This document shows positions 1 to 64,000 of a DNA stretch of 64,000 nt, in pieces. Positions within the stretch are counted from its first letter, which is position 1. The number at the start of each line of letters is the position of its first letter. The translations under genes and the position numbers were made by a program. The notes beneath the pieces were generated by a model that worked only from the letters and a program-made list of their open reading frames with translations, searched no databases and had not been told where the DNA came from. The stretch is from Halorubrum ezzemoulense DSM 17463 (GTDB taxonomy: Archaea > Halobacteriota > Halobacteria > Halobacteriales > Haloferacaceae): contig NZ_NEDJ01000010.1 in NCBI RefSeq assembly GCF_002114285.1, forward strand, positions 1 through 64,000, in the 5' to 3' direction.

Positions 1-874
1 CGTACACCGAGGCCCCGGTGTCGGTCGAGAAGTAGACAGGGACGCCCGACTCGCGGAGTTCGCGCACCGCGTTGAACACGGCGATCGTCTCGGGCTGCCA
101 GTACACCCATCCCGCGGGGCCGGTCATCGTCGTGGCCGTCAGGGACAGCGAGTCGTGCTCCGCCGTCTCGAAGATCCGGTCGAAGTCGCCCGTGCGGAGC
201 GCGTCGGTCATCTCGACTAGCTGGTCTTGGACGTGCGCGGTCCGCGCCTGCATCATGTGGCTCGCGGCGGCCTCGCGGTGGGCCTCCTCCGTCTCCTTGT
301 ACGCGGGGACGTGTGCGGCGACGATTCGGAGGTCCTCCTCGGGGTCGAAGCCGTCCTCGCTCACCCCCACGTCGAGCCGGGAGGAGCGACAGTCCTCGTC
401 GTTGAGCCCGGCGTCGAGCCGCGAGTACGCGCCCGTCACCGAGCGGGCGGCAGAGGAGGAGCCGCGGCGGGCGACCGTCGAGACCTCCGGGAGAGACATG
501 TCGAGGCCCGCGGCCTCCACGAGGGCGAGTGCGGCGGCCGCGAAGCCCGACGAGGAGGAGCCGAACCCGATGTTCGACGGGAAAGAGTTCTCGCTCTCCA
601 GTCGGACGGCGGCGTCGACGCCGGCCAGGTCGCGGACGTGGTCGACGACCATGTCGATGCGCTCGGCCGCGCGGCCGTCGACCGCCTCGCCGCCGATGAC
701 GTACGCGTCCTCGCTCGCGTCCGGCTGCCACTCGACGGTGGTCGTCGTGGCGGTCGGCGCGGTACAGAGGCTGATGCTGTCGTGGTACGGGAGCCGCAGT
801 TCCTCGTCGCGCATCCCGTGATACTTGACGAGCCCCTGAATCGGGTGGGCTCGCGCGGTGGCCTTGCCGGTCAT
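1..874 (-). CDS. mvaD: Phosphomevalonate decarboxylase, partial (C-terminus off the left edge)
   Basis: GHMP-kinase-fold decarboxylase of the mevalonate route to isopentenyl diphosphate, which archaea need for membrane lipids. About 291 residues are visible on the minus strand from the ATG at 874; the C-terminus lies beyond base 1. The N-terminus has the MTGKATARAHPIQGLVKYHG stretch of the decarboxylase family, and the Ser/Gly-rich nucleotide loop SNIGFGSSSSGFAAAAL lies near residue 100. In haloarchaea this family acts on phosphomevalonate rather than diphosphomevalonate (family knowledge, not visible here). It is divergent from the membrane protein starting at 980. The family assignment is firm; substrate is by analogy. 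Confidence 0.85.
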   Translation of the reverse strand, partial: MTGKATARAHPIQGLVKYHGMRDEELRLPYHDSISLCTAPTATTTTVEWQPDASEDAYVIGGEAVDGRAAERIDMVVDHVRDLAGVDAAVRLESENSFPSNIGFGSSSSGFAAAALALVEAAGLDMSLPEVSTVARRGSSSAARSVTGAYSRLDAGLNDEDCRSSRLDVGVSEDGFDPEEDLRIVAAHVPAYKETEEAHREAAASHMMQARTAHVQDQLVEMTDALRTGDFDRIFETAEHDSLSLTATTMTGPAGWVYWQPETIAVFNAVRELRESGVPVYFSTDTGASVY

Positions 875-979
875 GTCTCGGGAAGCGTCCGGCGGGGGAT
901 TAGTCGTTGCGATAGGTGGGAGGCGGTGCACGACCGTTGTCGGAACAAGATATTACTGAGATGCGACGCAGGGCCCGAC

Positions 980-1486
980 ATGGTCCGCCGCGACGCGCTC
1001 CTCCGCCGGCCGCGAGCGAAGCCGTACGCCCTCGCCGCCGTCACGGCGGGAGTGGTGTTCCTCGAAGCCGTGACTCGGTCCCGCCAGTACGCGATACGGG
1101 AGGGACAGCCGGTGACCGCCCGAACGCCGCTCGACCTCGTGGTCGACGTCGCCGGAACCTACCTCGTGGTGCCGGGGCTTCTGTTCGTCGCGTTCTACGC
1201 GCTTATCGCTCCCGGCTCGCGGATTCCACTGACCGGCCGGTCGCTACTCGCGTTCTTCGCGGGCGCGCTCATCGGCGGGCTCGCGGGACAGTACGTCGGA
1301 GTCGCTCCCCACTCGCTCAGGACCCTGCTGTGGTCGGAGACCTTCGCGGCCGACCCGCAGATCCTGCGCCTGTGGGTCGACGTGTTCGGATCGATCGGTC
1401 GCGACTTCCTCGTCGCCGTCGGCGTGTTAGTCGTGGCGCGGACCGTTCGGGACAGGCGGAGCGAGCGCTCGGACGCCGCCGCGTAG
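980..1486 (+). CDS. Hypothetical membrane protein, 168 aa
   Basis: Unrecognised integral membrane protein. Three to four hydrophobic segments can be seen: residues about 16-30, 54-75 (VAGTYLVVPGLLFVAFYAL), 85-105 (LLAFFAGALIGGLAGQYVG) and 140-155. The C-terminus is charged. The ATG at 980 is preferred over upstream in-frame codons because a TATA-like element (aagatattactg, 948-959) sits about 26 bp upstream, which fits a leaderless transcript. It is divergent from the mevalonate-pathway gene and followed by a ferredoxin, but no functional link is evident. Confidence 0.65.
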   Translation: MVRRDALLRRPRAKPYALAAVTAGVVFLEAVTRSRQYAIREGQPVTARTPLDLVVDVAGTYLVVPGLLFVAFYALIAPGSRIPLTGRSLLAFFAGALIGGLAGQYVGVAPHSLRTLLWSETFAADPQILRLWVDVFGSIGRDFLVAVGVLVVARTVRDRRSERSDAAA

Positions 1487-1568
1487 CGACCGAGCGCTCG
1501 CTTCCGTCCCCGCGCCGGCGACGGGATAGAGGGAACCCTTTTTGACCGGTCGGCGGGTACTCCGCGCC

Positions 1569-1904
1569 ATGACAGAGTACACCGTCGAGTTCGTCGGCAC
1601 CGACGAGACGATCGAGGTGGCCGACACGGAGACGATCCTCAGCGCCTGCTTCGAGGAGGGGATCGCTCAGGAGTACTCCTGCCGCGTCGGGATGTGTCTC
1701 GCCTGCTCCGCCGAGATCGTCGAGGGCGAGGTGACACAGCCCGCGGCTCGTGGCCTCTCCGACGAGGAAGCCGAGCGGTACGCGCTCACCTGTATGGCCC
1801 GCCCGCAGTCCGATCTGAAGCTCGACCGCGGGAAGTACCCGCCGAGCATCGAGGACGACGCGGCGACCGCGGCGGGCGACGGCGCGGCCGCGGACGACGA
1901 CTGA
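1569..1904 (+). CDS. [2Fe-2S] ferredoxin, plant type
   Basis: Small electron carrier of 111 residues. The ligand pattern C-x4-C-x2-C is visible in YSCRVGMCLACSAEI near residues 38-46, with the fourth Cys in ALTCMARPQ near residue 77, as in plant-type ferredoxins. The tail is acidic and Asp/Ala-rich, usual for halophilic proteins. It is shorter than the classic 129-residue haloarchaeal ferredoxin and lacks that protein's N-terminal insertion, so it is probably a secondary ferredoxin. The ATG at 1569 was chosen because the fold starts directly there; an earlier in-frame GTG/ATG would add an unlikely Arg-rich extension. Confidence 0.88.
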   Translation: MTEYTVEFVGTDETIEVADTETILSACFEEGIAQEYSCRVGMCLACSAEIVEGEVTQPAARGLSDEEAERYALTCMARPQSDLKLDRGKYPPSIEDDAATAAGDGAAADDD

Positions 1905-1925
1905 ACTACCTCATCATCTCCGGTC

Positions 1926-2243
1926 CTACTCGGCGCGCTCGAACCGGTGTCTGACCACGTCGGCGTCGTCGTCCCACTCGAAGTTGCCGCCGTGGGCGCG
2001 GACCATTCGCTCCTTGTACGCCGACAGCGACGGCGACCCCTCGCGCTTCGCGTCCTCGTCGGTCATGTCGCCGAGCGTGCGCTCGGTCACCTCGACCAGT
2101 TCGAAGGCGACGCCGTCGATCTCGAAGGTGTCGCCCTCTTCGCCGTATCGGTTCCCGCGGTGGAGCTGCGTCACCTCGCCGTCGAGGGCCGCCTGCTTCA
2201 CGCGGTCGTTCGGGAGCAGGTCGGCCGGGTCGTTGTCTGCCAT
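1926..2243 (-). CDS. ASCH domain protein
   Basis: 105-residue acidic protein. The layout fits a haloarchaeal ASCH domain, a PUA-like beta-barrel thought to bind RNA: an N-terminal MADNDPADLLPNDRVKQAAL, a KxxTQLHRGNRYGEEGD-like strand, a central TFEIDGVAFELVEVTERTLG strand pair, and a YKERMVRAHGG helix near the end. It is convergent with the ferredoxin gene, with a gap of about 20 bp. The target is unknown. The assignment rests on overall pattern and not on a catalytic residue. Confidence 0.7.
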   Translation of the reverse strand: MADNDPADLLPNDRVKQAALDGEVTQLHRGNRYGEEGDTFEIDGVAFELVEVTERTLGDMTDEDAKREGSPSLSAYKERMVRAHGGNFEWDDDADVVRHRFERAE

Positions 2244-2453
2244 GCGATCCGCTTCGGTCCGCGGCGGCTTATGTACGGCGGCGAGGGGCCGGCACGGCGG
2301 CGAGTCTTCGACTCTGTCGCGCCGATCCCGGACCGGTTCGGGGCGCGTTGCGGATATCGAAACGGCGACCCGAGCGGGTACGCACGTCCGTGAACACCCG
2401 CGCTGCGCCCCGAGCCGAGGGATTCAAGATACTGCCGACACCCATCTCTGACG

Positions 2454-3401
2454 ATGCGACAGGACCACCTCATCACCGCGACCCAGCTCTCGCGGGATGA
2501 CATCGAGGCCGTACTCGACCGGGCCCGGGCGGTCGCCGACGACCCCGCCGCCTACGCGGACCGGCACGCCGGCCGCGTGCTCGCGCTCTGCTTCTTCGAG
2601 CCGAGCACGCGGACCCGGATGAGCTTCGACAGCGCGGCCAAGCGCCTCGGGATGAACACCATCGACATGGGCGACGTCGACTCCTCGTCCGTCTCGAAGG
2701 GGGAGTCGCTGTCCGACACCGTCCGCGTCATCGAGGGGTACGCGGACGCCCTCGTCCTCCGCCACCCCAGCGAGGGTGCCGCGACGCTCGCCGGGGAGCG
2801 CGTCGACGTGCCGGTCGTCAACGCGGGCGACGGCGCCGGACAACACCCCTCCCAGACGCTCCTCGACCTCCACACGATCCGCGAGGACCACGGGCTCGAC
2901 GACCTCACGATCGGGGTCATGGGCGACCTGAAGTACGGCCGGACGGTCCACTCGCTGGCGGCCGCGCTGACGGAGTTCGACGCCAACCAGCACTTCATCA
3001 GCCCCGAGTCGCTGCGGCTCCCGCGCTCCGTGCGCTTCGACCTCCACGAGACGGGCGCGCAGATCCGCGAACACGACGATCTCGAACCCATCCTCGACGA
3101 GCTCGACGTGCTGTACGTCACCCGGATCCAGAAGGAACGGTTCCCGGACGAGAACGAGTACCACCGCGTCGCGGGCGAGTACCAGATCGATGCCGAGACG
3201 CTGGCGGACGCCCCCGACGACCTCACCGTGATGCATCCGCTCCCGCGCGTCGACGAGATCGCGCCCGACGTCGACGAGACCGACCACGCCCGCTACTTCG
3301 AGCAGGCGCACAACGGGATCCCGGTGCGGATGGCGCTGCTCGACACCCTGTTGGAGAACGCGAACCCCGACGGCGACGAGGGGACGGAGGTGGGTCGATG
3401 A
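2454..3401 (+). CDS. pyrB: Aspartate carbamoyltransferase, catalytic chain
   Basis: Second step of de novo pyrimidine synthesis: carbamoyl phosphate plus aspartate gives N-carbamoylaspartate, in the cytoplasm. The 315-residue length is standard. The carbamoyl-phosphate site [14 protein letters not shown] lies near residues 49-62; downstream are HPSEGAA, the PSQTLLDL motif near residue 135 and the aspartate-site HPLPRVDEI near residue 261. The start follows a TATA-like ttcaagatac about 28 bp upstream. Its last codons overlap the start of pyrI by 4 bp (ATGA), so the two subunits are translated from one message and should form the classical c6r6 holoenzyme. Confidence 0.97.
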
Positions 3402-3856
3402 GCGATCACGAGCTGCGCGTCTCGAAGATCCGCGACGGCACCGTTATCGACCACGTCGAGGGGGGCCAGGCGCTGAACGTCCTCGCAATCTTAGGCATCG
3501 ACGGCTCCGAGGGGTTGGGCGTCTCCGTCGGGATGAACGTCCCCTCCGACCGGCTCGGCCGCAAGGACATCGTGAAGGTCGAGGACCGGGAGCTGTCGCA
3601 GTCGGAGGTCGACGTGCTCTCGCTCATCGCGCCCGAGGCGACGATCAACATCGTCCGCGACTTCGAGGTCGTCGAGAAGAACCGGGTCACCCGTCCCGAC
3701 GGCGTCACCGGCGTGCTCTCCTGTCCGAACCGCAACTGTATCACCAACGCCGGCGAGCCGGTCGAGACGCGGTTCGACGTGGTCGCCGACGGCGTGCGCT
3801 GCGACTACTGCGCGACGATCCTGCGGTCCGACATCGCCGATCACATCGACGTCTGA
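3398..3856 (+). CDS. pyrI: Aspartate carbamoyltransferase, regulatory chain
   Basis: 152-residue regulatory subunit that binds nucleotide effectors and docks to PyrB through a zinc domain. The N-terminal allosteric domain carries the [15 protein letters not shown] start and the [12 protein letters not shown] stretch. The C-terminal zinc ligands are visible as CPNRNC near residue 108 and CDYC near residue 137. It overlaps pyrB by 4 bp. Full length, no oddities. Confidence 0.97.
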
Positions 3857-3879
3857 GACGGCCGGCGCCGCGGGTCGCT

Positions 3880-3968
3880 CCGCTCGGGGCAGCCTGTTTT
3901 CGGTCCGTCCTACTCGGGGCGACCTGTCTTGTTCCGACCTATTCGGGGCGACCTGTTCTCGGTCCGGT
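3880..3968. repeat. Three imperfect 29-30 bp direct repeats
   Basis: Three head-to-tail copies of a unit containing CTCGGGGC(A/G)(G/A)CCTGTTTTCGG or a close variant lie at about 3880-3909, 3910-3938 and 3939-3968. The core tactcggggcgacctgt is nearly identical in copies two and three. The array ends about 33 bp before the start of the 31-residue peptide gene, so it lies just upstream of or within its promoter. No hairpin or protein-coding frame explains it. Confidence 0.7.
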
Positions 3969-4001
3969 AGGTTTTAGCGCCCACCGTTCCAACCGGCAGG
4001 T

Positions 4002-4097
4002 ATGAGCAAGAAAGCCAAGCTCGTCCTCGTCCTGTCGCTCGTCGCGCTCGCGTACTTCCTGTTCGCCGGCGACAAACAGCCGGTCGAAGTGGAGTAA
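4002..4097 (+). CDS. Small single-pass membrane peptide, 31 aa
   Basis: Very short gene encoding MSKKAKLVLVLSLVALAYFL followed by FAGDKQPVEVE. A positively charged Lys-Lys-x-Lys start precedes one hydrophobic helix of about 16 residues and a short acidic tail, so a single-pass membrane peptide with its N-terminus in the cytoplasm is expected. A TATA-like gtaggttttagc (3967-3978) lies about 28 bp before the ATG, which supports real leaderless expression. I believe similar small proteins occur in other haloarchaea but cannot confirm it here. Function unknown. Confidence 0.6.
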   Translation: MSKKAKLVLVLSLVALAYFLFAGDKQPVEVE

Positions 4098-4251
4098 CCG
4101 CGAGACGCCGCGCTCGCGCTCTCCGCTCGACGCCGCGCTCGTCACACCACTCGCCGCACGGCACGTCGAATTAGACTCCGCGTCGACTCGCCTCCCCGAT
4201 CGACCACCCCGATACCGTCCGCTTTTACCGACCAGTCACGTATGTGACTCC

Positions 4252-5112
4252 ATGTACGGGGTCGTCACGCGCAACGCCGACGAGGTCGCGATGGAGCCGT
4301 TCGACCTCGGCTTCTACGAGGTGAAAGACGTCACGGGGCGGGCGGCCGAGCCCCTGCCGGACGCCGTGAACATGGTGTCGTGCTTCGGCGACAACGCGGC
4401 CGCGAGCGAGGACGACGACCTCGTCCCGGCCGACGAGCGCGGCGAGCCGGCGACCCGCGACCGCGACTACTTCGACTGGGCGTACATCTGCCCGACACAC
4501 CCGGAGTACCGCGAGGGACTCTTGGAGATCATCGCGGACTGCGCCGCCGAGAACGAGGACGTGCGCCTCGACGACGTGGGGTTCCCCCGCGAGGGGTTCT
4601 GTCACTGCGACCGCTGTGAGCGTCTGTTCGCCGAGAGCGATCGCGAGGAGTTCGCCGACTGGCGCGCGGACGTGATAACCGACTTCGTCGCCGAAGCGGC
4701 CGATCTGGTCCCCGGCCGGCTCCTGCTGACGCTGTACCCCGACCCGTACCCCGACCACCTCTACGAGCGGGCCGGCCTCGACATCGACCGCCTCGCCGCC
4801 CACGTCGACGAGTTCGTCGTCCCGCTGTACGACACCGAGTACGCGACGACCTACTGGCTGGAGACCATCGCGCGGGGGTTCCGCTCGATGCTCGGCGGCG
4901 ACTACTCCCTCCACGGCGCGCCGCCGGAGACGCCGTTCTCGCTGGAACTGTACGCGGTCGAGGTCGACGTCGACGACCTGATCCACGCGACCGAGGTCGC
5001 CGAGACGTACGCGAAGGACGTGTTCTTCGGCTACGACGCGAACAACGCGGCCGCCGCGGTCCGCCGGAAGGACGCCGACTCGCGCGACGGCGAGGTCCAC
5101 CGGCCGGACTGA
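4252..5112 (+). CDS. Uncharacterised protein with a CHCDRC motif, possible TIM-barrel hydrolase
   Basis: 286 residues; no definite family recognised. There is a DYFDWAYICPTHPEYREGLL segment near residues 75-95, then DVRLDDVGFPREGFCHCDRC near residues 103-122 and a PGRLLLTLYPDPYPDHLYE strand-loop. The F-C-x-C-x-x-C pattern after a strand ending in Asp resembles uncharacterised TIM-barrel proteins related to glycoside hydrolases, where the Cys cluster may hold a metal or be structural. This fold guess is inference. The gene stands alone, convergent with nuoCD. GC3 and acidic composition are typical of its neighbours, so nothing suggests recent transfer. Confidence 0.6.
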   Translation: MYGVVTRNADEVAMEPFDLGFYEVKDVTGRAAEPLPDAVNMVSCFGDNAAASEDDDLVPADERGEPATRDRDYFDWAYICPTHPEYREGLLEIIADCAAENEDVRLDDVGFPREGFCHCDRCERLFAESDREEFADWRADVITDFVAEAADLVPGRLLLTLYPDPYPDHLYERAGLDIDRLAAHVDEFVVPLYDTEYATTYWLETIARGFRSMLGGDYSLHGAPPETPFSLELYAVEVDVDDLIHATEVAETYAKDVFFGYDANNAAAAVRRKDADSRDGEVHRPD

Positions 5113-5153
5113 CCGGGCGCGTCGGCCGTCCGCCCGCGACTCCGTGGACGAGG

Positions 5154-5163
5154 GTTTAAATAC
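5154..5163. promoter_or_regulatory. Orphan TATA-like element between convergent genes
   Basis: The AT-rich gtttaaatac stands out in an otherwise very GC-rich 195-bp gap between the stops of the 4252-5112 gene and nuoCD. It is near-symmetric and could fire either way, but no gene starts within range on either strand. It could drive a short transcript antisense to the 3' end of nuoCD, or it may be chance. Confidence 0.3.
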
Positions 5164-5307
5164 GCCCGCGGTCGACTGCTACTCGACCGGCCGCCGGCGC
5201 GCGACACAACCGGTCGTCTCGCGTTCGCGCGAGGCGGTCGCCTTTCAACGTCCGCGCCGTAGCGGCGGTCGTCCTACACCGATGAGCCGCCGGCTCGCCG
5301 CGCCGCC

Positions 5308-6960
5308 TCAGCGGTCGACCTCTCCCATGATCGTGTCGAGACTGCCGAGCGCGGCGATCAGGTCCGGTATCGACTCCCCCTCGGCCATCTCCGGCAGCGT
5401 CTGGAGGTTCGAGAACGAGGGCCCGCGGATCTTGAACCGCGCCGGCTTGTCGGTGCCGTCGGCGCGGATGTAGATGCCGAGTTCGCCCTTGGCGCCCTCG
5501 ACGGCCCGGTAGATCTCCGTGTCGTCGGCCGGCCGGATCGTCCGCGGGACGTTCGCCTGAACGGTCCGCTCGTCCTCGGGCCAGTCTTCGAGCAGGTCGA
5601 CGCACTGCTCGATGATCTTCGCGGACTCCTCGACTTCGCCCATCCGGACGAGCAGGCGACTGTAGTTGTCGCAGCCGTCTTCGGTCACCACATCCCAGTC
5701 GAGCTCGTCGTAGTAGCCGTACGGGTCGTCGCGGCGGAGGTCGTAGTCGACCCCCGAGCCGCGGACGACGGGGCCGGTCGCGCCGTAGCTCTTCGCGACC
5801 TCCGGCGGGAGGGTTCCCGTGTCCACTGTGCGGAGCTGGAGGATCTCGTTCCGGGTCAGGAGGTCGTGGTACTCCTCGATGCGGCGCGGGAGGCCGTCGA
5901 GGTACTCGCGGACGCTCCGCAGGAACTCCTCACGGGGTTCGGGGAGGTCCCACGCGACGCCGCCGAGCCGGAAGTAGTTGAACATCAGCCGCTGGCCCGT
6001 CAGGTCCTCGACGATGTCCTGAACGCGCTCGCGCTCCTGTATGGCGTACATGAACGTCGCCGTGAAGTCGCCGATCACGTCGAGCGCGTACGCGCCCATC
6101 GCCAGCATGTGCGAGAGGATCCGGCTGAACTCCGCGGCCATGGTGCGGACGACGTGCGCGTACTCTGGCACCTCGATGTCGGCGAGGTCCTCGGCGACCC
6201 GGGCGTACGCCCACTCGTTGAGCAGCCCCGCGCCGCCCCAGTCCCAGCGGTCGGGGTACGGCATGATCTGGTGACGGTACGTCCCGGACTGCGCCATCTG
6301 CTCCTCGCAGCGGTGGATGTAGCCGATGTCGGGCTCCACGCCGACGACCGTTTCGCCGTCGAGGGTGACCTGGAGGTGTAAGACGCCGTGGGTCGCGGGG
6401 TGGTGCGGCCCGATGTTGAGCAGCATGGTGTCGCTGCCGGTCGCGGTCGACGACCCGGGTTCGATCGGCTCGTTCTCGGAGAGGGCGGCGATCTGCGGCT
6501 GATCCTTATCGTAGTCCATCGACAGGGGGTGCCCCTGCCACGTCTCGGGGAGCAGGATCCGGCGGAGGTCCGGGTGGTCGTCGTACTCGATCCCGACGAG
6601 GTCGTACGCCTCGCGCTCGTGCCAGTCCGCGGTGCGGAACACGGACGCGGCGGACTCCGAGACCGGGTCCTCCTTGTCGGTGGGAACCACGACGCTGAGC
6701 TCTCGGGTCGGGTCGTCGTAGGAGCGCAGGTGGTAGATCGACTCGTACCGGTTCTCGTACTCCTGTGCCGTGACGCAGGCGAGGTGGTCGTACCCCGCCT
6801 CGTCTCGCAGCGTGGAGAGCGCCTCCTGAACCGCGTCGGGTCGGACCCTCGCCGCGGGGGCGTTCAGGTGGCTCTCACGCCCCGTGATCAGCCCGCGGAC
6901 GGACGAAAACGCGTCCGCCGTCTCCTCGTCGTCGCGCTCGCGCAGCAGCTCTGTCGACAT
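5308..6960 (-). CDS. nuoCD: Fused NADH dehydrogenase-like subunits C and D
   Basis: 550-residue fusion of respiratory complex I subunits. Residues about 30-150 are NuoC-like (30-kDa subunit; DWHEREAYDLVGIEYDDHPD and RRILLPETW are its hallmark). Residues about 180-550 are NuoD-like (49-kDa subunit), beginning with NIGPHHPATHGVLHL, which contains the quinone-site His, and ending with the conserved MGEVDR tail. The TYRHQIMPYPDRWDW stretch covers the quinone-site Tyr region, with Trp where Tyr is commoner. Both domains look complete. None of the other complex I genes (A, B, H-N) flank it, although the gene usually sits between nuoB and nuoH in haloarchaea. Divergent from a Bat-type regulator over a shared TATA element. 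Confidence 0.9.
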   Translation of the reverse strand: MSTELLRERDDEETADAFSSVRGLITGRESHLNAPAARVRPDAVQEALSTLRDEAGYDHLACVTAQEYENRYESIYHLRSYDDPTRELSVVVPTDKEDPVSESAASVFRTADWHEREAYDLVGIEYDDHPDLRRILLPETWQGHPLSMDYDKDQPQIAALSENEPIEPGSSTATGSDTMLLNIGPHHPATHGVLHLQVTLDGETVVGVEPDIGYIHRCEEQMAQSGTYRHQIMPYPDRWDWGGAGLLNEWAYARVAEDLADIEVPEYAHVVRTMAAEFSRILSHMLAMGAYALDVIGDFTATFMYAIQERERVQDIVEDLTGQRLMFNYFRLGGVAWDLPEPREEFLRSVREYLDGLPRRIEEYHDLLTRNEILQLRTVDTGTLPPEVAKSYGATGPVVRGSGVDYDLRRDDPYGYYDELDWDVVTEDGCDNYSRLLVRMGEVEESAKIIEQCVDLLEDWPEDERTVQANVPRTIRPADDTEIYRAVEGAKGELGIYIRADGTDKPARFKIRGPSFSNLQTLPEMAEGESIPDLIAALGSLDTIMGEVDR

Positions 6961-7011
6961 ACCGGAAGAGACGCGAGCGCACGACCCGAGGCTTCTGCCG
7001 GCTCAGTACGG

Positions 7012-7023
7012 ATATTTATAAAA
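7012..7023. promoter_or_regulatory. Shared bidirectional TATA element for nuoCD and the HTH-10 regulator
   Basis: The sequence atatttataaaa reads as a TATA box on both strands. On the plus strand it lies 22-33 bp before the GTG of the regulator at 7045, ideal for a leaderless transcript. On the minus strand it lies about 50-63 bp before the nuoCD ATG at 6960, giving a leader of about 25 nt. One element therefore probably serves both genes. Confidence 0.6.
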
Positions 7024-7044
7024 CCGCCGTCGTCATTGTCCGCC

Positions 7045-7713
7045 GTGAAGTATCTGCGCCTCGAACTCCGGTACCCGCCGGAACTCATGCATCCGATGCA
7101 CCGACTGGTCGACGAGTCGGACGCCATCGGTCGGGACGTGCTCCTTCACGGCAGCCTCTTCGACGAGACCGCCGACACCTTCCTGTTCTACGTGGAAGGG
7201 GACATCGACGTGTACGTCGACGCGCTGCGGTCAGTCGACCGCATCCGGGAGTTCGAGGTCACCCGGATCGACGGGACGGGCTACTACGTCTTCCTCACGC
7301 AACGGCGCGACGCCGTCGACGACGCGATGTTCGGGTCGCTCCGGCGGACCGGCATCGTCGTGGTCCCGCCGATCGACTTCCGTCCGAGCGGCGTCGCGAG
7401 GCTGACGATCCTCGGGGATCACGAGCCGCTCCGGGAGGGCCTCGCCGCGCTCCCGGAGCGGATCGAAAGCGAGGTCCTCCGCATCGGCGAGTACGACTGG
7501 CGCAAGCACCTCTTCGACCCGGGACTGACCGACCGGCAGTTCGACGCGGTCGCGGCCGCCGTCGAGTGCGGCTACTACGAGTCCCCGCGCGCGGCGTCCG
7601 TCTCGGATGTCGCCGAGCGGATCGGCGCCTCGCCGAGCACCGCGTCCGAACACCTCAGGAAAGCCGAATCGGCCATGATGAACGCGTTCATGCGACTGCG
7701 CGACGTGGCCTGA
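7045..7713 (+). CDS. Bat-type HTH-10 transcriptional regulator
   Basis: 222-residue regulator of the bacterio-opsin-activator (Bat) family. The N-terminal ~150 residues form the family's sensor-like domain (VKYLRLELRYPPELMHPMH onward). The C-terminal HTH-10 domain is recognisable from LTDRQFDAVAAAVECGYY through VSDVAERIGASPSTASEHLR, near residues 160-210. The GTG start at 7045 is chosen because a TATA element lies 22-33 bp upstream and the family begins at this point. It is divergent from nuoCD, so local control of that gene is plausible but unproven. No PAS or GAF domain is present, so its input is unknown. Confidence 0.85.
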   Translation: MKYLRLELRYPPELMHPMHRLVDESDAIGRDVLLHGSLFDETADTFLFYVEGDIDVYVDALRSVDRIREFEVTRIDGTGYYVFLTQRRDAVDDAMFGSLRRTGIVVVPPIDFRPSGVARLTILGDHEPLREGLAALPERIESEVLRIGEYDWRKHLFDPGLTDRQFDAVAAAVECGYYESPRAASVSDVAERIGASPSTASEHLRKAESAMMNAFMRLRDVA

Positions 7714-7755
7714 CAGCGGGTGGCTGACGGCGTTCTCGCCCGACGATGCGCCAGG

Positions 7756-7811
7756 CCGACGACGCGTCCGTCCGACGACGCGTCCGTTCGACGACGCGCC
7801 CGTTCGACGAT
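7756..7811. repeat. 16-bp tandem repeat, about 3.5 copies
   Basis: Units ccgacgacgcgtccgt (7756-7771), the same again (7772-7787), tcgacgacgcgcccgt (7788-7803) and a partial copy from 7804. The array fills the gap between two convergent genes and ends just before the stop of the ThuA-like gene. The unit length is not a multiple of three, so it is not a coding expansion. Confidence 0.8.
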
Positions 7812-7816
7812 TCTCC

Positions 7817-8560
7817 TCAGTGAACGGTCCGGTCGTCGCTCGTGTCGATCTCTTCTCTCGGGTCCGCGTTGCCGAACTCGGGCGTCGGCCCGTCGCCAGG
7901 CTCCGCCCAGCCGACCGCGTTCCGGAGCACCCGTCGGACGTCCTCGTCGTAGTAGATCGGGTACGTCTCGTGACCGGGCCGGAAGTAGAACACCCGCCCG
8001 TTCCCGCGGCGGTAACAGCAGCCGGAGCGGAACGTCTCGCCGCCCTCGAACCAGGAGGTGAAGACGAGCGTGTCCGGCGCCGGCACGTCGAACCGCTCGC
8101 CGTACATCTCCGTCTCGTCGAGTTCGATCGCCTCGCCGATCCCGTCCGCGATCGGGTGGCTCGGCTCGATCGCCCAGAGCCGTTCGCGCTCGGCGGCCTC
8201 ACGCCACTTCAGCGAGCAGCTGGTCCCCATCAGCCGCCTGAATATCTTCGAGTAGTGGGCGGAGTGGAGGACGAGGAGGCCCATCCCGTCGAGGACGCGC
8301 TCGTGGACGCGGTCGACGACCGCGTCGCGCACCTCGTCGTGAGCGGCGTGGCCCCACCAGACGAGCACGTCGGTGTCGTCCAAGACCGCTTCAGTGAGCC
8401 CGTGCTCCGGTCCCTCATCGAGGGTCGCGGTGCGGACCTCGTGGCCCCCCTCGCGGAGCGCGTCGGCGACGACGGCGTGGATGCCGTCGGGGTACACCTC
8501 GGCGACGGCGTCGCTCTCGCGCTCGTGGCGGTACTCGTTCCAGACCGTGACGCGTGCCAT
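7817..8560 (-). CDS. ThuA-like domain protein
   Basis: 247-residue protein of the trehalose-utilisation (ThuA) family, a class I glutamine-amidotransferase-like fold. Recognisable features are the [20 protein letters not shown] start, [14 protein letters not shown] near residues 60-75, the [16 protein letters not shown] segment near residue 105, and [20 protein letters not shown] near residues 195-215, which is strongly conserved in this family. Biochemical function is uncertain; some members act with sugar dehydrogenases. The ATG at 8560 begins directly at the first strand; an in-frame start at 8665 would add an Arg/Ser-rich leader unlike the family. Confidence 0.82.
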
Positions 8561-8670
8561 GCTCGGGGTCGACGCCGCACCGACTTGAGCGGTCGGCCTC
8601 GCCCTGGCGCGCGGACTCGGCGATAGGCGCCCACCCGAAAGTACTTGCTCCGCGCGCGAGACCACGGAAT

Positions 8671-8886
8671 ATGGCTGGTCCCCGACAGTTGTACCGCCGG
8701 GCCGACGACTGGGCGCGCGGCCTCTCGCGGCTGCGCTACGCCCTCTTCACCGGCGCCGTGGTGACGGCGTCGGTGCTCGCGGTCGGCGTCGCTCTCGGCG
8801 CGTCGACGACGGTTCAGGCGGTCACGATGGGCGTCGTGATGGCCGCGCTCTACTACGCCGGCGACGTGAACGCGGAAGACGGTTGA
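8671..8886 (+). CDS. Small membrane protein, 71 aa
   Basis: Two hydrophobic helices, residues about 24-42 ([19 protein letters not shown]) and 48-63 ([18 protein letters not shown]), after a charged, Arg-rich N-terminus; a hairpin membrane protein is expected. The ATG at 8671 was chosen over an upstream in-frame start because the preceding codons encode an unlikely Ser/Arg-rich segment. Unknown function; divergent from the ThuA-like gene. Confidence 0.6.
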
Positions 8887-8913
8887 GTCCGTGTCGCGGC
8901 CCCGAACGTCGAC

Positions 8914-9300
8914 TCAGGCCGTCGCTTCGACGTCCGCGAGCCGGTCCGCGAGGTACTCAGCGATGGAGACGGCCTCCTCCTCGACGAACCGCGCGACCTC
9001 CTCGCCCTCTGGCGACTCGACGACGACGGTGGGGATAAGCCCGATCTCGTACGCTTCGACGAGTTCGCCCTCCTTCCCGTCCGGGCCCTTCGTCACCGGG
9101 AACGACTCGATGCGGTCGTCCGGGACGCCGGCGGCGGCGAGCGCGGCACCGAACTCGGGGAGCTGTCGCTGGCAGTCGATACACCAGTCGCCGCCCCACA
9201 CTTTGAACACGTAGTCGTCCGCCGCGAGCGCGTCGAGAACCGAGTCGTCGAACGCGTCCGCGTCGAGGTCGTCCGCGGGCGCGAGCGTTTCGAGAGTCAT
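8914..9300 (-). CDS. Thioredoxin-family protein
   Basis: 128-residue protein with the redox motif WGGDWCIDCQRQLPEF near residues 35-50, so the active-site dithiol is C-I-D-C. The cis-Pro region is GLIPTVVVES near residue 90. The intervening EFGAALAAAGVPDDRIE segment matches a shortened thioredoxin fold. Likely a cytoplasmic thiol-disulfide reductase or peroxidase partner. The ATG at 9300 excludes an upstream in-frame Cys/Arg-rich extension. Confidence 0.82.
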   Translation of the reverse strand: MTLETLAPADDLDADAFDDSVLDALAADDYVFKVWGGDWCIDCQRQLPEFGAALAAAGVPDDRIESFPVTKGPDGKEGELVEAYEIGLIPTVVVESPEGEEVARFVEEEAVSIAEYLADRLADVEATA

Positions 9301-9518
9301 GGGGATCGATAGATCACGGAGGCACGTAAACGGCGCGTCGGTGGCAAGAGCACATTCGCTTCGGGTCCGTCGACGACACCTCGTCGAGTTCGCAGACACA
9401 CCTGATTTCTGTCCTCGGCTACAGACCGACTGCTGACACCCCCGAAGCCCCAGCCGCGGGCGACATCGATTGCCGGAGTCCGCGGGGCCTTTGGGTCACG
9501 ACCGCCTCGGTTCGGGTA

Positions 9519-10436
9519 ATGGACGACGACATCCTGTCGACGCTCGGCTCGCCGCTGGTGCGGGTCGACGCGCCCGCGGGGACGACGGTCGCGGCGAAGG
9601 TCGAGTCCCGCAACCCGGGCGGCTCGGCGAAGGACCGCCCCGCGCTGTACATGGTTGAGGCCGCCGAGGAGGCGGGCGAGATCGAGCGGGGCGACCGCAT
9701 CGTCGAGCCCACGTCGGGCAACACCGGCATCGGCCTCGCGATGGTCGGCGCGGCGCGCGACTACGACGTCACCCTCGTGATGCCCGAAGGGAAATCGATC
9801 GAGCGCCGCCGACTCATGCGGGCGTACGGCGCCACCGTCGAGCTCGTCGACGGCGACATCTCCGACGCGAAGGACCGCGCCGACGAGCTGGAGGCGGAGC
9901 CGAACACCGTCCAGCTCCGCCAGTTCGAGAACTCCGCCAACCCCCGCGCGCACTACGAGACGACCGGCCCGGAGATACTCGATCAGGTGGGCGACCGCAC
10001 CGTCGACGCTCTGGTCGCCGGGGTCGGCACCGGCGGGACGATCACCGGGATCGGCCGCCGTCTCCGAGAGGCGTTCCCGGACGTCCGGATCGACGCCGTC
10101 GAGCCCGCGGACAACGCCGTCCTCTCGGGCGAGGAGCCGAGCGCCGACGACTTCCAGGGGATGGGGCCGGGCTTCGTCTCGCCGAACCTCGAGGTGGACC
10201 TGATCGACGAGGTCCACACGGTCGAACTCGGCGACGCCGAGACCGAGTGCCGCAGGCTCGCTCGCGAGGAGGGGATCCTCGTCGGCCAGTCGTCGGGCGC
10301 GTCGAACCTCGCGGCGAAGGTCGTCGCGGCCGAACTGCGCGAGAGCGGCGCGTTCGTCGGCGAGGAACCCCTCGTCGTCACCGTCTTCTGGGACAGCGGC
10401 GAGCGGTACTTGACGGCGGGGACCTTCGACGAGTGA
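9519..10436 (+). CDS. cysM: Cysteine synthase (O-acetylserine sulfhydrylase), PLP enzyme
   Basis: 305-residue fold-type II PLP enzyme that makes cysteine from O-acetylserine (or O-phosphoserine) and sulfide. The PLP lysine lies in NPGGSAKDRPAL near residues 33-44, the substrate loop is EPTSGNTGIGLAM near residue 68, and the phosphate-binding loop is GTGGTITGIG near residue 170. The C-terminus GQSSGASNLAA is family-typical. It is slightly shorter than CysK and closer to CysM-type enzymes, but the exact donor cannot be read from sequence. No sulfur-assimilation genes are adjacent. Confidence 0.9.
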   Translation: MDDDILSTLGSPLVRVDAPAGTTVAAKVESRNPGGSAKDRPALYMVEAAEEAGEIERGDRIVEPTSGNTGIGLAMVGAARDYDVTLVMPEGKSIERRRLMRAYGATVELVDGDISDAKDRADELEAEPNTVQLRQFENSANPRAHYETTGPEILDQVGDRTVDALVAGVGTGGTITGIGRRLREAFPDVRIDAVEPADNAVLSGEEPSADDFQGMGPGFVSPNLEVDLIDEVHTVELGDAETECRRLAREEGILVGQSSGASNLAAKVVAAELRESGAFVGEEPLVVTVFWDSGERYLTAGTFDE

Positions 10437-10491
10437 CCGCGCCGCGGCGGTCGACCCCGGTGTTGATTAGCGTTCGGCGCCCAGATCGGGC

Positions 10492-10899
10492 GTGAACACG
10501 CGCGCCGAATCGGAGACGGAGCCGCCCGACCGCGACCCGGCCGACGGCGGTCCGACGGGGGGCTCGGACCGCCGCTTCGACGGACCGTGGCTCGCCGCGA
10601 TAGCGGTGACCGTCGGAGCGTGGACGGTCCTGTACGCGGTCGACTGGGCGCTGCTGACGCCTGCGACCCCGGTTGGACCGGCCGTCGCCTTCGCGCACAG
10701 CTACCTGCTCGCGCCCCTGGCGACCGCAACGATCCTGCTCGACGCGCTCTCGCTCGCCGAGCGACGCGTCGCCGACCTGGGCGTCTTCAAGTGGATCTAC
10801 GCGCTGGCCGCGCTCCCCGCGCCTCCGGTCGCCGCGCTCTACTACGCGCACCGCGAATGGCTGAAGCCGGACGACACGACGCTTCTCGGGGAGCCCTGA
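10492..10899 (+). CDS. Hypothetical membrane protein, 135 aa
   Basis: A soluble acidic N-terminus of about 30 residues is followed by three hydrophobic segments: WLAAIAVTVGAWTVLYAVDWALL (about 33-55), VAFAHSYLLAPLATATILLDAL (about 65-86) and FKWIYALAALPAPPVAALYYA (about 97-117). It starts with GTG. Its stop overlaps the ATG of the MOSC gene by one base, so the two are co-transcribed. No family recognised. Confidence 0.62.
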   Translation: MNTRAESETEPPDRDPADGGPTGGSDRRFDGPWLAAIAVTVGAWTVLYAVDWALLTPATPVGPAVAFAHSYLLAPLATATILLDALSLAERRVADLGVFKWIYALAALPAPPVAALYYAHREWLKPDDTTLLGEP

Positions 10900-11471
10900 T
10901 GCCGGCGGACCGGCCACCCGAATCGACCAGCGCGGACGCGGCCCCCGGCGCGGTCGCCGGCCTCGTGACGGCCCCCGAGGGCGGCGCCCCGCCGGCCCGT
11001 CGCGAGGCGGTCGAGGTCCGTCCCGACGGCGTGGAGGGGGACCGCTACCGCCGCGGCGACGGCCACTTCCAACTCGACGGCTGCGCGGTCACGCTCGTCG
11101 CCGGGGAGGCGCTGACCGCGGTCCGTGAGGCGACCGGCATCGACGTGCGCGACGGCCGTCACCGTCGCAACGTGGTCGTCGAGGGGTTCGGCGCGGAGAT
11201 GGACTCGCTCCTCGGCGCGACCGTCGCGGTCGGCGACGCGCGCCTCCGGCCGACCCGACGCCGACCCCCGTGCGCACGCGTCGAGGAACTCGCCGGCGAA
11301 GACGGGCTGGCGTCGGCGCTCCGGAACCGCGGCGGCCTCTGCTGTGACGTGGTCGAACCGGGGTCCGTCGCCGTCGGCGATCCGGTGACGGTGCGGGAGG
11401 CCGACCCGCGGACCGCCGGCGCGGCGATCGCCGACCGGTTGCGGGAGCGATCGTCGAGCGGTCACGAGTAG
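10899..11471 (+). CDS. MOSC domain protein
   Basis: 190-residue protein resembling the MOSC (molybdenum cofactor sulfurase C-terminal) domain. Typical points are GLVTAPEGGAPPARREAVEV at the start, GVEGDRYRRGDGHF near residues 43-56, VTLVAGEALTAVRE, the RRNVVVEGF motif near residue 88, and a Cys in RRPPCARVEEL near residue 127 that corresponds to the conserved MOSC Cys. Members carry sulfur or bind molybdenum cofactor, but the substrate here is unknown. Coupled by a one-base TGATG overlap to the upstream membrane protein, which could anchor or partner it. Confidence 0.8.
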   Translation: MPADRPPESTSADAAPGAVAGLVTAPEGGAPPARREAVEVRPDGVEGDRYRRGDGHFQLDGCAVTLVAGEALTAVREATGIDVRDGRHRRNVVVEGFGAEMDSLLGATVAVGDARLRPTRRRPPCARVEELAGEDGLASALRNRGGLCCDVVEPGSVAVGDPVTVREADPRTAGAAIADRLRERSSSGHE

Positions 11472-11574
11472 CGACCCCGCCTCGTCGGGCATCGGACTGC
11501 CGCCGGAGATCGGCTGTGCGTGTGAATTACACCCGCGCTGCGGATTTTATACGCTCGAAGCCGGAGACGACGAC

Positions 11575-12687
11575 ATGTACCGAACCCGTCGCGCGGCGCT
11601 GGCCGGGATCGCGGCGGTCGGCGGGGCGTCCCTCACCGGCTGCCTCGGGGGCCGAGCGACGGACTCCGTCACCGGAGGCGCTGAGGACACGGGTGCCGGA
11701 GCTCCCCCGCCGACCGTCGACGCCGGCTATCACCTCGCGTACGAGGCCGACACCCTCGTCTCCGAGTCGCTCGACGGCGGCGTCGGCAAGGATGGGATCC
11801 CTTCCGTCGACGACCCCGCGTTTCGGCCGATCGCGGAGGCGGATATGGCTGGCAACGAGCCGGTGTTCGGCGTCGTCCGCGGCGGCGAGGCGAAGGCGTA
11901 TCCACGTCGCATCCTCTCGCACCACGAGATCGTCAACGACGAGGTCGGCGGCGAGTCGGTCGCGATCACCTACTGCCCGCTCACCGGGACGGCACAGGGG
12001 TTCCGTCGCGGCGACACGACGTTCGGCGTGTCGGGCCGGCTCGTGAACTCGAACCTGATCATGTACGACCGCGCCACCGACAGCTGGTGGCCGCAGATGC
12101 TCGCCACCGGGGTCGACGGGTCGATGGCCGACGAGACCCTCGACGAGTTCCGCGTCGTGTGGACGACCGCCGGCGAGTGGGCGACGCGACATCCCGACGC
12201 TTCCCTCATGACCGAGGAGACCGGCTACGTCCGCCGCTACGACAGCGACCCGTACGGGAGCTACGCGCCGCTGAGCGGGTACTACGTGCGGGACGGGACC
12301 AGGTTCCCGCCGCTCGCGTCCCCCGAGGACGGCCACGCGAAGTCCGTCGTCATCGGGGCGCGGACCGCGACGGGCGCGGTCGCCTTCGACAAGACCACGC
12401 TGCTCTCGGAGCGAGTGCTGACCGGGACCGTCGGCGAGGGCGGCCCCGCCGTCATCGCCGTCGCCGACCCTGCCCTCTCGACGGGGTACGTCTACCGGAA
12501 CCCCGACGAGGTCGCGGTCGAACCGGACGGCGACGAGTACCGAGTCGACGGTGAGGGCGGGTTCGAGGCTGCGGACCTGCCGCTCGAACGGCTGCTCGTG
12601 TTCGACGCGATTTGGTTCGCCTGGTACGGCTTCTACCCGGACACCGCGTTCGTCGGGGAGCACACGCGGGCGGGCTATGGGGGCTGA
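11575..12687 (+). CDS. DUF3179 Tat lipoprotein
   Basis: 370-residue exported lipoprotein. The N-terminus has the twin-arginine motif TRRAALAG and the lipobox LTGC near residues 19-22, so it should be anchored outside the membrane. The mature part is DUF3179: KDGIPSVDDPAFRPI near residue 70, the AYPRRILSHHEIVND stretch, AITYCPLTGTAQGF near residue 131 with its conserved Cys, and SWWPQMLATGVDGSM. The biochemical role of DUF3179 is not known; the invariant Cys and His suggest a metal or cofactor site (inference). A TATA box (gattttatacgc, 11541-11552) sits 23-34 bp before the ATG. It overlaps the next gene by 11 bp. Confidence 0.88.
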   Translation: MYRTRRAALAGIAAVGGASLTGCLGGRATDSVTGGAEDTGAGAPPPTVDAGYHLAYEADTLVSESLDGGVGKDGIPSVDDPAFRPIAEADMAGNEPVFGVVRGGEAKAYPRRILSHHEIVNDEVGGESVAITYCPLTGTAQGFRRGDTTFGVSGRLVNSNLIMYDRATDSWWPQMLATGVDGSMADETLDEFRVVWTTAGEWATRHPDASLMTEETGYVRRYDSDPYGSYAPLSGYYVRDGTRFPPLASPEDGHAKSVVIGARTATGAVAFDKTTLLSERVLTGTVGEGGPAVIAVADPALSTGYVYRNPDEVAVEPDGDEYRVDGEGGFEAADLPLERLLVFDAIWFAWYGFYPDTAFVGEHTRAGYGG

Positions 12688-13312
12688 GACCGCCGCGCCG
12701 GCCGCGTCGCCGCGCGCGTGGCTCGCCGGACTCGTCCGCCGGACGGTGTTCGCCGTCCGCGCCGCCCTCGGTCGGCGCGACGGCCGGGCGACCGCGGGTG
12801 CCGTCACCGGCGCCTATCTCGTTGCCTACCACCTCGGACTCGGCCACCTCGGTCTGCGCGCCGGCGCGGTCGAGTCGGCCGGGACGCCGCGGTTCGACCT
12901 CGTCGTCGCCGCCGACCCGGTCGCGCTCGCGACCCGGCGCGTCGCGCCGTTCCAGTACGAGCCCGTGGCGCTGCTCTCCGCGGGACCGGTCGAGTACCTC
13001 TTCGCTCCCGTCAACGCCGCCCTCGGGCTCGCGCTCGCGGTGCTCGTCGGCGTCACGCTCGCCGTCTCGGTCGTTGCGTGGCGCGGCCCCTCGGCCTGTC
13101 GGATCGGCGCCGGCGCGGGGGCCGCCGCGGGCCTTCCGGGGATCCTCTCCGGGGTCGCCTGCTGCGGCCCCGCGTTCCTGGCGGTGATCGGCCTTCAGGC
13201 CTCGGCGGGACTGCTCGCCGCGTTCCGGTGGTTCATGCCGGCGTCCGTGGCCGGGCTCCTCCTCACGCTCCTGTGGGTCGGGAGCCGGGTCGACCCGGGG
13301 GCCGTGGGCTGA
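12677..13312 (+). CDS. Membrane protein with Cys-Cys-Gly-Pro motif, 211 aa
   Basis: Integral membrane protein of unknown family with about five hydrophobic segments: around residues 40-58, 110-140 (LGLALAVLVGVTLAVSVVAW), 150-160, 164-178 and 190-205. The motif SGVACCGPAFLAVIG sits in or near a transmembrane helix close to residue 160, like the vicinal Cys pairs of heavy-metal or thiol-disulfide membrane proteins. It overlaps the DUF3179 lipoprotein by 11 bp, so the two are translationally coupled and probably work together. I know no described function for this pair. The ATG at 12677 is the first start that avoids an Arg/Ser-rich extension. Confidence 0.7.
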   Translation: MGAETAAPAASPRAWLAGLVRRTVFAVRAALGRRDGRATAGAVTGAYLVAYHLGLGHLGLRAGAVESAGTPRFDLVVAADPVALATRRVAPFQYEPVALLSAGPVEYLFAPVNAALGLALAVLVGVTLAVSVVAWRGPSACRIGAGAGAAAGLPGILSGVACCGPAFLAVIGLQASAGLLAAFRWFMPASVAGLLLTLLWVGSRVDPGAVG

Positions 13313-13393
13313 CCTCGCCCGACCGGCTCACGGCCTGCTGGAACCGAAAGTGTTGACGGCCGACCGCCCCGATGAGTCGTCCGTGACTGTCGG

Positions 13394-14611
13394 ATGAACT
13401 GGCGGTACCGCCACACGGTGTTGACGCTGTGTATGCTGGCGTTCTTCGTGACGTACTTCGCGCGGCTGGCGATCAGTCCAGTCGTCCCCCTCATCATCGA
13501 CGACTTCGGTGTCTCGAACACGGCGGTCGGGGTGGCGCTCTCGGGGATGTGGTTCGCCTACGGCCTCTCGCAGTTCCCGAGCGGGATCCTCGCAGACCGG
13601 TTCGGCGAGCGTCGGGTGATCCTCGTCGCCGTCGGCGGCACGACCGCGATGAGCCTCGCGCTCGCCGTCGTACCGGTCTTCCCCGCGTTCGTGCTGGCGG
13701 CGGTGCTCCTCGGGCTCGTGGCGGGGCTCCACTACGCGGTGGCGACCACGTTGCTTTCGCGGACGTTCGACGACCTCGGCACCGCGGTCGGGATCCACTC
13801 GCTCGGCGGCCCGCTCGCCGGGCTCGTGGCGCCGGTCGCCGCGACGTGGGTCGGCGTCCGCTACGGCTGGCGGCCCGGGGTCGCGCTGGCCGCGGTCGTC
13901 GGGGTTCCCATCTTCCTCCTGTTCGCGCGGCGGGTCCGGCCGACCGAGCCGCGGCGCCCCGACCAGCCGATGGCGGAGCGGCTCCAGGTCGGCCCGCTGC
14001 TCGAACTGGTCGGGCGCCGTGAGGTGCTCGTCCCGCTCGTCGTCGCCACGCTCGGCACGTACGTCGCGCAGGGCGTCATCTCTTTCCTGCCGACGTTCCT
14101 CGTGGAGCTCCGGGGGTACGACCCCGCGTTCGCCGGCGGCGTCTTCTCGGCGTTCTTCGTCGTCCGCGCCGGCGCGCAGGTCGGGCTCGGCCGGCTCTCC
14201 GACCGGCTGGGCCGCGATGCGAGCATCGCCGCGGCGCTCCTTAGCGGCGCGCTCGGCCTCGGAGGGCTGGTGGCGCTCCCCGACCTCGTCCGGCTGCCGG
14301 TCCCGGTCGGGCTGCCGGCGCTACCGACGGTCGGCGGGCTCGGGATCGTCGTGCTGCTCGCCGGGCTCGGGTCGAGCTTCTTCTCCGCCATCGACCCGCG
14401 ATTCATGGACGCCCTCGGCGACGCGGAACGAGGCGCCGGGTTCGGCCTGATACGGACCGTCTACACGGTGATCGGCTCGGCCGGCTCGGTCGGCGTCGGG
14501 CTCGTCGCGGACCTGTTCGGCTGGGGCGCGTCGTTCGCCGTCCTCGCCGGCATGTCGGGGGTCGCGTTCCTCGTCATCTCCGCGAACGCGCTCGTCGGCG
14601 AGCGGCGGTGA
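13394..14611 (+). CDS. MFS transporter
   Basis: 405-residue major facilitator with about 12 hydrophobic helices. The family loop between helices 2 and 3 is visible as GILADRFGERRVIL near residues 63-76, and the equivalent loop of the second half is GRLSDRLGRDASIAAA near residues 265-280. It follows the DUF3179/membrane pair by about 80 bp and may be read with it, but has its own gap. Substrate cannot be predicted. Confidence 0.88.
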   Translation: MNWRYRHTVLTLCMLAFFVTYFARLAISPVVPLIIDDFGVSNTAVGVALSGMWFAYGLSQFPSGILADRFGERRVILVAVGGTTAMSLALAVVPVFPAFVLAAVLLGLVAGLHYAVATTLLSRTFDDLGTAVGIHSLGGPLAGLVAPVAATWVGVRYGWRPGVALAAVVGVPIFLLFARRVRPTEPRRPDQPMAERLQVGPLLELVGRREVLVPLVVATLGTYVAQGVISFLPTFLVELRGYDPAFAGGVFSAFFVVRAGAQVGLGRLSDRLGRDASIAAALLSGALGLGGLVALPDLVRLPVPVGLPALPTVGGLGIVVLLAGLGSSFFSAIDPRFMDALGDAERGAGFGLIRTVYTVIGSAGSVGVGLVADLFGWGASFAVLAGMSGVAFLVISANALVGERR

Positions 14612-14659
14612 GGGATGGCGCCTCGCCGACGTACTGCCCGTTAGCCGACGTACGGCCGC

Positions 14660-16771
14660 CTAACCGACGTACCGCCGCCTCGTCGTGCGCTCGCCGTCGG
14701 GGGCGTACACGGTGACGACCTCGCCCTCGTCGTCGAGCGCGGGCGCGTCGCGGCCGAGGTAGTGGTCCGTCGCCGTGTCCGCGCCGGCGCCGACGTGAAC
14801 CGTCAGGGTCTCCTCGGGCCCGAGCGTCGCGTCCGGGAGGTCGTCGCGCTGGCCGTCGAGGTCGATGACGTACCCGGTCAGGTCGATCGGCTCCGCCGCG
14901 GCGTTCCGCAGGGTCACCGACTCGTCGAGCGCGTCGCCGGTCGCGTCGCCGGCGTCACCGTTAGCTCCCGCATCGCCGCCGCTCCCCGGGCCCGCGTCGA
15001 CGGCCTCGATCACCAGTCCGTCGGGGTTCGCCTCGGCCGCGAACGCCGTGATGTCCGCCAGCGTGTACCCGTCGGTCGCCGTCGGCTGCGGGAGGCTCGG
15101 CTCCCAGCCGTCGGGCGCGGCGTTGGGGTAGGCGGTCTCGTCAGCCTCGATCAGCCCGATCAGTGTCTCGGCGACGATCCGACTGCCGACCGCGCCGAGT
15201 CGCTCGCCGTCCTGCTGGTAGTCCGCCTCGGCGAGCACGTAGTACCAGAGCGGCGAGTCGGGGTCTGCGCCGCGACCGTGCGCCCGCAGCGTCTCCATGA
15301 TCGCCGATTCGTCGCCGAACGCCTCGTTGCGGATCGGATCGTACCCCATCCGCGCGGCGACGTCCTGTCCGGAGGCCAGGCCGAGCGCCTTCCCGCGCCG
15401 GAGGTTCCGGACGGCGAGCGAGGAGTCCCCGGCGATCGGGAGGTTGAACAACGTCGGCGCGAGGAGGGGCTCGATCTTCCGCGAGGGCTGGTAGTCGCCG
15501 TCGCCGGTGTCGAGCAGCCGCGACCAGTCGACGACGAGGTCGCTCGGGACCGGTCGGCCGCCGCGGAGGTTCCGCCCGTCCCCGGGGCCGGTCGGGAACA
15601 GCGGCACCTCGCCGACCTCGTCGTTGACGTCGAACGCGTGTCGGATCATGCTGTGGCCGAAGCGGTACGCGGCGCCTCCGAACTCGACCGGGATCGCCGG
15701 CGTGCGCCCCGGCGGCACGAAGTGTTGTCGGCCCCGCTCCTCGATGTCGGCCAGGACGTAGCGGTCGCAGATCCGGGGGAGGAAGTCGCGTCGCACGACC
15801 CACTGGTAGTGCCACCTGACGAGTCGCTGCGCGGCTTCAAGGACGGACTCGCCGTCCTCGACGAGCGACGATCCGGGACCGTGGAGGTGGTCGACGACGC
15901 GGTTGTGGAAGTTCACGAAGGCGAGCTCGAGCTGCGAGACGACGACGTTCTCGTCGTTCCGCGGGTCGCCGATCAGCGCGAGCCCCTGCTCGTTCCGCTG
16001 GAGGTCCGTCCCCGGGAGCCCCGAGAGCCCGCCGCCGTCCGCGGCGTCCGGCGCGACCGCGTCGCCGGTGAGAAGCTTTCGCTCGTCCGTCTCGTGGTCG
16101 TAGAGGAACGGCGCCGCCTCCGCGTTCGTCCGGTACAGCGAGTCGAGGTCGAGCGCCGGCGTCCGGAAGTTCCGCAGCGCGGCCGGGTCGTTGCGCCGGT
16201 CGATGTCGGAGGTCGGGTCGAACGTGAGGTCGTGGTCGACGAACTGACCGAAGATGCCGTAGCCGGCCGGCGTCTCGGCGTCCCCGACCGGGTCGTCGGG
16301 CGACTCCATCATCGGCGCCCCCGCCTCGCCGTCGGCGCCGCCGAGCGTCCGGAGTAACTCCGCGTCGCGGTCGTACGGGTCCAGCTCGGGGAACTGCGTG
16401 TGGAACCGGTGGCTCCGGACCGGGCCCGCGGCCGTACACGCGGCCTCGTTCATCCCGCGGTGGTCGCTCCCGCCGTGGAGGGCGACGCTGCGCGCGTTCA
16501 CCGAGAGGTGGAGCGCCGCCTCGCTCCCGTCCGGTCGCCGCCGCCGTCGGACCGGCTCCTCGGTCCCGCCCCGCGCGGGGTTCCGCACGGTGAACGAGAC
16601 CTTGTCGAGGTCGGCGCCGCCGTCCGCTTCGAGGACGAAGTTCCCGTCGTCCTCGGTCATCCAGTGGCCGATGCGGTCGCCGTCCTCCCGTTCGCCGATG
16701 ACTATCCGCCCCGCCAGCGGCCGGGAATCGCTGTCGACGACGCGACATGTTATCTTGTCGGTAGCACCCAT
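14660..16771 (-). CDS. Animal-type haem peroxidase with C-terminal lamin-tail-like domain
   Basis: 703-residue member of the animal haem peroxidase (peroxidase-cyclooxygenase) superfamily. An N-terminal beta-rich region covers residues 1-100. The catalytic region starts near 110; the distal-side motif GQFVDHDLTF places the distal His near 180, and RNEQGLALIGDPRNDEN followed by FVNFHNRVVDHL near 270-310 is family-typical. The proximal His lies in AYRFGHSMIRHAF near 373. The last ~85 residues (SVTLRNAAAEPIDLTGYVI onward) look like a lamin-tail beta-sandwich, joined by a Gly/Asp/Ala linker. No signal peptide is seen. The ATG at 16771 was chosen over an in-frame GTG at 16786 because of the TATA-like element just upstream. 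Confidence 0.88.
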   Translation of the reverse strand: MGATDKITCRVVDSDSRPLAGRIVIGEREDGDRIGHWMTEDDGNFVLEADGGADLDKVSFTVRNPARGGTEEPVRRRRRPDGSEAALHLSVNARSVALHGGSDHRGMNEAACTAAGPVRSHRFHTQFPELDPYDRDAELLRTLGGADGEAGAPMMESPDDPVGDAETPAGYGIFGQFVDHDLTFDPTSDIDRRNDPAALRNFRTPALDLDSLYRTNAEAAPFLYDHETDERKLLTGDAVAPDAADGGGLSGLPGTDLQRNEQGLALIGDPRNDENVVVSQLELAFVNFHNRVVDHLHGPGSSLVEDGESVLEAAQRLVRWHYQWVVRRDFLPRICDRYVLADIEERGRQHFVPPGRTPAIPVEFGGAAYRFGHSMIRHAFDVNDEVGEVPLFPTGPGDGRNLRGGRPVPSDLVVDWSRLLDTGDGDYQPSRKIEPLLAPTLFNLPIAGDSSLAVRNLRRGKALGLASGQDVAARMGYDPIRNEAFGDESAIMETLRAHGRGADPDSPLWYYVLAEADYQQDGERLGAVGSRIVAETLIGLIEADETAYPNAAPDGWEPSLPQPTATDGYTLADITAFAAEANPDGLVIEAVDAGPGSGGDAGANGDAGDATGDALDESVTLRNAAAEPIDLTGYVIDLDGQRDDLPDATLGPEETLTVHVGAGADTATDHYLGRDAPALDDEGEVVTVYAPDGERTTRRRYVG

Positions 16772-16788
16772 GGGTTGATGTGACACAC

Positions 16789-16796
16789 ATAAGTAT
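16789..16796 (-). promoter_or_regulatory. TATA-like element of the haem peroxidase gene
   Basis: Read on the minus strand, atacttat lies about 18-25 bp before the ATG at 16771, preceded by a T-run (16797-16803) that could be part of the BRE. The surrounding 16780-16850 is the most AT-rich stretch of the region, in contrast to the GC-rich neighbours. Confidence 0.45.
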
Positions 16797-16951
16797 CAAA
16801 AAATTATCTAAATGAACTTTCAACTTGTTTCCCGGATTATATTGCTGGCTTCGCTCCCGTCGGTCGGGCGACGCGCGCTTGACGGGCCTCCGCACGCCAG
16901 CCGTTCGCACGCGACCCGAACATTCGAGTCCACCCGAGACGAACTGCCGTC

Positions 16952-17737
16952 GTGTACGACTACCACGCCCACACGAACTACTCGGACGGGGCGTTCCTCC
17001 GGTGGATGGTCGAGGCCGCCGCGGACGCCGGGCTCGACGGGATCGGGCTCGCAGACCACTGTAACGTCTCGCCGGCGCCGAACGCGCGGGAGCACAAGCG
17101 CGCGTTCGGGTTCAACCTCGACCTGACCTACGAGCGGCGCCGCGACGCGATCGAGTCGGTCCGCGACGACGTCGACGTCGACGTGTTCGACGCGGCGGAG
17201 ATGGACTACGACCCCGAACACGCGGACGCGATCGCCGAGTTCCTCGACGAGGCGGACTTCGATTACGCCGTCGGCAGCGTCCACGACCTCGACGGCGTCA
17301 ACGTCCACACGCGCTCGCACTTCGCCGACAAGCCCGAGGCGGAGCGCCGCGAACTCGTCGACCGGTACTTCGAGAAGCTGGTCGCCCTGGTCGAGTCGGA
17401 GCTGTTCGCGATCGCCGCGCACCCGGACTTGGTCGAGCGCAACCCCCACCTCCGCGGGTTCGCGACCGAGGACCACTACGCCGCGGTCGCCGAGGCGTTC
17501 CGCGACTCGCGGACCGTCCCGGAGATCAACGCCGGGCGGCTGCTCGACGGCTACGGCGAGTTCCACCCGGCCCCCGCCTTCCTCGACCGCCTCGTCGACG
17601 CCGGCGTCGACGTGAGCGTCGGGACCGACAGCCACGAGCCCGACGTGATCGATCCCCGGGTACAAGAGATCGAGACGGAACTCGACCGTCGCGGGCTGGA
17701 GCCGGTCCCCCTCGACCGGATCGTCGCGGACGCCTGA
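16952..17737 (+). CDS. PHP-domain phosphoesterase (histidinol-phosphatase-like)
   Basis: 261-residue metal-dependent phosphoesterase of the PHP family. The first motif is YHAHTNYSDG near residues 4-13, the second is GLADHCNVS near residue 35, followed by GSVHDLDGVNVH near 108, AAHPDLVERN near 155 and GTDSHEPDVID near 228. These give the usual His/Asp metal ligands. The pattern is close to HisK-type histidinol-phosphatases, so a role in histidine synthesis is possible but unsupported by neighbours. Starts with GTG; no better upstream start. Confidence 0.82.
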   Translation: MYDYHAHTNYSDGAFLRWMVEAAADAGLDGIGLADHCNVSPAPNAREHKRAFGFNLDLTYERRRDAIESVRDDVDVDVFDAAEMDYDPEHADAIAEFLDEADFDYAVGSVHDLDGVNVHTRSHFADKPEAERRELVDRYFEKLVALVESELFAIAAHPDLVERNPHLRGFATEDHYAAVAEAFRDSRTVPEINAGRLLDGYGEFHPAPAFLDRLVDAGVDVSVGTDSHEPDVIDPRVQEIETELDRRGLEPVPLDRIVADA

Positions 17738-17740
17738 CGC

Positions 17741-17768
17741 GGTCGCTCACGCCCTCGAGAGAGCGACC
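17741..17768 (+). terminator. Possible hairpin downstream of the PHP gene
   Basis: Perfect 8-bp arms GGTCGCTC (17741-17748) and GAGCGACC (17761-17768) flank a 12-nt loop, three bases after the PHP stop. Only a weak T-richness follows (17783-17799), so this is a structural candidate and not a proven terminator. Confidence 0.35.
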
Positions 17769-17905
17769 TTCGAAAACGCAGCTATTTCCTCGTTTGATTT
17801 CGGCTTACGCCTCGTCAAACAGCGCAGCGCTTCGCGCTGCTGGCTCGCCCCGGCTTACGCCGGATCGGACGACGGGAATCGGAGATTCGCTCGCCCGACG
17901 AAGCT

Positions 17906-18037
17906 ACGCTTCGTCGAACACCGATAGGCTCGCTCCGCTCTCCTATCGAGTTCGACTTCGGCTTACGCTTCGTCGAACACCGATAGGCTCGCTCCGCTCT
18001 CCTATCGAGTTCGACTTCGGCTTACGCTTCGTCGAAC
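17906..18037. repeat. 59-bp tandem duplication carrying the 3' end of the dehydratase gene
   Basis: Two full 59-bp copies start at 17906 and 17965, and a third begins at 18024 as the actual gene end. Each starts acgcttcgtcgaaca, which on the minus strand is the last codons (Leu-Phe-Asp-Glu-Ala-stop) of the dehydratase. Each copy holds the inverted repeat GATAGG...CCTATC. A more diverged copy of the gene end (ggcttacgcctcgtcaaac) occurs at 17802-17820, next to a 7-bp-arm hairpin GCAGCGC/GCGCTGC (17824-17840). The rest of the gap shows no gene. Confidence 0.85.
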
Positions 18038-19260
18038 AACGTCTCGCCCTCGACCATGTGGTCCTCGACGGCGTCCATGTCGAGCGTGACGCCGAGGCCC
18101 GGCTCTTCCGGCACCTCGATGTACCCGTCCTCGATCACACTCTCCTCGACGAGGTCCTCCCACCAGCCGAGCTCGTAGGAGTGGTACTCGATGGCGAGCG
18201 AGTTCGGGATGGCGGCGCCGACGTGCGCCGCGGCCATCGTCGCGACCGGCGAGGCGACGTTGTGCATCGCGACCGGCACGTAGTACTGGTTCGCGATGTC
18301 GGCGATCTTGCGGGTCTCGCGCATGCCGCCGACCTTCGGCAGGTCGGGCGCGACGATGTCGACCGCCTGGTTCTCGATGAGCCGGCGGAGCTCGGTGACG
18401 CGGTAGCGGTTTTCGCCGACCGCGATCGGCGTGACCGTGTTCTTCGTGACTTCCTCCTGGACTTCGAGGTTCTCCGGCGGGACGGGGTCTTCGAGCCACC
18501 ACACGTCGTACTCCTCGATGGCGTCCGCGAGGCGCTTCGCGGAGCCGCCCGAGAACGTCCAGTGGCAGTCAAAGGAGACGTCCGCCTTGTCCTTCACGCG
18601 CTCGGTGACCTTCTCGACGATCTCCGCCTTGTGGCGGATTTCGCCGGGGCGGAGGTGGCGGTTCGCGCGGTCCTTCTCGTGGCCCGAGGGGACGTCGAGG
18701 TCGAACTTCAGCGCGTCGTAGCCGAGTTCGTCGACGACGCGCTCGGCCTCGTCGGCGCAGGCCTCGGGGTCCGCCTCGTCCTCGGTGTGACAGTCGCAGT
18801 AGACGCGCATCTCGTCGCGGTACTTCCCCCCGAGCAGCTGGTAGGCGGGCACGTCGAGAATCTTGCCGGCGAGGTCGTGGAGCGCGACTTCGATGCCGGA
18901 GATGGCCGTGACCGTGACGCCCTCGACGGAGCCCTCGCCGGACATCTTCTGGATCAGGTGCTCGTAGAGGCGGTCGATGTCGAGCGGGTTCTCGCCGATC
19001 ACGAACGGCTTCATGCGCTCGATCAGCTCCGGGACGCCGGCGCCCCAGTACGCTTCGCCGGTGCCGACCACGCCTGCGTCGGTGTAGACGCGGACGAGCG
19101 TCCACGGGAAGTTCCCGTCGACCATCGTCGTCTGGACGTCCGTGATCTCGACGTTGCGATCGCCGCCGCGCGTCCCCGTGGTCCCCATCGTCTCGGCGGA
19201 GAGCTCCCGCATCGTGTACTCCGCGTTCGGGTCGTGGAGCGACTCGTAGTTCCGGCTCAT
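18022..19260 (-). CDS. gnaD: Sugar-acid dehydratase of the enolase superfamily (GnaD-like)
   Basis: 412-residue mandelate racemase/muconate lactonising family enzyme. The substrate is probably gluconate or a related aldonate, dehydrated to a 2-keto-3-deoxy acid in the haloarchaeal semi-phosphorylative Entner-Doudoroff route. The N-terminus MSRNYESLHDPNAEYTMREL closely matches what I recall of haloarchaeal GnaD. Active-site features are ALKFDLDV near residue 190, FDCHWTF near 238, WWLEDPVPPE near 262 and VGENRYRV near 285, giving the Asp/Glu/Glu metal ligands, and AMHNVASP near 335 with the catalytic-type His. Substrate specificity among gluconate, galactonate and xylonate cannot be fixed from sequence. 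The 3' end is tandemly duplicated downstream. Confidence 0.85.
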   Translation of the reverse strand: MSRNYESLHDPNAEYTMRELSAETMGTTGTRGGDRNVEITDVQTTMVDGNFPWTLVRVYTDAGVVGTGEAYWGAGVPELIERMKPFVIGENPLDIDRLYEHLIQKMSGEGSVEGVTVTAISGIEVALHDLAGKILDVPAYQLLGGKYRDEMRVYCDCHTEDEADPEACADEAERVVDELGYDALKFDLDVPSGHEKDRANRHLRPGEIRHKAEIVEKVTERVKDKADVSFDCHWTFSGGSAKRLADAIEEYDVWWLEDPVPPENLEVQEEVTKNTVTPIAVGENRYRVTELRRLIENQAVDIVAPDLPKVGGMRETRKIADIANQYYVPVAMHNVASPVATMAAAHVGAAIPNSLAIEYHSYELGWWEDLVEESVIEDGYIEVPEEPGLGVTLDMDAVEDHMVEGETLFDEA

Positions 19261-19283
19261 ACCCCCCGATTTATTCGGAACAG

Positions 19284-19297
19284 GGTAAACGTTTACC
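19284..19297. promoter_or_regulatory. Perfect 14-bp palindrome upstream of the sugar-acid dehydratase
   Basis: GGTAAAC followed directly by GTTTACC, centred about 30 bp before the dehydratase ATG at 19260. It occupies the place where TBP/TFB should bind for a leaderless transcript, so a protein bound here could block or recruit initiation. The divergent TRAM gene starts at 19357, so the site lies between the two genes. Confidence 0.6.
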
Positions 19298-19356
19298 ATC
19301 GGGCGTGGGACGCCTGAACAGGTGGCTTTTCATCCCCGTGCGCGCAACGGGTGGGC

Positions 19357-19836
19357 ATGGTCGAAATCACGGATTCTCTCGCGTGTCTGTACACGGGTCG
19401 GGTCGAGTCCCGCGGCGACGACTACGTCGTCACCGTCCCCGCGTCGGAGATCGAACACGGAAGCGTCAGCGTCGGCGAGACGTACCGGATCGCCGTCCTC
19501 GACCGCTCCGACGGCGAGCCGTCGGCGGCGGCCGACGACGGCGCCGCGTCGTCCGTTCCCGACGCCGACGCCGACGCCAGCGGCCCCCCGTCCGACGGGG
19601 GCGATCGACCCACCTCTCGCGGGGCCGCCGGGGCCGTCCAACCCGACCCGCCCGTCTCGGAGGGAGAGGTCCGCGAGGTGACGATCGAGACGCTGGGCGA
19701 CAAGGGCGACGGGATCGCGAAGATCGAACGCGGTTACGTCGTCATCGTCCCCGACGCCGAGCCCGGCGAGGAGCCGACCGTCGAGATCACGAGCGTCCGG
19801 GAGAACGTCTCGTTCGCGAACGTCGTCGAGGAGTAG
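19357..19836 (+). CDS. TRAM domain protein
   Basis: 159 residues. A C-terminal TRAM domain (about 103-159) is clear: REVTIETLGDKGDGIAKIERGYVVIVPDAEPGEEPTVEI is split here by motifs such as LGDKGDGIAKIE and GYVVIVPDAEPGE. TRAM is a small beta-barrel that binds RNA. The N-terminal ~50 residues (SLACLYTGRVESRGDDYVVT) form a second beta-rich segment, joined by a low-complexity acidic linker (about 52-100). Single-domain archaeal TRAM proteins have been linked to RNA-chaperone roles. The ATG at 19357 is preferred to a GTG at 19351. Confidence 0.85.
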   Translation: MVEITDSLACLYTGRVESRGDDYVVTVPASEIEHGSVSVGETYRIAVLDRSDGEPSAAADDGAASSVPDADADASGPPSDGGDRPTSRGAAGAVQPDPPVSEGEVREVTIETLGDKGDGIAKIERGYVVIVPDAEPGEEPTVEITSVRENVSFANVVEE

Positions 19837-19875
19837 CGCCGCGCTGCGAGGTCGCGAGACCCTTCGAGGCCGCCG

Positions 19876-21000
19876 TCACGCGTCTCTCTCTACGCGGCCT
19901 TCCTCGGGCGGCTCGGCCCGCGAGAACAGCGCCCGGAGGTTCGACGGCGAGAAGAACGAGGACGGCTCGTCCATGTGGACGCCGATCTCGCCCGAGAGCG
20001 CCCGCAGCCCGACCCGCTGGACCGGCTCCGGCAGCGAGTAGCACCGCCGTATCGCCTTCCCGAGCCGGATCTCCGTCGACAGCTCCTCGCGCCACTGCGA
20101 CTCGTAGTCGGCGAGCGTCGCCGGGTCGCGCGGGTCGATCGCCGCCGCGGCGACGTCGGCCGCGCGCATCCCGTATAAGATTCCGCCTCCGGTGAACGGC
20201 TTCGTCTGCGCGGCGGCGTCGCCGATCAGGAAGCCGCGGTCGCTCGTCGTCCGCGCCGGCGGTCCCACGGGGATCGCGCCCGAGCAGCGACGGTCCGTCG
20301 TCGCGCCGTACGCGTCCGTGAGCCGGTCGAAGCCCGCCGACACGTCCTCGCTCGGCGGCGCCGCGAGCCCGTACTCGACGCCGGCGTCGCCGCGGGGGAT
20401 CCGCCACGCGAAGAACGTCGGCGCGGTGAGGTGGACGTCGACGTAGTCGCCCGCGTCCGCCGCGTCGTCGAACGCGAGGACGCCGTGGAGCAGTTCGTCC
20501 GGCTCCGGGAGGTCGAGCGCGCGGCGCACCCGCGAGGTCGGACCGTCGCACCCGGCGACCATGCGCGCCTCGAAGCGCTCGGTGGCGCCGTCCGCGAGGC
20601 TAGCCTCGACGACGACGCGGTCGCCGCGCTCGTCGACCGAGACGACGGTGTGGCCCTCCCGGAGGTCCGCGCCCGCGTCCTCGGCGAGGTCCGCCAAGGT
20701 CCGATCGAGGCCGACCCGGTCGATCACGTTCGACACGGGCTCCCGCTTGTAGAACGGATAGGGGGCCGACTCCGGCCCGCCGACGTGGAACCGCGCGCCG
20801 AACACTCGGTTCTGCCGGAGCCGGTCTACCGCCCCGTCGTCGACGTACTCCCAGAGGTCCGTCGAGACGTGGCCGGAGCAGGCCAGCGGTTCGCCGACGG
20901 TCCCCGACTCCAGCAGGAGGACCTCGCGTCCCGCCTCGGCGGCCCGGCGCGCGAACCGCGACCCGGCCGGCCCCGCTCCGACGACGACGAAGTCGTACAC
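19876..21000 (-). CDS. Geranylgeranyl reductase family flavoprotein
   Basis: 374-residue FAD-dependent reductase that likely saturates geranylgeranyl chains of archaeal lipids or a related isoprenoid. The dinucleotide-binding motif VVVGAGPAGSRFARRAAE is at the N-terminus, LACSGHVS near residue 45 is the conserved Cys motif of the family, and the second FAD motif FLIGDAAAQTKPFTGGGI lies near residues 260-277. The GTG at 21000 is preferred over the in-frame GTG at 21012, since TATA-like gtttag (21026-21031) is then 26-31 bp upstream. Paralogues exist in haloarchaea, so the exact substrate is open. Confidence 0.85.
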   Translation of the reverse strand: MYDFVVVGAGPAGSRFARRAAEAGREVLLLESGTVGEPLACSGHVSTDLWEYVDDGAVDRLRQNRVFGARFHVGGPESAPYPFYKREPVSNVIDRVGLDRTLADLAEDAGADLREGHTVVSVDERGDRVVVEASLADGATERFEARMVAGCDGPTSRVRRALDLPEPDELLHGVLAFDDAADAGDYVDVHLTAPTFFAWRIPRGDAGVEYGLAAPPSEDVSAGFDRLTDAYGATTDRRCSGAIPVGPPARTTSDRGFLIGDAAAQTKPFTGGGILYGMRAADVAAAAIDPRDPATLADYESQWREELSTEIRLGKAIRRCYSLPEPVQRVGLRALSGEIGVHMDEPSSFFSPSNLRALFSRAEPPEEGRVERDA

Positions 21001-21058
21001 GCCCGTAATCACCGTCCCGAGACGGCTAAACGGTTCCGGCTCCCGACCGGTTCGCGGA

Positions 21059-23305
21059 TCACTCGTCGCTGCCGAGCCACGCGAGCGCCGCGTCGAGGTC
21101 GGTCCGGGGCGGCGAGCAGGCGAACCCCTCGCAGACGTAGGCGGTCGGCTCGCCGTCGGTCGCGTCCCGGCCCGCCCAGATCGGCGGGGCCTCGACCATG
21201 TCAAGGCGGTCGAGCCACTCGTCAAGCCCCGCGTCCGTGGCCGGGCGCGGCGCGACGAGCGCGCCCGGCAGGTACCGCTCGCCGACCGTCTCGCGCCACT
21301 CGTCCGGCACCTCGTCGGCGGCGACCGTCACCTCGATCCCCCCGGTCTCGACGAGGTCCGCGGCCCGGACGAGCGAGGCGTGTTCGAGCGGACCGCCGCG
21401 GATCCGGTCGGCGTGGGTCGTCACGACGCGCTCGGCGATCTCCCGGAACTCCCCGCCGGTCCGGAACCCGTCGAGGAGCGCGAGCGTCTCGGCCGCGACG
21501 CCGAGGCTCGACGGCGTCGACCGGTCGGTGAACTCCTGCGGCCGGGCGATGAGCGGGCCCGCGTCGGCGCGCTCTCCCGCCCCGCCGGTCCCGTCCCCGT
21601 CGAGGTCGCGCGTGAAGTATATCGTATCGTCGTCCGCGTCGTAGAACTCCGCGACGAGCGCGTCGGCCAGATCTAAGGCGAATCCGAGCGCCTCCGGGTC
21701 GCCGGTCGCGGCGTAGGTGTCGAGCGCGCCGCGGGCGAGGAACGCGTAGTCGTCAAGGTACCCCGGCCCGCGCACGTCGCCGTCGAGCCAGCGCCGGGCG
21801 AGCGCGCCGGTCTCGGCGTCGGGGTCGTAGAGCCGGTCGCGGCAGAAGTCGAGTGCCTCGCGGGCGCTCTCGGCGTACGGCTCGCCGAGAGTGTCCCCGG
21901 CCCGCGCGAACGCCGAGATCGCACGCCCGTTCCACGCCGCTAGCACCTTCTCGTCGCGGGCGGGCCGCGGTCGCGACTCGCGGGCGTCGAACAGCGCCGT
22001 GCGCGCCTCGGTCAGCGTCTCGCGGACCGCCTCGGGCGACTGATCGCGGTCCGCGGCCAGCTCCGCGACCGACGCCGCGACCGTCGGGACCGTCGTGCCG
22101 CGCTCGAAGTTCCCGCCGGGCCGGATCCCGTACCGCTCCTTCGCCAGCGACGCCGCCGGCTCGTTGAGGACGGCGTCCACCTCCTCGGGCGTCCAGACGT
22201 AGAAGGCGCCCTCCACGTCCTCGCCGTCGCTCGCGCCCTCGCCGTCTCCGCGGCTCGCATCCCCGTCGTCCCGGCGGCTCGCGGGCTGTCGGCTCCGCGC
22301 GTCGAGCGTGCTGAAGAAGGCGCCGCCCTCGTGTCGCAGCTCGCGGTCGAGGAACGCTAGCGACTCGCTCGCGACGCGAGCGTACCTCGGGTCGCCGGTG
22401 AGCCGGTAGCCGTCGAGGTAGACCATCGGTAGTTCGGCGTTGTCGTACAGCATCTTCTCGAAGTGGGGGACGGTCCACTCGCGGTCGACCGCGTAGCGGT
22501 GGAACCCGCCGCCGATCTGATCGTACATCCCCCCGTCAGCCATCCCGTCGAGGGTTCCGGTCGCGGCCGACAGGAGCGCGTCGCGGCCGCGGCCGGCGTA
22601 CGCCCGCATCAGGAGGTCGATCCGGCCCGGCATCGGGAACTTCGCGCCGCCGCTCCCGAAGCCGCCGTGTTCCTCGTCGTAGCCGCGCAGCGCGGCCGCC
22701 GCGGCCGTGTCGAGCAGGTCGTCGCCGGGCGGCGAGGCGCCCCCCTCCTCCGAAGCCGGCGGTTCCGGCGTCGGCACCGACTCCAGCTCGTCGCGCGCGC
22801 CCTCGGCCCACTGGTCGGCGCGCCGCTCCATCTCCTCGCGCTGCTCGGGGTCGCTCCACGAGTCGGCGATGCGCTCGCAGAGCTCGCGGAACCCGGGCTG
22901 GTTCCGCCGTGGCTCGGGCGGGAAGTACGTCCCGACGTAGAACGGCTTCCCCTCGGGCGTACACCACGCCGAGAGCGGCCACCCGCCCCCGCCGGTGACG
23001 AGCTGGGAGACGGTCATGAACGTGCTGTCGACGTCCGGGCGCTCCTCGCGGTCGACCTTGATCGGGACGAACGAGTCGTTCACGACCGCCGCGACCGACT
23101 CGTCCTCGAAGCTCTCCTCGGCCATGACGTGACACCAGTGACACGAGGAGTAGCCGATGGAAACGAACACCGGCGCGTCGTGCTCGCGGGCGCGCTCGAA
23201 CGCCGCGTCGCCCCACGGCTGCCAGTTGACGGGGTTGTCGGCGTGCTGTCGGAGGTAGGGACTCGCCTCCCCGTCGAGGCGGTTCCGCTCGGTCGGCTGT
23301 GACAT
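21059..23305 (-). CDS. DUF255 thioredoxin-domain protein (YyaL/SSP411 family)
   Basis: 748-residue protein with an N-terminal DUF255 thioredoxin-like domain followed by an (alpha/alpha)6-barrel-like region. The start NRLDGEASPYLRQHADNPVN and the redox motif GYSSCHWCHVMAEESFED near residues 49-66 are diagnostic. The segment GGGWPLSAWCTPEGKPFY near residue 105 is also conserved. The C-terminal half has repeated helices resembling six-hairpin glycosidases (EKMLYDNAELPMVYLDGY, LAAWNGRAISAFARAG). Function is unknown across the family. The ATG at 23305 fits the family start; an upstream in-frame extension does not. Confidence 0.9.
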   Translation of the reverse strand: MSQPTERNRLDGEASPYLRQHADNPVNWQPWGDAAFERAREHDAPVFVSIGYSSCHWCHVMAEESFEDESVAAVVNDSFVPIKVDREERPDVDSTFMTVSQLVTGGGGWPLSAWCTPEGKPFYVGTYFPPEPRRNQPGFRELCERIADSWSDPEQREEMERRADQWAEGARDELESVPTPEPPASEEGGASPPGDDLLDTAAAAALRGYDEEHGGFGSGGAKFPMPGRIDLLMRAYAGRGRDALLSAATGTLDGMADGGMYDQIGGGFHRYAVDREWTVPHFEKMLYDNAELPMVYLDGYRLTGDPRYARVASESLAFLDRELRHEGGAFFSTLDARSRQPASRRDDGDASRGDGEGASDGEDVEGAFYVWTPEEVDAVLNEPAASLAKERYGIRPGGNFERGTTVPTVAASVAELAADRDQSPEAVRETLTEARTALFDARESRPRPARDEKVLAAWNGRAISAFARAGDTLGEPYAESAREALDFCRDRLYDPDAETGALARRWLDGDVRGPGYLDDYAFLARGALDTYAATGDPEALGFALDLADALVAEFYDADDDTIYFTRDLDGDGTGGAGERADAGPLIARPQEFTDRSTPSSLGVAAETLALLDGFRTGGEFREIAERVVTTHADRIRGGPLEHASLVRAADLVETGGIEVTVAADEVPDEWRETVGERYLPGALVAPRPATDAGLDEWLDRLDMVEAPPIWAGRDATDGEPTAYVCEGFACSPPRTDLDAALAWLGSDE

Positions 23306-23446
23306 GGGCCCGGTTCGGCCCGGCGCGACAAAAGGCGTCCGGGGCGCGCCGAGCGCCGCCGCCCGCGACGCGGGCATCCACGAACAAGCACATATCGGGC
23401 CGCGGAGAGAGTAAGGTTTACACTACCGTGCGGTCACCCGTCGGGC

Positions 23447-24730
23447 ATGACGGAGACCGTGCTGCTTGTGGGGGGCGGCGGCCGCGAACACGCGCTCGCC
23501 CGAGCGGTGGCTGACGACTGCGCGCTGTACGCCTGCGCGAGCGTCCGGAACCCGGGGATCCGGCGCCTCGCGGACGGGTTCGAGTCGATCGACGAGACCG
23601 ACGCCGAGGCCGTCGCCGAGTACGCGACCGCGGTCGGCGCGGACCTTGCGGTCATCGGCCCGGAGTCGGCGCTGGAGGCCGGCGTCGCGGACGCCCTCGA
23701 CGACGCCGGCGTCTACGCGTTCGGTCCGCGGGCCGCGGAGGCCCGCCTGGAGACGGACAAGGCGTACCAGCGGGAGTTCATGGAGCGGAACGCGATCCCC
23801 GGCTGCCCGGACTACGCCGTGTTCGACGACACCGAGGCGGCCTGCCAGCACATCGACGAGTACGACGGCGACCTCGCGGTCAAGCCCGCCGGGCTTACCG
23901 GTGGCAAGGGCGTGAAAGTGATCGGCGACCAAGTGACGGCGGCGGAGGCCAAGGCGTACCTCCGCGACTCCGACTACGACCGCGTCGTCCTCGAGGAGCG
24001 GCTCGTCGGCGAGGAGTTCACGGTTCAGGCGTTCGTCGCGAACAGAGACGTGCGGACGACCCCCGCGGTCCAGGATCACAAGCGCGCCTACGAGGGCGAT
24101 GAGGGGCCGAACACCGGCGGGATGGGGTCGTACACCGACACCGGCCGCTCGCTCCCGTTCATGGCCGAGGGCGACTACGAGGCCGCGGTCGACGTGCTGG
24201 AGGCCGTCGTCGACGCGCTCCCCGACTACAAGGGCGTCCTCTACGGACAGTTCATGCTCACCGACGAGGGGCCGAAGGTCGTCGAATTCAACGCGCGGTT
24301 CGGCGACCCCGAGGCGATGAACACGCTGCCCATCCTCGACACGCCGTTCGTCGACGTGCTCGCCGCCGCTCGCGACGGCGACGCGCTCCCGGAGCTCGAC
24401 TTCTCCGGCGAGGCGACCGTCTGTAAGTACGCGGTCCCCGACGGCTACCCGACCGACCCTGACGCGGGCGCGGCGATCGCGGTCGACGAGGAGAGCGCGG
24501 GGGACGCGCTCCTCTACTACGCCAGCGTCGACGAGCGCGACGGCGGGCTGTACACCACCACCTCGCGGGCGTTCGCCGTCGTCGGCCGCGGTGACTCGAT
24601 CGCGGCCGCCGAGGCGCAAGCGGAGGACGCCCTGGCCGCCGCGGGCGACCGCGTCCGCATCCGCCACGACATCGGGACCGCCGACCTCGTCCAGCGCCGG
24701 ATCGACCACATGGACGAACTGCGACCCTGA
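23447..24730 (+). CDS. purD: Phosphoribosylamine-glycine ligase
   Basis: 427-residue GAR synthetase: 5-phosphoribosylamine, glycine and ATP give glycinamide ribonucleotide in purine synthesis. The N-terminus VLLVGGGGREHALARAV is typical. The ATP-grasp core shows AVKPAGLTGGKGVKVIGD near residues 145-162, NTGGMGSYTDTGR near 223, and VVEFNARFGDPEAMN near 281, which carries the metal-binding Glu/Asn. Length is normal. A TATA-like gtaaggtttacac (23412-23424) lies 23-35 bp upstream of the ATG. Confidence 0.97.
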   Translation: MTETVLLVGGGGREHALARAVADDCALYACASVRNPGIRRLADGFESIDETDAEAVAEYATAVGADLAVIGPESALEAGVADALDDAGVYAFGPRAAEARLETDKAYQREFMERNAIPGCPDYAVFDDTEAACQHIDEYDGDLAVKPAGLTGGKGVKVIGDQVTAAEAKAYLRDSDYDRVVLEERLVGEEFTVQAFVANRDVRTTPAVQDHKRAYEGDEGPNTGGMGSYTDTGRSLPFMAEGDYEAAVDVLEAVVDALPDYKGVLYGQFMLTDEGPKVVEFNARFGDPEAMNTLPILDTPFVDVLAAARDGDALPELDFSGEATVCKYAVPDGYPTDPDAGAAIAVDEESAGDALLYYASVDERDGGLYTTTSRAFAVVGRGDSIAAAEAQAEDALAAAGDRVRIRHDIGTADLVQRRIDHMDELRP

Positions 24731-24805
24731 ACCGGCCCGGCCGCTCGGTCGGCGGGTCGGCGGCCCGGAGCGACCCTTTTATCCTCCCCGTCCGAACGGC
24801 GTGAC

Positions 24806-25354
24806 GTGACAGACGACGACCCAGACGCGACGCGCGAGGATTTGTCCCGAAGCGACCGCCTCGACAGGTTCCCGACGCCTGGCGTCCGGAACTCCCTGTG
24901 GTCGTGGCCGGACGCGAAGTCGCCGCTCGCGGTCGTCCGCAACTACGTCGTCATCGTCCTCGCGCGGATCTGCCCGAGCCTCCGGCTGAAGAACTGGCTG
25001 CTCCGGCGGATCGGCGTCGCGGTCGGGGAGGGCGTCTCGTGGGGACTGGAGTCGACACCGGACGTGTTCTGGCCGGAGCGGATCCGGGTCGACGACGACG
25101 CGATAATCGGGTACGACGCCACGCTGCTGTGTCACGAGTTCCTCCACGAGGAGTACCGGCTCGGCGACGTTGTCGTCGAGGAGCAGGCGATGATCGGCGC
25201 CGGGGCGGTCGTACTCCCCGGCGTCACGATCGGTGAGGGCGCGCGCGTCGCCGCGAACTCGCTCGTCGCGGAGGACGTGCCGCCGGGCGCGACCGTCGCG
25301 GGGGTCCCGGCCGAGGTCGTCTCGCGGTCGGACCCGGCCGCGAGCGACGACTGA
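24806..25354 (+). CDS. Left-handed beta-helix (hexapeptide) acyltransferase
   Basis: 182-residue protein of the hexapeptide-repeat acetyltransferase family. The C-terminal half has the stepwise pattern LGDVVVEEQAMIGAGAVVL, then PGVTIGEGARVAANSLV and DVPPGATVAGVPAEVV, which ends like many trimeric sugar or serine O-acetyltransferases. The N-terminal 70 residues are helical (KSPLAVVRNYVVIVLARICP). Substrate unknown. It starts with GTG; the cccttttatcc element (24773-24783) lies 23-33 bp upstream. Confidence 0.82.
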   Translation: MTDDDPDATREDLSRSDRLDRFPTPGVRNSLWSWPDAKSPLAVVRNYVVIVLARICPSLRLKNWLLRRIGVAVGEGVSWGLESTPDVFWPERIRVDDDAIIGYDATLLCHEFLHEEYRLGDVVVEEQAMIGAGAVVLPGVTIGEGARVAANSLVAEDVPPGATVAGVPAEVVSRSDPAASDD

Positions 25355-25377
25355 CCGGGGGGCTACGCGGCAGCGGT

Positions 25378-25677
25378 TTACACGGCGTCGTCGTCCGCGT
25401 CGCCGCCGTCGCTCGCGGTCCCTTCCTCCTCCGCGTCGGTGATGTGTGCCTCGGTGCTCACCCGTTCGAGGTCGACGCCGACCTCCTCGGCGACGGCGTC
25501 GAGGACGGCCCGCTGCTCGGCCATCTCGTTTTCGAGCGTCTTGACGCGCTCAGAGGTGTCTATCACCGTCTCCTGCGTCTCGTCGACCTCGTCGCGGAGC
25601 TCGCTGATCTTCTTGTAGGTGCGCTCCGCGCGGTCGGCGAGCGTCTGGATCTTCTTCGCGGTGTCCCCGAATCCCAT
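25378..25677 (-). CDS. DUF5798-type coiled-coil protein
   Basis: 99-residue, highly acidic protein. Residues about 5-70 form one long heptad-like helix (TAKKIQTLADRAERTYKKIS, then a DETQETVIDTSERVKTLE stretch), followed by a disordered Asp/Ala tail. The MGFGDTAKKIQTLAD start matches a haloarchaeal family I recall as DUF5798; function unknown. The ATG at 25677 excludes upstream in-frame codons that encode an unlikely Ser/Arg-rich sequence. Divergent from surE. Confidence 0.75.
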   Translation of the reverse strand: MGFGDTAKKIQTLADRAERTYKKISELRDEVDETQETVIDTSERVKTLENEMAEQRAVLDAVAEEVGVDLERVSTEAHITDAEEEGTASDGGDADDDAV

Positions 25678-25804
25678 ACCGACGCGTCGGTCCGGCGATA
25701 CGTGTGCTTTTCCGTTCGGTGCGGCCCTCCCGAACCGTCGGTTCGCCGACCGCCGCGGCCCCGACCGACGGTGGACTTTTGCCCGACTCGCCCCTGATAC
25801 TGGT

Positions 25805-26599
25805 ATGAGCGTGGACCGGATCCTCCTGACCAACGACGACGGCGTCGACGCCGCGGGACTGCGCGCGCTGTACGACGCGCTTGCCGAGGAGTACGCGGTG
25901 ACCGTCGTCGCGCCCGCGGCCGACCAGTCGTCCGTCGGCCGTCTGCTCTCCGAGGACGTGGCCGTCGAGGACCACGAACTCGGATACGTCGTCGACGGCA
26001 CCCCCGTCGACTGCGTCGTCGCGGGGCTCGACGAGCTTGTCCCGGAGGTCGACGCGGTCGTCGCGGGCTGTAACGAGGGCGCGAACCTCGGGGCGTACAC
26101 GCTCGGGCGGTCGGGGACCGTCTCGGCGGCGGTCGAGGCGGCGTTCTTCGACGTGCCCGCGGTGGCGGCCTCGATGTACGTGCCCGGCGGCGACGATTGG
26201 TGGAAACGCGAGTTCGAGGGCGCCGACTTCGCGCACGCGGCCCGGGCGACGCGGTTCCTCGTCGACGAGGCGGTCGAGGCGGGCGTGTTCGACCGCGCGG
26301 ACTACCTCAACGTCAACGCGCCGATCGCGGACGAGGACCGCGCGCCGCTCCGCGTCACGACCCCCTCGACGTGGTACGGGCTGCGCGCGGAACGGAACGG
26401 GGACGGTCGCGTCGGGTTCTCCGATCCGATCTGGGGCCTGATGAACGACGACGACGTCCCGGACCCCGTCGGCACCGACCGGCGCGCCGTCGTGGACGGC
26501 GAGGTGTCCGTCTCGCCGCTATCGGTCCCCCACGCCGCCGAGCCGGAGGCGGGCCTCGACGAGCTGGCGGAGGCCTACGGGGCGACGGTGCGGTCGTGA
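25805..26599 (+). CDS. surE: 5'/3'-nucleotidase SurE
   Basis: 264-residue metal-dependent phosphatase acting on nucleoside monophosphates. The N-terminal ILLTNDDGVDAAGLRAL carries the Asp-Asp metal pair, VVAPAADQSSVGRLL near residue 38 the conserved Ser, GTPVDCVVAGL near 63, and GCNEGANLGAYTLGRSGTV near 83 the Asn ligand region. The usual G-x-N-x-G-x-N motif reads GCNEGAN here. Start at ATG 25805 with a gacttttgcc element about 28 bp upstream. Convergent with grpE. Confidence 0.93.
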   Translation: MSVDRILLTNDDGVDAAGLRALYDALAEEYAVTVVAPAADQSSVGRLLSEDVAVEDHELGYVVDGTPVDCVVAGLDELVPEVDAVVAGCNEGANLGAYTLGRSGTVSAAVEAAFFDVPAVAASMYVPGGDDWWKREFEGADFAHAARATRFLVDEAVEAGVFDRADYLNVNAPIADEDRAPLRVTTPSTWYGLRAERNGDGRVGFSDPIWGLMNDDDVPDPVGTDRRAVVDGEVSVSPLSVPHAAEPEAGLDELAEAYGATVRS

Positions 26600-26612
26600 A
26601 AAGCGGGCCGCG

Positions 26613-27290
26613 CTACTCGCCGTCGCCGGTGCTGACGGTCACCTTCGCCTCGCTCAGGACGCGGTCGCCCATCTCGTAGCCGGGCTCGTACACCTCGTGG
26701 ACGGTCCCCTCCGGGCGCTTGCTATCGACGCGGAGCATCACCTGATGGCGCGCAGGGTCGACCTCCTCGCCCGGCTCGGGGTCGATCGCCTCGACGCCCT
26801 CCTCGGCGAGCACGTCGTCGAACTTCTCCAGCGTCGACTCGACGCCGGGGCGGAGGTCGCTCCCCTCGTCTTGGTCGAGCGCGCGCAGCAGGTCGTTCCG
26901 GACCGGCGTGAGCCGCTCGACGAGCGCCTCCGAGGCGCGCTCCCGGATGTCCTCCTGCTTCCGCTTCGCGCGCTCCTTGTAGTTACTGAAGTCGGCCTTC
27001 ACGCGGGCGAGCTTGCTTGTCAGCTCTTCGACCTCCTCGTCGCGCTCGCGGAGCGCCTCGCGGGTCTCGGCGAGGTCCGCCTCCAGCGCCGCCACCTCGC
27101 GGGCGAGCGCCTCGTCGTGCTCGGCGACGGCCGCGGCCAGCGCCTCGCTCTCGGCGCGGGCACCGCCGTCGTCGCCGGCGGCCGACTCCCCGCTCGCTCC
27201 GTCGGCGGTCGCCTCCGCCGTGCCGTTCGCTCTCGCCGCGTCGCCCTCGTCGTCGGCGGACTCGACATCGACGGCGTCGTCGTCGCTCAT
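26613..27290 (-). CDS. grpE: GrpE nucleotide exchange factor
   Basis: 225-residue co-chaperone that releases ADP from DnaK (Hsp70). An acidic, disordered N-terminus (about 1-55) precedes a long coiled coil (about 60-125, including EALREREEEVEELTSKLARV-like heptads with KADFSNYKERAKRKQED). The C-terminal beta domain has HQVMLRVDSKRPEGTVHEV and the typical GYEMGDRVLSEAKVTVS ending. In many archaea grpE is next to dnaK; here the following gene is surE, convergent, and dnaK is not in the window. Confidence 0.94.
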   Translation of the reverse strand: MSDDDAVDVESADDEGDAARANGTAEATADGASGESAAGDDGGARAESEALAAAVAEHDEALAREVAALEADLAETREALRERDEEVEELTSKLARVKADFSNYKERAKRKQEDIRERASEALVERLTPVRNDLLRALDQDEGSDLRPGVESTLEKFDDVLAEEGVEAIDPEPGEEVDPARHQVMLRVDSKRPEGTVHEVYEPGYEMGDRVLSEAKVTVSTGDGE

Positions 27291-27321
27291 ACCCGATGGA
27301 AGTCGGTCGGGGGGGATAAGC

Positions 27322-27585
27322 GTTCAGAACCGCGGCGAGGTCGACCCAGCGCTCCGCGATCTCGTCGGCGAGGTCGTCAACGCCGAACACCTCTCCGACG
27401 CCGCGGTCGGCGCTGACTAGGCCCCGAGCGTCACGGCGCTGACGGGGATCGCCTCCATCGCCGTCGACGACGGCAACGAGCGGTGGACCGTCGGCGGGTG
27501 GGGCGCGGCCTACGAGGACGTGGAGGCCGACCGGATCCACGTGACCGGCGCCGCGGCCCCGACCTGTGCCGAGCTAGCGGACTGA
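27322..27585 (+). pseudogene. Decayed gene remnant with one in-frame TAG
   Basis: A single reading frame runs from about 27322 to the TGA at 27583-27585, broken only by a TAG at 27418-27420. Both halves use G or C in nearly all third positions, as real genes do here. The first half reads NRGEVDPALRDLVGEVVNAE and the second contains ALTGIASIAVDDGNERWTVG and ADRIHVTGAAAPTCAELAD. No ATG or good GTG opens it and the N-terminus is missing, cut at the grpE start region. I do not recognise the parent family. Confidence 0.6.
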
Positions 27586-27730
27586 CGCGAATCTGGGCGG
27601 CGGAGTGACGCGAACCGGGGCGGCGGGGGCGACGCCGATCGAAGTGGCGACGTGACGCCGCCCGAAGCGCTCGACTCTGGCTCGCGCGACGGGCGGATTT
27701 ATGCTCGTCGCCACCCACGATCGGTTCCGT

Positions 27731-28669
27731 ATGCCACCTCGACCCTCGACGTTCTCGATCGCCGCGCGCGATCCGGAGACGGACGCGGTCGGCGTCGCGG
27801 TACAGTCCAAGTTCGTCGGCGTCGGCGCCGTCGTCCCGTTCGTCAGCGCCGACGCGGGCGCGGTCGCCACACAGAGCTTCGCGAACGTCGCCTACGGCCC
27901 CGACGGGCTCGACCTGCTCCGCGAGGGGCACGCCCCCGCGGAGGCGATCGACCGGCTCACGGGCGCCGACGACGAGGCGCCCTCGCGGCAGGTGGGGATC
28001 GTCGGCGTCGACCCCGAGGAGCCCCCGGCGGCGTTCACGGGCGACGAGTGTCACGACCACGCGGGCGACCGACAGGGTGACCACTACACGGTTCAGGGGA
28101 ACATCTTGGAGAACGCCGACACCCTCGACGCGATGGCCGCGGCGTTCGAGGAGACCGACGGGGGGCTCCCGGAACGGTTGATCGCCGCGCTCCACGCGGG
28201 CAACGAGGCCGGTGGCGACAAGCGCGGCGAGCAGTCCGCGGCGCTGTACGTCGCGAAGCCCGAGGGCGGCTACGACGGCAGGAACGACCGCTGGGTCGAC
28301 GTGCGCGTCGACGACCACGAGCGGCCGATCGACGAGTTGGAGCGCGTGTTCAAGATATACGACGTGACCCTCCTCGAACGCGAGGCGCCCGACGAGACGC
28401 GGGAACTGGCCGGCGAGACGGCGGTCGCTGTCGGGTCGGCGCTCGCCGACCTCGGCTTCTACGACGGCGAGCCGACCGCGGAGTTCGGCGAGGACGCTCG
28501 CGACGCGCTGGAGTCCTTCCGCGGCATGAACAACTTCGAGAACCACTCGCTCGCGGTGTTGGAGGACGCCGTCGCACGCGGGTGGGAGGAGACGGCCCCC
28601 GGTGACGACGCCGAGTCGCGGCTCGTCGACGCTATCTGGAACGGGCTCTCGCGGCTCGACCGCGTCTGA
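27731..28669 (+). CDS. DUF1028 Ntn-hydrolase-like protein with peptidoglycan-binding-like tail
   Basis: 312-residue protein. Residues about 5-225 are DUF1028, recognised by STFSIAARDPETDAVGVAVQ, VPFVSADAGAVATQSFAN near residue 35, and QGNILENADTLDAM near 122; the fold resembles N-terminal nucleophile hydrolases, which would make an early Thr the candidate nucleophile (inference). The last ~75 residues (ALADLGFYDGEPTAEFGEDA onward) resemble the peptidoglycan-binding-like domain often joined to DUF1028. Archaea lack peptidoglycan, so its ligand here is unclear. A gatttatgc element about 30 bp before the ATG at 27731 supports that start over 27701. Confidence 0.85.
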   Translation: MPPRPSTFSIAARDPETDAVGVAVQSKFVGVGAVVPFVSADAGAVATQSFANVAYGPDGLDLLREGHAPAEAIDRLTGADDEAPSRQVGIVGVDPEEPPAAFTGDECHDHAGDRQGDHYTVQGNILENADTLDAMAAAFEETDGGLPERLIAALHAGNEAGGDKRGEQSAALYVAKPEGGYDGRNDRWVDVRVDDHERPIDELERVFKIYDVTLLEREAPDETRELAGETAVAVGSALADLGFYDGEPTAEFGEDARDALESFRGMNNFENHSLAVLEDAVARGWEETAPGDDAESRLVDAIWNGLSRLDRV

Positions 28670-28749
28670 GCGCGCTCCCCTTGCCAGAGCGCGTTCGCCC
28701 CGCCGGACGTGGCCGGTCGACTTTTGCCCCTCCGCAACCGAGCGGGACC

Positions 28750-29073
28750 ATGCCGATCGAACCCGACAGGGTGGCCGACCTCATAGAGGCGGACCTCCCC
28801 GACGCGGTCGCCCGGGTCACCGCGCCCCGGATCCACAACGACGAGGACGAGGACGCCCACTTCGCGGCCGTCGTCGTCTCGCCGGCCTTCGAGGGCGAAT
28901 CGCTCGTCGACCAGCACCAGCGCGTGTACGACGCGGTCGGCGATCACATGACGCAGTCGGTCCACGCGTTGGAAATCAAGACGTACACGCCCGAAGCGTA
29001 CGTGGAGCACGGCGACGGTGCGCTCGCCGGTGACCTCCGCGATGCCGGGCTGCTCCCCGTCGACGAGGCCTGA
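28750..29073 (+). CDS. BolA family protein
   Basis: 107-residue protein with a BolA fold. Typical points are the N-terminal VADLIEADLPDAVARVT, the DAHFAAVVVSPAFEGESLVD strand-turn near residues 36-55, and the helix plus strand QHQRVYDAVGDHMTQSVHAL then EIKTYTPEAY near residues 57-85. BolA proteins often act with monothiol glutaredoxins in iron-sulfur handling; no partner gene is adjacent. Start supported by a gacttttgcccc element about 20-30 bp upstream. Confidence 0.83.
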   Translation: MPIEPDRVADLIEADLPDAVARVTAPRIHNDEDEDAHFAAVVVSPAFEGESLVDQHQRVYDAVGDHMTQSVHALEIKTYTPEAYVEHGDGALAGDLRDAGLLPVDEA

Positions 29074-29120
29074 AACCGCGCCGCGTTCCCGCCGACTTCC
29101 CGCTTCCACCCTCCACGCTG

Positions 29121-29648
29121 ATGCGATCCGAACTCGTCCGCGCCGTCCGCGGGGTCCTCGCCGCGGTCTCGCTGCTGGCGTTCGTCGCGCTCTTTCTGGC
29201 CGTCGAGGCGCGCGTCACCTCTGCGACCGTCCTCGGCGGACTCGCCGCGGTCGCGGTCGCGGCGCTGTTCGCGGCCGCCGGCCGCTCCGGGATCCGGCGG
29301 CTGCTCGGCCGGGGGGATTCGGGTTCACGTGGAACAGCGGAACGGACCGCCGAAGGCGACGCGTGGCTCGACGAGCCGGTCGACGATACGGCGTGGACTG
29401 ACCGATCCGACCGTGCTGGCGACGACCCCGAGACCGACCGGCCGCTCGCGAGGCTCGAACCCGCGCTCGACGACGCCTGGAACCGGTGGTCGGACGCCGC
29501 GCTGACGCTCGGGCTGGCCGCGCTGGGAGTCGGCGCGCTCGTGCTGCTCGCGACCTATCCGGGCGACGATCCGCCGCTCGGGCTGCTGTTGCTGGTCGCG
29601 TTCGGGATCAACGGGGCGCTCGTCACGCTCCCGTTCGTTTTTAAATAA
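29121..29648 (+). CDS. Hypothetical membrane protein, 175 aa
   Basis: Two N-terminal hydrophobic helices (about 10-30 and 36-55: LLAFVALFLAVEARVTSATV and GGLAAVAVAALFAAAGRSG), a charged central region (about 60-120) and two C-terminal helices (about 125-145 and 152-172). No family recognised. It faces the 29673-30302 membrane gene convergently, with only a 24-bp gap. Confidence 0.6.
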   Translation: MRSELVRAVRGVLAAVSLLAFVALFLAVEARVTSATVLGGLAAVAVAALFAAAGRSGIRRLLGRGDSGSRGTAERTAEGDAWLDEPVDDTAWTDRSDRAGDDPETDRPLARLEPALDDAWNRWSDAALTLGLAALGVGALVLLATYPGDDPPLGLLLLVAFGINGALVTLPFVFK

Positions 29649-29672
29649 TGGAGTGCGGCGTCGGCGTTTCGG

Positions 29673-30302
29673 TCAGCCGTCCTCGCCGGTCTCGCTCGCA
29701 GTCGGCTCGTCGAATTCAGCCGCGGAGTCGTCGACCTCGTCGTCGTCGCCGGCACCGTCGTCATTTGCGGCGCCGGCGCCGCCCGCGACGCGGTCGGCGA
29801 CCAGTTCAGCGAGCGGGTCGACCGTGACGGTCAGGCGGGCGACGAGGAACACCACTGGGACGAGCGCGACGAACAGGAAGGCGGCGTCGTACGCCCACGC
29901 GGCGCCGTTCAACACGGGGACCGCGACGCCCGCGAGCCCGCGGTACGCGACGAGCACCGCCCCGAAGACGACGAGCCAGTGGACCACGCCGCCCGCGTTC
30001 TCGGCGATCCGGTCCGGGCGAGCGTCCCCCTCCGCGTCGGCCTCGCCGAGCACCAGGCGCGTCAGCAGCGCGAACTTCGGCGCGGCGTACAGGAGGATTC
30101 CGGCCACCGCGAGCGCGACGACGCCCGTCGCGACCGCGGCGAACGTCACCGGCGCGAACGGGACGAGCCGGTCCACCCCCGGTAGCAGCGTCACGAGCGA
30201 GAGCACGCCGACGACCGCCAGCGCGCCGATCAGCAGTCTGCTCGTCGACCGGACCGTGTCGCGGTCGAGCGCCGTTCCGATCGCTGAGTCGTTCGAGCTC
30301 AT
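29673..30302 (-). CDS. Hypothetical membrane protein, 209 aa
   Basis: Four hydrophobic helices (about 23-42, 48-75, 105-125 and 137-160) followed by a strongly acidic, disordered C-terminus of about 45 residues. The N-terminus MSSNDSAIGTALDRDTVRST is soluble. Unknown function. ATG at 30302. The 283-bp gap before fumC contains a TATA-like ggttttagtcgagttaaa (30367-30384) but no convincing gene. Confidence 0.6.
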   Translation of the reverse strand: MSSNDSAIGTALDRDTVRSTSRLLIGALAVVGVLSLVTLLPGVDRLVPFAPVTFAAVATGVVALAVAGILLYAAPKFALLTRLVLGEADAEGDARPDRIAENAGGVVHWLVVFGAVLVAYRGLAGVAVPVLNGAAWAYDAAFLFVALVPVVFLVARLTVTVDPLAELVADRVAGGAGAANDDGAGDDDEVDDSAAEFDEPTASETGEDG

Positions 30303-30585
30303 TGGCGCTCGGCCGTTGCCGCCGGACCGGCATATAACGGGAACGCCGTCGCCCCGAGTTGAACCGGTTTTAGTCGAGTTAAATTCCCGGCCGAGAGCGG
30401 CCGATACATCTCAAGTGTGGCGCCACAGACGGTTTCGTGGCGGCGCTCGCCCCATCGGGCCAGTCGACGGAACCCTCGTAAAAGTCGTGTTTCTCGGTGG
30501 CAATTGTGTTGCTACCGTACCGCACGATTTCACGTGGGTGACGCCTTCCAGTACCTTTTACAGCGTCTCGCGGGAAGGCCGAGGC

Positions 30586-31995
30586 ATGGGAGACGACTAC
30601 CGCACGGAGGAGGACAGCCTCGGCGAGATGCAGGTGCCGGCGGACGCCTACTGGGGCGCGCAGACCCAGCGCGCCGTCGAGAACTTCCCCGTCTCGGGGA
30701 TCGGGATGAGCCGGCGCTTCATCCGCGCGCTCGGCGTCGTCAAGAAGGCGGCCGCGCAGGCCAACCGCGACCTCGGGCTCGTCGAGGACGACACTGCGGA
30801 GGCGATCGTCGCCGCCGCCGACGAGGTGATCGCGGGCGAGCACGACGACCAGTTCCCGGTCGACGTGTTCCAGACCGGCTCCGGCACCTCCTCGAACATG
30901 AACGCTAACGAGGTGATCGCCAACCGCGCCGCCGAGATCGTGGGCGCGGAGATCGGCGACCGGGCCGTCCACCCCAACGACCACGTCAACTACGGCCAGT
31001 CCTCGAACGACGTGATCCCCACGGCGATGCACGTCGCCGCGCTGGAGGCCGTCGAGAAGGACCTCGTGCCCGCGCTGGAGACGCTCCACGCCGAGCTGGA
31101 GGCCAAGGAGACCGAATTCGACGGTGTCGTCAAGACGGGCCGGACGCACCTCCAGGACGCCACCCCCATCCGACTCGGCCAGGAGTTCGGCGGCTACCGG
31201 ACGCAGGTCTCGAAGGGGATCGAGCGCGCCGAGGCCGTCCAGTCGAACCTCCGCGAACTCGCCCTCGGCGGCACCGCGGTCGGGACCGGGCTCAACACCC
31301 ACCCCGAGTTCCCGGAGCTGGCCGCGGAGTACATCTCCGACGAGACCGGGACGGAGTTCCGCGAGGCGGAGAACCACTTCGAGGCGCAGGCCGCCCACGA
31401 CGCGATGGCGGAGGGCCACGGCGCCCTCCGAACGATCGCGGGTAGCCTCAACAAGATGGCCAACGACCTGCGGCTCCTCGCCTCCGGCCCGCGCAACGGG
31501 CTCGGCGAGGTCGAGCAGCCGGAGAACCAGCCCGGCTCCTCGATCATGCCCGGGAAGATCAACCCCGTCGTCGCCGAGTCGGTCAACCAGGTCCACAAGC
31601 AGGTCGTCGGCAACGACGCCGCCGTCTCCGCGGGCGCCGCGCGCGGCGAGATCGACCTGAACCTCTACAAGCCGGTCATCGCCCACAACTTCCTCGAATC
31701 CGCGAAGCTGATCGCGAACGTCGCCGAGACGTTCGGCGAGCGCTTCGTCGGGAAGCTAGAGGCGAACGAGGAGTTCGCGCGCGAACGCGTCGAGCAGTCG
31801 ATGGCGCTGGCGACCGCGCTGAACCCCGCGATCGGCTACGATAAGGCCAGCAAGGTCGCGAAGACGGCCCTGAAGGGGGGGAAGAGCGTCCGCGAGGCCG
31901 CGGTCGAGGCCGGCTACCTAACCGAGGAGGAGGCCGACGAGGTGCTCGCCCCCGAGGCGATGACCCACCGCGTCATCCTCGGCGACGAGGACTGA
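30586..31995 (+). CDS. fumC: Class II fumarate hydratase
   Basis: 469-residue fumarase that interconverts fumarate and malate in the citric acid cycle. The start DSLGEMQVPADAYWGAQTQR is typical; GSGTSSNMNANEVIANRA near residue 103, NYGQSSNDVIPTAMH near 137, TGRTHLQDATPIRLGQEFGG near 183 and the signature GSSIMPGKINPV near 317 form the active site. The C-terminal fumarase domain is complete. The ATG at 30586 is selected because gtaccttttacag (30551-30563) provides a TATA 23-35 bp upstream, and earlier in-frame codons do not belong to the family. Class II fumarases are oxygen-stable, without an iron-sulfur cluster. Confidence 0.96.
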   Translation: MGDDYRTEEDSLGEMQVPADAYWGAQTQRAVENFPVSGIGMSRRFIRALGVVKKAAAQANRDLGLVEDDTAEAIVAAADEVIAGEHDDQFPVDVFQTGSGTSSNMNANEVIANRAAEIVGAEIGDRAVHPNDHVNYGQSSNDVIPTAMHVAALEAVEKDLVPALETLHAELEAKETEFDGVVKTGRTHLQDATPIRLGQEFGGYRTQVSKGIERAEAVQSNLRELALGGTAVGTGLNTHPEFPELAAEYISDETGTEFREAENHFEAQAAHDAMAEGHGALRTIAGSLNKMANDLRLLASGPRNGLGEVEQPENQPGSSIMPGKINPVVAESVNQVHKQVVGNDAAVSAGAARGEIDLNLYKPVIAHNFLESAKLIANVAETFGERFVGKLEANEEFARERVEQSMALATALNPAIGYDKASKVAKTALKGGKSVREAAVEAGYLTEEEADEVLAPEAMTHRVILGDED

Positions 31996-32013
31996 GCCGC
32001 CCGCTCGGCGACC

Positions 32014-32397
32014 TCAGTCGGCGACTTCGCAGCCCAGTGCTTCCAGCCGCCGGACGGGCGCGGCGCGGTCGTCCCGCTTGACGAACACGTGGTCGGTCGC
32101 GTACGACGAGACGACGAACACCGAGGCGTCGACCTCGGCGAGCGCCGTCGCGACCGCCGCGAGGAACCAGACCAGCTCGAAGGGGAGCTCGGGCTCGAAG
32201 GTGAGGCGCTTCCACCCGGGCTCGACCGCGTCGGTCGCGACGGCGTCCGCCTCGTCCTGGTCGACCACCACCGTCGTCTCACCGACCTCCCGGACAGTCG
32301 CGAACGCGCCGGGGTGTTCGCCGTCGGTCCGGCAGACCGCGTACGTCTCCGCCGGGACGCTGACCGTCCCGTTCCGGAGGAATTCGGCGGGATCCAT
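32014..32397 (-). CDS. ACT domain protein
   Basis: 127-residue protein of the CASTOR/ACT_7-like type: two short ACT-like segments. PAETYAVCRTDGEHPGAFAT near residue 15 and ELPFELVWFLAAVATALAEV near 71-90 followed by SVFVVSSYATDHVFVKRDD are characteristic. Such proteins often bind amino acids; the ligand is not predictable. The ATG at 32397 starts the MDPAEFL segment. Convergent with fumC and divergent from sucC. Confidence 0.75.
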   Translation of the reverse strand: MDPAEFLRNGTVSVPAETYAVCRTDGEHPGAFATVREVGETTVVVDQDEADAVATDAVEPGWKRLTFEPELPFELVWFLAAVATALAEVDASVFVVSSYATDHVFVKRDDRAAPVRRLEALGCEVAD

Positions 32398-32478
32398 GGG
32401 GGTAGCAGACGCCCGATGCCAAAGGAGGCGCGCCGAATCGGAACCATTTAAGCCGGTGTCGGTACCGATCCCACACGG

Positions 32479-33624
32479 ATGAAACTTCACGAATATCAAG
32501 CGAAGTCTCTCTTCGCCGACGCCGGGATCCCGGTTCCGGACTCCCGGCTCGCGACGAGCGTCGACGAGGCGCTCGACGCTGTCGACGAGATCGGGTACCC
32601 GGCCGCGATCAAGGCGCAGGTCCACGTGGGAGGCCGCGGCAAGGCCGGCGGGATCAAGATCGCGACGGACCGCGAGGAGGCCGAGCAGTACGCCGACGAG
32701 ATCCTCGGGATGGACCTGAAGGGATACACCGTCGATCAGGTCCTCGTCGAGGCCGGCGTCGACTTCGTCGACGAGCTGTACGTCGGCGTCACGATGGACC
32801 GCGGCGAGGGGAAGCCGGTCCTGATGGTGTCGACCAAGGGCGGCGTCAACATCGAGGAGGTCGCCGAGGAGAACCCCGACGCGATCGCGCGCGAACACGT
32901 CGACCCCGCGTTCGGCCTCCACCCGTACCAAGCCCGGAAGGTCGTCTACGAGGCCGGCGTCGACGCCGACGTGGCGCTCGACGTGGCCTCGATCCTCTCG
33001 ACACTGTACGACCTCTACGAGGAGAACGACGCCTCCGAGATCGAGGTCAACCCCGTGATGATCACGGGCGACCGCGACGTGATCGCCGCGGACGCCGTGA
33101 TGAACATCGACGAAGACGCGCTGTTCCGCCAGTCCGACCTGGCCGACATGGCCGAGGCGTCCTACGAGGACGACCTCGAACGCAAGGCCGGCGAGTACGG
33201 CTTCGACTACGTCCGCCTCTCCGGGAACGTCGGCATCATCGGCAACGGCGCCGGGCTCGTGATGACGACCCTCGACCTCGTCGACTACTACGGCGGCGCG
33301 CCCGCGAACTTCCTCGACATCGGCGGCGGGGCGAAGGCCGAGCGCGTCACGCAGGCGCTCGACATGGTGTTCTCCGACGACAACGTCGACGCCGTCGTCT
33401 TCAACATCTTCGGCGGGATCACCCGCGGCGACGAGGTCGCCAAGGGGATCAACGAGGCCCTAGAGCAGTTCGACGAGATCCCCAAGAAGGTGGTCGTCCG
33501 GCTCGCCGGCACGAACGCCGAGGAGGGGATGGATATTCTGAACACCGACCTCGTCGAGGTCGAGAAGACGCTGGAGGACGCGGTCCAGCGAGCGGTCGCG
33601 AACGCGGAGGAGGTGACCCAATGA
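32479..33624 (+). CDS. sucC: Succinyl-CoA synthetase beta subunit (ADP/GDP-forming)
   Basis: 381-residue ATP-grasp subunit of succinate-CoA ligase in the citric acid cycle. The start [20 protein letters not shown] is near-universal. [20 protein letters not shown] near residue 45 and [20 protein letters not shown] near 189 are nucleotide-grasp motifs, and [20 protein letters not shown] plus [16 protein letters not shown] near 300-320 complete the CoA-ligase domain. It overlaps sucD by 4 bp. Confidence 0.97.
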
Positions 33625-34490
33625 GCATTTTCGTCGACGACGACACCAGAGTGGTGGTCCAGGGGATCACCGGCGGGGAGGGGAAGTTCCACGCCGGCCA
33701 GATGATCGAGTACGGCACCAACGTCGTCGCCGGCGCGGTGCCCGGCAAGGGCGGACAGGAGGTCGACGGCGTCCCCGTCTACGACACCGTCGACGAGGCC
33801 GTCGAGGCCGAGGACGCGGACGCCTCCGTCATCTTCGTGCCGCCGGCGTTCGCCGCCGACGCGATCTTCGAGTCGCTGGACACTGACCTCGACCTCGCGG
33901 TCGCGATCACCGAGGGGATCCCGACGCAGGACATGGCGAAGGTGAACAAGCGCCTGAGCGAGACCGACACCCGTCTCATCGGTCCGAACTGCCCCGGGAT
34001 CATCACGCCCGGCGAGGCGAAACTGGGCATCCTCCCCGGTAACATCTTCTCCGAGGGGAACGTCGGGCTGGTCTCTCGATCCGGCACCCTCACCTACCAG
34101 GTCGTCGACAACCTCACCGAGCGCGGGCTCGGCCAGTCGACGGCGATCGGCATCGGGGGCGACCCGATCATCGGCACGTCCTTCGTCGACGCCCTCGAAG
34201 CGTTCGAGGCCGACACCGACACCGACGCGGTCGTGATGTGCGGCGAGATCGGCGGCGAGGACGAGGAGCAGGCCGCGAAGTTCATCGGCGAGCACATGGA
34301 CACGCCGGTCGCCGGCTTCATCGCCGGGCGCACCGCGCCGCCGGGCAAGCGCATGGGCCACGCGGGCGCCATCGTCTCCGGCTCCGGCACCGGCACCGCG
34401 CAGTCGAAGATCGACGCGCTCAACGACGCCGGCGTCCCCGTCGGTGACACCCCCGAGGAGGTCGCCGACCACGTCGAGGACTTCCTGTAA
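33621..34490 (+). CDS. sucD: Succinyl-CoA synthetase alpha subunit
   Basis: 289-residue CoA-binding subunit. The CoA domain has [20 protein letters not shown] near residues 10-30; [20 protein letters not shown] lies near 123, and the phosphohistidine loop [20 protein letters not shown] near 236-256 contains the active-site His. Translationally coupled to sucC through an ATGA overlap. Confidence 0.97.
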
Positions 34491-34568
34491 GGGCCCCGCG
34501 GTCGGCGGGCTTTTCAATTTCGGTATCCGGAGCGAAAGCTAAAACTACCGGTAGGGAAACACACGCAC

Positions 34569-37115
34569 ATGAATTCTGAACCCGGCGACGCCTCTGCGGG
34601 GACCGGAGCGGCCGCGTCCGACGCGCCGGGATCGAACGCCGACTCGTCCCGATGTGTCCTGTTCGTCGACGACGAGCCGGGGGCGGCTGACCTCGCGGCC
34701 ACGCACGTCGATCGGCTCGTGGACGGGATCGAGACGCTGACGCGGCTGTCGCCGGACGAGGGGCTGGAGGTGGTCCGCGACGGCCGCGTCGACTGCGTCG
34801 TCAGCGACTTCGACATGCCGGGATCAAATGGGCTCGAGTTCCTCGAATCGGTCCGCGATGTCGACCCCGGGCTCCCCTTCGTGCTGTTCACCGGGAAGGG
34901 GAGCGAGGAGATCGCGAGCGACGCCATCTCCGCTGGGGTGACGGACTACCTCCAGAAGGGGGCCGGTCGCGACCGCTACGAGATGCTCGCGAACAGCGTC
35001 GCGAACGCGCTCGGCCGCCGCCGGGCAGAGCGGGACCTCCGTGAGGTGAACGCGAAGGTCACGGCGATCCACGAGTTCGCGGCGGAGCTGGCATCGGTGA
35101 CCGACGTTGCGACGGTGTTCGACCGGACGGTCGACGCGGCCGAGGACATCTTGGAGTTCGACCGCCGCGTCACCGCCCGCCGCCGCGGCGATAAGGTCGT
35201 CCCGGCTGTCCTCTCCGAGAGCGTCAGCGAGGAGGAGGTCCGGGCGTTCGACATCGGCGAGGGGGTCGTCGGGACCACGGTCGCGGAGCAGGAGACGATG
35301 GTGGTCGACAACCTCAGCGTCGACCCAGCGGACCCGGACGAACTGGAGGACCCCTCGTCTCCGGGTCGGTCGTCGGTCGGAGCCGACCGCCGGACCGGGT
35401 CGGAGGTGGCGGACCCGGTCGCCGACGACATCCGGTCGGCGATCAGCGTCCCTATCGGTTCCCACGGGGTGTTACAGGCCGTCTCGAACGGGTACGCCGC
35501 GTTCGACGAGCGCGACGTCGAGTTCGCGGAGCTGCTGGCGGCCCACGCGGCCAACGCCATCGAGCAGATCGAGACGGAGAACGCGCTCCGCCGGGAGCGA
35601 GATCGGCTGACGGCGCTGTTCCACGACCTCCCCCTCCCGGCGGTGCGCACCGTCGCCCTCGACGGGGGCGGCCGTCGCCTCGACGCCGCCAACGAGGCGT
35701 TCCGGGAGACGTTCGGCTACGGCGCCGACAGCGGGTACGAGGAGGTCTGCGACGAGGTCATCCCGGACAGCGCCGAGCGGTTCGAGCCGGAGGCGGTCCT
35801 CGAACGCGGCGAGCCCTCGCGGCTCGAAGTGCGCCGGCGGACCGTCGACGGGATTCGCGATTTCATCCTCCACGTCATCCCCGTCAAGCAGTCGGACGAG
35901 ACGGTCCTCTACAGCGTCTACGCCGACATCGACGACCAGAAACGCATCGAGCGGACGCTTCGGCGGCTCCACGCGACGACCCGCGAGATGTTCGGCGGCG
36001 ACTCGCGGGCGGAGATCGCCGAGGTGGCCACCCGCGCGGCGATCGACACCCTCGGGTTTCCGAGCAGCGGGGTCCGGCTGTACGAGCCGGAGACGAACGT
36101 CCTCCGCCCGACGGCGATAAGCGAGGAGGCCACCGCGGCGTTCGGCGACCGCCCCGCGTTCGGTCCGGGCGACGGCCGCGTCTGGGAGGCGTTCGAGTCC
36201 GGCCAGCCGATCGTGGTCGACGACCTCGACACGGTCGACACCGCGGTCGGGTACGGCGAACACCGGAGCCTCCTCGTCGTCCCGCTCGGCGAACACGGGG
36301 TGATGCCGTTGGGGTCGCGGGAGCCGGAGTTCTTCGACGCGACGGACGTCCAGTTGGCCCGCGTCCTCGCCGCGAACGTCACGGTCGCGCTCAACCACGC
36401 CGAGCGGACAGAACAGCTGCGCGAGCGGGACGCGGCGCTCCAGCGGGAGATAGACCGGCTGGAGAAGTTCGCCGGGCTGGTCTCTCACGACCTCCGGAAC
36501 CCGCTCAACGTCGCGGCCGGCCGGACGGACCTGGCTCGGGCGCTGACCGACGACGCGGCGGTCCTCGATGAGCTCGATCGGGTGGAAGACGCCCACGACC
36601 GGATGACGCAGCTGATAGACGACCTCCTCGCGCTGGCGCGGCACGGTCGGACGGTCGACGACATCGAGCCCGTCCCGCTGGACGAGGCGGCCGAACGCGC
36701 GTGGCGCACCGTCGACACGGCGGGCGCCACGCTCGACGCGTCGGCTGCGACGGACGCGGTCGACGCCGACCCGGAGCGGCTCCGGACGCTCCTCGAGAAC
36801 CTGTTTACGAACAGCGTGGAACACGGTTCCACGAGCAGTCGGGCAACGCCCGACGACGGCGTCGAGCACGGCTCGGACGACGCCGACGACCTCACGGTCT
36901 CCGTCGGATCGCTCCCGGACGGCTTCTACGTCGCGGACGACGGACGCGGTTTCGACATCGACCCAGAGGCGGCGACGGAGTACGGGCGATCGAGTACCCC
37001 GGACGGGACGGGGTTCGGCCTCGCGATCGTGCGAGAGATCGCGGCCGCTCACGGCTGGGAACTGTCGGTCGACGACAGGGACGGCGCGCGGTTCGAGTTC
37101 CGCCCTGAATCATAG
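34569..37115 (+). CDS. Hybrid histidine kinase: REC-GAF-PAS-GAF-HisKA-HATPase
   Basis: 848-residue soluble sensor kinase without membrane segments. An N-terminal receiver domain (about 28-145) has VLFVDDEPGAADL and the phospho-acceptor Asp80 in VVSDFDMPG. A GAF domain follows (about 165-335), then a PAS domain (about 345-460), a second GAF (about 465-620), a HisKA with His640 in FAGLVSHDLRNPLNVA, and a HATPase domain with LLENLFTNSVEHG near 740 and GTGFGLAIVREIAAAHGWEL near 815. A loop of about 45 Asp/Gly/Ser-rich residues interrupts the first GAF and another sits between the N box and the ADP-binding part. No response regulator is adjacent. Start at ATG 34569 with ctaaaactacc about 25-35 bp upstream. 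Confidence 0.9.
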   Translation: MNSEPGDASAGTGAAASDAPGSNADSSRCVLFVDDEPGAADLAATHVDRLVDGIETLTRLSPDEGLEVVRDGRVDCVVSDFDMPGSNGLEFLESVRDVDPGLPFVLFTGKGSEEIASDAISAGVTDYLQKGAGRDRYEMLANSVANALGRRRAERDLREVNAKVTAIHEFAAELASVTDVATVFDRTVDAAEDILEFDRRVTARRRGDKVVPAVLSESVSEEEVRAFDIGEGVVGTTVAEQETMVVDNLSVDPADPDELEDPSSPGRSSVGADRRTGSEVADPVADDIRSAISVPIGSHGVLQAVSNGYAAFDERDVEFAELLAAHAANAIEQIETENALRRERDRLTALFHDLPLPAVRTVALDGGGRRLDAANEAFRETFGYGADSGYEEVCDEVIPDSAERFEPEAVLERGEPSRLEVRRRTVDGIRDFILHVIPVKQSDETVLYSVYADIDDQKRIERTLRRLHATTREMFGGDSRAEIAEVATRAAIDTLGFPSSGVRLYEPETNVLRPTAISEEATAAFGDRPAFGPGDGRVWEAFESGQPIVVDDLDTVDTAVGYGEHRSLLVVPLGEHGVMPLGSREPEFFDATDVQLARVLAANVTVALNHAERTEQLRERDAALQREIDRLEKFAGLVSHDLRNPLNVAAGRTDLARALTDDAAVLDELDRVEDAHDRMTQLIDDLLALARHGRTVDDIEPVPLDEAAERAWRTVDTAGATLDASAATDAVDADPERLRTLLENLFTNSVEHGSTSSRATPDDGVEHGSDDADDLTVSVGSLPDGFYVADDGRGFDIDPEAATEYGRSSTPDGTGFGLAIVREIAAAHGWELSVDDRDGARFEFRPES

Positions 37116-37152
37116 TATATAAAAAGACGGTTGGCGTGCGCAGGGTGCGCAC
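37114..37152 (+). promoter_or_regulatory. Strong TATA box followed by an inverted repeat
   Basis: agtatataaaaaga (37114-37127) is a strong TATA box, about 20 bp before the inverted repeat GTGCGCA-GGG-TGCGCAC (37136-37152), whose arms are perfect. Transcription from this TATA would start inside the repeat, giving a leader of about 50 nt before the winged-helix gene. A second, weaker element (ggttatgcg, 37164-37172) would suit a leaderless start at 37196. Confidence 0.6.
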
Positions 37153-37195
37153 AGGCGGGCCACGGTTATGCGCGATTCGCCCCTGTAAGTAACGT

Positions 37196-37516
37196 ATGGA
37201 CGACGGAACCCGCGAGCTGCTCGAACCGCTCCCGCCGAGCGCCAAACTGGTCTACTACGTGCTCGACGCGGAGGGCCGGTTCGACCAGACCGGCCTCGCC
37301 GAGGAGACCCGCCTCTCGACCCGCACCGTCCGGTTCGCGGTCGAGAAGCTCACCGAGGTCGGCCTCGTCGAGGAGGGGCTGTGCCCCCGCGACGCCCGCC
37401 GGTCCGTCTACCAAGCGGTTCCGCCGGCCGAGCGCGACCCCGTCGACGAGCCGGAGGCGACCGCCGACTCGGCCTCCGAGGCCGACGCGCCGACTGCCGC
37501 GGTCGCGGAAGACTGA
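37196..37516 (+). CDS. Small winged-helix DNA-binding protein
   Basis: 106 residues. Residues about 12-75 form a winged helix of the MarR/TrmB-like type: PSAKLVYYVLDAEGRFDQTG, a recognition helix within STRTVRFAVEKLTEVGL, and a wing at EEGLCPRDARRSVYQA. The tail is disordered and acidic (Glu/Ala/Asp-rich). No effector-binding domain, so it may bind DNA as a simple repressor or activator. The inverted repeat just upstream could be its own operator (inference). Next to a sensor kinase but not obviously its partner, as it lacks a receiver domain. Confidence 0.78.
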   Translation: MDDGTRELLEPLPPSAKLVYYVLDAEGRFDQTGLAEETRLSTRTVRFAVEKLTEVGLVEEGLCPRDARRSVYQAVPPAERDPVDEPEATADSASEADAPTAAVAED

Positions 37517-37600
37517 CGCGGAACGGGGCCGACTCGCCGGGCCGCCGACGCCCCGATCCGTCGCGCTTTTGCCCTCGGGACCGATAGTAAGGACACTCCG

Positions 37601-38923
37601 ATGGCGACGTACCACATCGAAACGTACGGCTGTAGCTCGAACCGGGGAGAGAGCCGGGAGATCGAGCGCGCCCTCCGCGACGGGGGGCACCGCCCGGCCG
37701 ACGGCCCGGACGACGCGGACGTCGCCATCCTCAACACCTGTACCGTCGTCGAGAAGACGGAGCGGAACATGCTCCGCCGCGCCGAGGAGCTGTCGGAGAC
37801 GACGGCCGAACTCGTCGTTACTGGCTGTATGGCGCTGGCACAGGGAGAGATGTTCGCCGAAGCCGACGTCGACGCCGAGATCCTCCACTGGGACGAGGTC
37901 CCCTCGTACGTGCTCAACGGCGAGTGCCCGACAGTCACGCCCGACGCCGAACCGGTCCTCGACGGCGTCGTCGGTCTCCTCCCGATCGCGCGCGGCTGTA
38001 TGAGCAACTGCTCGTACTGTATCACCAAGTTCGCCACCGGCCGGGTCGACTCCCCGTCGGTCGAGGAGAACGTCGAGAAGGCCCGGGCCTTGATCCACGC
38101 CGGCGCGAAGGAGATCCGCGTCACCGGGCAGGACACGGGCGTCTACGGCTGGGACGACGGCGACCGGAAGCTTCCCGAGCTGCTCGACCGCATCTGCGAC
38201 ATCGACGGTGACTTCCGGGTGCGGCTGGGGATGGCGAACCCCGGCGGCATCCACGGCATCCACGAGGAGCTGGTCGACGTGTTCGCCGAGAACGAGGAGC
38301 TGTACGACTTCATCCACGCGCCGGTCCAGTCCGGTTCCGACGACGTGCTCGGAGACATGCGCCGCCAGCACCACGTCGAGAAGTTCCGCGAGGTCGTCGA
38401 CACCTTCGACGACCGGCTCGACCACTGGACGCTGTCGACCGACTTCATCGTCGGCTTCCCCACAGAGAGCGAGGCCGACCACGAGCGCTCGATGGACCTG
38501 CTCGCCGAGGTCCGGCCCGAAAAGATCAACGTCACCCGCTTCTCGAAGCGTCCCGGCACCGACGCGGCCGACATGAAGGGGCTCGGCGGGACCGTCAAGA
38601 AGGAGCGGTCGAAGGCGATGTCCGAGCTGAAGATGGAGGTTGTCGGCGAGGCGTACGAGTCGATGGTCGGCGGGACGTTCGAGGTGCTCGTCGTCGAGGA
38701 GGGGACGGGCGACTCGGTCAAGTGCCGCGACGGCGCCTACCGACAGATCATCGTCCAGAACGCGACCGATCGCGGCGTCGAGGTCGGCGACTTCCTCACC
38801 GTCGAGGTGACCGGCCACAACACGGTGTACGCGTTCGGCGACCCCGTGACGGAGTCGACACCGGCCGACGGCGACTCGGTCGAGCGCGACGAACAGCCGG
38901 AGTCCACGCCGTCGTCGGCCTAA
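37601..38923 (+). CDS. tRNA t6A37 methylthiotransferase (archaeal MtaB/CDKAL1 type)
   Basis: 440-residue radical-SAM enzyme that converts N6-threonylcarbamoyladenosine at tRNA position 37 to its 2-methylthio form. The N-terminal UPF0004 domain has IETYGCSSNRGESREIE with its first cluster Cys near residue 11, NTCTVVEKTERNML near 46, and VTGCMALAQGEMF near 80. The radical-SAM motif CMSNCSYC (near 133-140) holds the 4Fe-4S cluster. A C-terminal TRAM domain follows (about 345-410). Full length. The closest known group is archaeal/eukaryotic e-MtaB; naming is by family. Confidence 0.92.
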   Translation: MATYHIETYGCSSNRGESREIERALRDGGHRPADGPDDADVAILNTCTVVEKTERNMLRRAEELSETTAELVVTGCMALAQGEMFAEADVDAEILHWDEVPSYVLNGECPTVTPDAEPVLDGVVGLLPIARGCMSNCSYCITKFATGRVDSPSVEENVEKARALIHAGAKEIRVTGQDTGVYGWDDGDRKLPELLDRICDIDGDFRVRLGMANPGGIHGIHEELVDVFAENEELYDFIHAPVQSGSDDVLGDMRRQHHVEKFREVVDTFDDRLDHWTLSTDFIVGFPTESEADHERSMDLLAEVRPEKINVTRFSKRPGTDAADMKGLGGTVKKERSKAMSELKMEVVGEAYESMVGGTFEVLVVEEGTGDSVKCRDGAYRQIIVQNATDRGVEVGDFLTVEVTGHNTVYAFGDPVTESTPADGDSVERDEQPESTPSSA

Positions 38924-39087
38924 CGCCACGCGAACGGCGCGCTTCTCCCACGCCTAACGAACTGACCGCGACCTCGGTGTCCAACGAACGGCTCGCGCCG
39001 CCACGCGGTCGACGCGGCGCCCGAACCGACCGAGATCGCTCCCGCACGGGTCGCACGGCCGCTACTCCGAGGCTTCCGACCTCACTC

Positions 39088-40173
39088 TCACCGCCGATCC
39101 TCTCCGGAGTCGACGCCGGCCGAGCCGTCCGAATCCGGCCGATCGGGGAGGCGGATCCGGACCGCCGTTCCCCCCGGCTCGTTCTCCGCGAACTCGACCG
39201 TTCCGCCCGCCCGGTTCACGGCCCAGTAGATCAGCCACAGCCCGACGCCTTCGGTGTGTTCGAGCGGGGTCTCCTCGGAGTTTCGGAGCGTCCGCCGCTC
39301 GATCCGCGGGATGCCGCGTCCGTCGTCCGCGACGACGAGGTGTACCGCATCGTCGCGCCACACGCGCACCGTCACGGTCACGTCGTCGTTATGTTCGACG
39401 GCGTTCCGCAGCGCCTCTTCGAACGCGACCCGGACGGACGGATGCGTCCGGACGACGCAGCGCTCCGGCAGCTCCGTGCGGATCGTCGCGTCGGGCGCTT
39501 CGGCGGTCAACTGTGCCCCCTCCTCCTCGACGACGGTGACCAGGTCCACCGGGCAGCGCGCGTCGGTCTGCCAGATCGACGCGAGCCGTCGCGTCCGCTC
39601 GCTCGTGTCGAGGAGCGACTCCAAGTGGTCGCGGATCGTCGCCACCTGCGCTCGGGTCTCCGGGCTGTCGTCCGCCGCCTCGATCTCGGTGAGGTACCCG
39701 AGCGCCACCGAGAGCTCGTTCCGGATGTTGTGGCGCAACACCCGGTCGTTGATCGAGAGCAGCGTCGCGAGCTCCTGCGCCTCGGTGAGCTGTTCGTCCG
39801 CCTTCACCGCGTAGAGGCTCCCGCGAGACCCGACCGCCGCGCCGAGGCTGGCGGCGAACGAGAGCAGAAAGGGGAGCTTGAACGCGTGGTGTCCGATCAG
39901 CCAAATGAGCCAGACGACGGCGGCGAGCCCGGTGAACCCGAGCGCGGTCCCCGCGCCGATCCGGACCGCTCGCCACTGGCCGGAGCGAGAGATCCCCCAG
40001 CGCGGGAGGTCGCGAACGGTGTAGAAGGCGACGCCCGAGAGGCCGAGTATCAGCACCGATTCGAGTGCGATCCCCACGGTCGGGCCCGCGTGAGTCAGGT
40101 GGAGCACACCGAGGCCGAAACAACACCCCCCCAGAGCGGCGAAGCCGTATCGGGGCGGTACGTGGGGACCCAT
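39088..40173 (-). CDS. Membrane histidine kinase
   Basis: 361-residue sensor kinase. The N-terminal ~115 residues contain four hydrophobic helices (about 8-28, 32-52, 74-95 and 99-120), with no clear extracellular sensor domain. The H box is LSINDRVLRHNIRNELSVAL near residues 141-160, and the HATPase domain has FEEALRNAVEHND near 255, VADDGRGIPRIERR near 282 and GVGLWLIYWAVNRAGG near 314. The RHNIRNELS form of the H box is common in haloarchaeal kinases. No partner regulator is adjacent. Confidence 0.88.
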   Translation of the reverse strand: MGPHVPPRYGFAALGGCCFGLGVLHLTHAGPTVGIALESVLILGLSGVAFYTVRDLPRWGISRSGQWRAVRIGAGTALGFTGLAAVVWLIWLIGHHAFKLPFLLSFAASLGAAVGSRGSLYAVKADEQLTEAQELATLLSINDRVLRHNIRNELSVALGYLTEIEAADDSPETRAQVATIRDHLESLLDTSERTRRLASIWQTDARCPVDLVTVVEEEGAQLTAEAPDATIRTELPERCVVRTHPSVRVAFEEALRNAVEHNDDVTVTVRVWRDDAVHLVVADDGRGIPRIERRTLRNSEETPLEHTEGVGLWLIYWAVNRAGGTVEFAENEPGGTAVRIRLPDRPDSDGSAGVDSGEDRR

Positions 40174-40233
40174 CGCCGAATTTACTCTCTCGCGACGGAT
40201 ATCGGTTTCTAGTTCTACCCGGTTCCGGCCGCT

Positions 40234-42306
40234 CTACTCCTCGTAGATGACCTCGACCTCGTCGGCGAATCGGTCTAAGATGTTCCGTCGCTTCTTCTTC
40301 GTCGTCGGCGTGAGCAGGTCGTTCTCCTCGGTGAACTCCTCCTCGACGAGCCGGAACTGCTTGATCTTCTCGTACGACTCGAACTCCTCGTTCACGCGGT
40401 CGACTTCCTCCTGAATCCGCTCGCGGACGCGGTCGTCGCGGCAGACCGCGGCGCGCTCCGCGGGCAAGTCGATCCCGTTGGCCTCGGCCCACGCCTCGAC
40501 CCTCTCGAAGTTCGGCACGATGAGCGCCGAGACGAACTTCCGGCCGTCGCCGAGGACGACGCACTGCTCGACGAACTCGTTGGCGGCGAACCGGTCCTCG
40601 ATCGGTCCGGGGGCGACGTTCTTCCCGGTCGAGAGCACGAGCAGCTGCTTCGCGCGCTCGCGGAACGCGACGTAGCCGTCGGGGCGGAGCTGGACGATGT
40701 CACCGGTGCGAAACCACGGCTCCGCGGCGGCGGCCTCCGCGTCTCCGGGGCCGTCCCCGCCGACGCCGACGCGGTCGTCGGCCGGGGTCCCGGCGGTGAC
40801 GGCGTCGGTCGGGAGGTCGTCCGCGTCGACGAACGCGTCTGCGGTCGCGTCCGGCCGGTTCCAGTAGCCGTCCGTCACCTGTGGTCCCCGGACGAGCAGT
40901 TCGCCGACGTCGCCGGCCAGGTCCGCGACCTCTTGTCCCACCACGGAGCCGTCGATCGCGATCTCGGTGTCGACCACCGGCGGCCCGATGGTGCCGACCT
41001 TCGGCTTCTCGGGCGGGTTGACGCAGATGACGGGCGACGTCTCCGTCAGGCCGTATCCCTCCAGTATCGGCAGGTCCATCGCGTGGTACAGCGCGCACAG
41101 CTCCGCCGACAGCGACCCGCCGCCCGAGATGAAGAAGTCGATGTTCCCGCCGATCGCCTCCCGGACCGACGAGAAGACGAGCCGATCGGCCACCGCCCGC
41201 TTGGCGTCGAGTAGCGGACCGGGGGCGTCGGCCTCGTGGTGGTCGCGGCCCACGTCGACCGCCCACTCGAAGATGTGCTCCTTCACCGGCGACTCGCTCG
41301 CCTGCTCCCGGATCGCGTCGTACAGCTTCTCGTAGACGCGCGGGACGCTGGTGGTCGTCGTCGGGCGGACGAGCCCGAAGTCCTCGCGGAGCGTGTCGGG
41401 GCTCTCCGCGTACGCGACCGTCGCGCCCGCCGCGAACATCATGTAGTGGCCGGCCATCCGCTCGAAGACGTGCGCGAGCGGGAGGAACGACAGCGTCGTC
41501 GACTCGGCGGAGATGCCGGGCACCTCCGGGTCGCGGTCGGGTCGGTCCGCGAACCGCCGGTAACACTGGGAGACGTTGTCCCGGAAGTTGCCGTGGGTGA
41601 GCCTGACCCCCTTCGGCTTCCCGGTGGTCCCGGAGGTGTAGATCAGGCTGGCGAGGTCGTCGACGCCGACCGCGTCGAGCCATCCCTCGTAGGCCGCCTC
41701 GTCGAACGCCGCGGCGCCGCGCTCGTGGACCTCGCCGAGGGTGTACACGTCGTCCACGTCAGCGTCGGCATCGTCCCCGAGGTCGTCGGTGTCGACCTCG
41801 TCGAGGGTCACGATCGCGTCGAGGTCGTGTTCGAGGTCGCCGCGCACCGCGAGGACTTCGCGGAGCATCTCGCGGTTCTCGGCCACGACAACGGTCGCCT
41901 CGGGGTCCTCCAGCAGGTAGCGCAGCTGGCTCGGGGACGACGAGGCGTACACGGTCGTCACGACGGCGCCAGCGGCCAGCGCCGCGAAGTCGGCCTGAGC
42001 CCACTCCATGCGGGTCTGCGAGTACATCGCCAGTCGCGTGTCGTCGTCGACGCCCAGCTCGCGCAGCCCGGTCGCGAGGTTCCGGACGATCCCCCGCATC
42101 TCCGCGTACGTCACGTCGGCGTACTCGCCCGCGGGGGCCTCCGGAACCACCCCGGACGCGACGAGCGACCGGTCGTGGACTCCCCCCTTGTACCGCTGTG
42201 CGATCCGGTCAGCGTGCCGCTCCGCGGTGCGTTCGAACGTCGCGGGGAGCGTCTCTCGGGCGATGGCGTCGTCCGTGAACGCTCGTTCCGCCTCCTGCCA
42301 ACTCAT
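40234..42306 (-). CDS. Long-chain acyl-CoA synthetase (AMP-forming)
   Basis: 690-residue adenylate-forming enzyme that activates fatty acids to acyl-CoA. Motifs are YTSGTTGKPKGVRLTHGNF near residues 225-243, LPLAHVFERMAGH near 285, ILEGYGLTETSPVICVN near 425, and WFRTGDIVQLRPDGYVAF near 540. The C-terminal region ends with TPTTKKKRRNIL, in the position of the catalytic-lysine hinge domain. A loop of about 25 Gly/Asp/Ala-rich residues precedes WFRTGD. Close to the FadD15/ACSBG type. The ATG at 42306 has tttatgaa (about 42333-42340) 27-34 bp upstream, so the in-frame ATG at 42339 is not used. Confidence 0.92.
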   Translation of the reverse strand: MSWQEAERAFTDDAIARETLPATFERTAERHADRIAQRYKGGVHDRSLVASGVVPEAPAGEYADVTYAEMRGIVRNLATGLRELGVDDDTRLAMYSQTRMEWAQADFAALAAGAVVTTVYASSSPSQLRYLLEDPEATVVVAENREMLREVLAVRGDLEHDLDAIVTLDEVDTDDLGDDADADVDDVYTLGEVHERGAAAFDEAAYEGWLDAVGVDDLASLIYTSGTTGKPKGVRLTHGNFRDNVSQCYRRFADRPDRDPEVPGISAESTTLSFLPLAHVFERMAGHYMMFAAGATVAYAESPDTLREDFGLVRPTTTTSVPRVYEKLYDAIREQASESPVKEHIFEWAVDVGRDHHEADAPGPLLDAKRAVADRLVFSSVREAIGGNIDFFISGGGSLSAELCALYHAMDLPILEGYGLTETSPVICVNPPEKPKVGTIGPPVVDTEIAIDGSVVGQEVADLAGDVGELLVRGPQVTDGYWNRPDATADAFVDADDLPTDAVTAGTPADDRVGVGGDGPGDAEAAAAEPWFRTGDIVQLRPDGYVAFRERAKQLLVLSTGKNVAPGPIEDRFAANEFVEQCVVLGDGRKFVSALIVPNFERVEAWAEANGIDLPAERAAVCRDDRVRERIQEEVDRVNEEFESYEKIKQFRLVEEEFTEENDLLTPTTKKKRRNILDRFADEVEVIYEE

Positions 42307-42383
42307 ACCCCCCCAGACCCGCCCTACCTTCATAAACAATCCGGTAGTTTGGAGTTTCCGCCGGTCTGGGGCGCCCGGGAGAG

Positions 42384-43373
42384 TCAGCGGCCGCGGGCGA
42401 TTCGTCCCCCGACGCGGTCCTTATCCGCGCGGATCCGGTCTGCGACCTCCGCGATCTGGGCCAACACCGGGTACCGCGGCCCGTCGGTCGGGCCGTAGAG
42501 GTAGGCGTAGAACGGCCGTTCGCGGTCGGCGTCGAGCGGCGTGCGCGGCGTCAACGGGGGATCGTCCAACGAGCGCTGTCGGTCGGCGGCGAGGTCGTCG
42601 CACTCCCCTTCGAGTTCCGTCAGCCGGCTCCAGACGTCGACGGCGGCCTCGGCCTCGCAGCCGGGTCGGACCCCGTCTAAGTGACCGAGCAGCCGGCGGC
42701 GACGGCGGTCGATCGCCGACAGCGCCGACTCCCTGTCGCCGATCGCGTCGATCTCTTCGTCGATCGCGTCGGCGAGGCGTTCGCGGGCGTCGACGGCGCG
42801 GCGGCTCCGGTCGACGAGCGCCGACTGCGCGGCGCCCGAGAGCCCCCCGTCCGACGCCAGCGCGGTCACGGCGTCCGGACCGCGTTCGGCCGCCAGGCCC
42901 TCCGCGGGCGTCCCGTCGTACTCGGCCCGGTAGTGAGGGAGCGACAGCACGGTGTCGTCGTACGCGGCCATCACCTGTCTGAGGCTGACGCTGCTCCCGG
43001 GCGATCCGCCGCCGGGGCCGCGGACCCCGTCGCCGGGAGCGCCCATTCCGCGGAGCGAGCCGGCCGGCACGCCGGACGGCGTCGAGTCCGTCGCGGCCGA
43101 GATGGTGTCGATGTCGGCCACGCGGTCCGCGAACGACTCGAACGCGTCCCGCTCGTCGAGGACGCGGCGTCGCTCGCGGTGACAGGCCGCCTCGGCGTCC
43201 CGGACGTACGCGAACGCGACCAGCGCGGCGAGACCGACGATCGCGACCGCCGTCAGCACGCCCGGATCGGTCGCGACCGCCCACAGGTCGCACCAGCCGC
43301 TCGAACACCCCGCCGCCGTCACCCCCTGATCGGGGATCTGAAACACCGTCGTCGAACCCGTACGAACGCTCAT
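42384..43373 (-). CDS. Coiled-coil membrane-anchored protein, 329 aa
   Basis: One transmembrane helix (about residues 40-57, AVAIVGLAALVAFAYVRD) follows a short N-terminus; the rest is a predicted cytoplasmic, helix-rich region with RERRRVLDERDAFESFADRV and DRSRRAVDARERLADAIDEE coiled coils, split by a Gly/Pro/Ser-rich loop. Pattern and length resemble the haloarchaeal family I recall as DUF7260, but that match is uncertain. Function unknown. The ATG at 43373 removes eight doubtful upstream residues. Confidence 0.65.
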   Translation of the reverse strand: MSVRTGSTTVFQIPDQGVTAAGCSSGWCDLWAVATDPGVLTAVAIVGLAALVAFAYVRDAEAACHRERRRVLDERDAFESFADRVADIDTISAATDSTPSGVPAGSLRGMGAPGDGVRGPGGGSPGSSVSLRQVMAAYDDTVLSLPHYRAEYDGTPAEGLAAERGPDAVTALASDGGLSGAAQSALVDRSRRAVDARERLADAIDEEIDAIGDRESALSAIDRRRRRLLGHLDGVRPGCEAEAAVDVWSRLTELEGECDDLAADRQRSLDDPPLTPRTPLDADRERPFYAYLYGPTDGPRYPVLAQIAEVADRIRADKDRVGGRIARGR

Positions 43374-43463
43374 TACGCCTGTTAACACGGTACACACACA
43401 AAGCGCTTTTGTCCGCTCGACGGGGTTCGCCGGCAGCGCTCGTCTTCTCGCCTCGTCGGGCCC

Positions 43464-44306
43464 TCAGTCCCGGACGCCGTCGTCGGTGATCACGGTGTCG
43501 ATCATCCCGATCGGGGTGGCGTCGTAGCTCGGGTTCTCGATCTCGACGTCCTCGACGGGTTCGCGCATCACCTCGACGGCGTCGCGGAACTCGTTCTCGA
43601 ACCGGAACTCCTCGATCGTCTTCGCGCCCGAGCCGACCGCGGTGACTGGGACGCCGAGCTCGCGCGCCGTGACGACGAGGGGGAACGTGCCGATCCGGTT
43701 GTAGTAGGTTCCCCCGGTAATACAGGTGATACCGAGCAGGACGCGGTCGCAGTCGCGAAGCGCGTACCCCATCGCGCTGTCGACGACCATGCGGACGTCG
43801 ACGCGGGACACCCCGGCGAGAATCCGCGCGGTCTTGCGGCCGAGCGTCCGCGGGCGCGCCTCGGTGACGTAGACGGTCAGGTGCGCCCCGTCGCGCGCGG
43901 CGTTCTCGATCGCCTCCAGCACCGTCGTGGAGTAGTCGTGGACGAGCAGCGTGTCGCCGTCCTCGATGTGCTCGGCCGCGTTGGCGGCCGCCTCGCCCTT
44001 CGCCGTCTCGATGTCGTCGACGACGCGGGCGATCACGTCCTCCAACAGCTGCTTCGCGCCCTCGACGCTCGTCGCCTCGCCGACGATGGATCGCTCGACC
44101 TCGCGCATCGCGTTGTGGAGCGCGGCGTGGGAGGGGTTCGACCGGCGCAGCACGCCCGCGTTGTGTTCGAGGTCGCGCTCGAACTCGTCGACGGTCACGT
44201 ACTCCCGGTCTAACAGGTCCGCGAGCGACCGCGTCGCCTTCACGGCCACCGCGGACGTGCTGTGGGTCCGCATCGCCCGGATCTCGGCGACGGTCTCGTC
44301 GATCAT
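43464..44306 (-). CDS. eIF2B-like protein (ribose-1,5-bisphosphate isomerase/eIF2B-alpha family)
   Basis: 280-residue member of the family that includes eIF2B alpha/beta/delta subunits, methylthioribose-1-phosphate isomerase and archaeal ribose-1,5-bisphosphate isomerase. Diagnostic parts are VTEARPRTLGRKTA near residue 148, VVDSAMGYALRDCDRVLLGI near 178-197, YYNRIGTFPLVVTARELG near 205, and ENPSYDATPIGMIDTVITDD near the C-terminus. The catalytic Cys of the isomerase motif is replaced (LLVHDYSTTVLEAI), and the usual G-A-D-x-I segment reads GITCI, so the catalytic Asp seems absent. An eIF2B-like or unknown role is therefore more likely than isomerase. TATA ccttttacc lies about 27 bp before the ATG. 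Confidence 0.82.
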   Translation of the reverse strand: MIDETVAEIRAMRTHSTSAVAVKATRSLADLLDREYVTVDEFERDLEHNAGVLRRSNPSHAALHNAMREVERSIVGEATSVEGAKQLLEDVIARVVDDIETAKGEAAANAAEHIEDGDTLLVHDYSTTVLEAIENAARDGAHLTVYVTEARPRTLGRKTARILAGVSRVDVRMVVDSAMGYALRDCDRVLLGITCITGGTYYNRIGTFPLVVTARELGVPVTAVGSGAKTIEEFRFENEFRDAVEVMREPVEDVEIENPSYDATPIGMIDTVITDDGVRD

Positions 44307-44385
44307 GCCCGAAGGGTCGACCGCGCCGGTAAAAGGGGTTCCGGGGGCGAGTCGGCGGCGAGGCGCCCCGGAGTGCGCCGTCGCA

Positions 44386-45303
44386 CTACTCGAACCCGAT
44401 CCGGCCGATCGCGCGCGGCAGACTGCCCGCGTTCGGTTCGAGGTACGAGTAGTGGTCCGCCACCAGATCGCTGACGTCGATGTCGGCGTAGCCGTCCGGC
44501 GCGGTCGCGGCGCCGGACAGCCCGCCGTGGCCGACCGCCCGGGTCCGGTCGGAGGCGCGGTACGCCCACCCGAGGACGCGGTCGTTCCGGCTGTGGAAGT
44601 TGTAGAGGGGCGCGTCGAGCGCCCCAATTGCCGCCCCGTACGCCCCGTCGGTCCCGACGCTGTCGTGCGGGATCGCCCCGCCGAACAGCGACACCGACGC
44701 GAGGGCGTCCGTCCGCCCCCTGTCCGCGAGCTCGCGCAGCGTCGCTCCGGTCACGCGAGCGCCGAGCGAGTGCGCGAACACGTGGGCCGGACGGCCGTCC
44801 TCGTCCGCCCACGCCGTCAGCCAGTCGGCGAGCGGGGCGGCGTTGGCGTCGGCGGTGCGCTTCGCCGGTCCCCAGTCGTCGTTCGACGACCACGAGTAGC
44901 CGATCACGGGCGGGACGCTCGCCGCCGCGTCGTCGCCGCCCGCCGAGTCCGACGCCGCCGCCAGCCCCAATCGCGCCGCGTACGCCTGATCGCGGGCCGA
45001 CTCTGCGTCCGCGCCGAGGCCGTGGACGTACAGGACCACCGCGTCGCTGCCGCCGAACTCCCACGACCCCGAGCGCGTCGTCGGCTCGTCGGCGTCGAGC
45101 CGCCCTCGGGTGGAGACCATCGGCTGTGACTCTGGCGCCTCGTACCCGCCGAAGTCGCCGTCGAGCGCGTTGGCGACGTACAGTCCGCCGCCCCCGAGGA
45201 GACCGACGCCGCCCGCGACGCCGTAGAGGAGCCGGCGGCGGGTAACGGGGCCGGACGAGTCGTCCGATGCGTCCGAGCTGTCAGGAGTGGTATCGGATGA
45301 GAT
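44386..45303 (-). CDS. Tat-exported alpha/beta-hydrolase, start codon unclear
   Basis: About 305 residues. The twin-arginine signal VTRRRLLYGVAGGVGLLGGG lies near the N-terminus, so the protein is exported or anchored. The hydrolase core has VVLYVHGLGADAES near residue 90, the nucleophile elbow VFAHSLGARVTG near 165, and ADHYSYLEPN near the C-terminus with the likely catalytic His. Between the promoter and the Tat motif there is no in-frame ATG, GTG or TTG; the end given here is provisional (an ATC codon). A TTG at 45329 lies at the expected transcript start but in another frame, so a one-base deletion would explain this. The frame remains open far upstream, antisense to the neighbour. Confidence 0.7.
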   Translation of the reverse strand: MSSDTTPDSSDASDDSSGPVTRRRLLYGVAGGVGLLGGGGLYVANALDGDFGGYEAPESQPMVSTRGRLDADEPTTRSGSWEFGGSDAVVLYVHGLGADAESARDQAYAARLGLAAASDSAGGDDAAASVPPVIGYSWSSNDDWGPAKRTADANAAPLADWLTAWADEDGRPAHVFAHSLGARVTGATLRELADRGRTDALASVSLFGGAIPHDSVGTDGAYGAAIGALDAPLYNFHSRNDRVLGWAYRASDRTRAVGHGGLSGAATAPDGYADIDVSDLVADHYSYLEPNAGSLPRAIGRIGFE

Positions 45304-45353
45304 ATCGAATCGTCGGCCCGAGCGATCAAATAGCTGACGCGGCGGCGACGGCT

Positions 45354-45363
45354 GTTTATAAAC
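45354..45363. promoter_or_regulatory. Palindromic TATA element shared by two divergent genes
   Basis: GTTTATAAAC is a perfect 10-bp palindrome. It lies 19-28 bp before the ATG at 45382 on the plus strand, so that gene is probably leaderless. On the minus strand it would start transcription near 45330, just ahead of the Tat-exported hydrolase. Confidence 0.6.
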
Positions 45364-45381
45364 GGGTCCCCTACGAGACGT

Positions 45382-45858
45382 ATGAGCTACCCGGTCACGT
45401 ACTACTGTCCCCACTGCGGGACGCTCGTCGCGCTCGAACGCGAGGGGTACCTCGCGGACAAGTCGGTGACGCCGTACCCGCTGGAGGGGTGGACGTACGT
45501 CGCGCCGACCGAGCCGTTCGACGCCGACGAGGCGACCGAAGACGGCGACACCGCCGACGCCGACGGCGTCCGGTTCGTCTGCGGCGAGAGCGACGGCGTC
45601 GAGTGGGACCCGCACGACGGCGTGCGCGGCACCGATGTCGGCGGCGACGAGCCGTACCGCGAGCCGGACGCCGAGGGCGTCGGCTGCGGCGAGGCGTTCT
45701 ACCTCTCGTTCGTCCGCTACGACGAGGGGCGCGAGATCGACCCGCGGGCTGAGTCTGCCCCCGTCGAGATCAACCCCGATCCGAGACCGAGCGGGCCCCG
45801 CGGTCCGAGCGGCCCCGGCGAGGCCGGCGGCCCGAGCGACTCCGACGGCTTCTGGTGA
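45382..45858 (+). CDS. Zinc-ribbon-like haloarchaeal protein
   Basis: 158 residues. A first Cys pair in YYCPHCGTLVALEREGYLAD (residues about 8-28) and two further Cys in RFVCGES (near 72) and GVGCGEAFYL (near 105) could bind one zinc. The loop between them is acidic and low in complexity, and the C-terminal 35 residues are Pro/Gly/Ser-rich and likely disordered. No known family recognised with confidence. Divergent from the Tat hydrolase. Confidence 0.7.
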   Translation: MSYPVTYYCPHCGTLVALEREGYLADKSVTPYPLEGWTYVAPTEPFDADEATEDGDTADADGVRFVCGESDGVEWDPHDGVRGTDVGGDEPYREPDAEGVGCGEAFYLSFVRYDEGREIDPRAESAPVEINPDPRPSGPRGPSGPGEAGGPSDSDGFW

Positions 45859-45935
45859 CGACTCGGAACGCTCGCTTATATCCGGCTCACGAAGCATTTC
45901 GGTCGAACGCTCCCGAAATCGCGCTCGCTCAATTC

Positions 45936-46185
45936 TAAATAGTCGCTGGTGGACCGGCGACGGACACCGGCAAACCCCCACCGGAAGACGTTCCTGCTCG
46001 CTTTGCTGCGCGGGCTGCGACTTCCGTGCTCCCGCTCGCTTCGCTCGCGGGAACGCGCAGCACCGCAGCCTCACACCTCCCCAGCCGCGTCGCTCGCCGC
46101 GGGCGAGCGACTCCCTCGCGCGTGCTCCTCACGCCCTGCGGGCGTTCGGAGGCACGCGCCACCGCCTCGGTTGTTTATAAGTAAC
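45936..46185. repeat. Palindrome-rich intergenic block, possible dispersed repeat
   Basis: The 400-bp gap 45859-46258 has no supportable gene. It holds stacked inverted repeats: GTCGCTCGCC-GCG-GGCGAGCGAC (46089-46111, perfect 10-bp arms), ACGCCC-TGC-GGGCGT (46131-46145) nested in GCGCGTGC/GCACGCGC (46118-46125 and 46152-46159), and a CCCGC/GCGGG hairpin near 46031-46051. The block is edged by AT-rich ctaaatagtcgc (45936-45947) and ttgtttataagtaa (46169-46182). I recall similar palindromic blocks scattered in haloarchaeal genomes, but only one copy is in this window. A structured RNA is another possibility. Confidence 0.5.
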
Positions 46186-46230
46186 GTCCACCGGATCTCT
46201 TGCGACGCCCCGAACCGAACAGCCAAACCC

Positions 46231-46254
46231 CTTAAACGGGGAGCGAGTACGCTC
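46231..46254 (+). promoter_or_regulatory. mch promoter with inverted repeat at the start site
   Basis: TATA-like cttaaac (46231-46237, within CCCC-TTAAAC-GGGG, 46228-46241) lies 22-28 bp before the mch ATG. Directly after it, GAGCG-AGTA-CGCTC (46241-46254) is a perfect inverted repeat ending 4 bp before the ATG. The repeat covers the expected start of a leaderless transcript. Confidence 0.5.
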
Positions 46255-46258
46255 GTTT

Positions 46259-47197
46259 ATGGAAAGCATCAATCGGACCGCGATCGAGCTGGTCGACGAG
46301 GCGCTCGACTTCGCCGGCGAGCTGGACGTCGTCGGCTACGAGCTGGACAACGGCGCCACCGTCGTCGACTTCGGCGTCGACGCGGCCGGCGGCGTCGAGG
46401 CGGGACTCCTGCTCGCGGAGATCCAGACCGCCGGGCTCGCGAACCTCCAGACGCGAATGGGCCGGCTCGCCGGCGCGCCGCGCCAGTACGTCGAGCTGTC
46501 GACGGACCACCCCGCGGTCGCGCTGCTCTGCTCGCAGAAGGCCGGCTGGGAGCTGACGACCGAGGGCGGCTTCGAGGGGCTGGGTTCCGGCCCCGCCCGC
46601 GCGCTCGTCGGCCGCGAGACCGAGTTCGAGCGCGTCGGCTACTACGACTCCTCCGAGTTCGCCACGCTGGCGGTCGAGTCGACGGCGCTCCCCGACGAGG
46701 AGGTCGCCGAACAGGTCGCCGAGCTGGCCGAGGTCGACACCGACGGCGTGTTCCTCCCGACGTTCGCCACCGGCTCGACCGCGGGCTCCGTCACTACCGC
46801 GGCCCGCGCCGCTGAACTCGCCGTCTTCCGCCTGTTGGAGGTCGGATACGAGCCCACGGACGTGCTCCACGCCTCCGGCTCCGCGCCGCTCGCGCCCCCG
46901 ACCCGCGACGAGACCGAGGCGATGGGCCGGACCAACGACGCCTTGGCGTACGGCGGCGAGGTCCACCTCCAGGTCGCGCGCGACGACGACCGCTTCGGCG
47001 AGATTGTCTCGACCGCGGGCGAGGAGTACGGCACCCCCTTCGTTGAGGTGTTCGAGGACGCCGACTGGGACTTCTACGACGTGCCCGAGAGCGTGTTCGC
47101 CCCGGCGCGGGTCACCGTCGACGTCGTCGACGGCCCCGTCTACACCGTCGGTGAGACCGACGAGGAGCTGCTCGCCGAGTCGTTCGGCTACCGCTGA
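46259..47197 (+). CDS. mch: Methenyltetrahydromethanopterin cyclohydrolase
   Basis: 312-residue enzyme of the C1-carrier pathway, interconverting methenyl and formyl forms of a tetrahydropterin. In methanogens the carrier is H4MPT; in haloarchaea it is probably tetrahydrofolate-like (family knowledge). MESINRTAIELVDEALDFAG, GVEAGLLLAEIQTAGLANLQ near residues 42-61, and QKAGWELTTEGGFEGLGSGP near 94-113 are characteristic. The C-terminus PVYTVGETDEELLAESFGYR is complete. First gene of a run of four plus-strand genes up to 49469. Confidence 0.93.
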   Translation: MESINRTAIELVDEALDFAGELDVVGYELDNGATVVDFGVDAAGGVEAGLLLAEIQTAGLANLQTRMGRLAGAPRQYVELSTDHPAVALLCSQKAGWELTTEGGFEGLGSGPARALVGRETEFERVGYYDSSEFATLAVESTALPDEEVAEQVAELAEVDTDGVFLPTFATGSTAGSVTTAARAAELAVFRLLEVGYEPTDVLHASGSAPLAPPTRDETEAMGRTNDALAYGGEVHLQVARDDDRFGEIVSTAGEEYGTPFVEVFEDADWDFYDVPESVFAPARVTVDVVDGPVYTVGETDEELLAESFGYR

Positions 47198-47218
47198 CGC
47201 CGCGAGCGTCCCCGACTG

Positions 47219-47746
47219 ATGCGACTCAAACCCGTCCCCGAACCCCCGGCCGACCTCGACGCCCTCCGCGAGTACCAGCGCGCGGTCCCGCTCGTCCCGG
47301 GTACCGCCGACGACTGCTGCGCCCGCCTCCGGCGGCGACGCGACCTCCCCGACCGTCAGACCGCGAACGACTGGCTCGCGTTCCTGCGCGCGCTCGACCT
47401 CGCCGAGGACACCTCTCGGGGGTTCGTCCGCGCCGACGCCGAGCCGACGCCGGAGCGCGTCCGCGAGGGGCTCCGAGAGGAGGTCCTGTTCGGCCCCGAG
47501 GCGCTCGCGGCGCTGCGGGAGGCCTCGACCGACGACCCGCTGACCGCCCCCGACCTCTTCGCCGCGACCCGCGACCGAGTTCCGCGGCACGACAGGGCCC
47601 GCGATCCCGACTGGGAGGCGACGTGGCGGGGCCGCGCGGCCCGGCTGCTGGGATGGCTCGCGCTCGTCGACCTCGCCGCGCCCGTCGGCGACGGCACGGA
47701 ATCGCCAGAGGATGCGCCGGGCTACGTCGCCGGCGACGCGCTCTGA
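47219..47746 (+). CDS. Hypothetical protein, 175 aa
   Basis: Unrecognised, mostly helical, Arg/Asp-rich protein without membrane segments. Features visible are a Cys pair in VPGTADDCCARLRRRRDLPD near residue 30, the AWLAF-like helix DWLAFLRALDLAEDTSRGF near 55, and RGRAARLLGWLALVDLAAPV near 140. The ending resembles a small helical domain seen next to winged-helix segments, but this is weak. It starts 21 bp after mch and is likely co-transcribed with it. Confidence 0.62.
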   Translation: MRLKPVPEPPADLDALREYQRAVPLVPGTADDCCARLRRRRDLPDRQTANDWLAFLRALDLAEDTSRGFVRADAEPTPERVREGLREEVLFGPEALAALREASTDDPLTAPDLFAATRDRVPRHDRARDPDWEATWRGRAARLLGWLALVDLAAPVGDGTESPEDAPGYVAGDAL

Positions 47747-47824
47747 CGCGGCGGTCGTCTCCTCCGCTCCGACCGTTCGAACTCCCGCAACAAGCCTTTT
47801 ACTCGGTGCCGGAGAGGGAGTCAC

Positions 47825-49018
47825 ATGGGACGATTCGACGAGCGCACGGTCCGCTACGAGCCGACGAGCGTCAAGGACCTGCTCGTCGAGATGAAGGACA
47901 GCGCGGAGCTGTTGATCGATCTGTCTTATTCGGCGGTTCTCCACGCGAGCCCGACGGTCGCGCACGAGGTCGTCGAGCTGGAACACCGGATGGACGTGCT
48001 CCAGATGCGCGCCCGGATGAGCCTGATGCTCGCCGCGCGGAACCCGAACGAGGCGGAGACGCTCGCGCCCGTGCTCGGCGTCATCGCGGCCGCCGACAAG
48101 GTCGCCGACGCCGCGGGCGACATCGCCAAGATCGTCACCGAGGAGATCGGGCTCCCCGAGGCGATGCGGGGCGCGCTCTCCGCGGGCGTGGAGACGCTCG
48201 TCCGCGGGACCGTGCGGGGCGAGTCCGCGTACGCCGGCCGGACGCTGGACGATATCGACCTCGAATCGGAGACCGGCGTCCGCGTCATCGCGGTCCGGCG
48301 CGACGAGGACTGGATCCTCAACCCCGGACCGACCACCCGGTTAGCGCCCGGCGACGTGACTCTGCTTCGGGGGCCCGAAGCGGGCGTCGAGGACGTGTAC
48401 CCCGAGCTGAGCGGCGACCCGTTCGAGCCCGAGCCCGCGCCCGAGCCGGCGATCGACGACTTGGAGCGCGCGGTCGACTCGATCGTGTTGATGAAGAACC
48501 TCTCCGAGCTCGCCGTCGACCTCGCGTACGGGTCGGTCCTCTTCGACAACGAGGAGCTGGCCGAGGAGGTGAGCAACCTCGAGATCGAGGTGGACGCGCT
48601 CCAGTCGCGGTTCGAGGCGTGGACGCTCCGCGCCGCGGCCGAGGCCGACGACCCGGTGTCGCTGCGGGGACTCATCCACCTCGGCGTCGCGACCGAGGAG
48701 ATATCCGACGCCGCGCTGGCGATCACCGAGGGAGTCCTCCGTGACCTCGACGTCCACCCGGTCGTGGAGATGGCGGTCCAGGAGTCCGACGAGATAATCA
48801 CCCGGACCGTCGTCGTCGAGGGGAGCGAACTCGACGGGACCGCCGTCGCCGACGGCGTGCCCGCGACCGACATCTCGACGAGCGTCCTCGCGATCCGCCG
48901 CCCGGACGAGGGGTGGCTGGTCGGCCACGACATCGACACCACGCTGCGGGGCGGCGACGTGATCATCTCGAAGGGAACCCGGACCTCAGCCGAGGAGTTC
49001 GATGCCCTCGCGGCGTGA
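47825..49018 (+). CDS. Duplicated PhoU/TrkA-C protein
   Basis: 397 residues built of two similar halves. Each half has a PhoU-like helical bundle (about 10-125 and 210-320) and a TrkA-C (RCK_C) domain (about 130-195 and 325-395). LVEMKDSAELLIDLSYSAVL in the first and LMKNLSELAVDLAYGSVLF in the second align well; the RCK_C domains contain VRVIAVRRDEDWILNPGPTT and SVLAIRRPDEGWLVGHDI. Such proteins regulate potassium or other ion channels by nucleotide binding. No transporter is adjacent. Its last 17 bp overlap the start of the following gene. Confidence 0.87.
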   Translation: MGRFDERTVRYEPTSVKDLLVEMKDSAELLIDLSYSAVLHASPTVAHEVVELEHRMDVLQMRARMSLMLAARNPNEAETLAPVLGVIAAADKVADAAGDIAKIVTEEIGLPEAMRGALSAGVETLVRGTVRGESAYAGRTLDDIDLESETGVRVIAVRRDEDWILNPGPTTRLAPGDVTLLRGPEAGVEDVYPELSGDPFEPEPAPEPAIDDLERAVDSIVLMKNLSELAVDLAYGSVLFDNEELAEEVSNLEIEVDALQSRFEAWTLRAAAEADDPVSLRGLIHLGVATEEISDAALAITEGVLRDLDVHPVVEMAVQESDEIITRTVVVEGSELDGTAVADGVPATDISTSVLAIRRPDEGWLVGHDIDTTLRGGDVIISKGTRTSAEEFDALAA

Positions 49019-49469
49019 GGCGGACGACGCAGAGCGCGGAGCGAACGCCCCCGACAGCGGAGCGAACGCCGACGCGGACAGCAGAGCGAACGCCGACGCG
49101 GATAGCGGAGATCCGGCGGGCGAAAGCGCCGACCCCGCCGCGCTCGCCCGGGCCTACTACGACGCGATCGACGCTGGCGAGTACGAGCGGCTCGCGTCGC
49201 TGCTCGACCCCGAATTCGTCCAGCGGCGCGGCGACAGGACGTTCGAGGGACGCGACCGGTTCGTCGCGTTCATGCGAGACGGGCGGCCGAACACCGACAC
49301 GACCCACGCGGTCGACCGCGTCTATCCGTCGGGTCCCGGCGTCGCGGTCCGCGGCCGCCTCCGTGACGCTGACGGCGACGTGCTGTTCGCGTTCGTCGAC
49401 GTGTTCGAGACCGAGGCCGGGCGGTTGACCTCGCTTGAGACGTACGGGGCCGAGTCGTCCGACGGATAG
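49002..49469 (+). CDS. SnoaL-like (NTF2-fold) protein with a repeat-expanded N-terminus
   Basis: 155 residues. Residues about 47-150 form an NTF2/SnoaL-like fold (AARAYYDAID-type start seen as LARAYYDAIDAGEYERLASL, then FVQRRGDRTFEGRDRFVAFM). The N-terminal 45 residues are disordered and contain 8-residue repeats (SGANADAD/SRANADAD/SGDPAG) produced by a 24-bp DNA repeat at about 49055-49110. The function of such folds varies. It overlaps the preceding gene by 17 bp. A downstream in-frame start after the repeat is possible but no better site is evident. Confidence 0.72.
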   Translation: MPSRREADDAERGANAPDSGANADADSRANADADSGDPAGESADPAALARAYYDAIDAGEYERLASLLDPEFVQRRGDRTFEGRDRFVAFMRDGRPNTDTTHAVDRVYPSGPGVAVRGRLRDADGDVLFAFVDVFETEAGRLTSLETYGAESSDG

Positions 49470-49484
49470 GCCGTCTCCCCGGCC

Positions 49485-50696
49485 TTACCACGCCGCCCGC
49501 AACACGCCGAGGATCTCCTCGGGAGTCGCGTCGAGGTCGGCCGGCGCGCGCTCCATCGGCGGGTCCTCGGCGACGAACTCGGCGATCGCCGGGAGGTCGT
49601 CCTCGTCGGTCTCGGGGAGATCCCGGAGGCGGCTCGGGACATCGAGCGCGTTCCGGACCTCGGCGACGGCCGCGACGACATCCTCGGCGATCGCTGCGTC
49701 GTCGCGGCCGCCGGTCCGGATCCCGAGCCCGGCGGCCAGCGCCCGCCGGCTCGCGTCGACCTCGTCGAAGAGGTACGCCAGCGCGTGCGGCGCGACGACG
49801 GCGTGGATCGCGCCCTGCTGAACCTCGTATCGCCGCGCGAACCCGTGGCCGAACGCGTGGATCACGCTGATCTTGGAGTCGAGCTGGACGAGCAGCGACC
49901 CCACGACCGCGCGGTCCATCGCGTCCTCGCCGCCCGGTCGGTCGCCGGCCACGCGGGGGAGCGCGTCCGAGAGGAGGCGGAGTCCGTGGACCGCGGCCGC
50001 GTCGCTCACCGGGGAGGCGTCGCGGGCGTACGGCGTCTCGATCCCCTTGTCGAACCCGTTCATCGCCGACCCGGCCAGCACCGAGGCCGGCGTCGTCTCG
50101 AACAGCGCCGGGTCGGCCACGTCGACGATCGGCCACGCGCCGCTCCCGCTGACGGTCACCGGCTGTCCGGTCGGCGACTCGTCGGCCGAGAGGACCTCCA
50201 GCGAGCCGCCTGTCGAGACGTCCGCGCCCGCGAATGTCGTCGGCACGACGACAGCCGGGAGGGCGGGGCCGCTCTCAGGCGCAAGGTCGCCGAGCGCGTC
50301 TGCGCCGGCCTCCGCGTCGCCGCGGAGGGCGTCGAGATCCCGGCCGTCGGCCGCGAGCAGCGTCGCCTGTCTCGCGACGTCGAGGCTGGCGCCGCCGCCG
50401 ACCGCGACGAGGACGTCCGCGTCCGCCTCGGCCCGCGCGTCGAGGAGGTCGTAGGCGGTCTCGACCCGCTTGTCTGGCGTTGTCCCGTCGAAGACGCCGA
50501 CGAGTCGGTCGCCGAGGCCGTCTCGGACCGGATCCATCAGGGCGTTGTTCGCGCCGGTGTTCGAGCCGCAGACGACGAGCGCGCCGTCGAGGCCGCGATC
50601 GCCGAGCCAGGCGCCGAGGTCGGCGACTCGTCCCCGCCCGTACCGGATCTCGCAGCCGCGGTGAACGTGGTCGAAGGAGTCCGCGATCGGTAGCAT
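49485..50696 (-). CDS. Iron-containing alcohol dehydrogenase family protein
   Basis: 403-residue dehydrogenase of the iron-type ADH/dehydroquinate-synthase-like fold. The NAD-binding N-terminal domain has VLVAVGGGASLDVARQATLL near residues 94-113 and PAVVVPTTFAGADVSTGG near 145. Metal ligands are the Asp of NGFDKGIETPYARD near 210, plus His residues in HAFGHGFARRYEVQQGAIHA and APHAL near 275-305. Substrate unknown. The ATG at 50696 has ctacaaacc about 20-30 bp upstream; a longer in-frame start at 50768 is unlikely. Divergent from gyrB. Confidence 0.88.
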   Translation of the reverse strand: MLPIADSFDHVHRGCEIRYGRGRVADLGAWLGDRGLDGALVVCGSNTGANNALMDPVRDGLGDRLVGVFDGTTPDKRVETAYDLLDARAEADADVLVAVGGGASLDVARQATLLAADGRDLDALRGDAEAGADALGDLAPESGPALPAVVVPTTFAGADVSTGGSLEVLSADESPTGQPVTVSGSGAWPIVDVADPALFETTPASVLAGSAMNGFDKGIETPYARDASPVSDAAAVHGLRLLSDALPRVAGDRPGGEDAMDRAVVGSLLVQLDSKISVIHAFGHGFARRYEVQQGAIHAVVAPHALAYLFDEVDASRRALAAGLGIRTGGRDDAAIAEDVVAAVAEVRNALDVPSRLRDLPETDEDDLPAIAEFVAEDPPMERAPADLDATPEEILGVLRAAW

Positions 50697-50782
50697 CGGC
50701 GACGGGTACGCGAGGGCGCGGTTTGTAGCTGTGGGAGAGCTAGGCACACGTCGCCGTCGGGGGCTCACACGCGCGCGTGCGC

Positions 50783-50797
50783 CGGGTTTATAACCCG
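50783..50797 (+). promoter_or_regulatory. gyrBA promoter: TATA inside an inverted repeat
   Basis: CGGGTT-TAT-AACCCG (50783-50797) is a perfect inverted repeat whose centre is the TATA box of the gyrBA operon, 27-41 bp before the gyrB ATG. It is the only AT-rich element in the gap. It could also serve the divergent alcohol dehydrogenase with a longer leader. Confidence 0.55.
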
Positions 50798-50817
50798 ACA
50801 GCGACTAGCGAGTGTAA

Positions 50818-55232
<4,415 letters not shown>

Positions 55233-55313
55233 GCACCGCGCTCGGCGGCGTCCGTTCGCTTTCCAGGCGCCACCGGTCCTCTGTGCGGGCTTGAACTTCC
55301 GTCGCGACGAGCG

Positions 55314-55530
55314 ATGCCCACGGAACGACGCAGCGACCTCGCCGCGGGAATCGGTGCGCTCGCCGGCGCGACTGCCGGCTGCCTCGGACGGAACAGTGCC
55401 GAGCCGAGCCGCCTCGACCTGCCGGTCCGCGACGACGGCGACGCACCGGTGGACGTGGCGGGACCGTCGAGGTCGCGGGCGAGTACGCACACCTCCGGCG
55501 AGTCCTTCAGGAAAGTTACTTACTGTCGCC
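55314..55530 (+). pseudogene. Frameshifted, truncated Tat lipoprotein remnant
   Basis: The frame opens with ATG at 55314 and reads ERRSDLAAGIGALAGATAGC with a lipobox-like end, then LDLPVRDDGDAPVDVA. The coding pattern then shifts by one base near 55460 and continues as GTVEVAGEYAHLRRVLQES until about 55510. Both pieces together look like the start of a haloarchaeal exported beta-sandwich lipoprotein, but the rest is missing and the acetyl-CoA-synthetase promoter follows. The gap 55233-55549 holds nothing else. Confidence 0.6.
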
Positions 55531-55549
55531 GCGAAAATCACCGAGCGAG

Positions 55550-57580
55550 ATGGACGAGTACGAGGGGATAGACGAGGTCGTACACGAACCGAGCGAGGCG
55601 TTCGCCGAGTCGACGAACGTCGCCGCGTTCATGCGCGAGTATGGGATCGACGACTACGAGGAGCTCATCGAGCGCACCACCTCGGAGGTCCCGGGCGAGC
55701 CCGCGTCGGGCGTCGACTGGTTCTGGGACGAGATCGTCGACTATCTCGACATCGAGTTCTTCACCGACTACGACGCGGTCCGGGACGACGCCGACGGGCC
55801 GCAGTTCTCGGACTGGTACCTCGGCGGCGAGGTCAACGTCGCGCACAACGTCGTCGACCGCCACGCTGCCGTCGACTCGCCGAACCGCAACCGCGTCGCG
55901 CTGATCTGGGAGGGCGAGCCCGGAGACGTCCGGGAGATCACGTTCCACGAGCTCCGCCGGCAGAGCGACCGCGTCGCGAACTACCTGACCGAGGCGGGGA
56001 TCGAGACCGGCGACACCGTCGGGCTGTATATGCCGATGGTGCCCGAGGTCGTCTCGATCCTCTACGGCTGCCTGAAGGTCGGTGCGATCGCCGTGCCGAT
56101 CTTCTCCGGGTTCGGCCGCGAGGCGACCGCGACGCGGATCGACGACGCGGAGCCGTCCGTCCTGTTCACCGGCGACGGGTTCTACCGCCGGGGCGACGGC
56201 GTCCGGCTGAAGGGGACCGCCGACGAGGCTGTCGCCGACGCGGGTCACGTCGAGGACGTGGTCGTGTACGACCGGCTGGGGGCGACGCCCGCGGCCGACT
56301 CCGCTGACAGCGGGAGCGACGTCGACCCGGTCCCGTGGAACGACGAGCGCGACCGAACTTGGGACGAGGCGGTCGGCTCGCAGCCGTCGTCGTTCGAGAC
56401 GAAGCGGCTCCCGAGCGACCAGGAGTCCATGCTGCTGTACTCCTCGGGGACGACGGGCGAGCCGAAGGGGATCGTCCACACCCACGCCGGCGTCCTCACG
56501 CAGTGCGCGAAGGAGATCCACTTCGGCTTCGACCAGAAGCCCGCTGACCGGTTCTTCTGGGTCTCCGACATCGGCTGGATGATGGGGCCGTGGACGCTGA
56601 TCGGCAACCACGCGTTCGGCGGCACGGTGGTGATGTACGAGGGCGCGCCCGACCACCCGGAGCCCGACCGCTTCTGGGAGCTGATCGACCGGCACGGGAT
56701 CACGCAGTTCGGCATCTCGCCGACCGCGATCCGCGCGCTCCGAAAGCACGGGGACGAGTGGGTCGACGAGCACGACCTCTCCTCGCTCCGTATCCTCGGC
56801 TCTACCGGCGAACCGTGGGACCCAGAGTCGTGGCGTTGGTTCCACGACGCGGTCGGCGGGGGCGACTGCCCGGTAATCAACATCTCCGGCGGGACGGAGA
56901 TCTGCGGCTGCTTCCTGATGCCGATGCCGAACCAACCCCTCAAGCCCTGTACCCTCGGCGGGCCGGGACTCGGGATGGACATCGACATCGTCGACGAGTC
57001 GGGCGAGTCGGTGCGGGAGTCGGGCGAGCGCGGCTATCTCGTCGCGCGCGACTCCTGCCCGTCGATGACGAAGTCGCTGTGGTCGGGCGACGAGCGCTAC
57101 CTGAACGAGTACTGGTCGACGTGGCCCGACCTGTGGGACCACGGCGACTTCGCGCAGAAGGACGAGGACGGCTTCTGGTTCCTCCACGGCCGCGCCGACG
57201 ACGCGCTCAACGTCGCGGGGCGGAAGGTCGGCCCGGCCGAGATCGAGGGCGTCCTCATCGACCACGACGCGGTCAATCAGGCCGCGGCCGTCGGCGTCCC
57301 CGACGACACCACCGGGACCGCGGTCGTCGCGTACGTCGTCCTCGAACCGGGCGCCGACCCGAGCGACGACCTCCGCGAGGAGCTCCGGGCGCTGGTCGGC
57401 GACGAACACGGCAAGCCGTTCCGGCCGCGCGAACTCCTGTTCGTCGAGGCCTTCCCGAAGACGCAGTCGGGGAAGATCATCCGTCGCGCGATCGAGTCGG
57501 TGTACAACGACGAGGACCCGGGCGACCTCTCGTCGATGGAGAACCCCGAGGCGCTCGACTCGCTGCGCGACCCGGCCTGA
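55550..57580 (+). CDS. Acetyl-CoA-synthetase-like acyl-CoA synthetase (AMP-forming)
   Basis: 676-residue adenylate-forming enzyme close to acetyl-CoA synthetases. An ACS N-terminal region comes first (WYLGGEVNVAHNVVDRH near residues 88-104), then LLYSSGTTGEPKGIVHTHAG near 297-316, GWMMGPWTLIGNHAFGGTVV near 343, and ISGGTEICGCFLMP near 445. The C-terminal lysine is in FPKTQSGKIIRRAI near 640. Haloarchaea carry several such paralogues for acetate, propionate or other short acids, so the substrate is open. The ATG at 55550 follows ttacttactg about 30 bp upstream. Confidence 0.92.
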   Translation: MDEYEGIDEVVHEPSEAFAESTNVAAFMREYGIDDYEELIERTTSEVPGEPASGVDWFWDEIVDYLDIEFFTDYDAVRDDADGPQFSDWYLGGEVNVAHNVVDRHAAVDSPNRNRVALIWEGEPGDVREITFHELRRQSDRVANYLTEAGIETGDTVGLYMPMVPEVVSILYGCLKVGAIAVPIFSGFGREATATRIDDAEPSVLFTGDGFYRRGDGVRLKGTADEAVADAGHVEDVVVYDRLGATPAADSADSGSDVDPVPWNDERDRTWDEAVGSQPSSFETKRLPSDQESMLLYSSGTTGEPKGIVHTHAGVLTQCAKEIHFGFDQKPADRFFWVSDIGWMMGPWTLIGNHAFGGTVVMYEGAPDHPEPDRFWELIDRHGITQFGISPTAIRALRKHGDEWVDEHDLSSLRILGSTGEPWDPESWRWFHDAVGGGDCPVINISGGTEICGCFLMPMPNQPLKPCTLGGPGLGMDIDIVDESGESVRESGERGYLVARDSCPSMTKSLWSGDERYLNEYWSTWPDLWDHGDFAQKDEDGFWFLHGRADDALNVAGRKVGPAEIEGVLIDHDAVNQAAAVGVPDDTTGTAVVAYVVLEPGADPSDDLREELRALVGDEHGKPFRPRELLFVEAFPKTQSGKIIRRAIESVYNDEDPGDLSSMENPEALDSLRDPA

Positions 57581-57615
57581 GCGCGACCCGCCCGACCGCT
57601 CGGTTCGCCCTCCGG

Positions 57616-58086
57616 TCAGGCGGCCGCGTCCGCCACCGCCTCGGCGAGCGCGTCGTAGTCCGGCTCCTGCCCGGCGTTGTCCGCGAGCCAGCGATACGTC
57701 ACAGTCCCGTCGGCGTCGATCACGAAGACCGCGCGCTGCGCGACGGTCTCCACGCCGTAGTGTGCGAAGTCCTCGACGACGTCGTACGCCTCGACCGCGC
57801 GGTGGTCCGGGTCGGCGACGAGCGCGAACGGGAGGTCGTACTGAACGCGGTAGGCGACGAGCGCGTGCGGGAGGTCGGTGCTCACGCCGAACAGCGTACA
57901 GTCGTCGCGGTCGAACCCGTCCCGTAGCGCCTCCATCTCGTCGGTACAGGTGTTCGAGAAGGCGGCGGGGAAGAAGGCGAGCACGACCGGCTCGTCGCCG
58001 ACGTGCTCGGAGAGTTCGAACGGCTCGATGTCGCCGTCCACGACCGATCCGGTGAAGTCTGGGGCGTCGTCGCCGACGTCTGGCAT
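57616..58086 (-). CDS. Peroxiredoxin (AhpC/TSA-Bcp type)
   Basis: 156-residue peroxiredoxin that reduces hydroperoxides. The peroxidatic Cys lies in LAFFPAAFSNTCTDEMEALR near residue 47, preceded by the conserved Pro and Thr-type positions in the FFPAAFSNTC stretch. A second Cys in FDRDDCTLFGVSTD near 62 is unlikely to be the resolving Cys, since it lies in the hydrophobic core strand. Full length. Divergent from the lipoprotein at 58236. Confidence 0.88.
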   Translation of the reverse strand: MPDVGDDAPDFTGSVVDGDIEPFELSEHVGDEPVVLAFFPAAFSNTCTDEMEALRDGFDRDDCTLFGVSTDLPHALVAYRVQYDLPFALVADPDHRAVEAYDVVEDFAHYGVETVAQRAVFVIDADGTVTYRWLADNAGQEPDYDALAEAVADAAA

Positions 58087-58235
58087 ACCGGGTCGTCGTC
58101 GGCCGGGCGTATCACCGTTTCGGCGGCGGCACTCGGCCGCCGGCTCGGGTACCGACTCGCGTCGTGTGACGCCGGAGGGCGCCAGATCGGCGAGCCGGGG
58201 GGAGAATTAAGTGTACCACCGACGCAGGACAGGTG

Positions 58236-59153
58236 ATGTCCGGCCCTCCACGCCGCCTCTCACGTCGAACGGTGGCACTGCTCACGGCGACCGCATCGCT
58301 GACGACGCTGTCGGGCTGTTTCACGGACGACGGCGGAGACGCCCCCCGCACGGAGACGGTGCTCAGGCTCGACGAGGCCTCGCTGGTCGGCGTCTCAAAC
58401 GAGTTTAGCACCCCAGTCGACTTCGTCGGACACGCGGGACGGACGGCCGTCCGGACCGCGATCGACGGCGGAGAAGGGACCGTCGACGGGTACTACGGGC
58501 CCGGCGTCTCGGCACCGTACGTCGTCACCGACGGCCCCGAGTACTACCGGATCGAAACCGAGACGGTCGATTCCGTCGCGGCACCGGGCTACGCGTACAC
58601 GGTGGAGGTCGACGCCGTCGACTCCTTCCTCCTCGGTCCCCCGTCGAGCGTCCCCTTCGCGGACCTCCCGGACCACGACCGGGACACGGTCCTCGACGCG
58701 CTCGGGGACGCGTCGCTCGTCCACGCGCCGCACTACCCGCCGTTCGGGGTCAAGTTCGCGTACGCGTCCGCCGAGCGGCGAGAGCGCTCGCTGTTCGTCC
58801 CCGGGAACGACGACCAGCGGGTCGAGTGGGACGGCGAGCTGCTGCGGTTCGCGTTCGACGGGGAGCGGTCGGTCGAGGTGCGGACCGTCGCCGTCCGCGC
58901 CGACCGCGTCGCCTCGTCGCAGCGCGACTTCCGCCGGGCCGTCGGCGAGGAGCGCGGCCGATCGATCGACGACCCGACCGCGGACCAACGCGCGGTCCTC
59001 GACGCGGCGATCGACTCGGAGCACGCGGAGGCCCCGCCGCACTCCGACGCGTTCGCGGCCGTCATCGACGCGATCGCGACGGAGGAGGGCGTCGCTCCGC
59101 TCGTCCGCTACGACGGCGACTGGTACTTCGCACGGCTCGCGCGTTCCGACTGA
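58236..59153 (+). CDS. Tat lipoprotein of unknown function, 305 aa
   Basis: The signal has Arg-Arg in PPRRLSRRTVALLTATASL and the lipobox LSGC near residues 25-28, so it is exported and lipid-anchored. The mature part is mixed alpha/beta with no recognised family; Asp/Tyr-rich segments such as YYGPGVSAPYVVTDGPEYYR near 85 and HAPHYPPFGVKFAYASAERR near 163 are notable. An aattaagtg element (58205-58213) lies 23-31 bp upstream. GTG at 58233 is an alternative start. Confidence 0.72.
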   Translation: MSGPPRRLSRRTVALLTATASLTTLSGCFTDDGGDAPRTETVLRLDEASLVGVSNEFSTPVDFVGHAGRTAVRTAIDGGEGTVDGYYGPGVSAPYVVTDGPEYYRIETETVDSVAAPGYAYTVEVDAVDSFLLGPPSSVPFADLPDHDRDTVLDALGDASLVHAPHYPPFGVKFAYASAERRERSLFVPGNDDQRVEWDGELLRFAFDGERSVEVRTVAVRADRVASSQRDFRRAVGEERGRSIDDPTADQRAVLDAAIDSEHAEAPPHSDAFAAVIDAIATEEGVAPLVRYDGDWYFARLARSD

Positions 59154-59272
59154 TTCGGTCCTCCCGGGTGCTGACGACAGATCTCAGCCATTCGCTTACC
59201 GAGCGGCGGCGCCGTTCGCTCGCGTTCGCTGCGGCCGTGCGCGGCGCCCGCGCCGACCCGATAAGGCAAAAA

Positions 59273-59282
59273 GACTATAGTC
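59273..59282 (+). promoter_or_regulatory. Palindromic TATA-like element upstream of tatA
   Basis: GACTATAGTC is a perfect 10-bp palindrome after an A-run (59268-59272), 26-35 bp before the tatA ATG. It is the only TATA-like sequence in the 154-bp gap between the lipoprotein and tatA. Confidence 0.45.
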
Positions 59283-59307
59283 GCCACAGGGCTAGAGCGG
59301 AGTAGAG

Positions 59308-59583
59308 ATGATAAGTGCGATTCCACTGATCGGCGGCATTCCGGCGGGCCCGGAGCTCCTCATCATCCTGCGCGTTCTGGTCCTGCTGTTCGGGGCGAAC
59401 AAGATCCCGAAGCTCGCGCGGTCGACCGGGCAGGCGATGGGCGAGTTCCGGAAGGGGCGCGAACAGGTCGAAGAGGAGCTGAAAGACATGCAAGATGGCG
59501 GGCAGGCGGACTCGACGCTCGACGACGAGGACGACGAGTTCGACGACCTCGAGACCGAGACCGACAAAGAAACCAGCGCGTAA
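59308..59583 (+). CDS. tatA: Twin-arginine translocase subunit TatA
   Basis: 91-residue pore-forming subunit of the Tat pathway, which exports folded proteins and is the main export route in haloarchaea. One N-terminal hydrophobic helix (PELLIILRVLVLLFGANKIP, about 15-34) is followed by the amphipathic helix KLARSTGQAMGEFRKGREQV and an acidic tail. The FGANKIPKLARSTGQAMGEF hinge is very typical of haloarchaeal TatA. No tatC is adjacent. Confidence 0.93.
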   Translation: MISAIPLIGGIPAGPELLIILRVLVLLFGANKIPKLARSTGQAMGEFRKGREQVEEELKDMQDGGQADSTLDDEDDEFDDLETETDKETSA

Positions 59584-59635
59584 GTCGTCCCCGACGCCGA
59601 CCGATCACCGCGGTCCCGTTTTCTCCTCCCGTCTT

Positions 59636-59708
59636 GGGCGCGTGGCCTAGCGGACAGGGCGAGAGGTTCCTAACCTCTCGATCGCGGGTTCGAATCCCGT
59701 CGCGCCCG
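59636..59708 (+). tRNA. tRNA-Arg, anticodon CCT
   Basis: Complete 73-nt tRNA. Acceptor arms are GGGCGCG (59636-59642) and CGCGCCC (59701-59707) with discriminator G at 59708; the anticodon stem GAGAGG/CCTCTC (59661-59666 and 59674-59679) encloses the loop TTCCTAA, giving anticodon CCT (codon AGG, Arg). The T loop TTCGAAT is at 59689-59695. No intron and no encoded CCA. No second copy of the 3' end, so no sign of integration. Confidence 0.93.
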
Positions 59709-59871
59709 TTCCTTCGCCTCGCTCGGCTACGGGCGCGACTGGCTCCACGCTTGCCCACTGCGTTCGCTCGCGTGGATCCCGCCGCGCCCTTTCGTACCGC
59801 TTGCGCTCGGATCAGCGTATCCTGTTTGTGATTTAACACCGTGTAGGGGATCTACCGTTTCAGACGATGTA

Positions 59872-60570
59872 CTACGCCGGTCCCTTACCCACCCGACAGA
59901 ACGAGCGCGCTGCGAGCGTGACGGCACCGACCGCGATTGCGAGCGTCGCGGCGGTGAGGCCCGGGCCGGGCTCGTACAACAGGGGCGGGTGATATCCGAG
60001 TCCGTAGTCGACGACGGCGTTCGCGACGCCGAGCCCCAGCGCGGTCGCGAGCGCCCCGCGGGTCGTGCGGCCGAACGCAGGGAACAGGAGCGCGAGCCCG
60101 ACGAACAACAGGTGCGTCCCGATCACGCCCCAGTAGTAGATCAGCGCGTCGGGCGCGGAGACGTACTGACCGACTGCGAGGTTGAGCGACACCAGCGGCC
60201 AGAGCCCGAACTGGACCAGCCAGACGAACGCGACCGTGTGGAGGTACGCGAGTCCGCGAGAGGTGGGCGCGTCCGCGGTGACGCTGCCGCCGCGTCGGAC
60301 GGTCGGGACGACGCTGGCGAGGACGCCGCCGCCGAGCGCGACCGCGACCGCGGAGTCCGCGTACAGCGGCCAGAGGACGACCGGCACCTCGTCCGCGGTC
60401 GGCGCGTAGTACCCGACTCCCACCGCGAACATGAACGCGGTAAACGCGCAGACGACGGCGAGGCTCCGCGGGGTTCCGAGCAGTTCCTCGGCGATCGCCG
60501 CCCGGACGCGCCGCCTGACCGCGCGCTGACGCAGTCGGCGGAGTCGCGGGAACCTGTCGGAGCGTGACAC
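59872..60570 (-). CDS. DUF1405 membrane protein
   Basis: 232-residue integral membrane protein with about six helices. The segments VCAFTAFMFAVGVGYYAPTA near residue 40, VPVVLWPLYADSAVAVALGG near 63, and NAVVDYGLGYHPPLLYEPGP near 185 are close to the DUF1405 pattern. Function unknown. Arg-rich N-terminus. The preceding 59709-59871 between the tRNA and this gene holds no supportable gene. Confidence 0.78.
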   Translation of the reverse strand: MSRSDRFPRLRRLRQRAVRRRVRAAIAEELLGTPRSLAVVCAFTAFMFAVGVGYYAPTADEVPVVLWPLYADSAVAVALGGGVLASVVPTVRRGGSVTADAPTSRGLAYLHTVAFVWLVQFGLWPLVSLNLAVGQYVSAPDALIYYWGVIGTHLLFVGLALLFPAFGRTTRGALATALGLGVANAVVDYGLGYHPPLLYEPGPGLTAATLAIAVGAVTLAARSFCRVGKGPA

Positions 60571-60678
60571 GACGGAGGGTCGGCGCGCGGGGGACTAAAA
60601 TCCGCCCGTCCGCGGTCGATTATCAATCGCGGTGTTTTGCGAGACACCTTTTTCAACGGACCGCGCGTTCCCGGAACT

Positions 60679-63600
60679 ATGAGCGACGAGGATGTCGAAC
60701 GATCCGCCCTCCAATCCGACACCGGGGGCGGTCGATCGGCGTCCGACGGGTCCGGGTCAGCCGATTCGGACGCGGACCCTGCCGAACCGGAGACGCGAGG
60801 CGCTGAGGAGGTATCGACGGACGAGACGGGCGAGGCGGACGAAACAGACGAAACGGACGACCGAGCGTTCGAGAACGTGATTTTCGAGGAGGGGGACGGA
60901 CCGAACGACTGCTCGCCGGTCGTCACCGACCGGTACACGTGGCGGACGCTACTCGCTGATCGCGGGGACGAGGACGCAGCGGCGCGGGTGTACGCGGACG
61001 TGCCGGACGCGCCGGTAGTCCCGGCGGACGCCGTCGCCCTCCACCTGCCGGACGGCGTCGACGGGGTTATCCGAACTGCCGGGGTCGACGAGCCGTTCGC
61101 GGCGGACGGCGAGACGGCCGTTCCCGGACACGGCACTCCGGATCGAGGGACGCTCGTCGTCGGTCCCGACGCGGTCGTTCTTAGCGGTGCCGCCGTCGTG
61201 CCGACCGGCGATCGGCGGGTGACCCCGCCCGCAGCCGCCGCGGGTGAGGACGAGACCGAAGGCGAGAGAGACGGTGCCAACGGCGACGGGAGAGGCGGCG
61301 ACGGCACCGACGACGCAGAAAGAGAGGGGGTCGATGCCGACGCTGACCCGGACGACGCGACGTTCTCCTTCGAGGACGAACGCGACGGCGTGGAGGCGAC
61401 ATCGAGTCCCGGTGCCGAGACCGCAGCGGCCGCGGAACCGATCCCACGAACCGTCTTCGACCGGTCGGTCGGTCGCGAGGGCGTCTCCGGCGTCGTCGTT
61501 GCGCATGGAGCCGATGTCGAGTCGGTCCCGTCCCGCCCGCCGACCCCCGAGGAGTGGGACCGAGTCGCGTTCGATCCGGCGACGCTGCTCGGCTTCGACC
61601 CGAGCGAGACGGACTACCGCTTCCGCGCCGCCGCGGCGGTCGGCGACGCCCTCTGGGACCTGTGCGCGGCCCGTTACGACCCCTACTCCGTCCCCGTGTT
61701 GAAAGGGTACTACACCTGGGACGACTACCGCGAGGAGTTCTTCCTCGACGAGGACGGGAACCGGCCGACCGAGGAGAACGAGGAGGGAGAGGACGAGCCG
61801 CTGTCGTTCACCCACGAGGACAAGACGGAGGCCTTGGGTTTCGACCCAGACCGCACGGAGGAACTACTCGGCGCGGGCGGCGAGGCCGCGGCCGACCTCG
61901 CGGACCTCGTCGACGAGCGCACCGTCGACGTCAACCCGGATCTCGACGAGGACGCCTTCTTCTCGACCGACGAGGGTCACACCACCCTGACGAACCGGTA
62001 CGACCTGGAGAAGGCGGTGCCGATACAGAAGAAGACGCACTTCCGCGAGGAGGAGCGCTACTGGGTGAACAAGCCGTACGCGTTCGTCATCGTCTTCCGG
62101 TCGCGGAAGGAGAACGAGGCGAAGTACTACGTCGTCCAGCCGTACCGGACCGAGATCGAGGCGGACCTCACGGAGTTCCTCACCGGCAAGCTCCGGACCT
62201 CGATCAAGTACGCCGACGAGTCGATCGCCGGCGGCGACGAGTCGTTCCGCGAGGAGGTGATAGTCGAGGAGGCGCGCACGCTGCTCGACCGCTACGGGCT
62301 CTACGAGGACGAAGGCGACGAGCGGGGGATCGCGGACACGCTGGTCGACCGGTTCGGCATCGACCCGACAGAGGGGATCGCCGGGCGGATCGCGGAGTCA
62401 CTGGGGTACGAGCCCCCGGTCGAGTCGCCGGCGAACCCGCCGGAGATCAGCGCCCGCCCCGAGCCGGCCGTCCTCGCGGAGGACGCCCGGACCCTCTCGG
62501 CGCACCAGGTCGAGAAGCTGTTGTACTACCTCAAGCGGGACTTCGTCGGCTACGAGCGCATCGACCCGATCAAGTACGACATCAACGTCGAGGACATCTC
62601 CTGTGACGGTTACAACTCCCCCGTCTTCGTCTACCACTCCGAGTACGAGCAGATCATCTCGAACGTCCACCACGGCACCGACGAGCTGGACGACTTCGTG
62701 GTGAAGCTCGCCCAGCGGTCAGGAAAGGGGATCTCGAAGCGCCGGCCACAGGTAGACGCCACCCTCCCGGACGGCTCGCGCGCGCAGCTCACGCTCGGGA
62801 GCGAAGTCTCCGACCACGGGACCAACTACACGATCCGCCAGTTCAACGACGTCCCGTTCACCCCGATCGACCTGATCAACTGGAAGACCTTCTCGCTCGA
62901 CGAGATGGCGTTCCTCTGGCTCTCGATCGAGAACCACAAGAGCCTGATCTTCGCCGGCGGTACCGCTTCCGGGAAGACGACGAGTCTGAACGCCGTCTCC
63001 CTCTTTATTCCCTCGAACGCGAAGATCGTCTCCATCGAGGACACTCGCGAGGTGGAGCTCCCCCAGCGCAACTGGATCGCCTCCGTCACCCGTCCCTCCT
63101 GTTCCGACGACGACAAGGGCGACATCGACGAGTTCGACCTGCTGGAGGCCGCGCTCCGGCAGCGACCGGACTACATCGTGATGGGCGAGATTCGCGGCGA
63201 AGAGGGGCGGACCGCCTTCCAGGTGATGTCCACGGGGCACACCACCTACACGACGTTCCACGCCGACTCCGTGGGCGAGGTGCTCAAGCGGTTCACCACC
63301 GACCCGATCAACGTCTCGAAGACGATGTTCACGGCGCTGGACCTGGTCTCCATCCAGACCTCCACCCGCGTTCAGGGCAAGAAGGTGCGCCGGAACAAGT
63401 CGATCACCGAGATCAACCACTACGACGCCGAAAACGACGAGATCAACGTCCAAGACGTGTTCCAGTGGCAGGCAGAGACGGACGAGTTCCTCCAGATGGG
63501 CGACTCGAACACGCTCGAAGACATCATGTTCGACCGCGGTTGGAGTCGGGCGATGCTAGACGAGGAGCTTCGCAAACGTCGGGTCGTGTTGGCGTACCTC

Positions 63601-64000
63601 ATCGACCGCGGACTCAACAGCTACGCGCAGGTGGCGGCGACGTTTCAGGCGTTCATCAACGACCCGGAGACGGTGCTGGCGCTGATGGCCAACGACGAGC
63701 TGGAGCGGTCGCTGGAGGACCTCCGCGAGATGGAGTCGGTGCTCATCAACGTCGACCGCGAGAAGGAGAAGCTGGTCCCCCGTCCGACGCCGGACGCGGC
63801 CGGCGAGAAGGAGGCCGCGGAGATACTCGACGCGGCCGAGGACCTGTTCGAGACCTATCGGGGCGACGTGCCGGACTCCGTCGCGGACGCGCTCCTCGAG
63901 ATGGACCACGCCCGCGACATCGAGGCAGAGTCGACGGGCGACCGCGAGGCGCTCGGCGAGGCGGCCACGGAGGCGACCGCGGCCGACGGAGCGCCGAGCG
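60679..64000 (+). CDS. Type II/IV secretion (archaeal pilus) ATPase, partial
   Basis: At least 1107 residues; the gene runs off the right edge. The C-terminal part is a GspE/PilB-type ATPase with the Walker A motif FAGGTASGKTTSLNAVSLF near residues 757-775, SIEDTREVELPQRNW near 790, and the Walker B region PDYIVMGEIRGEEGRTAFQV near 830-850, then TGHTTYTTFHADSVGEV with the His box. It powers assembly of type IV-like pili or secretion. The N-terminal ~270 residues are Asp/Glu/Gly-rich, of low complexity, and unlike the standard short N-terminus. A membrane component such as PilC is expected downstream, outside the window. The ATG at 60679 follows gacacctttttcaacgg about 30 bp upstream. Confidence 0.92.
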   Translation, partial: MSDEDVERSALQSDTGGGRSASDGSGSADSDADPAEPETRGAEEVSTDETGEADETDETDDRAFENVIFEEGDGPNDCSPVVTDRYTWRTLLADRGDEDAAARVYADVPDAPVVPADAVALHLPDGVDGVIRTAGVDEPFAADGETAVPGHGTPDRGTLVVGPDAVVLSGAAVVPTGDRRVTPPAAAAGEDETEGERDGANGDGRGGDGTDDAEREGVDADADPDDATFSFEDERDGVEATSSPGAETAAAAEPIPRTVFDRSVGREGVSGVVVAHGADVESVPSRPPTPEEWDRVAFDPATLLGFDPSETDYRFRAAAAVGDALWDLCAARYDPYSVPVLKGYYTWDDYREEFFLDEDGNRPTEENEEGEDEPLSFTHEDKTEALGFDPDRTEELLGAGGEAAADLADLVDERTVDVNPDLDEDAFFSTDEGHTTLTNRYDLEKAVPIQKKTHFREEERYWVNKPYAFVIVFRSRKENEAKYYVVQPYRTEIEADLTEFLTGKLRTSIKYADESIAGGDESFREEVIVEEARTLLDRYGLYEDEGDERGIADTLVDRFGIDPTEGIAGRIAESLGYEPPVESPANPPEISARPEPAVLAEDARTLSAHQVEKLLYYLKRDFVGYERIDPIKYDINVEDISCDGYNSPVFVYHSEYEQIISNVHHGTDELDDFVVKLAQRSGKGISKRRPQVDATLPDGSRAQLTLGSEVSDHGTNYTIRQFNDVPFTPIDLINWKTFSLDEMAFLWLSIENHKSLIFAGGTASGKTTSLNAVSLFIPSNAKIVSIEDTREVELPQRNWIASVTRPSCSDDDKGDIDEFDLLEAALRQRPDYIVMGEIRGEEGRTAFQVMSTGHTTYTTFHADSVGEVLKRFTTDPINVSKTMFTALDLVSIQTSTRVQGKKVRRNKSITEINHYDAENDEINVQDVFQWQAETDEFLQMGDSNTLEDIMFDRGWSRAMLDEELRKRRVVLAYLIDRGLNSYAQVAATFQAFINDPETVLALMANDELERSLEDLREMESVLINVDREKEKLVPRPTPDAAGEKEAAEILDAAEDLFETYRGDVPDSVADALLEMDHARDIEAESTGDREALGEAATEATAADGAPS

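What the first reader, a model, noticed from the sequence alone, without database searches (positions are those of the whole stretch)
14660..16771. Haem peroxidase joined to a lamin-tail-like domain in an archaeon
Animal-type haem peroxidases are rare in archaea. This one has both haem His motifs intact and carries an N-terminal beta region and a C-terminal lamin-tail-like beta-sandwich, yet has no visible signal peptide. The lamin-tail domain usually occurs on exported or nuclear proteins, so its role on a possibly cytoplasmic oxidase is unclear. The AT-rich upstream region could mark acquisition by transfer.
Basis: partly seen in the sequence, partly recalled or inferred. Interest (0 to 1): 0.6.

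Follow-up and report, generated by a model that had tools for sequence, protein, structure and literature searches.

The report
Archaeal haem peroxidase with lamin-tail domain
A salt-loving archaeon carries a gene for an animal-type haem peroxidase of bacterial ancestry, fused once within the haloarchaea to a lamin-tail-like domain; it is a rare, intact, probably working enzyme in a new domain arrangement of a known enzyme family.

Summary
ORF 14660-16771(-), 703 aa, matches An_peroxidase (2.9e-16). Its C-terminus is a true lamin-tail domain: Pfam 2.3e-7 here, 5.4e-14 in an orthologue, and the AF2 model's top 15 PDB hits are all lamin Ig domains. Distal His180, proximal His373, Gln176, Arg271, Asn456 and both haem-ester residues (Asp179, Glu274) are all present. 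The gene is rare: 22 of 391 haloarchaeal genomes, 11 of 52 in its genus. The haloarchaeal enzymes are probably one clade among bacterial 'heme peroxidase family proteins'. However, lack of a signal peptide is normal for this whole cytoplasmic-looking subfamily. The AT-rich upstream stretch is a conserved promoter-like element, not a transfer scar, and codon usage is native. Tree and architecture indicate one LTD fusion inside haloarchaea: 15 of 22 members carry it, no bacterial relative scanned does. Closely related Halorubrum species lack the gene at an exact empty MFS-PHP site, and one keeps a decayed remnant there, so the patchiness includes loss. Most likely function: a cytoplasmic H2O2-dependent haem peroxidase whose beta domains tether or assemble it. 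Substrate and LTD partner are unknown. Verdict: new domain architecture of a known superfamily, moderately interesting.

The parts
14660..16771 (-). Haem peroxidase - LTD gene, 703 aa, ATG start, single copy of the family in this genome
   Evidence: purifying selection over all domains among 11 Halorubrum sequences
16496..16759 (-). N-terminal beta domain (aa 5-92), carboxypeptidase-regulatory/transthyretin-like
   Evidence: AF2 strands 6-91; CarboxypepD_reg in 7 of 23 relatives, best 1.3e-4, not in the window copy itself
15026..16408 (-). Animal-type haem peroxidase core (aa 122-582)
   Evidence: Pfam PF03098; AF2 model, PDB hits 8s6c, MPO, LPO
16214..16249 (-). Distal haem / calcium motif GQFVDHDLTFDP: Gln176, Asp179 (predicted haem ester), His180, Asp185
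   Evidence: invariant in 61 relatives; aligned to WGQFLDHDLDL of 8s6c
15947..15970 (-). Catalytic Arg271 and Glu274 (predicted haem ester), motif GDPRNDEN
   Evidence: invariant in 61 relatives; Arg-x-x-Glu spacing as Arg-233/Glu-236 of DdPoxA (PMC5787809)
15644..15667 (-). Proximal haem ligand His373, motif YRFGHSMI
   Evidence: invariant in 61 relatives; aligned to YRVGHTML of 8s6c
15404..15406 (-). Asn456, predicted hydrogen-bond partner of the proximal His
   Evidence: invariant in 61 relatives
14663..15022 (-). Linker and lamin-tail domain (aa 584-703; beta-sandwich core about 613-703)
16798..16824 (-). Conserved AT-rich promoter-like element GTTGAAAGTTCATTTAGATAATTTTTT, starting 53 nt before the ATG; contains TGAA-AG-TTCA palindrome and TATA-like ATTTA
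   Evidence: only exact copy of its first 16 nt in the genome
16832..16848 (-). Second conserved upstream block CCAGCAATATAATCCGG, also found before the relocated copy in G013

Best explanation
The gene encodes a cytoplasmic, H2O2-dependent haem peroxidase of the peroxidase-cyclooxygenase superfamily. Haem b is held by His373 and probably by two ester bonds (Asp179, Glu274). H2O2 is cleaved by His180, Gln176 and Arg271 to form compound I, which oxidises a small substrate (halide, thiocyanate or an organic donor; not determined). The core was probably acquired once by haloarchaea from bacteria. A resident haloarchaeal lamin-tail domain was then fused to its C-terminus once. In Halorubrum the enzyme also has an N-terminal transthyretin-like beta domain. 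The two beta domains most likely tether the enzyme to a cellular partner or help it assemble. Shown: domains, catalytic residues, constraint, distribution. Inferred: activity, ester bonds, location, LTD role, donor.
For: Domains by Pfam, profile and fold. All catalytic and both ester-forming residues invariant in 61 relatives, matching the set described for LPO and DdPoxA (PMC5787809). Purifying selection: dN/dS core 0.12-0.32, LTD 0.16-0.60, N-domain 0.36-0.58. No signal or membrane segment. Archaeal members form one clade, SH-aLRT 99, with four long bacterial branches left out; with them included one archaeal clade is not rejected, p-AU 0.54. LTD needs one gain on the tree. No LTD in 44 bacterial relatives. 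The peroxidase LTDs share the GxGxDTxxDxYxG stretch with LTDs of resident haloarchaeal proteins. Conserved promoter-like element.
Against: No biochemical data. The whole-protein AF2 superposition on peroxidases is loose (TM 0.42-0.55, rmsd about 8), and haem was not modelled. The N-domain has no Pfam match in the window copy. The bacterial donor is unresolved, and Salinibacter (long branch) falls inside or beside the archaeal clade, so one clean transfer is not proved. No conserved operon hints at a substrate.
Confidence: 0.72

Rival explanations
1. The protein is exported or surface-attached by an unrecognised route, and the LTD works outside the cell as in the lipobox metallo-beta-lactamase/LTD proteins.
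For: Many haloarchaeal LTDs sit on lipobox proteins (Hlac_1867 and Hvo_1477 in PMC5118699); many characterised animal-type peroxidases are secreted.
Against: No signal peptide, lipobox or membrane segment from either start; the first in-frame stop lies just upstream (open frame 711 codons), so no hidden leader exists; bacterial relatives also start without an evident leader.
Confidence: 0.1
2. The core is a haem-binding or oxygenase-like protein (cyclooxygenase/dioxygenase type) rather than a peroxidase acting on small donors.
For: Fatty-acid alpha-dioxygenases and COX-2 appear lower in the fold search.
Against: MPO, LPO and the cyanobacterial peroxidase 8s6c score best; both ester-forming acids and the Arg-x-x-Glu motif of halide-oxidising peroxidases are invariant.
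Confidence: 0.08
3. The gene is a recent horizontal arrival in this strain, marked by the AT-rich upstream stretch.
For: Patchy presence (11 of 52 genus genomes) and empty sites in close relatives.
Against: Native GC3 and codon usage; conserved promoter-like element in all 12 Halorubrum copies aligned; same neighbourhood in most carriers and a decayed remnant at the same site in G028 point to older presence with losses.
Confidence: 0.1

Closest known systems
Bacterial 'heme peroxidase family protein', probably the short-peroxicin group (Family 5 of the peroxidase-cyclooxygenase superfamily, PMC4420034)
   Same: Core aa 99-583 aligns at about 33-47% identity, same catalytic residues, same lack of an evident leader
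   Different: Bacterial proteins end after the core; none of 44 scanned has an LTD or the N-terminal beta domain
8s6c, Cyanobacterium TDX16 peroxidase; myeloperoxidase and lactoperoxidase
   Same: Best sequence and fold matches in the PDB; distal His/Gln/Arg, Glu and proximal His aligned
   Different: 15-20% identity; the mammalian ones are secreted and glycosylated; no LTD
Lamin-tail domain (PF00932) proteins of haloarchaea: lipobox metallo-beta-lactamase-LTD (ComA/Hlac_1867 type) and a 298-aa protein without a signal
   Same: LTD 31-37% identical to the window's LTD
   Different: Partner is a hydrolase domain or none, not a peroxidase; most are exported lipoproteins
Haloarchaeal 'heme peroxidase'/chlorite dismutase-ABM fusion (family 1776, HVO_1871; PMC5992828)
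   Same: A bacterial haem-enzyme domain made chimeric in haloarchaea
   Different: Belongs to the chlorite dismutase superfamily, an unrelated fold, and is essential and widespread

Membership tests
Peroxidase-cyclooxygenase superfamily (PF03098) | Profile match above curated cut-off | tested here: met
   59.6 bits against 25
Peroxidase-cyclooxygenase superfamily (PF03098) | Distal His, Gln and catalytic Arg; proximal His with Asn | tested here: met
   Q176, H180, R271, H373, N456 invariant in 61 relatives
Peroxidase-cyclooxygenase superfamily (PF03098) | Mainly helical peroxidase fold | tested here: met
   Foldseek 1.1e-15 to 8s6c, MPO and LPO next; superposition loose
Peroxidase-cyclooxygenase superfamily (PF03098) | Covalent haem esters and H2O2-driven oxidation | not testable with these tools
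   Both acids present (D179, E274); bonds and activity need the protein
Short bacterial peroxicins (Family 5) | Falls in that clade of the published phylogeny | not tested
   Reference sequences were not held; length and lack of an evident leader in the bacterial relatives fit
Lamin-tail domain (PF00932) | Profile match | tested here: met
   E 2.3e-7 but 31.6 bits, below 34.3, for the window copy; orthologues 36.4 and 52.9 bits
Lamin-tail domain (PF00932) | Lamin-type Ig fold | tested here: met
   Top 15 PDB hits of the model are lamins, TM about 0.6-0.7
CarboxypepD_reg / transthyretin-like domain | Profile match above cut-off | tested here: not met
   No hit in the window copy; weak hits in 7 relatives; only beta-rich structure is shown
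Exported LTD proteins | Signal peptide, Tat motif or lipobox | tested here: not met
   None from 16771 or 16786

The most novel reading that the evidence does not exclude
A cytoplasmic myeloperoxidase-like enzyme that works in molar salt, is held by its lamin-tail domain on an intracellular structure (chromosome, membrane or another protein), and oxidises halide or protein targets there under control of its own dedicated promoter element.
Probability: 0.12. Interest if true: 0.7.

Novelty: new variant of a known kind. Interest (0 to 1): 0.42.

Why it matters
It documents an archaeal branch of the superfamily that includes myeloperoxidase, with its active site intact and with a lamin-tail fusion that appears to have happened once within the haloarchaea. 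The presence/absence pattern at one locus (full gene, exact empty site, decayed remnant) makes a clean natural comparison. The enzyme would be a candidate salt-stable peroxidase, and the fusion gives a testable handle on what prokaryotic lamin-tail domains do inside cells. No paper describing this family in archaea was found in the library searched.

Tried and rejected
NCBIfam gave no family for the whole protein. PADLOC gave only a weak LTD hit, so a defence role has no support. No conserved operon partner was found outside Halorubrum. The conserved upstream 16-mer has no other exact copy in the genome; three other sites with 3 mismatches against 2 for the reversed control, so no regulon could be named. 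Plasmid search found only bacterial homologues covering the core; viral contigs gave 34 core-only relatives and no LTD fusion. AT-rich upstream as transfer scar: rejected. One haloarchaeal 'heme peroxidase' fusion in the literature turned out to be the unrelated chlorite dismutase type. No annotated public record of a Halorubrum region could be opened.

Full report
OBSERVATION. The minus-strand ORF 14660-16771 (703 aa; GTG alternative at 16786) is as described. Pfam finds An_peroxidase (2.9e-16) and LTD (2.3e-7, slightly below the curated cut-off). Orthologues push the LTD over the cut-off (52.9 bits in the Halorubrum alkaliphilum copy L019, 36.4 in L128). An LTD alignment finds human lamin A/C and B1 in the PDB. 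The AF2 model of the C-terminal 124 residues (pLDDT 84) matches lamin Ig domains in all of its first 15 hits. The full-length model (pLDDT 84, pTM 0.80) shows three parts: an N-terminal beta domain (strands 6-91), a helical core, and the C-terminal beta-sandwich. Its best PDB matches are a cyanobacterial peroxidase (8s6c), myeloperoxidase and lactoperoxidase.

ACTIVE SITE. In an alignment of 61 relatives, Gln176, Asp179, His180, Arg271, Glu274, His373 and Asn456 are invariant. They align with 8s6c and correspond to the residues given for the peroxidases compared in PMC5787809: distal His, Gln, Arg; Glu three residues after Arg forming one haem ester; the Asp before the distal His forming a second in LPO-type enzymes. 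That paper links two esters to a more positive redox potential. Two esters are therefore predicted here; this is inference.

LOCATION. There is no signal or transmembrane segment, and the open frame ends a few codons above the GTG (711 codons), so no leader is hidden upstream. The 470-600 aa bacterial relatives also begin without an evident leader (judged by eye from N-termini whose starts were picked mechanically). The absence of a signal is thus normal for this subfamily. LTDs in haloarchaea occur both on lipobox proteins (L010, L012, L013, L132) and on a protein without a signal (L011).

DISTRIBUTION AND ORIGIN. An_peroxidase occurs in 22 of 391 haloarchaeal genomes in 8 of 86 genera, in 6 of 393 genomes in a phylum-wide draw, all of them among the haloarchaeal carriers already found, and in 11 of 52 genomes of the window's genus, which the named relatives indicate to be Halorubrum. 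Architectures: all Halorubrum copies carry N-domain + core + LTD; G113, G129, G255 and G318 carry core + LTD; G077, G112, G160, G205, G273, G308 and G360 carry an N-terminal extension + core without LTD. On the core tree without four long bacterial branches, the archaea are one clade (SH-aLRT 99), LTD needs one change and the N-domain two. With the long branches included, holding the archaea together is not rejected (p-AU 0.54; likelihood slightly higher). A plasmid-borne Salinibacter ruber homologue (no LTD) joins the archaeal group on a long branch, hinting at exchange among halophiles. The bacterial donor is unresolved. None of 44 bacterial relatives has an LTD. The peroxidase LTDs share sequence features with LTDs of resident haloarchaeal proteins, so fusion inside haloarchaea is the simplest account.

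LOCUS. In most Halorubrum carriers the gene lies between an MFS transporter and a PHP-domain gene. In twelve Halorubrum genomes without it these two genes are 83-139 bp apart, an exact empty site. G028 keeps, at this site, the same upstream element and start, a frameshift after about residue 44, and no core: a decayed gene. In G013, G020 and G009 the gene lies beside the neighbouring enolase-superfamily gene instead. Old presence with loss and local movement explains this better than a recent arrival.

UPSTREAM REGION. The AT-rich stretch is the most AT-rich upstream region among 45 window genes (0.83 in 30 nt against 0.60 for the next), while the gene's GC3 and codon usage are ordinary. Aligned upstream sequences of 12 Halorubrum copies share GTTGAAAGTTCATTTA..., 53 nt before the start, largely even in the relocated copies. 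It is a promoter-like element, not foreign sequence. No regulon could be found.

CONSTRAINT. dN/dS against ten Halorubrum orthologues is 0.12-0.32 (core), 0.16-0.60 (LTD) and 0.36-0.58 (N-domain): all three parts are kept by selection, the core most strongly.

FUNCTION. Best explanation: a cytoplasmic H2O2-dependent haem peroxidase with beta appendages for tethering or assembly. Shown: domains, residues, constraint, distribution. Inferred: activity, haem esters, substrate class, location, role of the LTD. Published suggestions for prokaryotic LTDs are membrane association (PMC5118699) and DNA binding in halophilic nucleases (PMC4486849); neither was tested here.

VERDICT. A real and rare new domain architecture of a known enzyme superfamily; interest moderate.

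Noticed in passing
L113 (G028) 5749-6290; L114 (G027) 5969-6073: Decayed remnants: G028 keeps promoter, start and the first ~100 residues with a frameshift at the MFS-PHP site; G027 has an isolated fragment of the LTD next to a gene with a helix-turn-helix-like C-terminus elsewhere.
   Followed up: partly
L156 4007-5452 (Salinibacter ruber plasmid pSR66): A plasmid-borne peroxidase of the hyperhalophilic bacterium Salinibacter is up to 45% identical to haloarchaeal copies and falls with them on a long branch, hinting at gene exchange among halophiles.
   Followed up: partly
window aa 335 (15767-15769): Cys335 is invariant in all 23 archaeal rows and present in Salinibacter, while the bacterial consensus has Val there; possible halophile-specific feature of the core.
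   Followed up: no
L017 4987-5776; L141 4069-5141: The PHP gene in Halorubrum tebenquichense and the MFS gene in G025 appear frameshifted.
   Followed up: no
L020 and L089: Contigs titled Bifidobacterium breve carry peroxidases closest to soil Actinomycetota (Solirubrobacteraceae, Svornostia); the title is probably wrong or the bin contaminated.
   Followed up: no
window 18022-19299: An enolase-superfamily (mandelate racemase-like) gene stays next to or one gene from the peroxidase in every Halorubrum carrier examined.
   Followed up: partly
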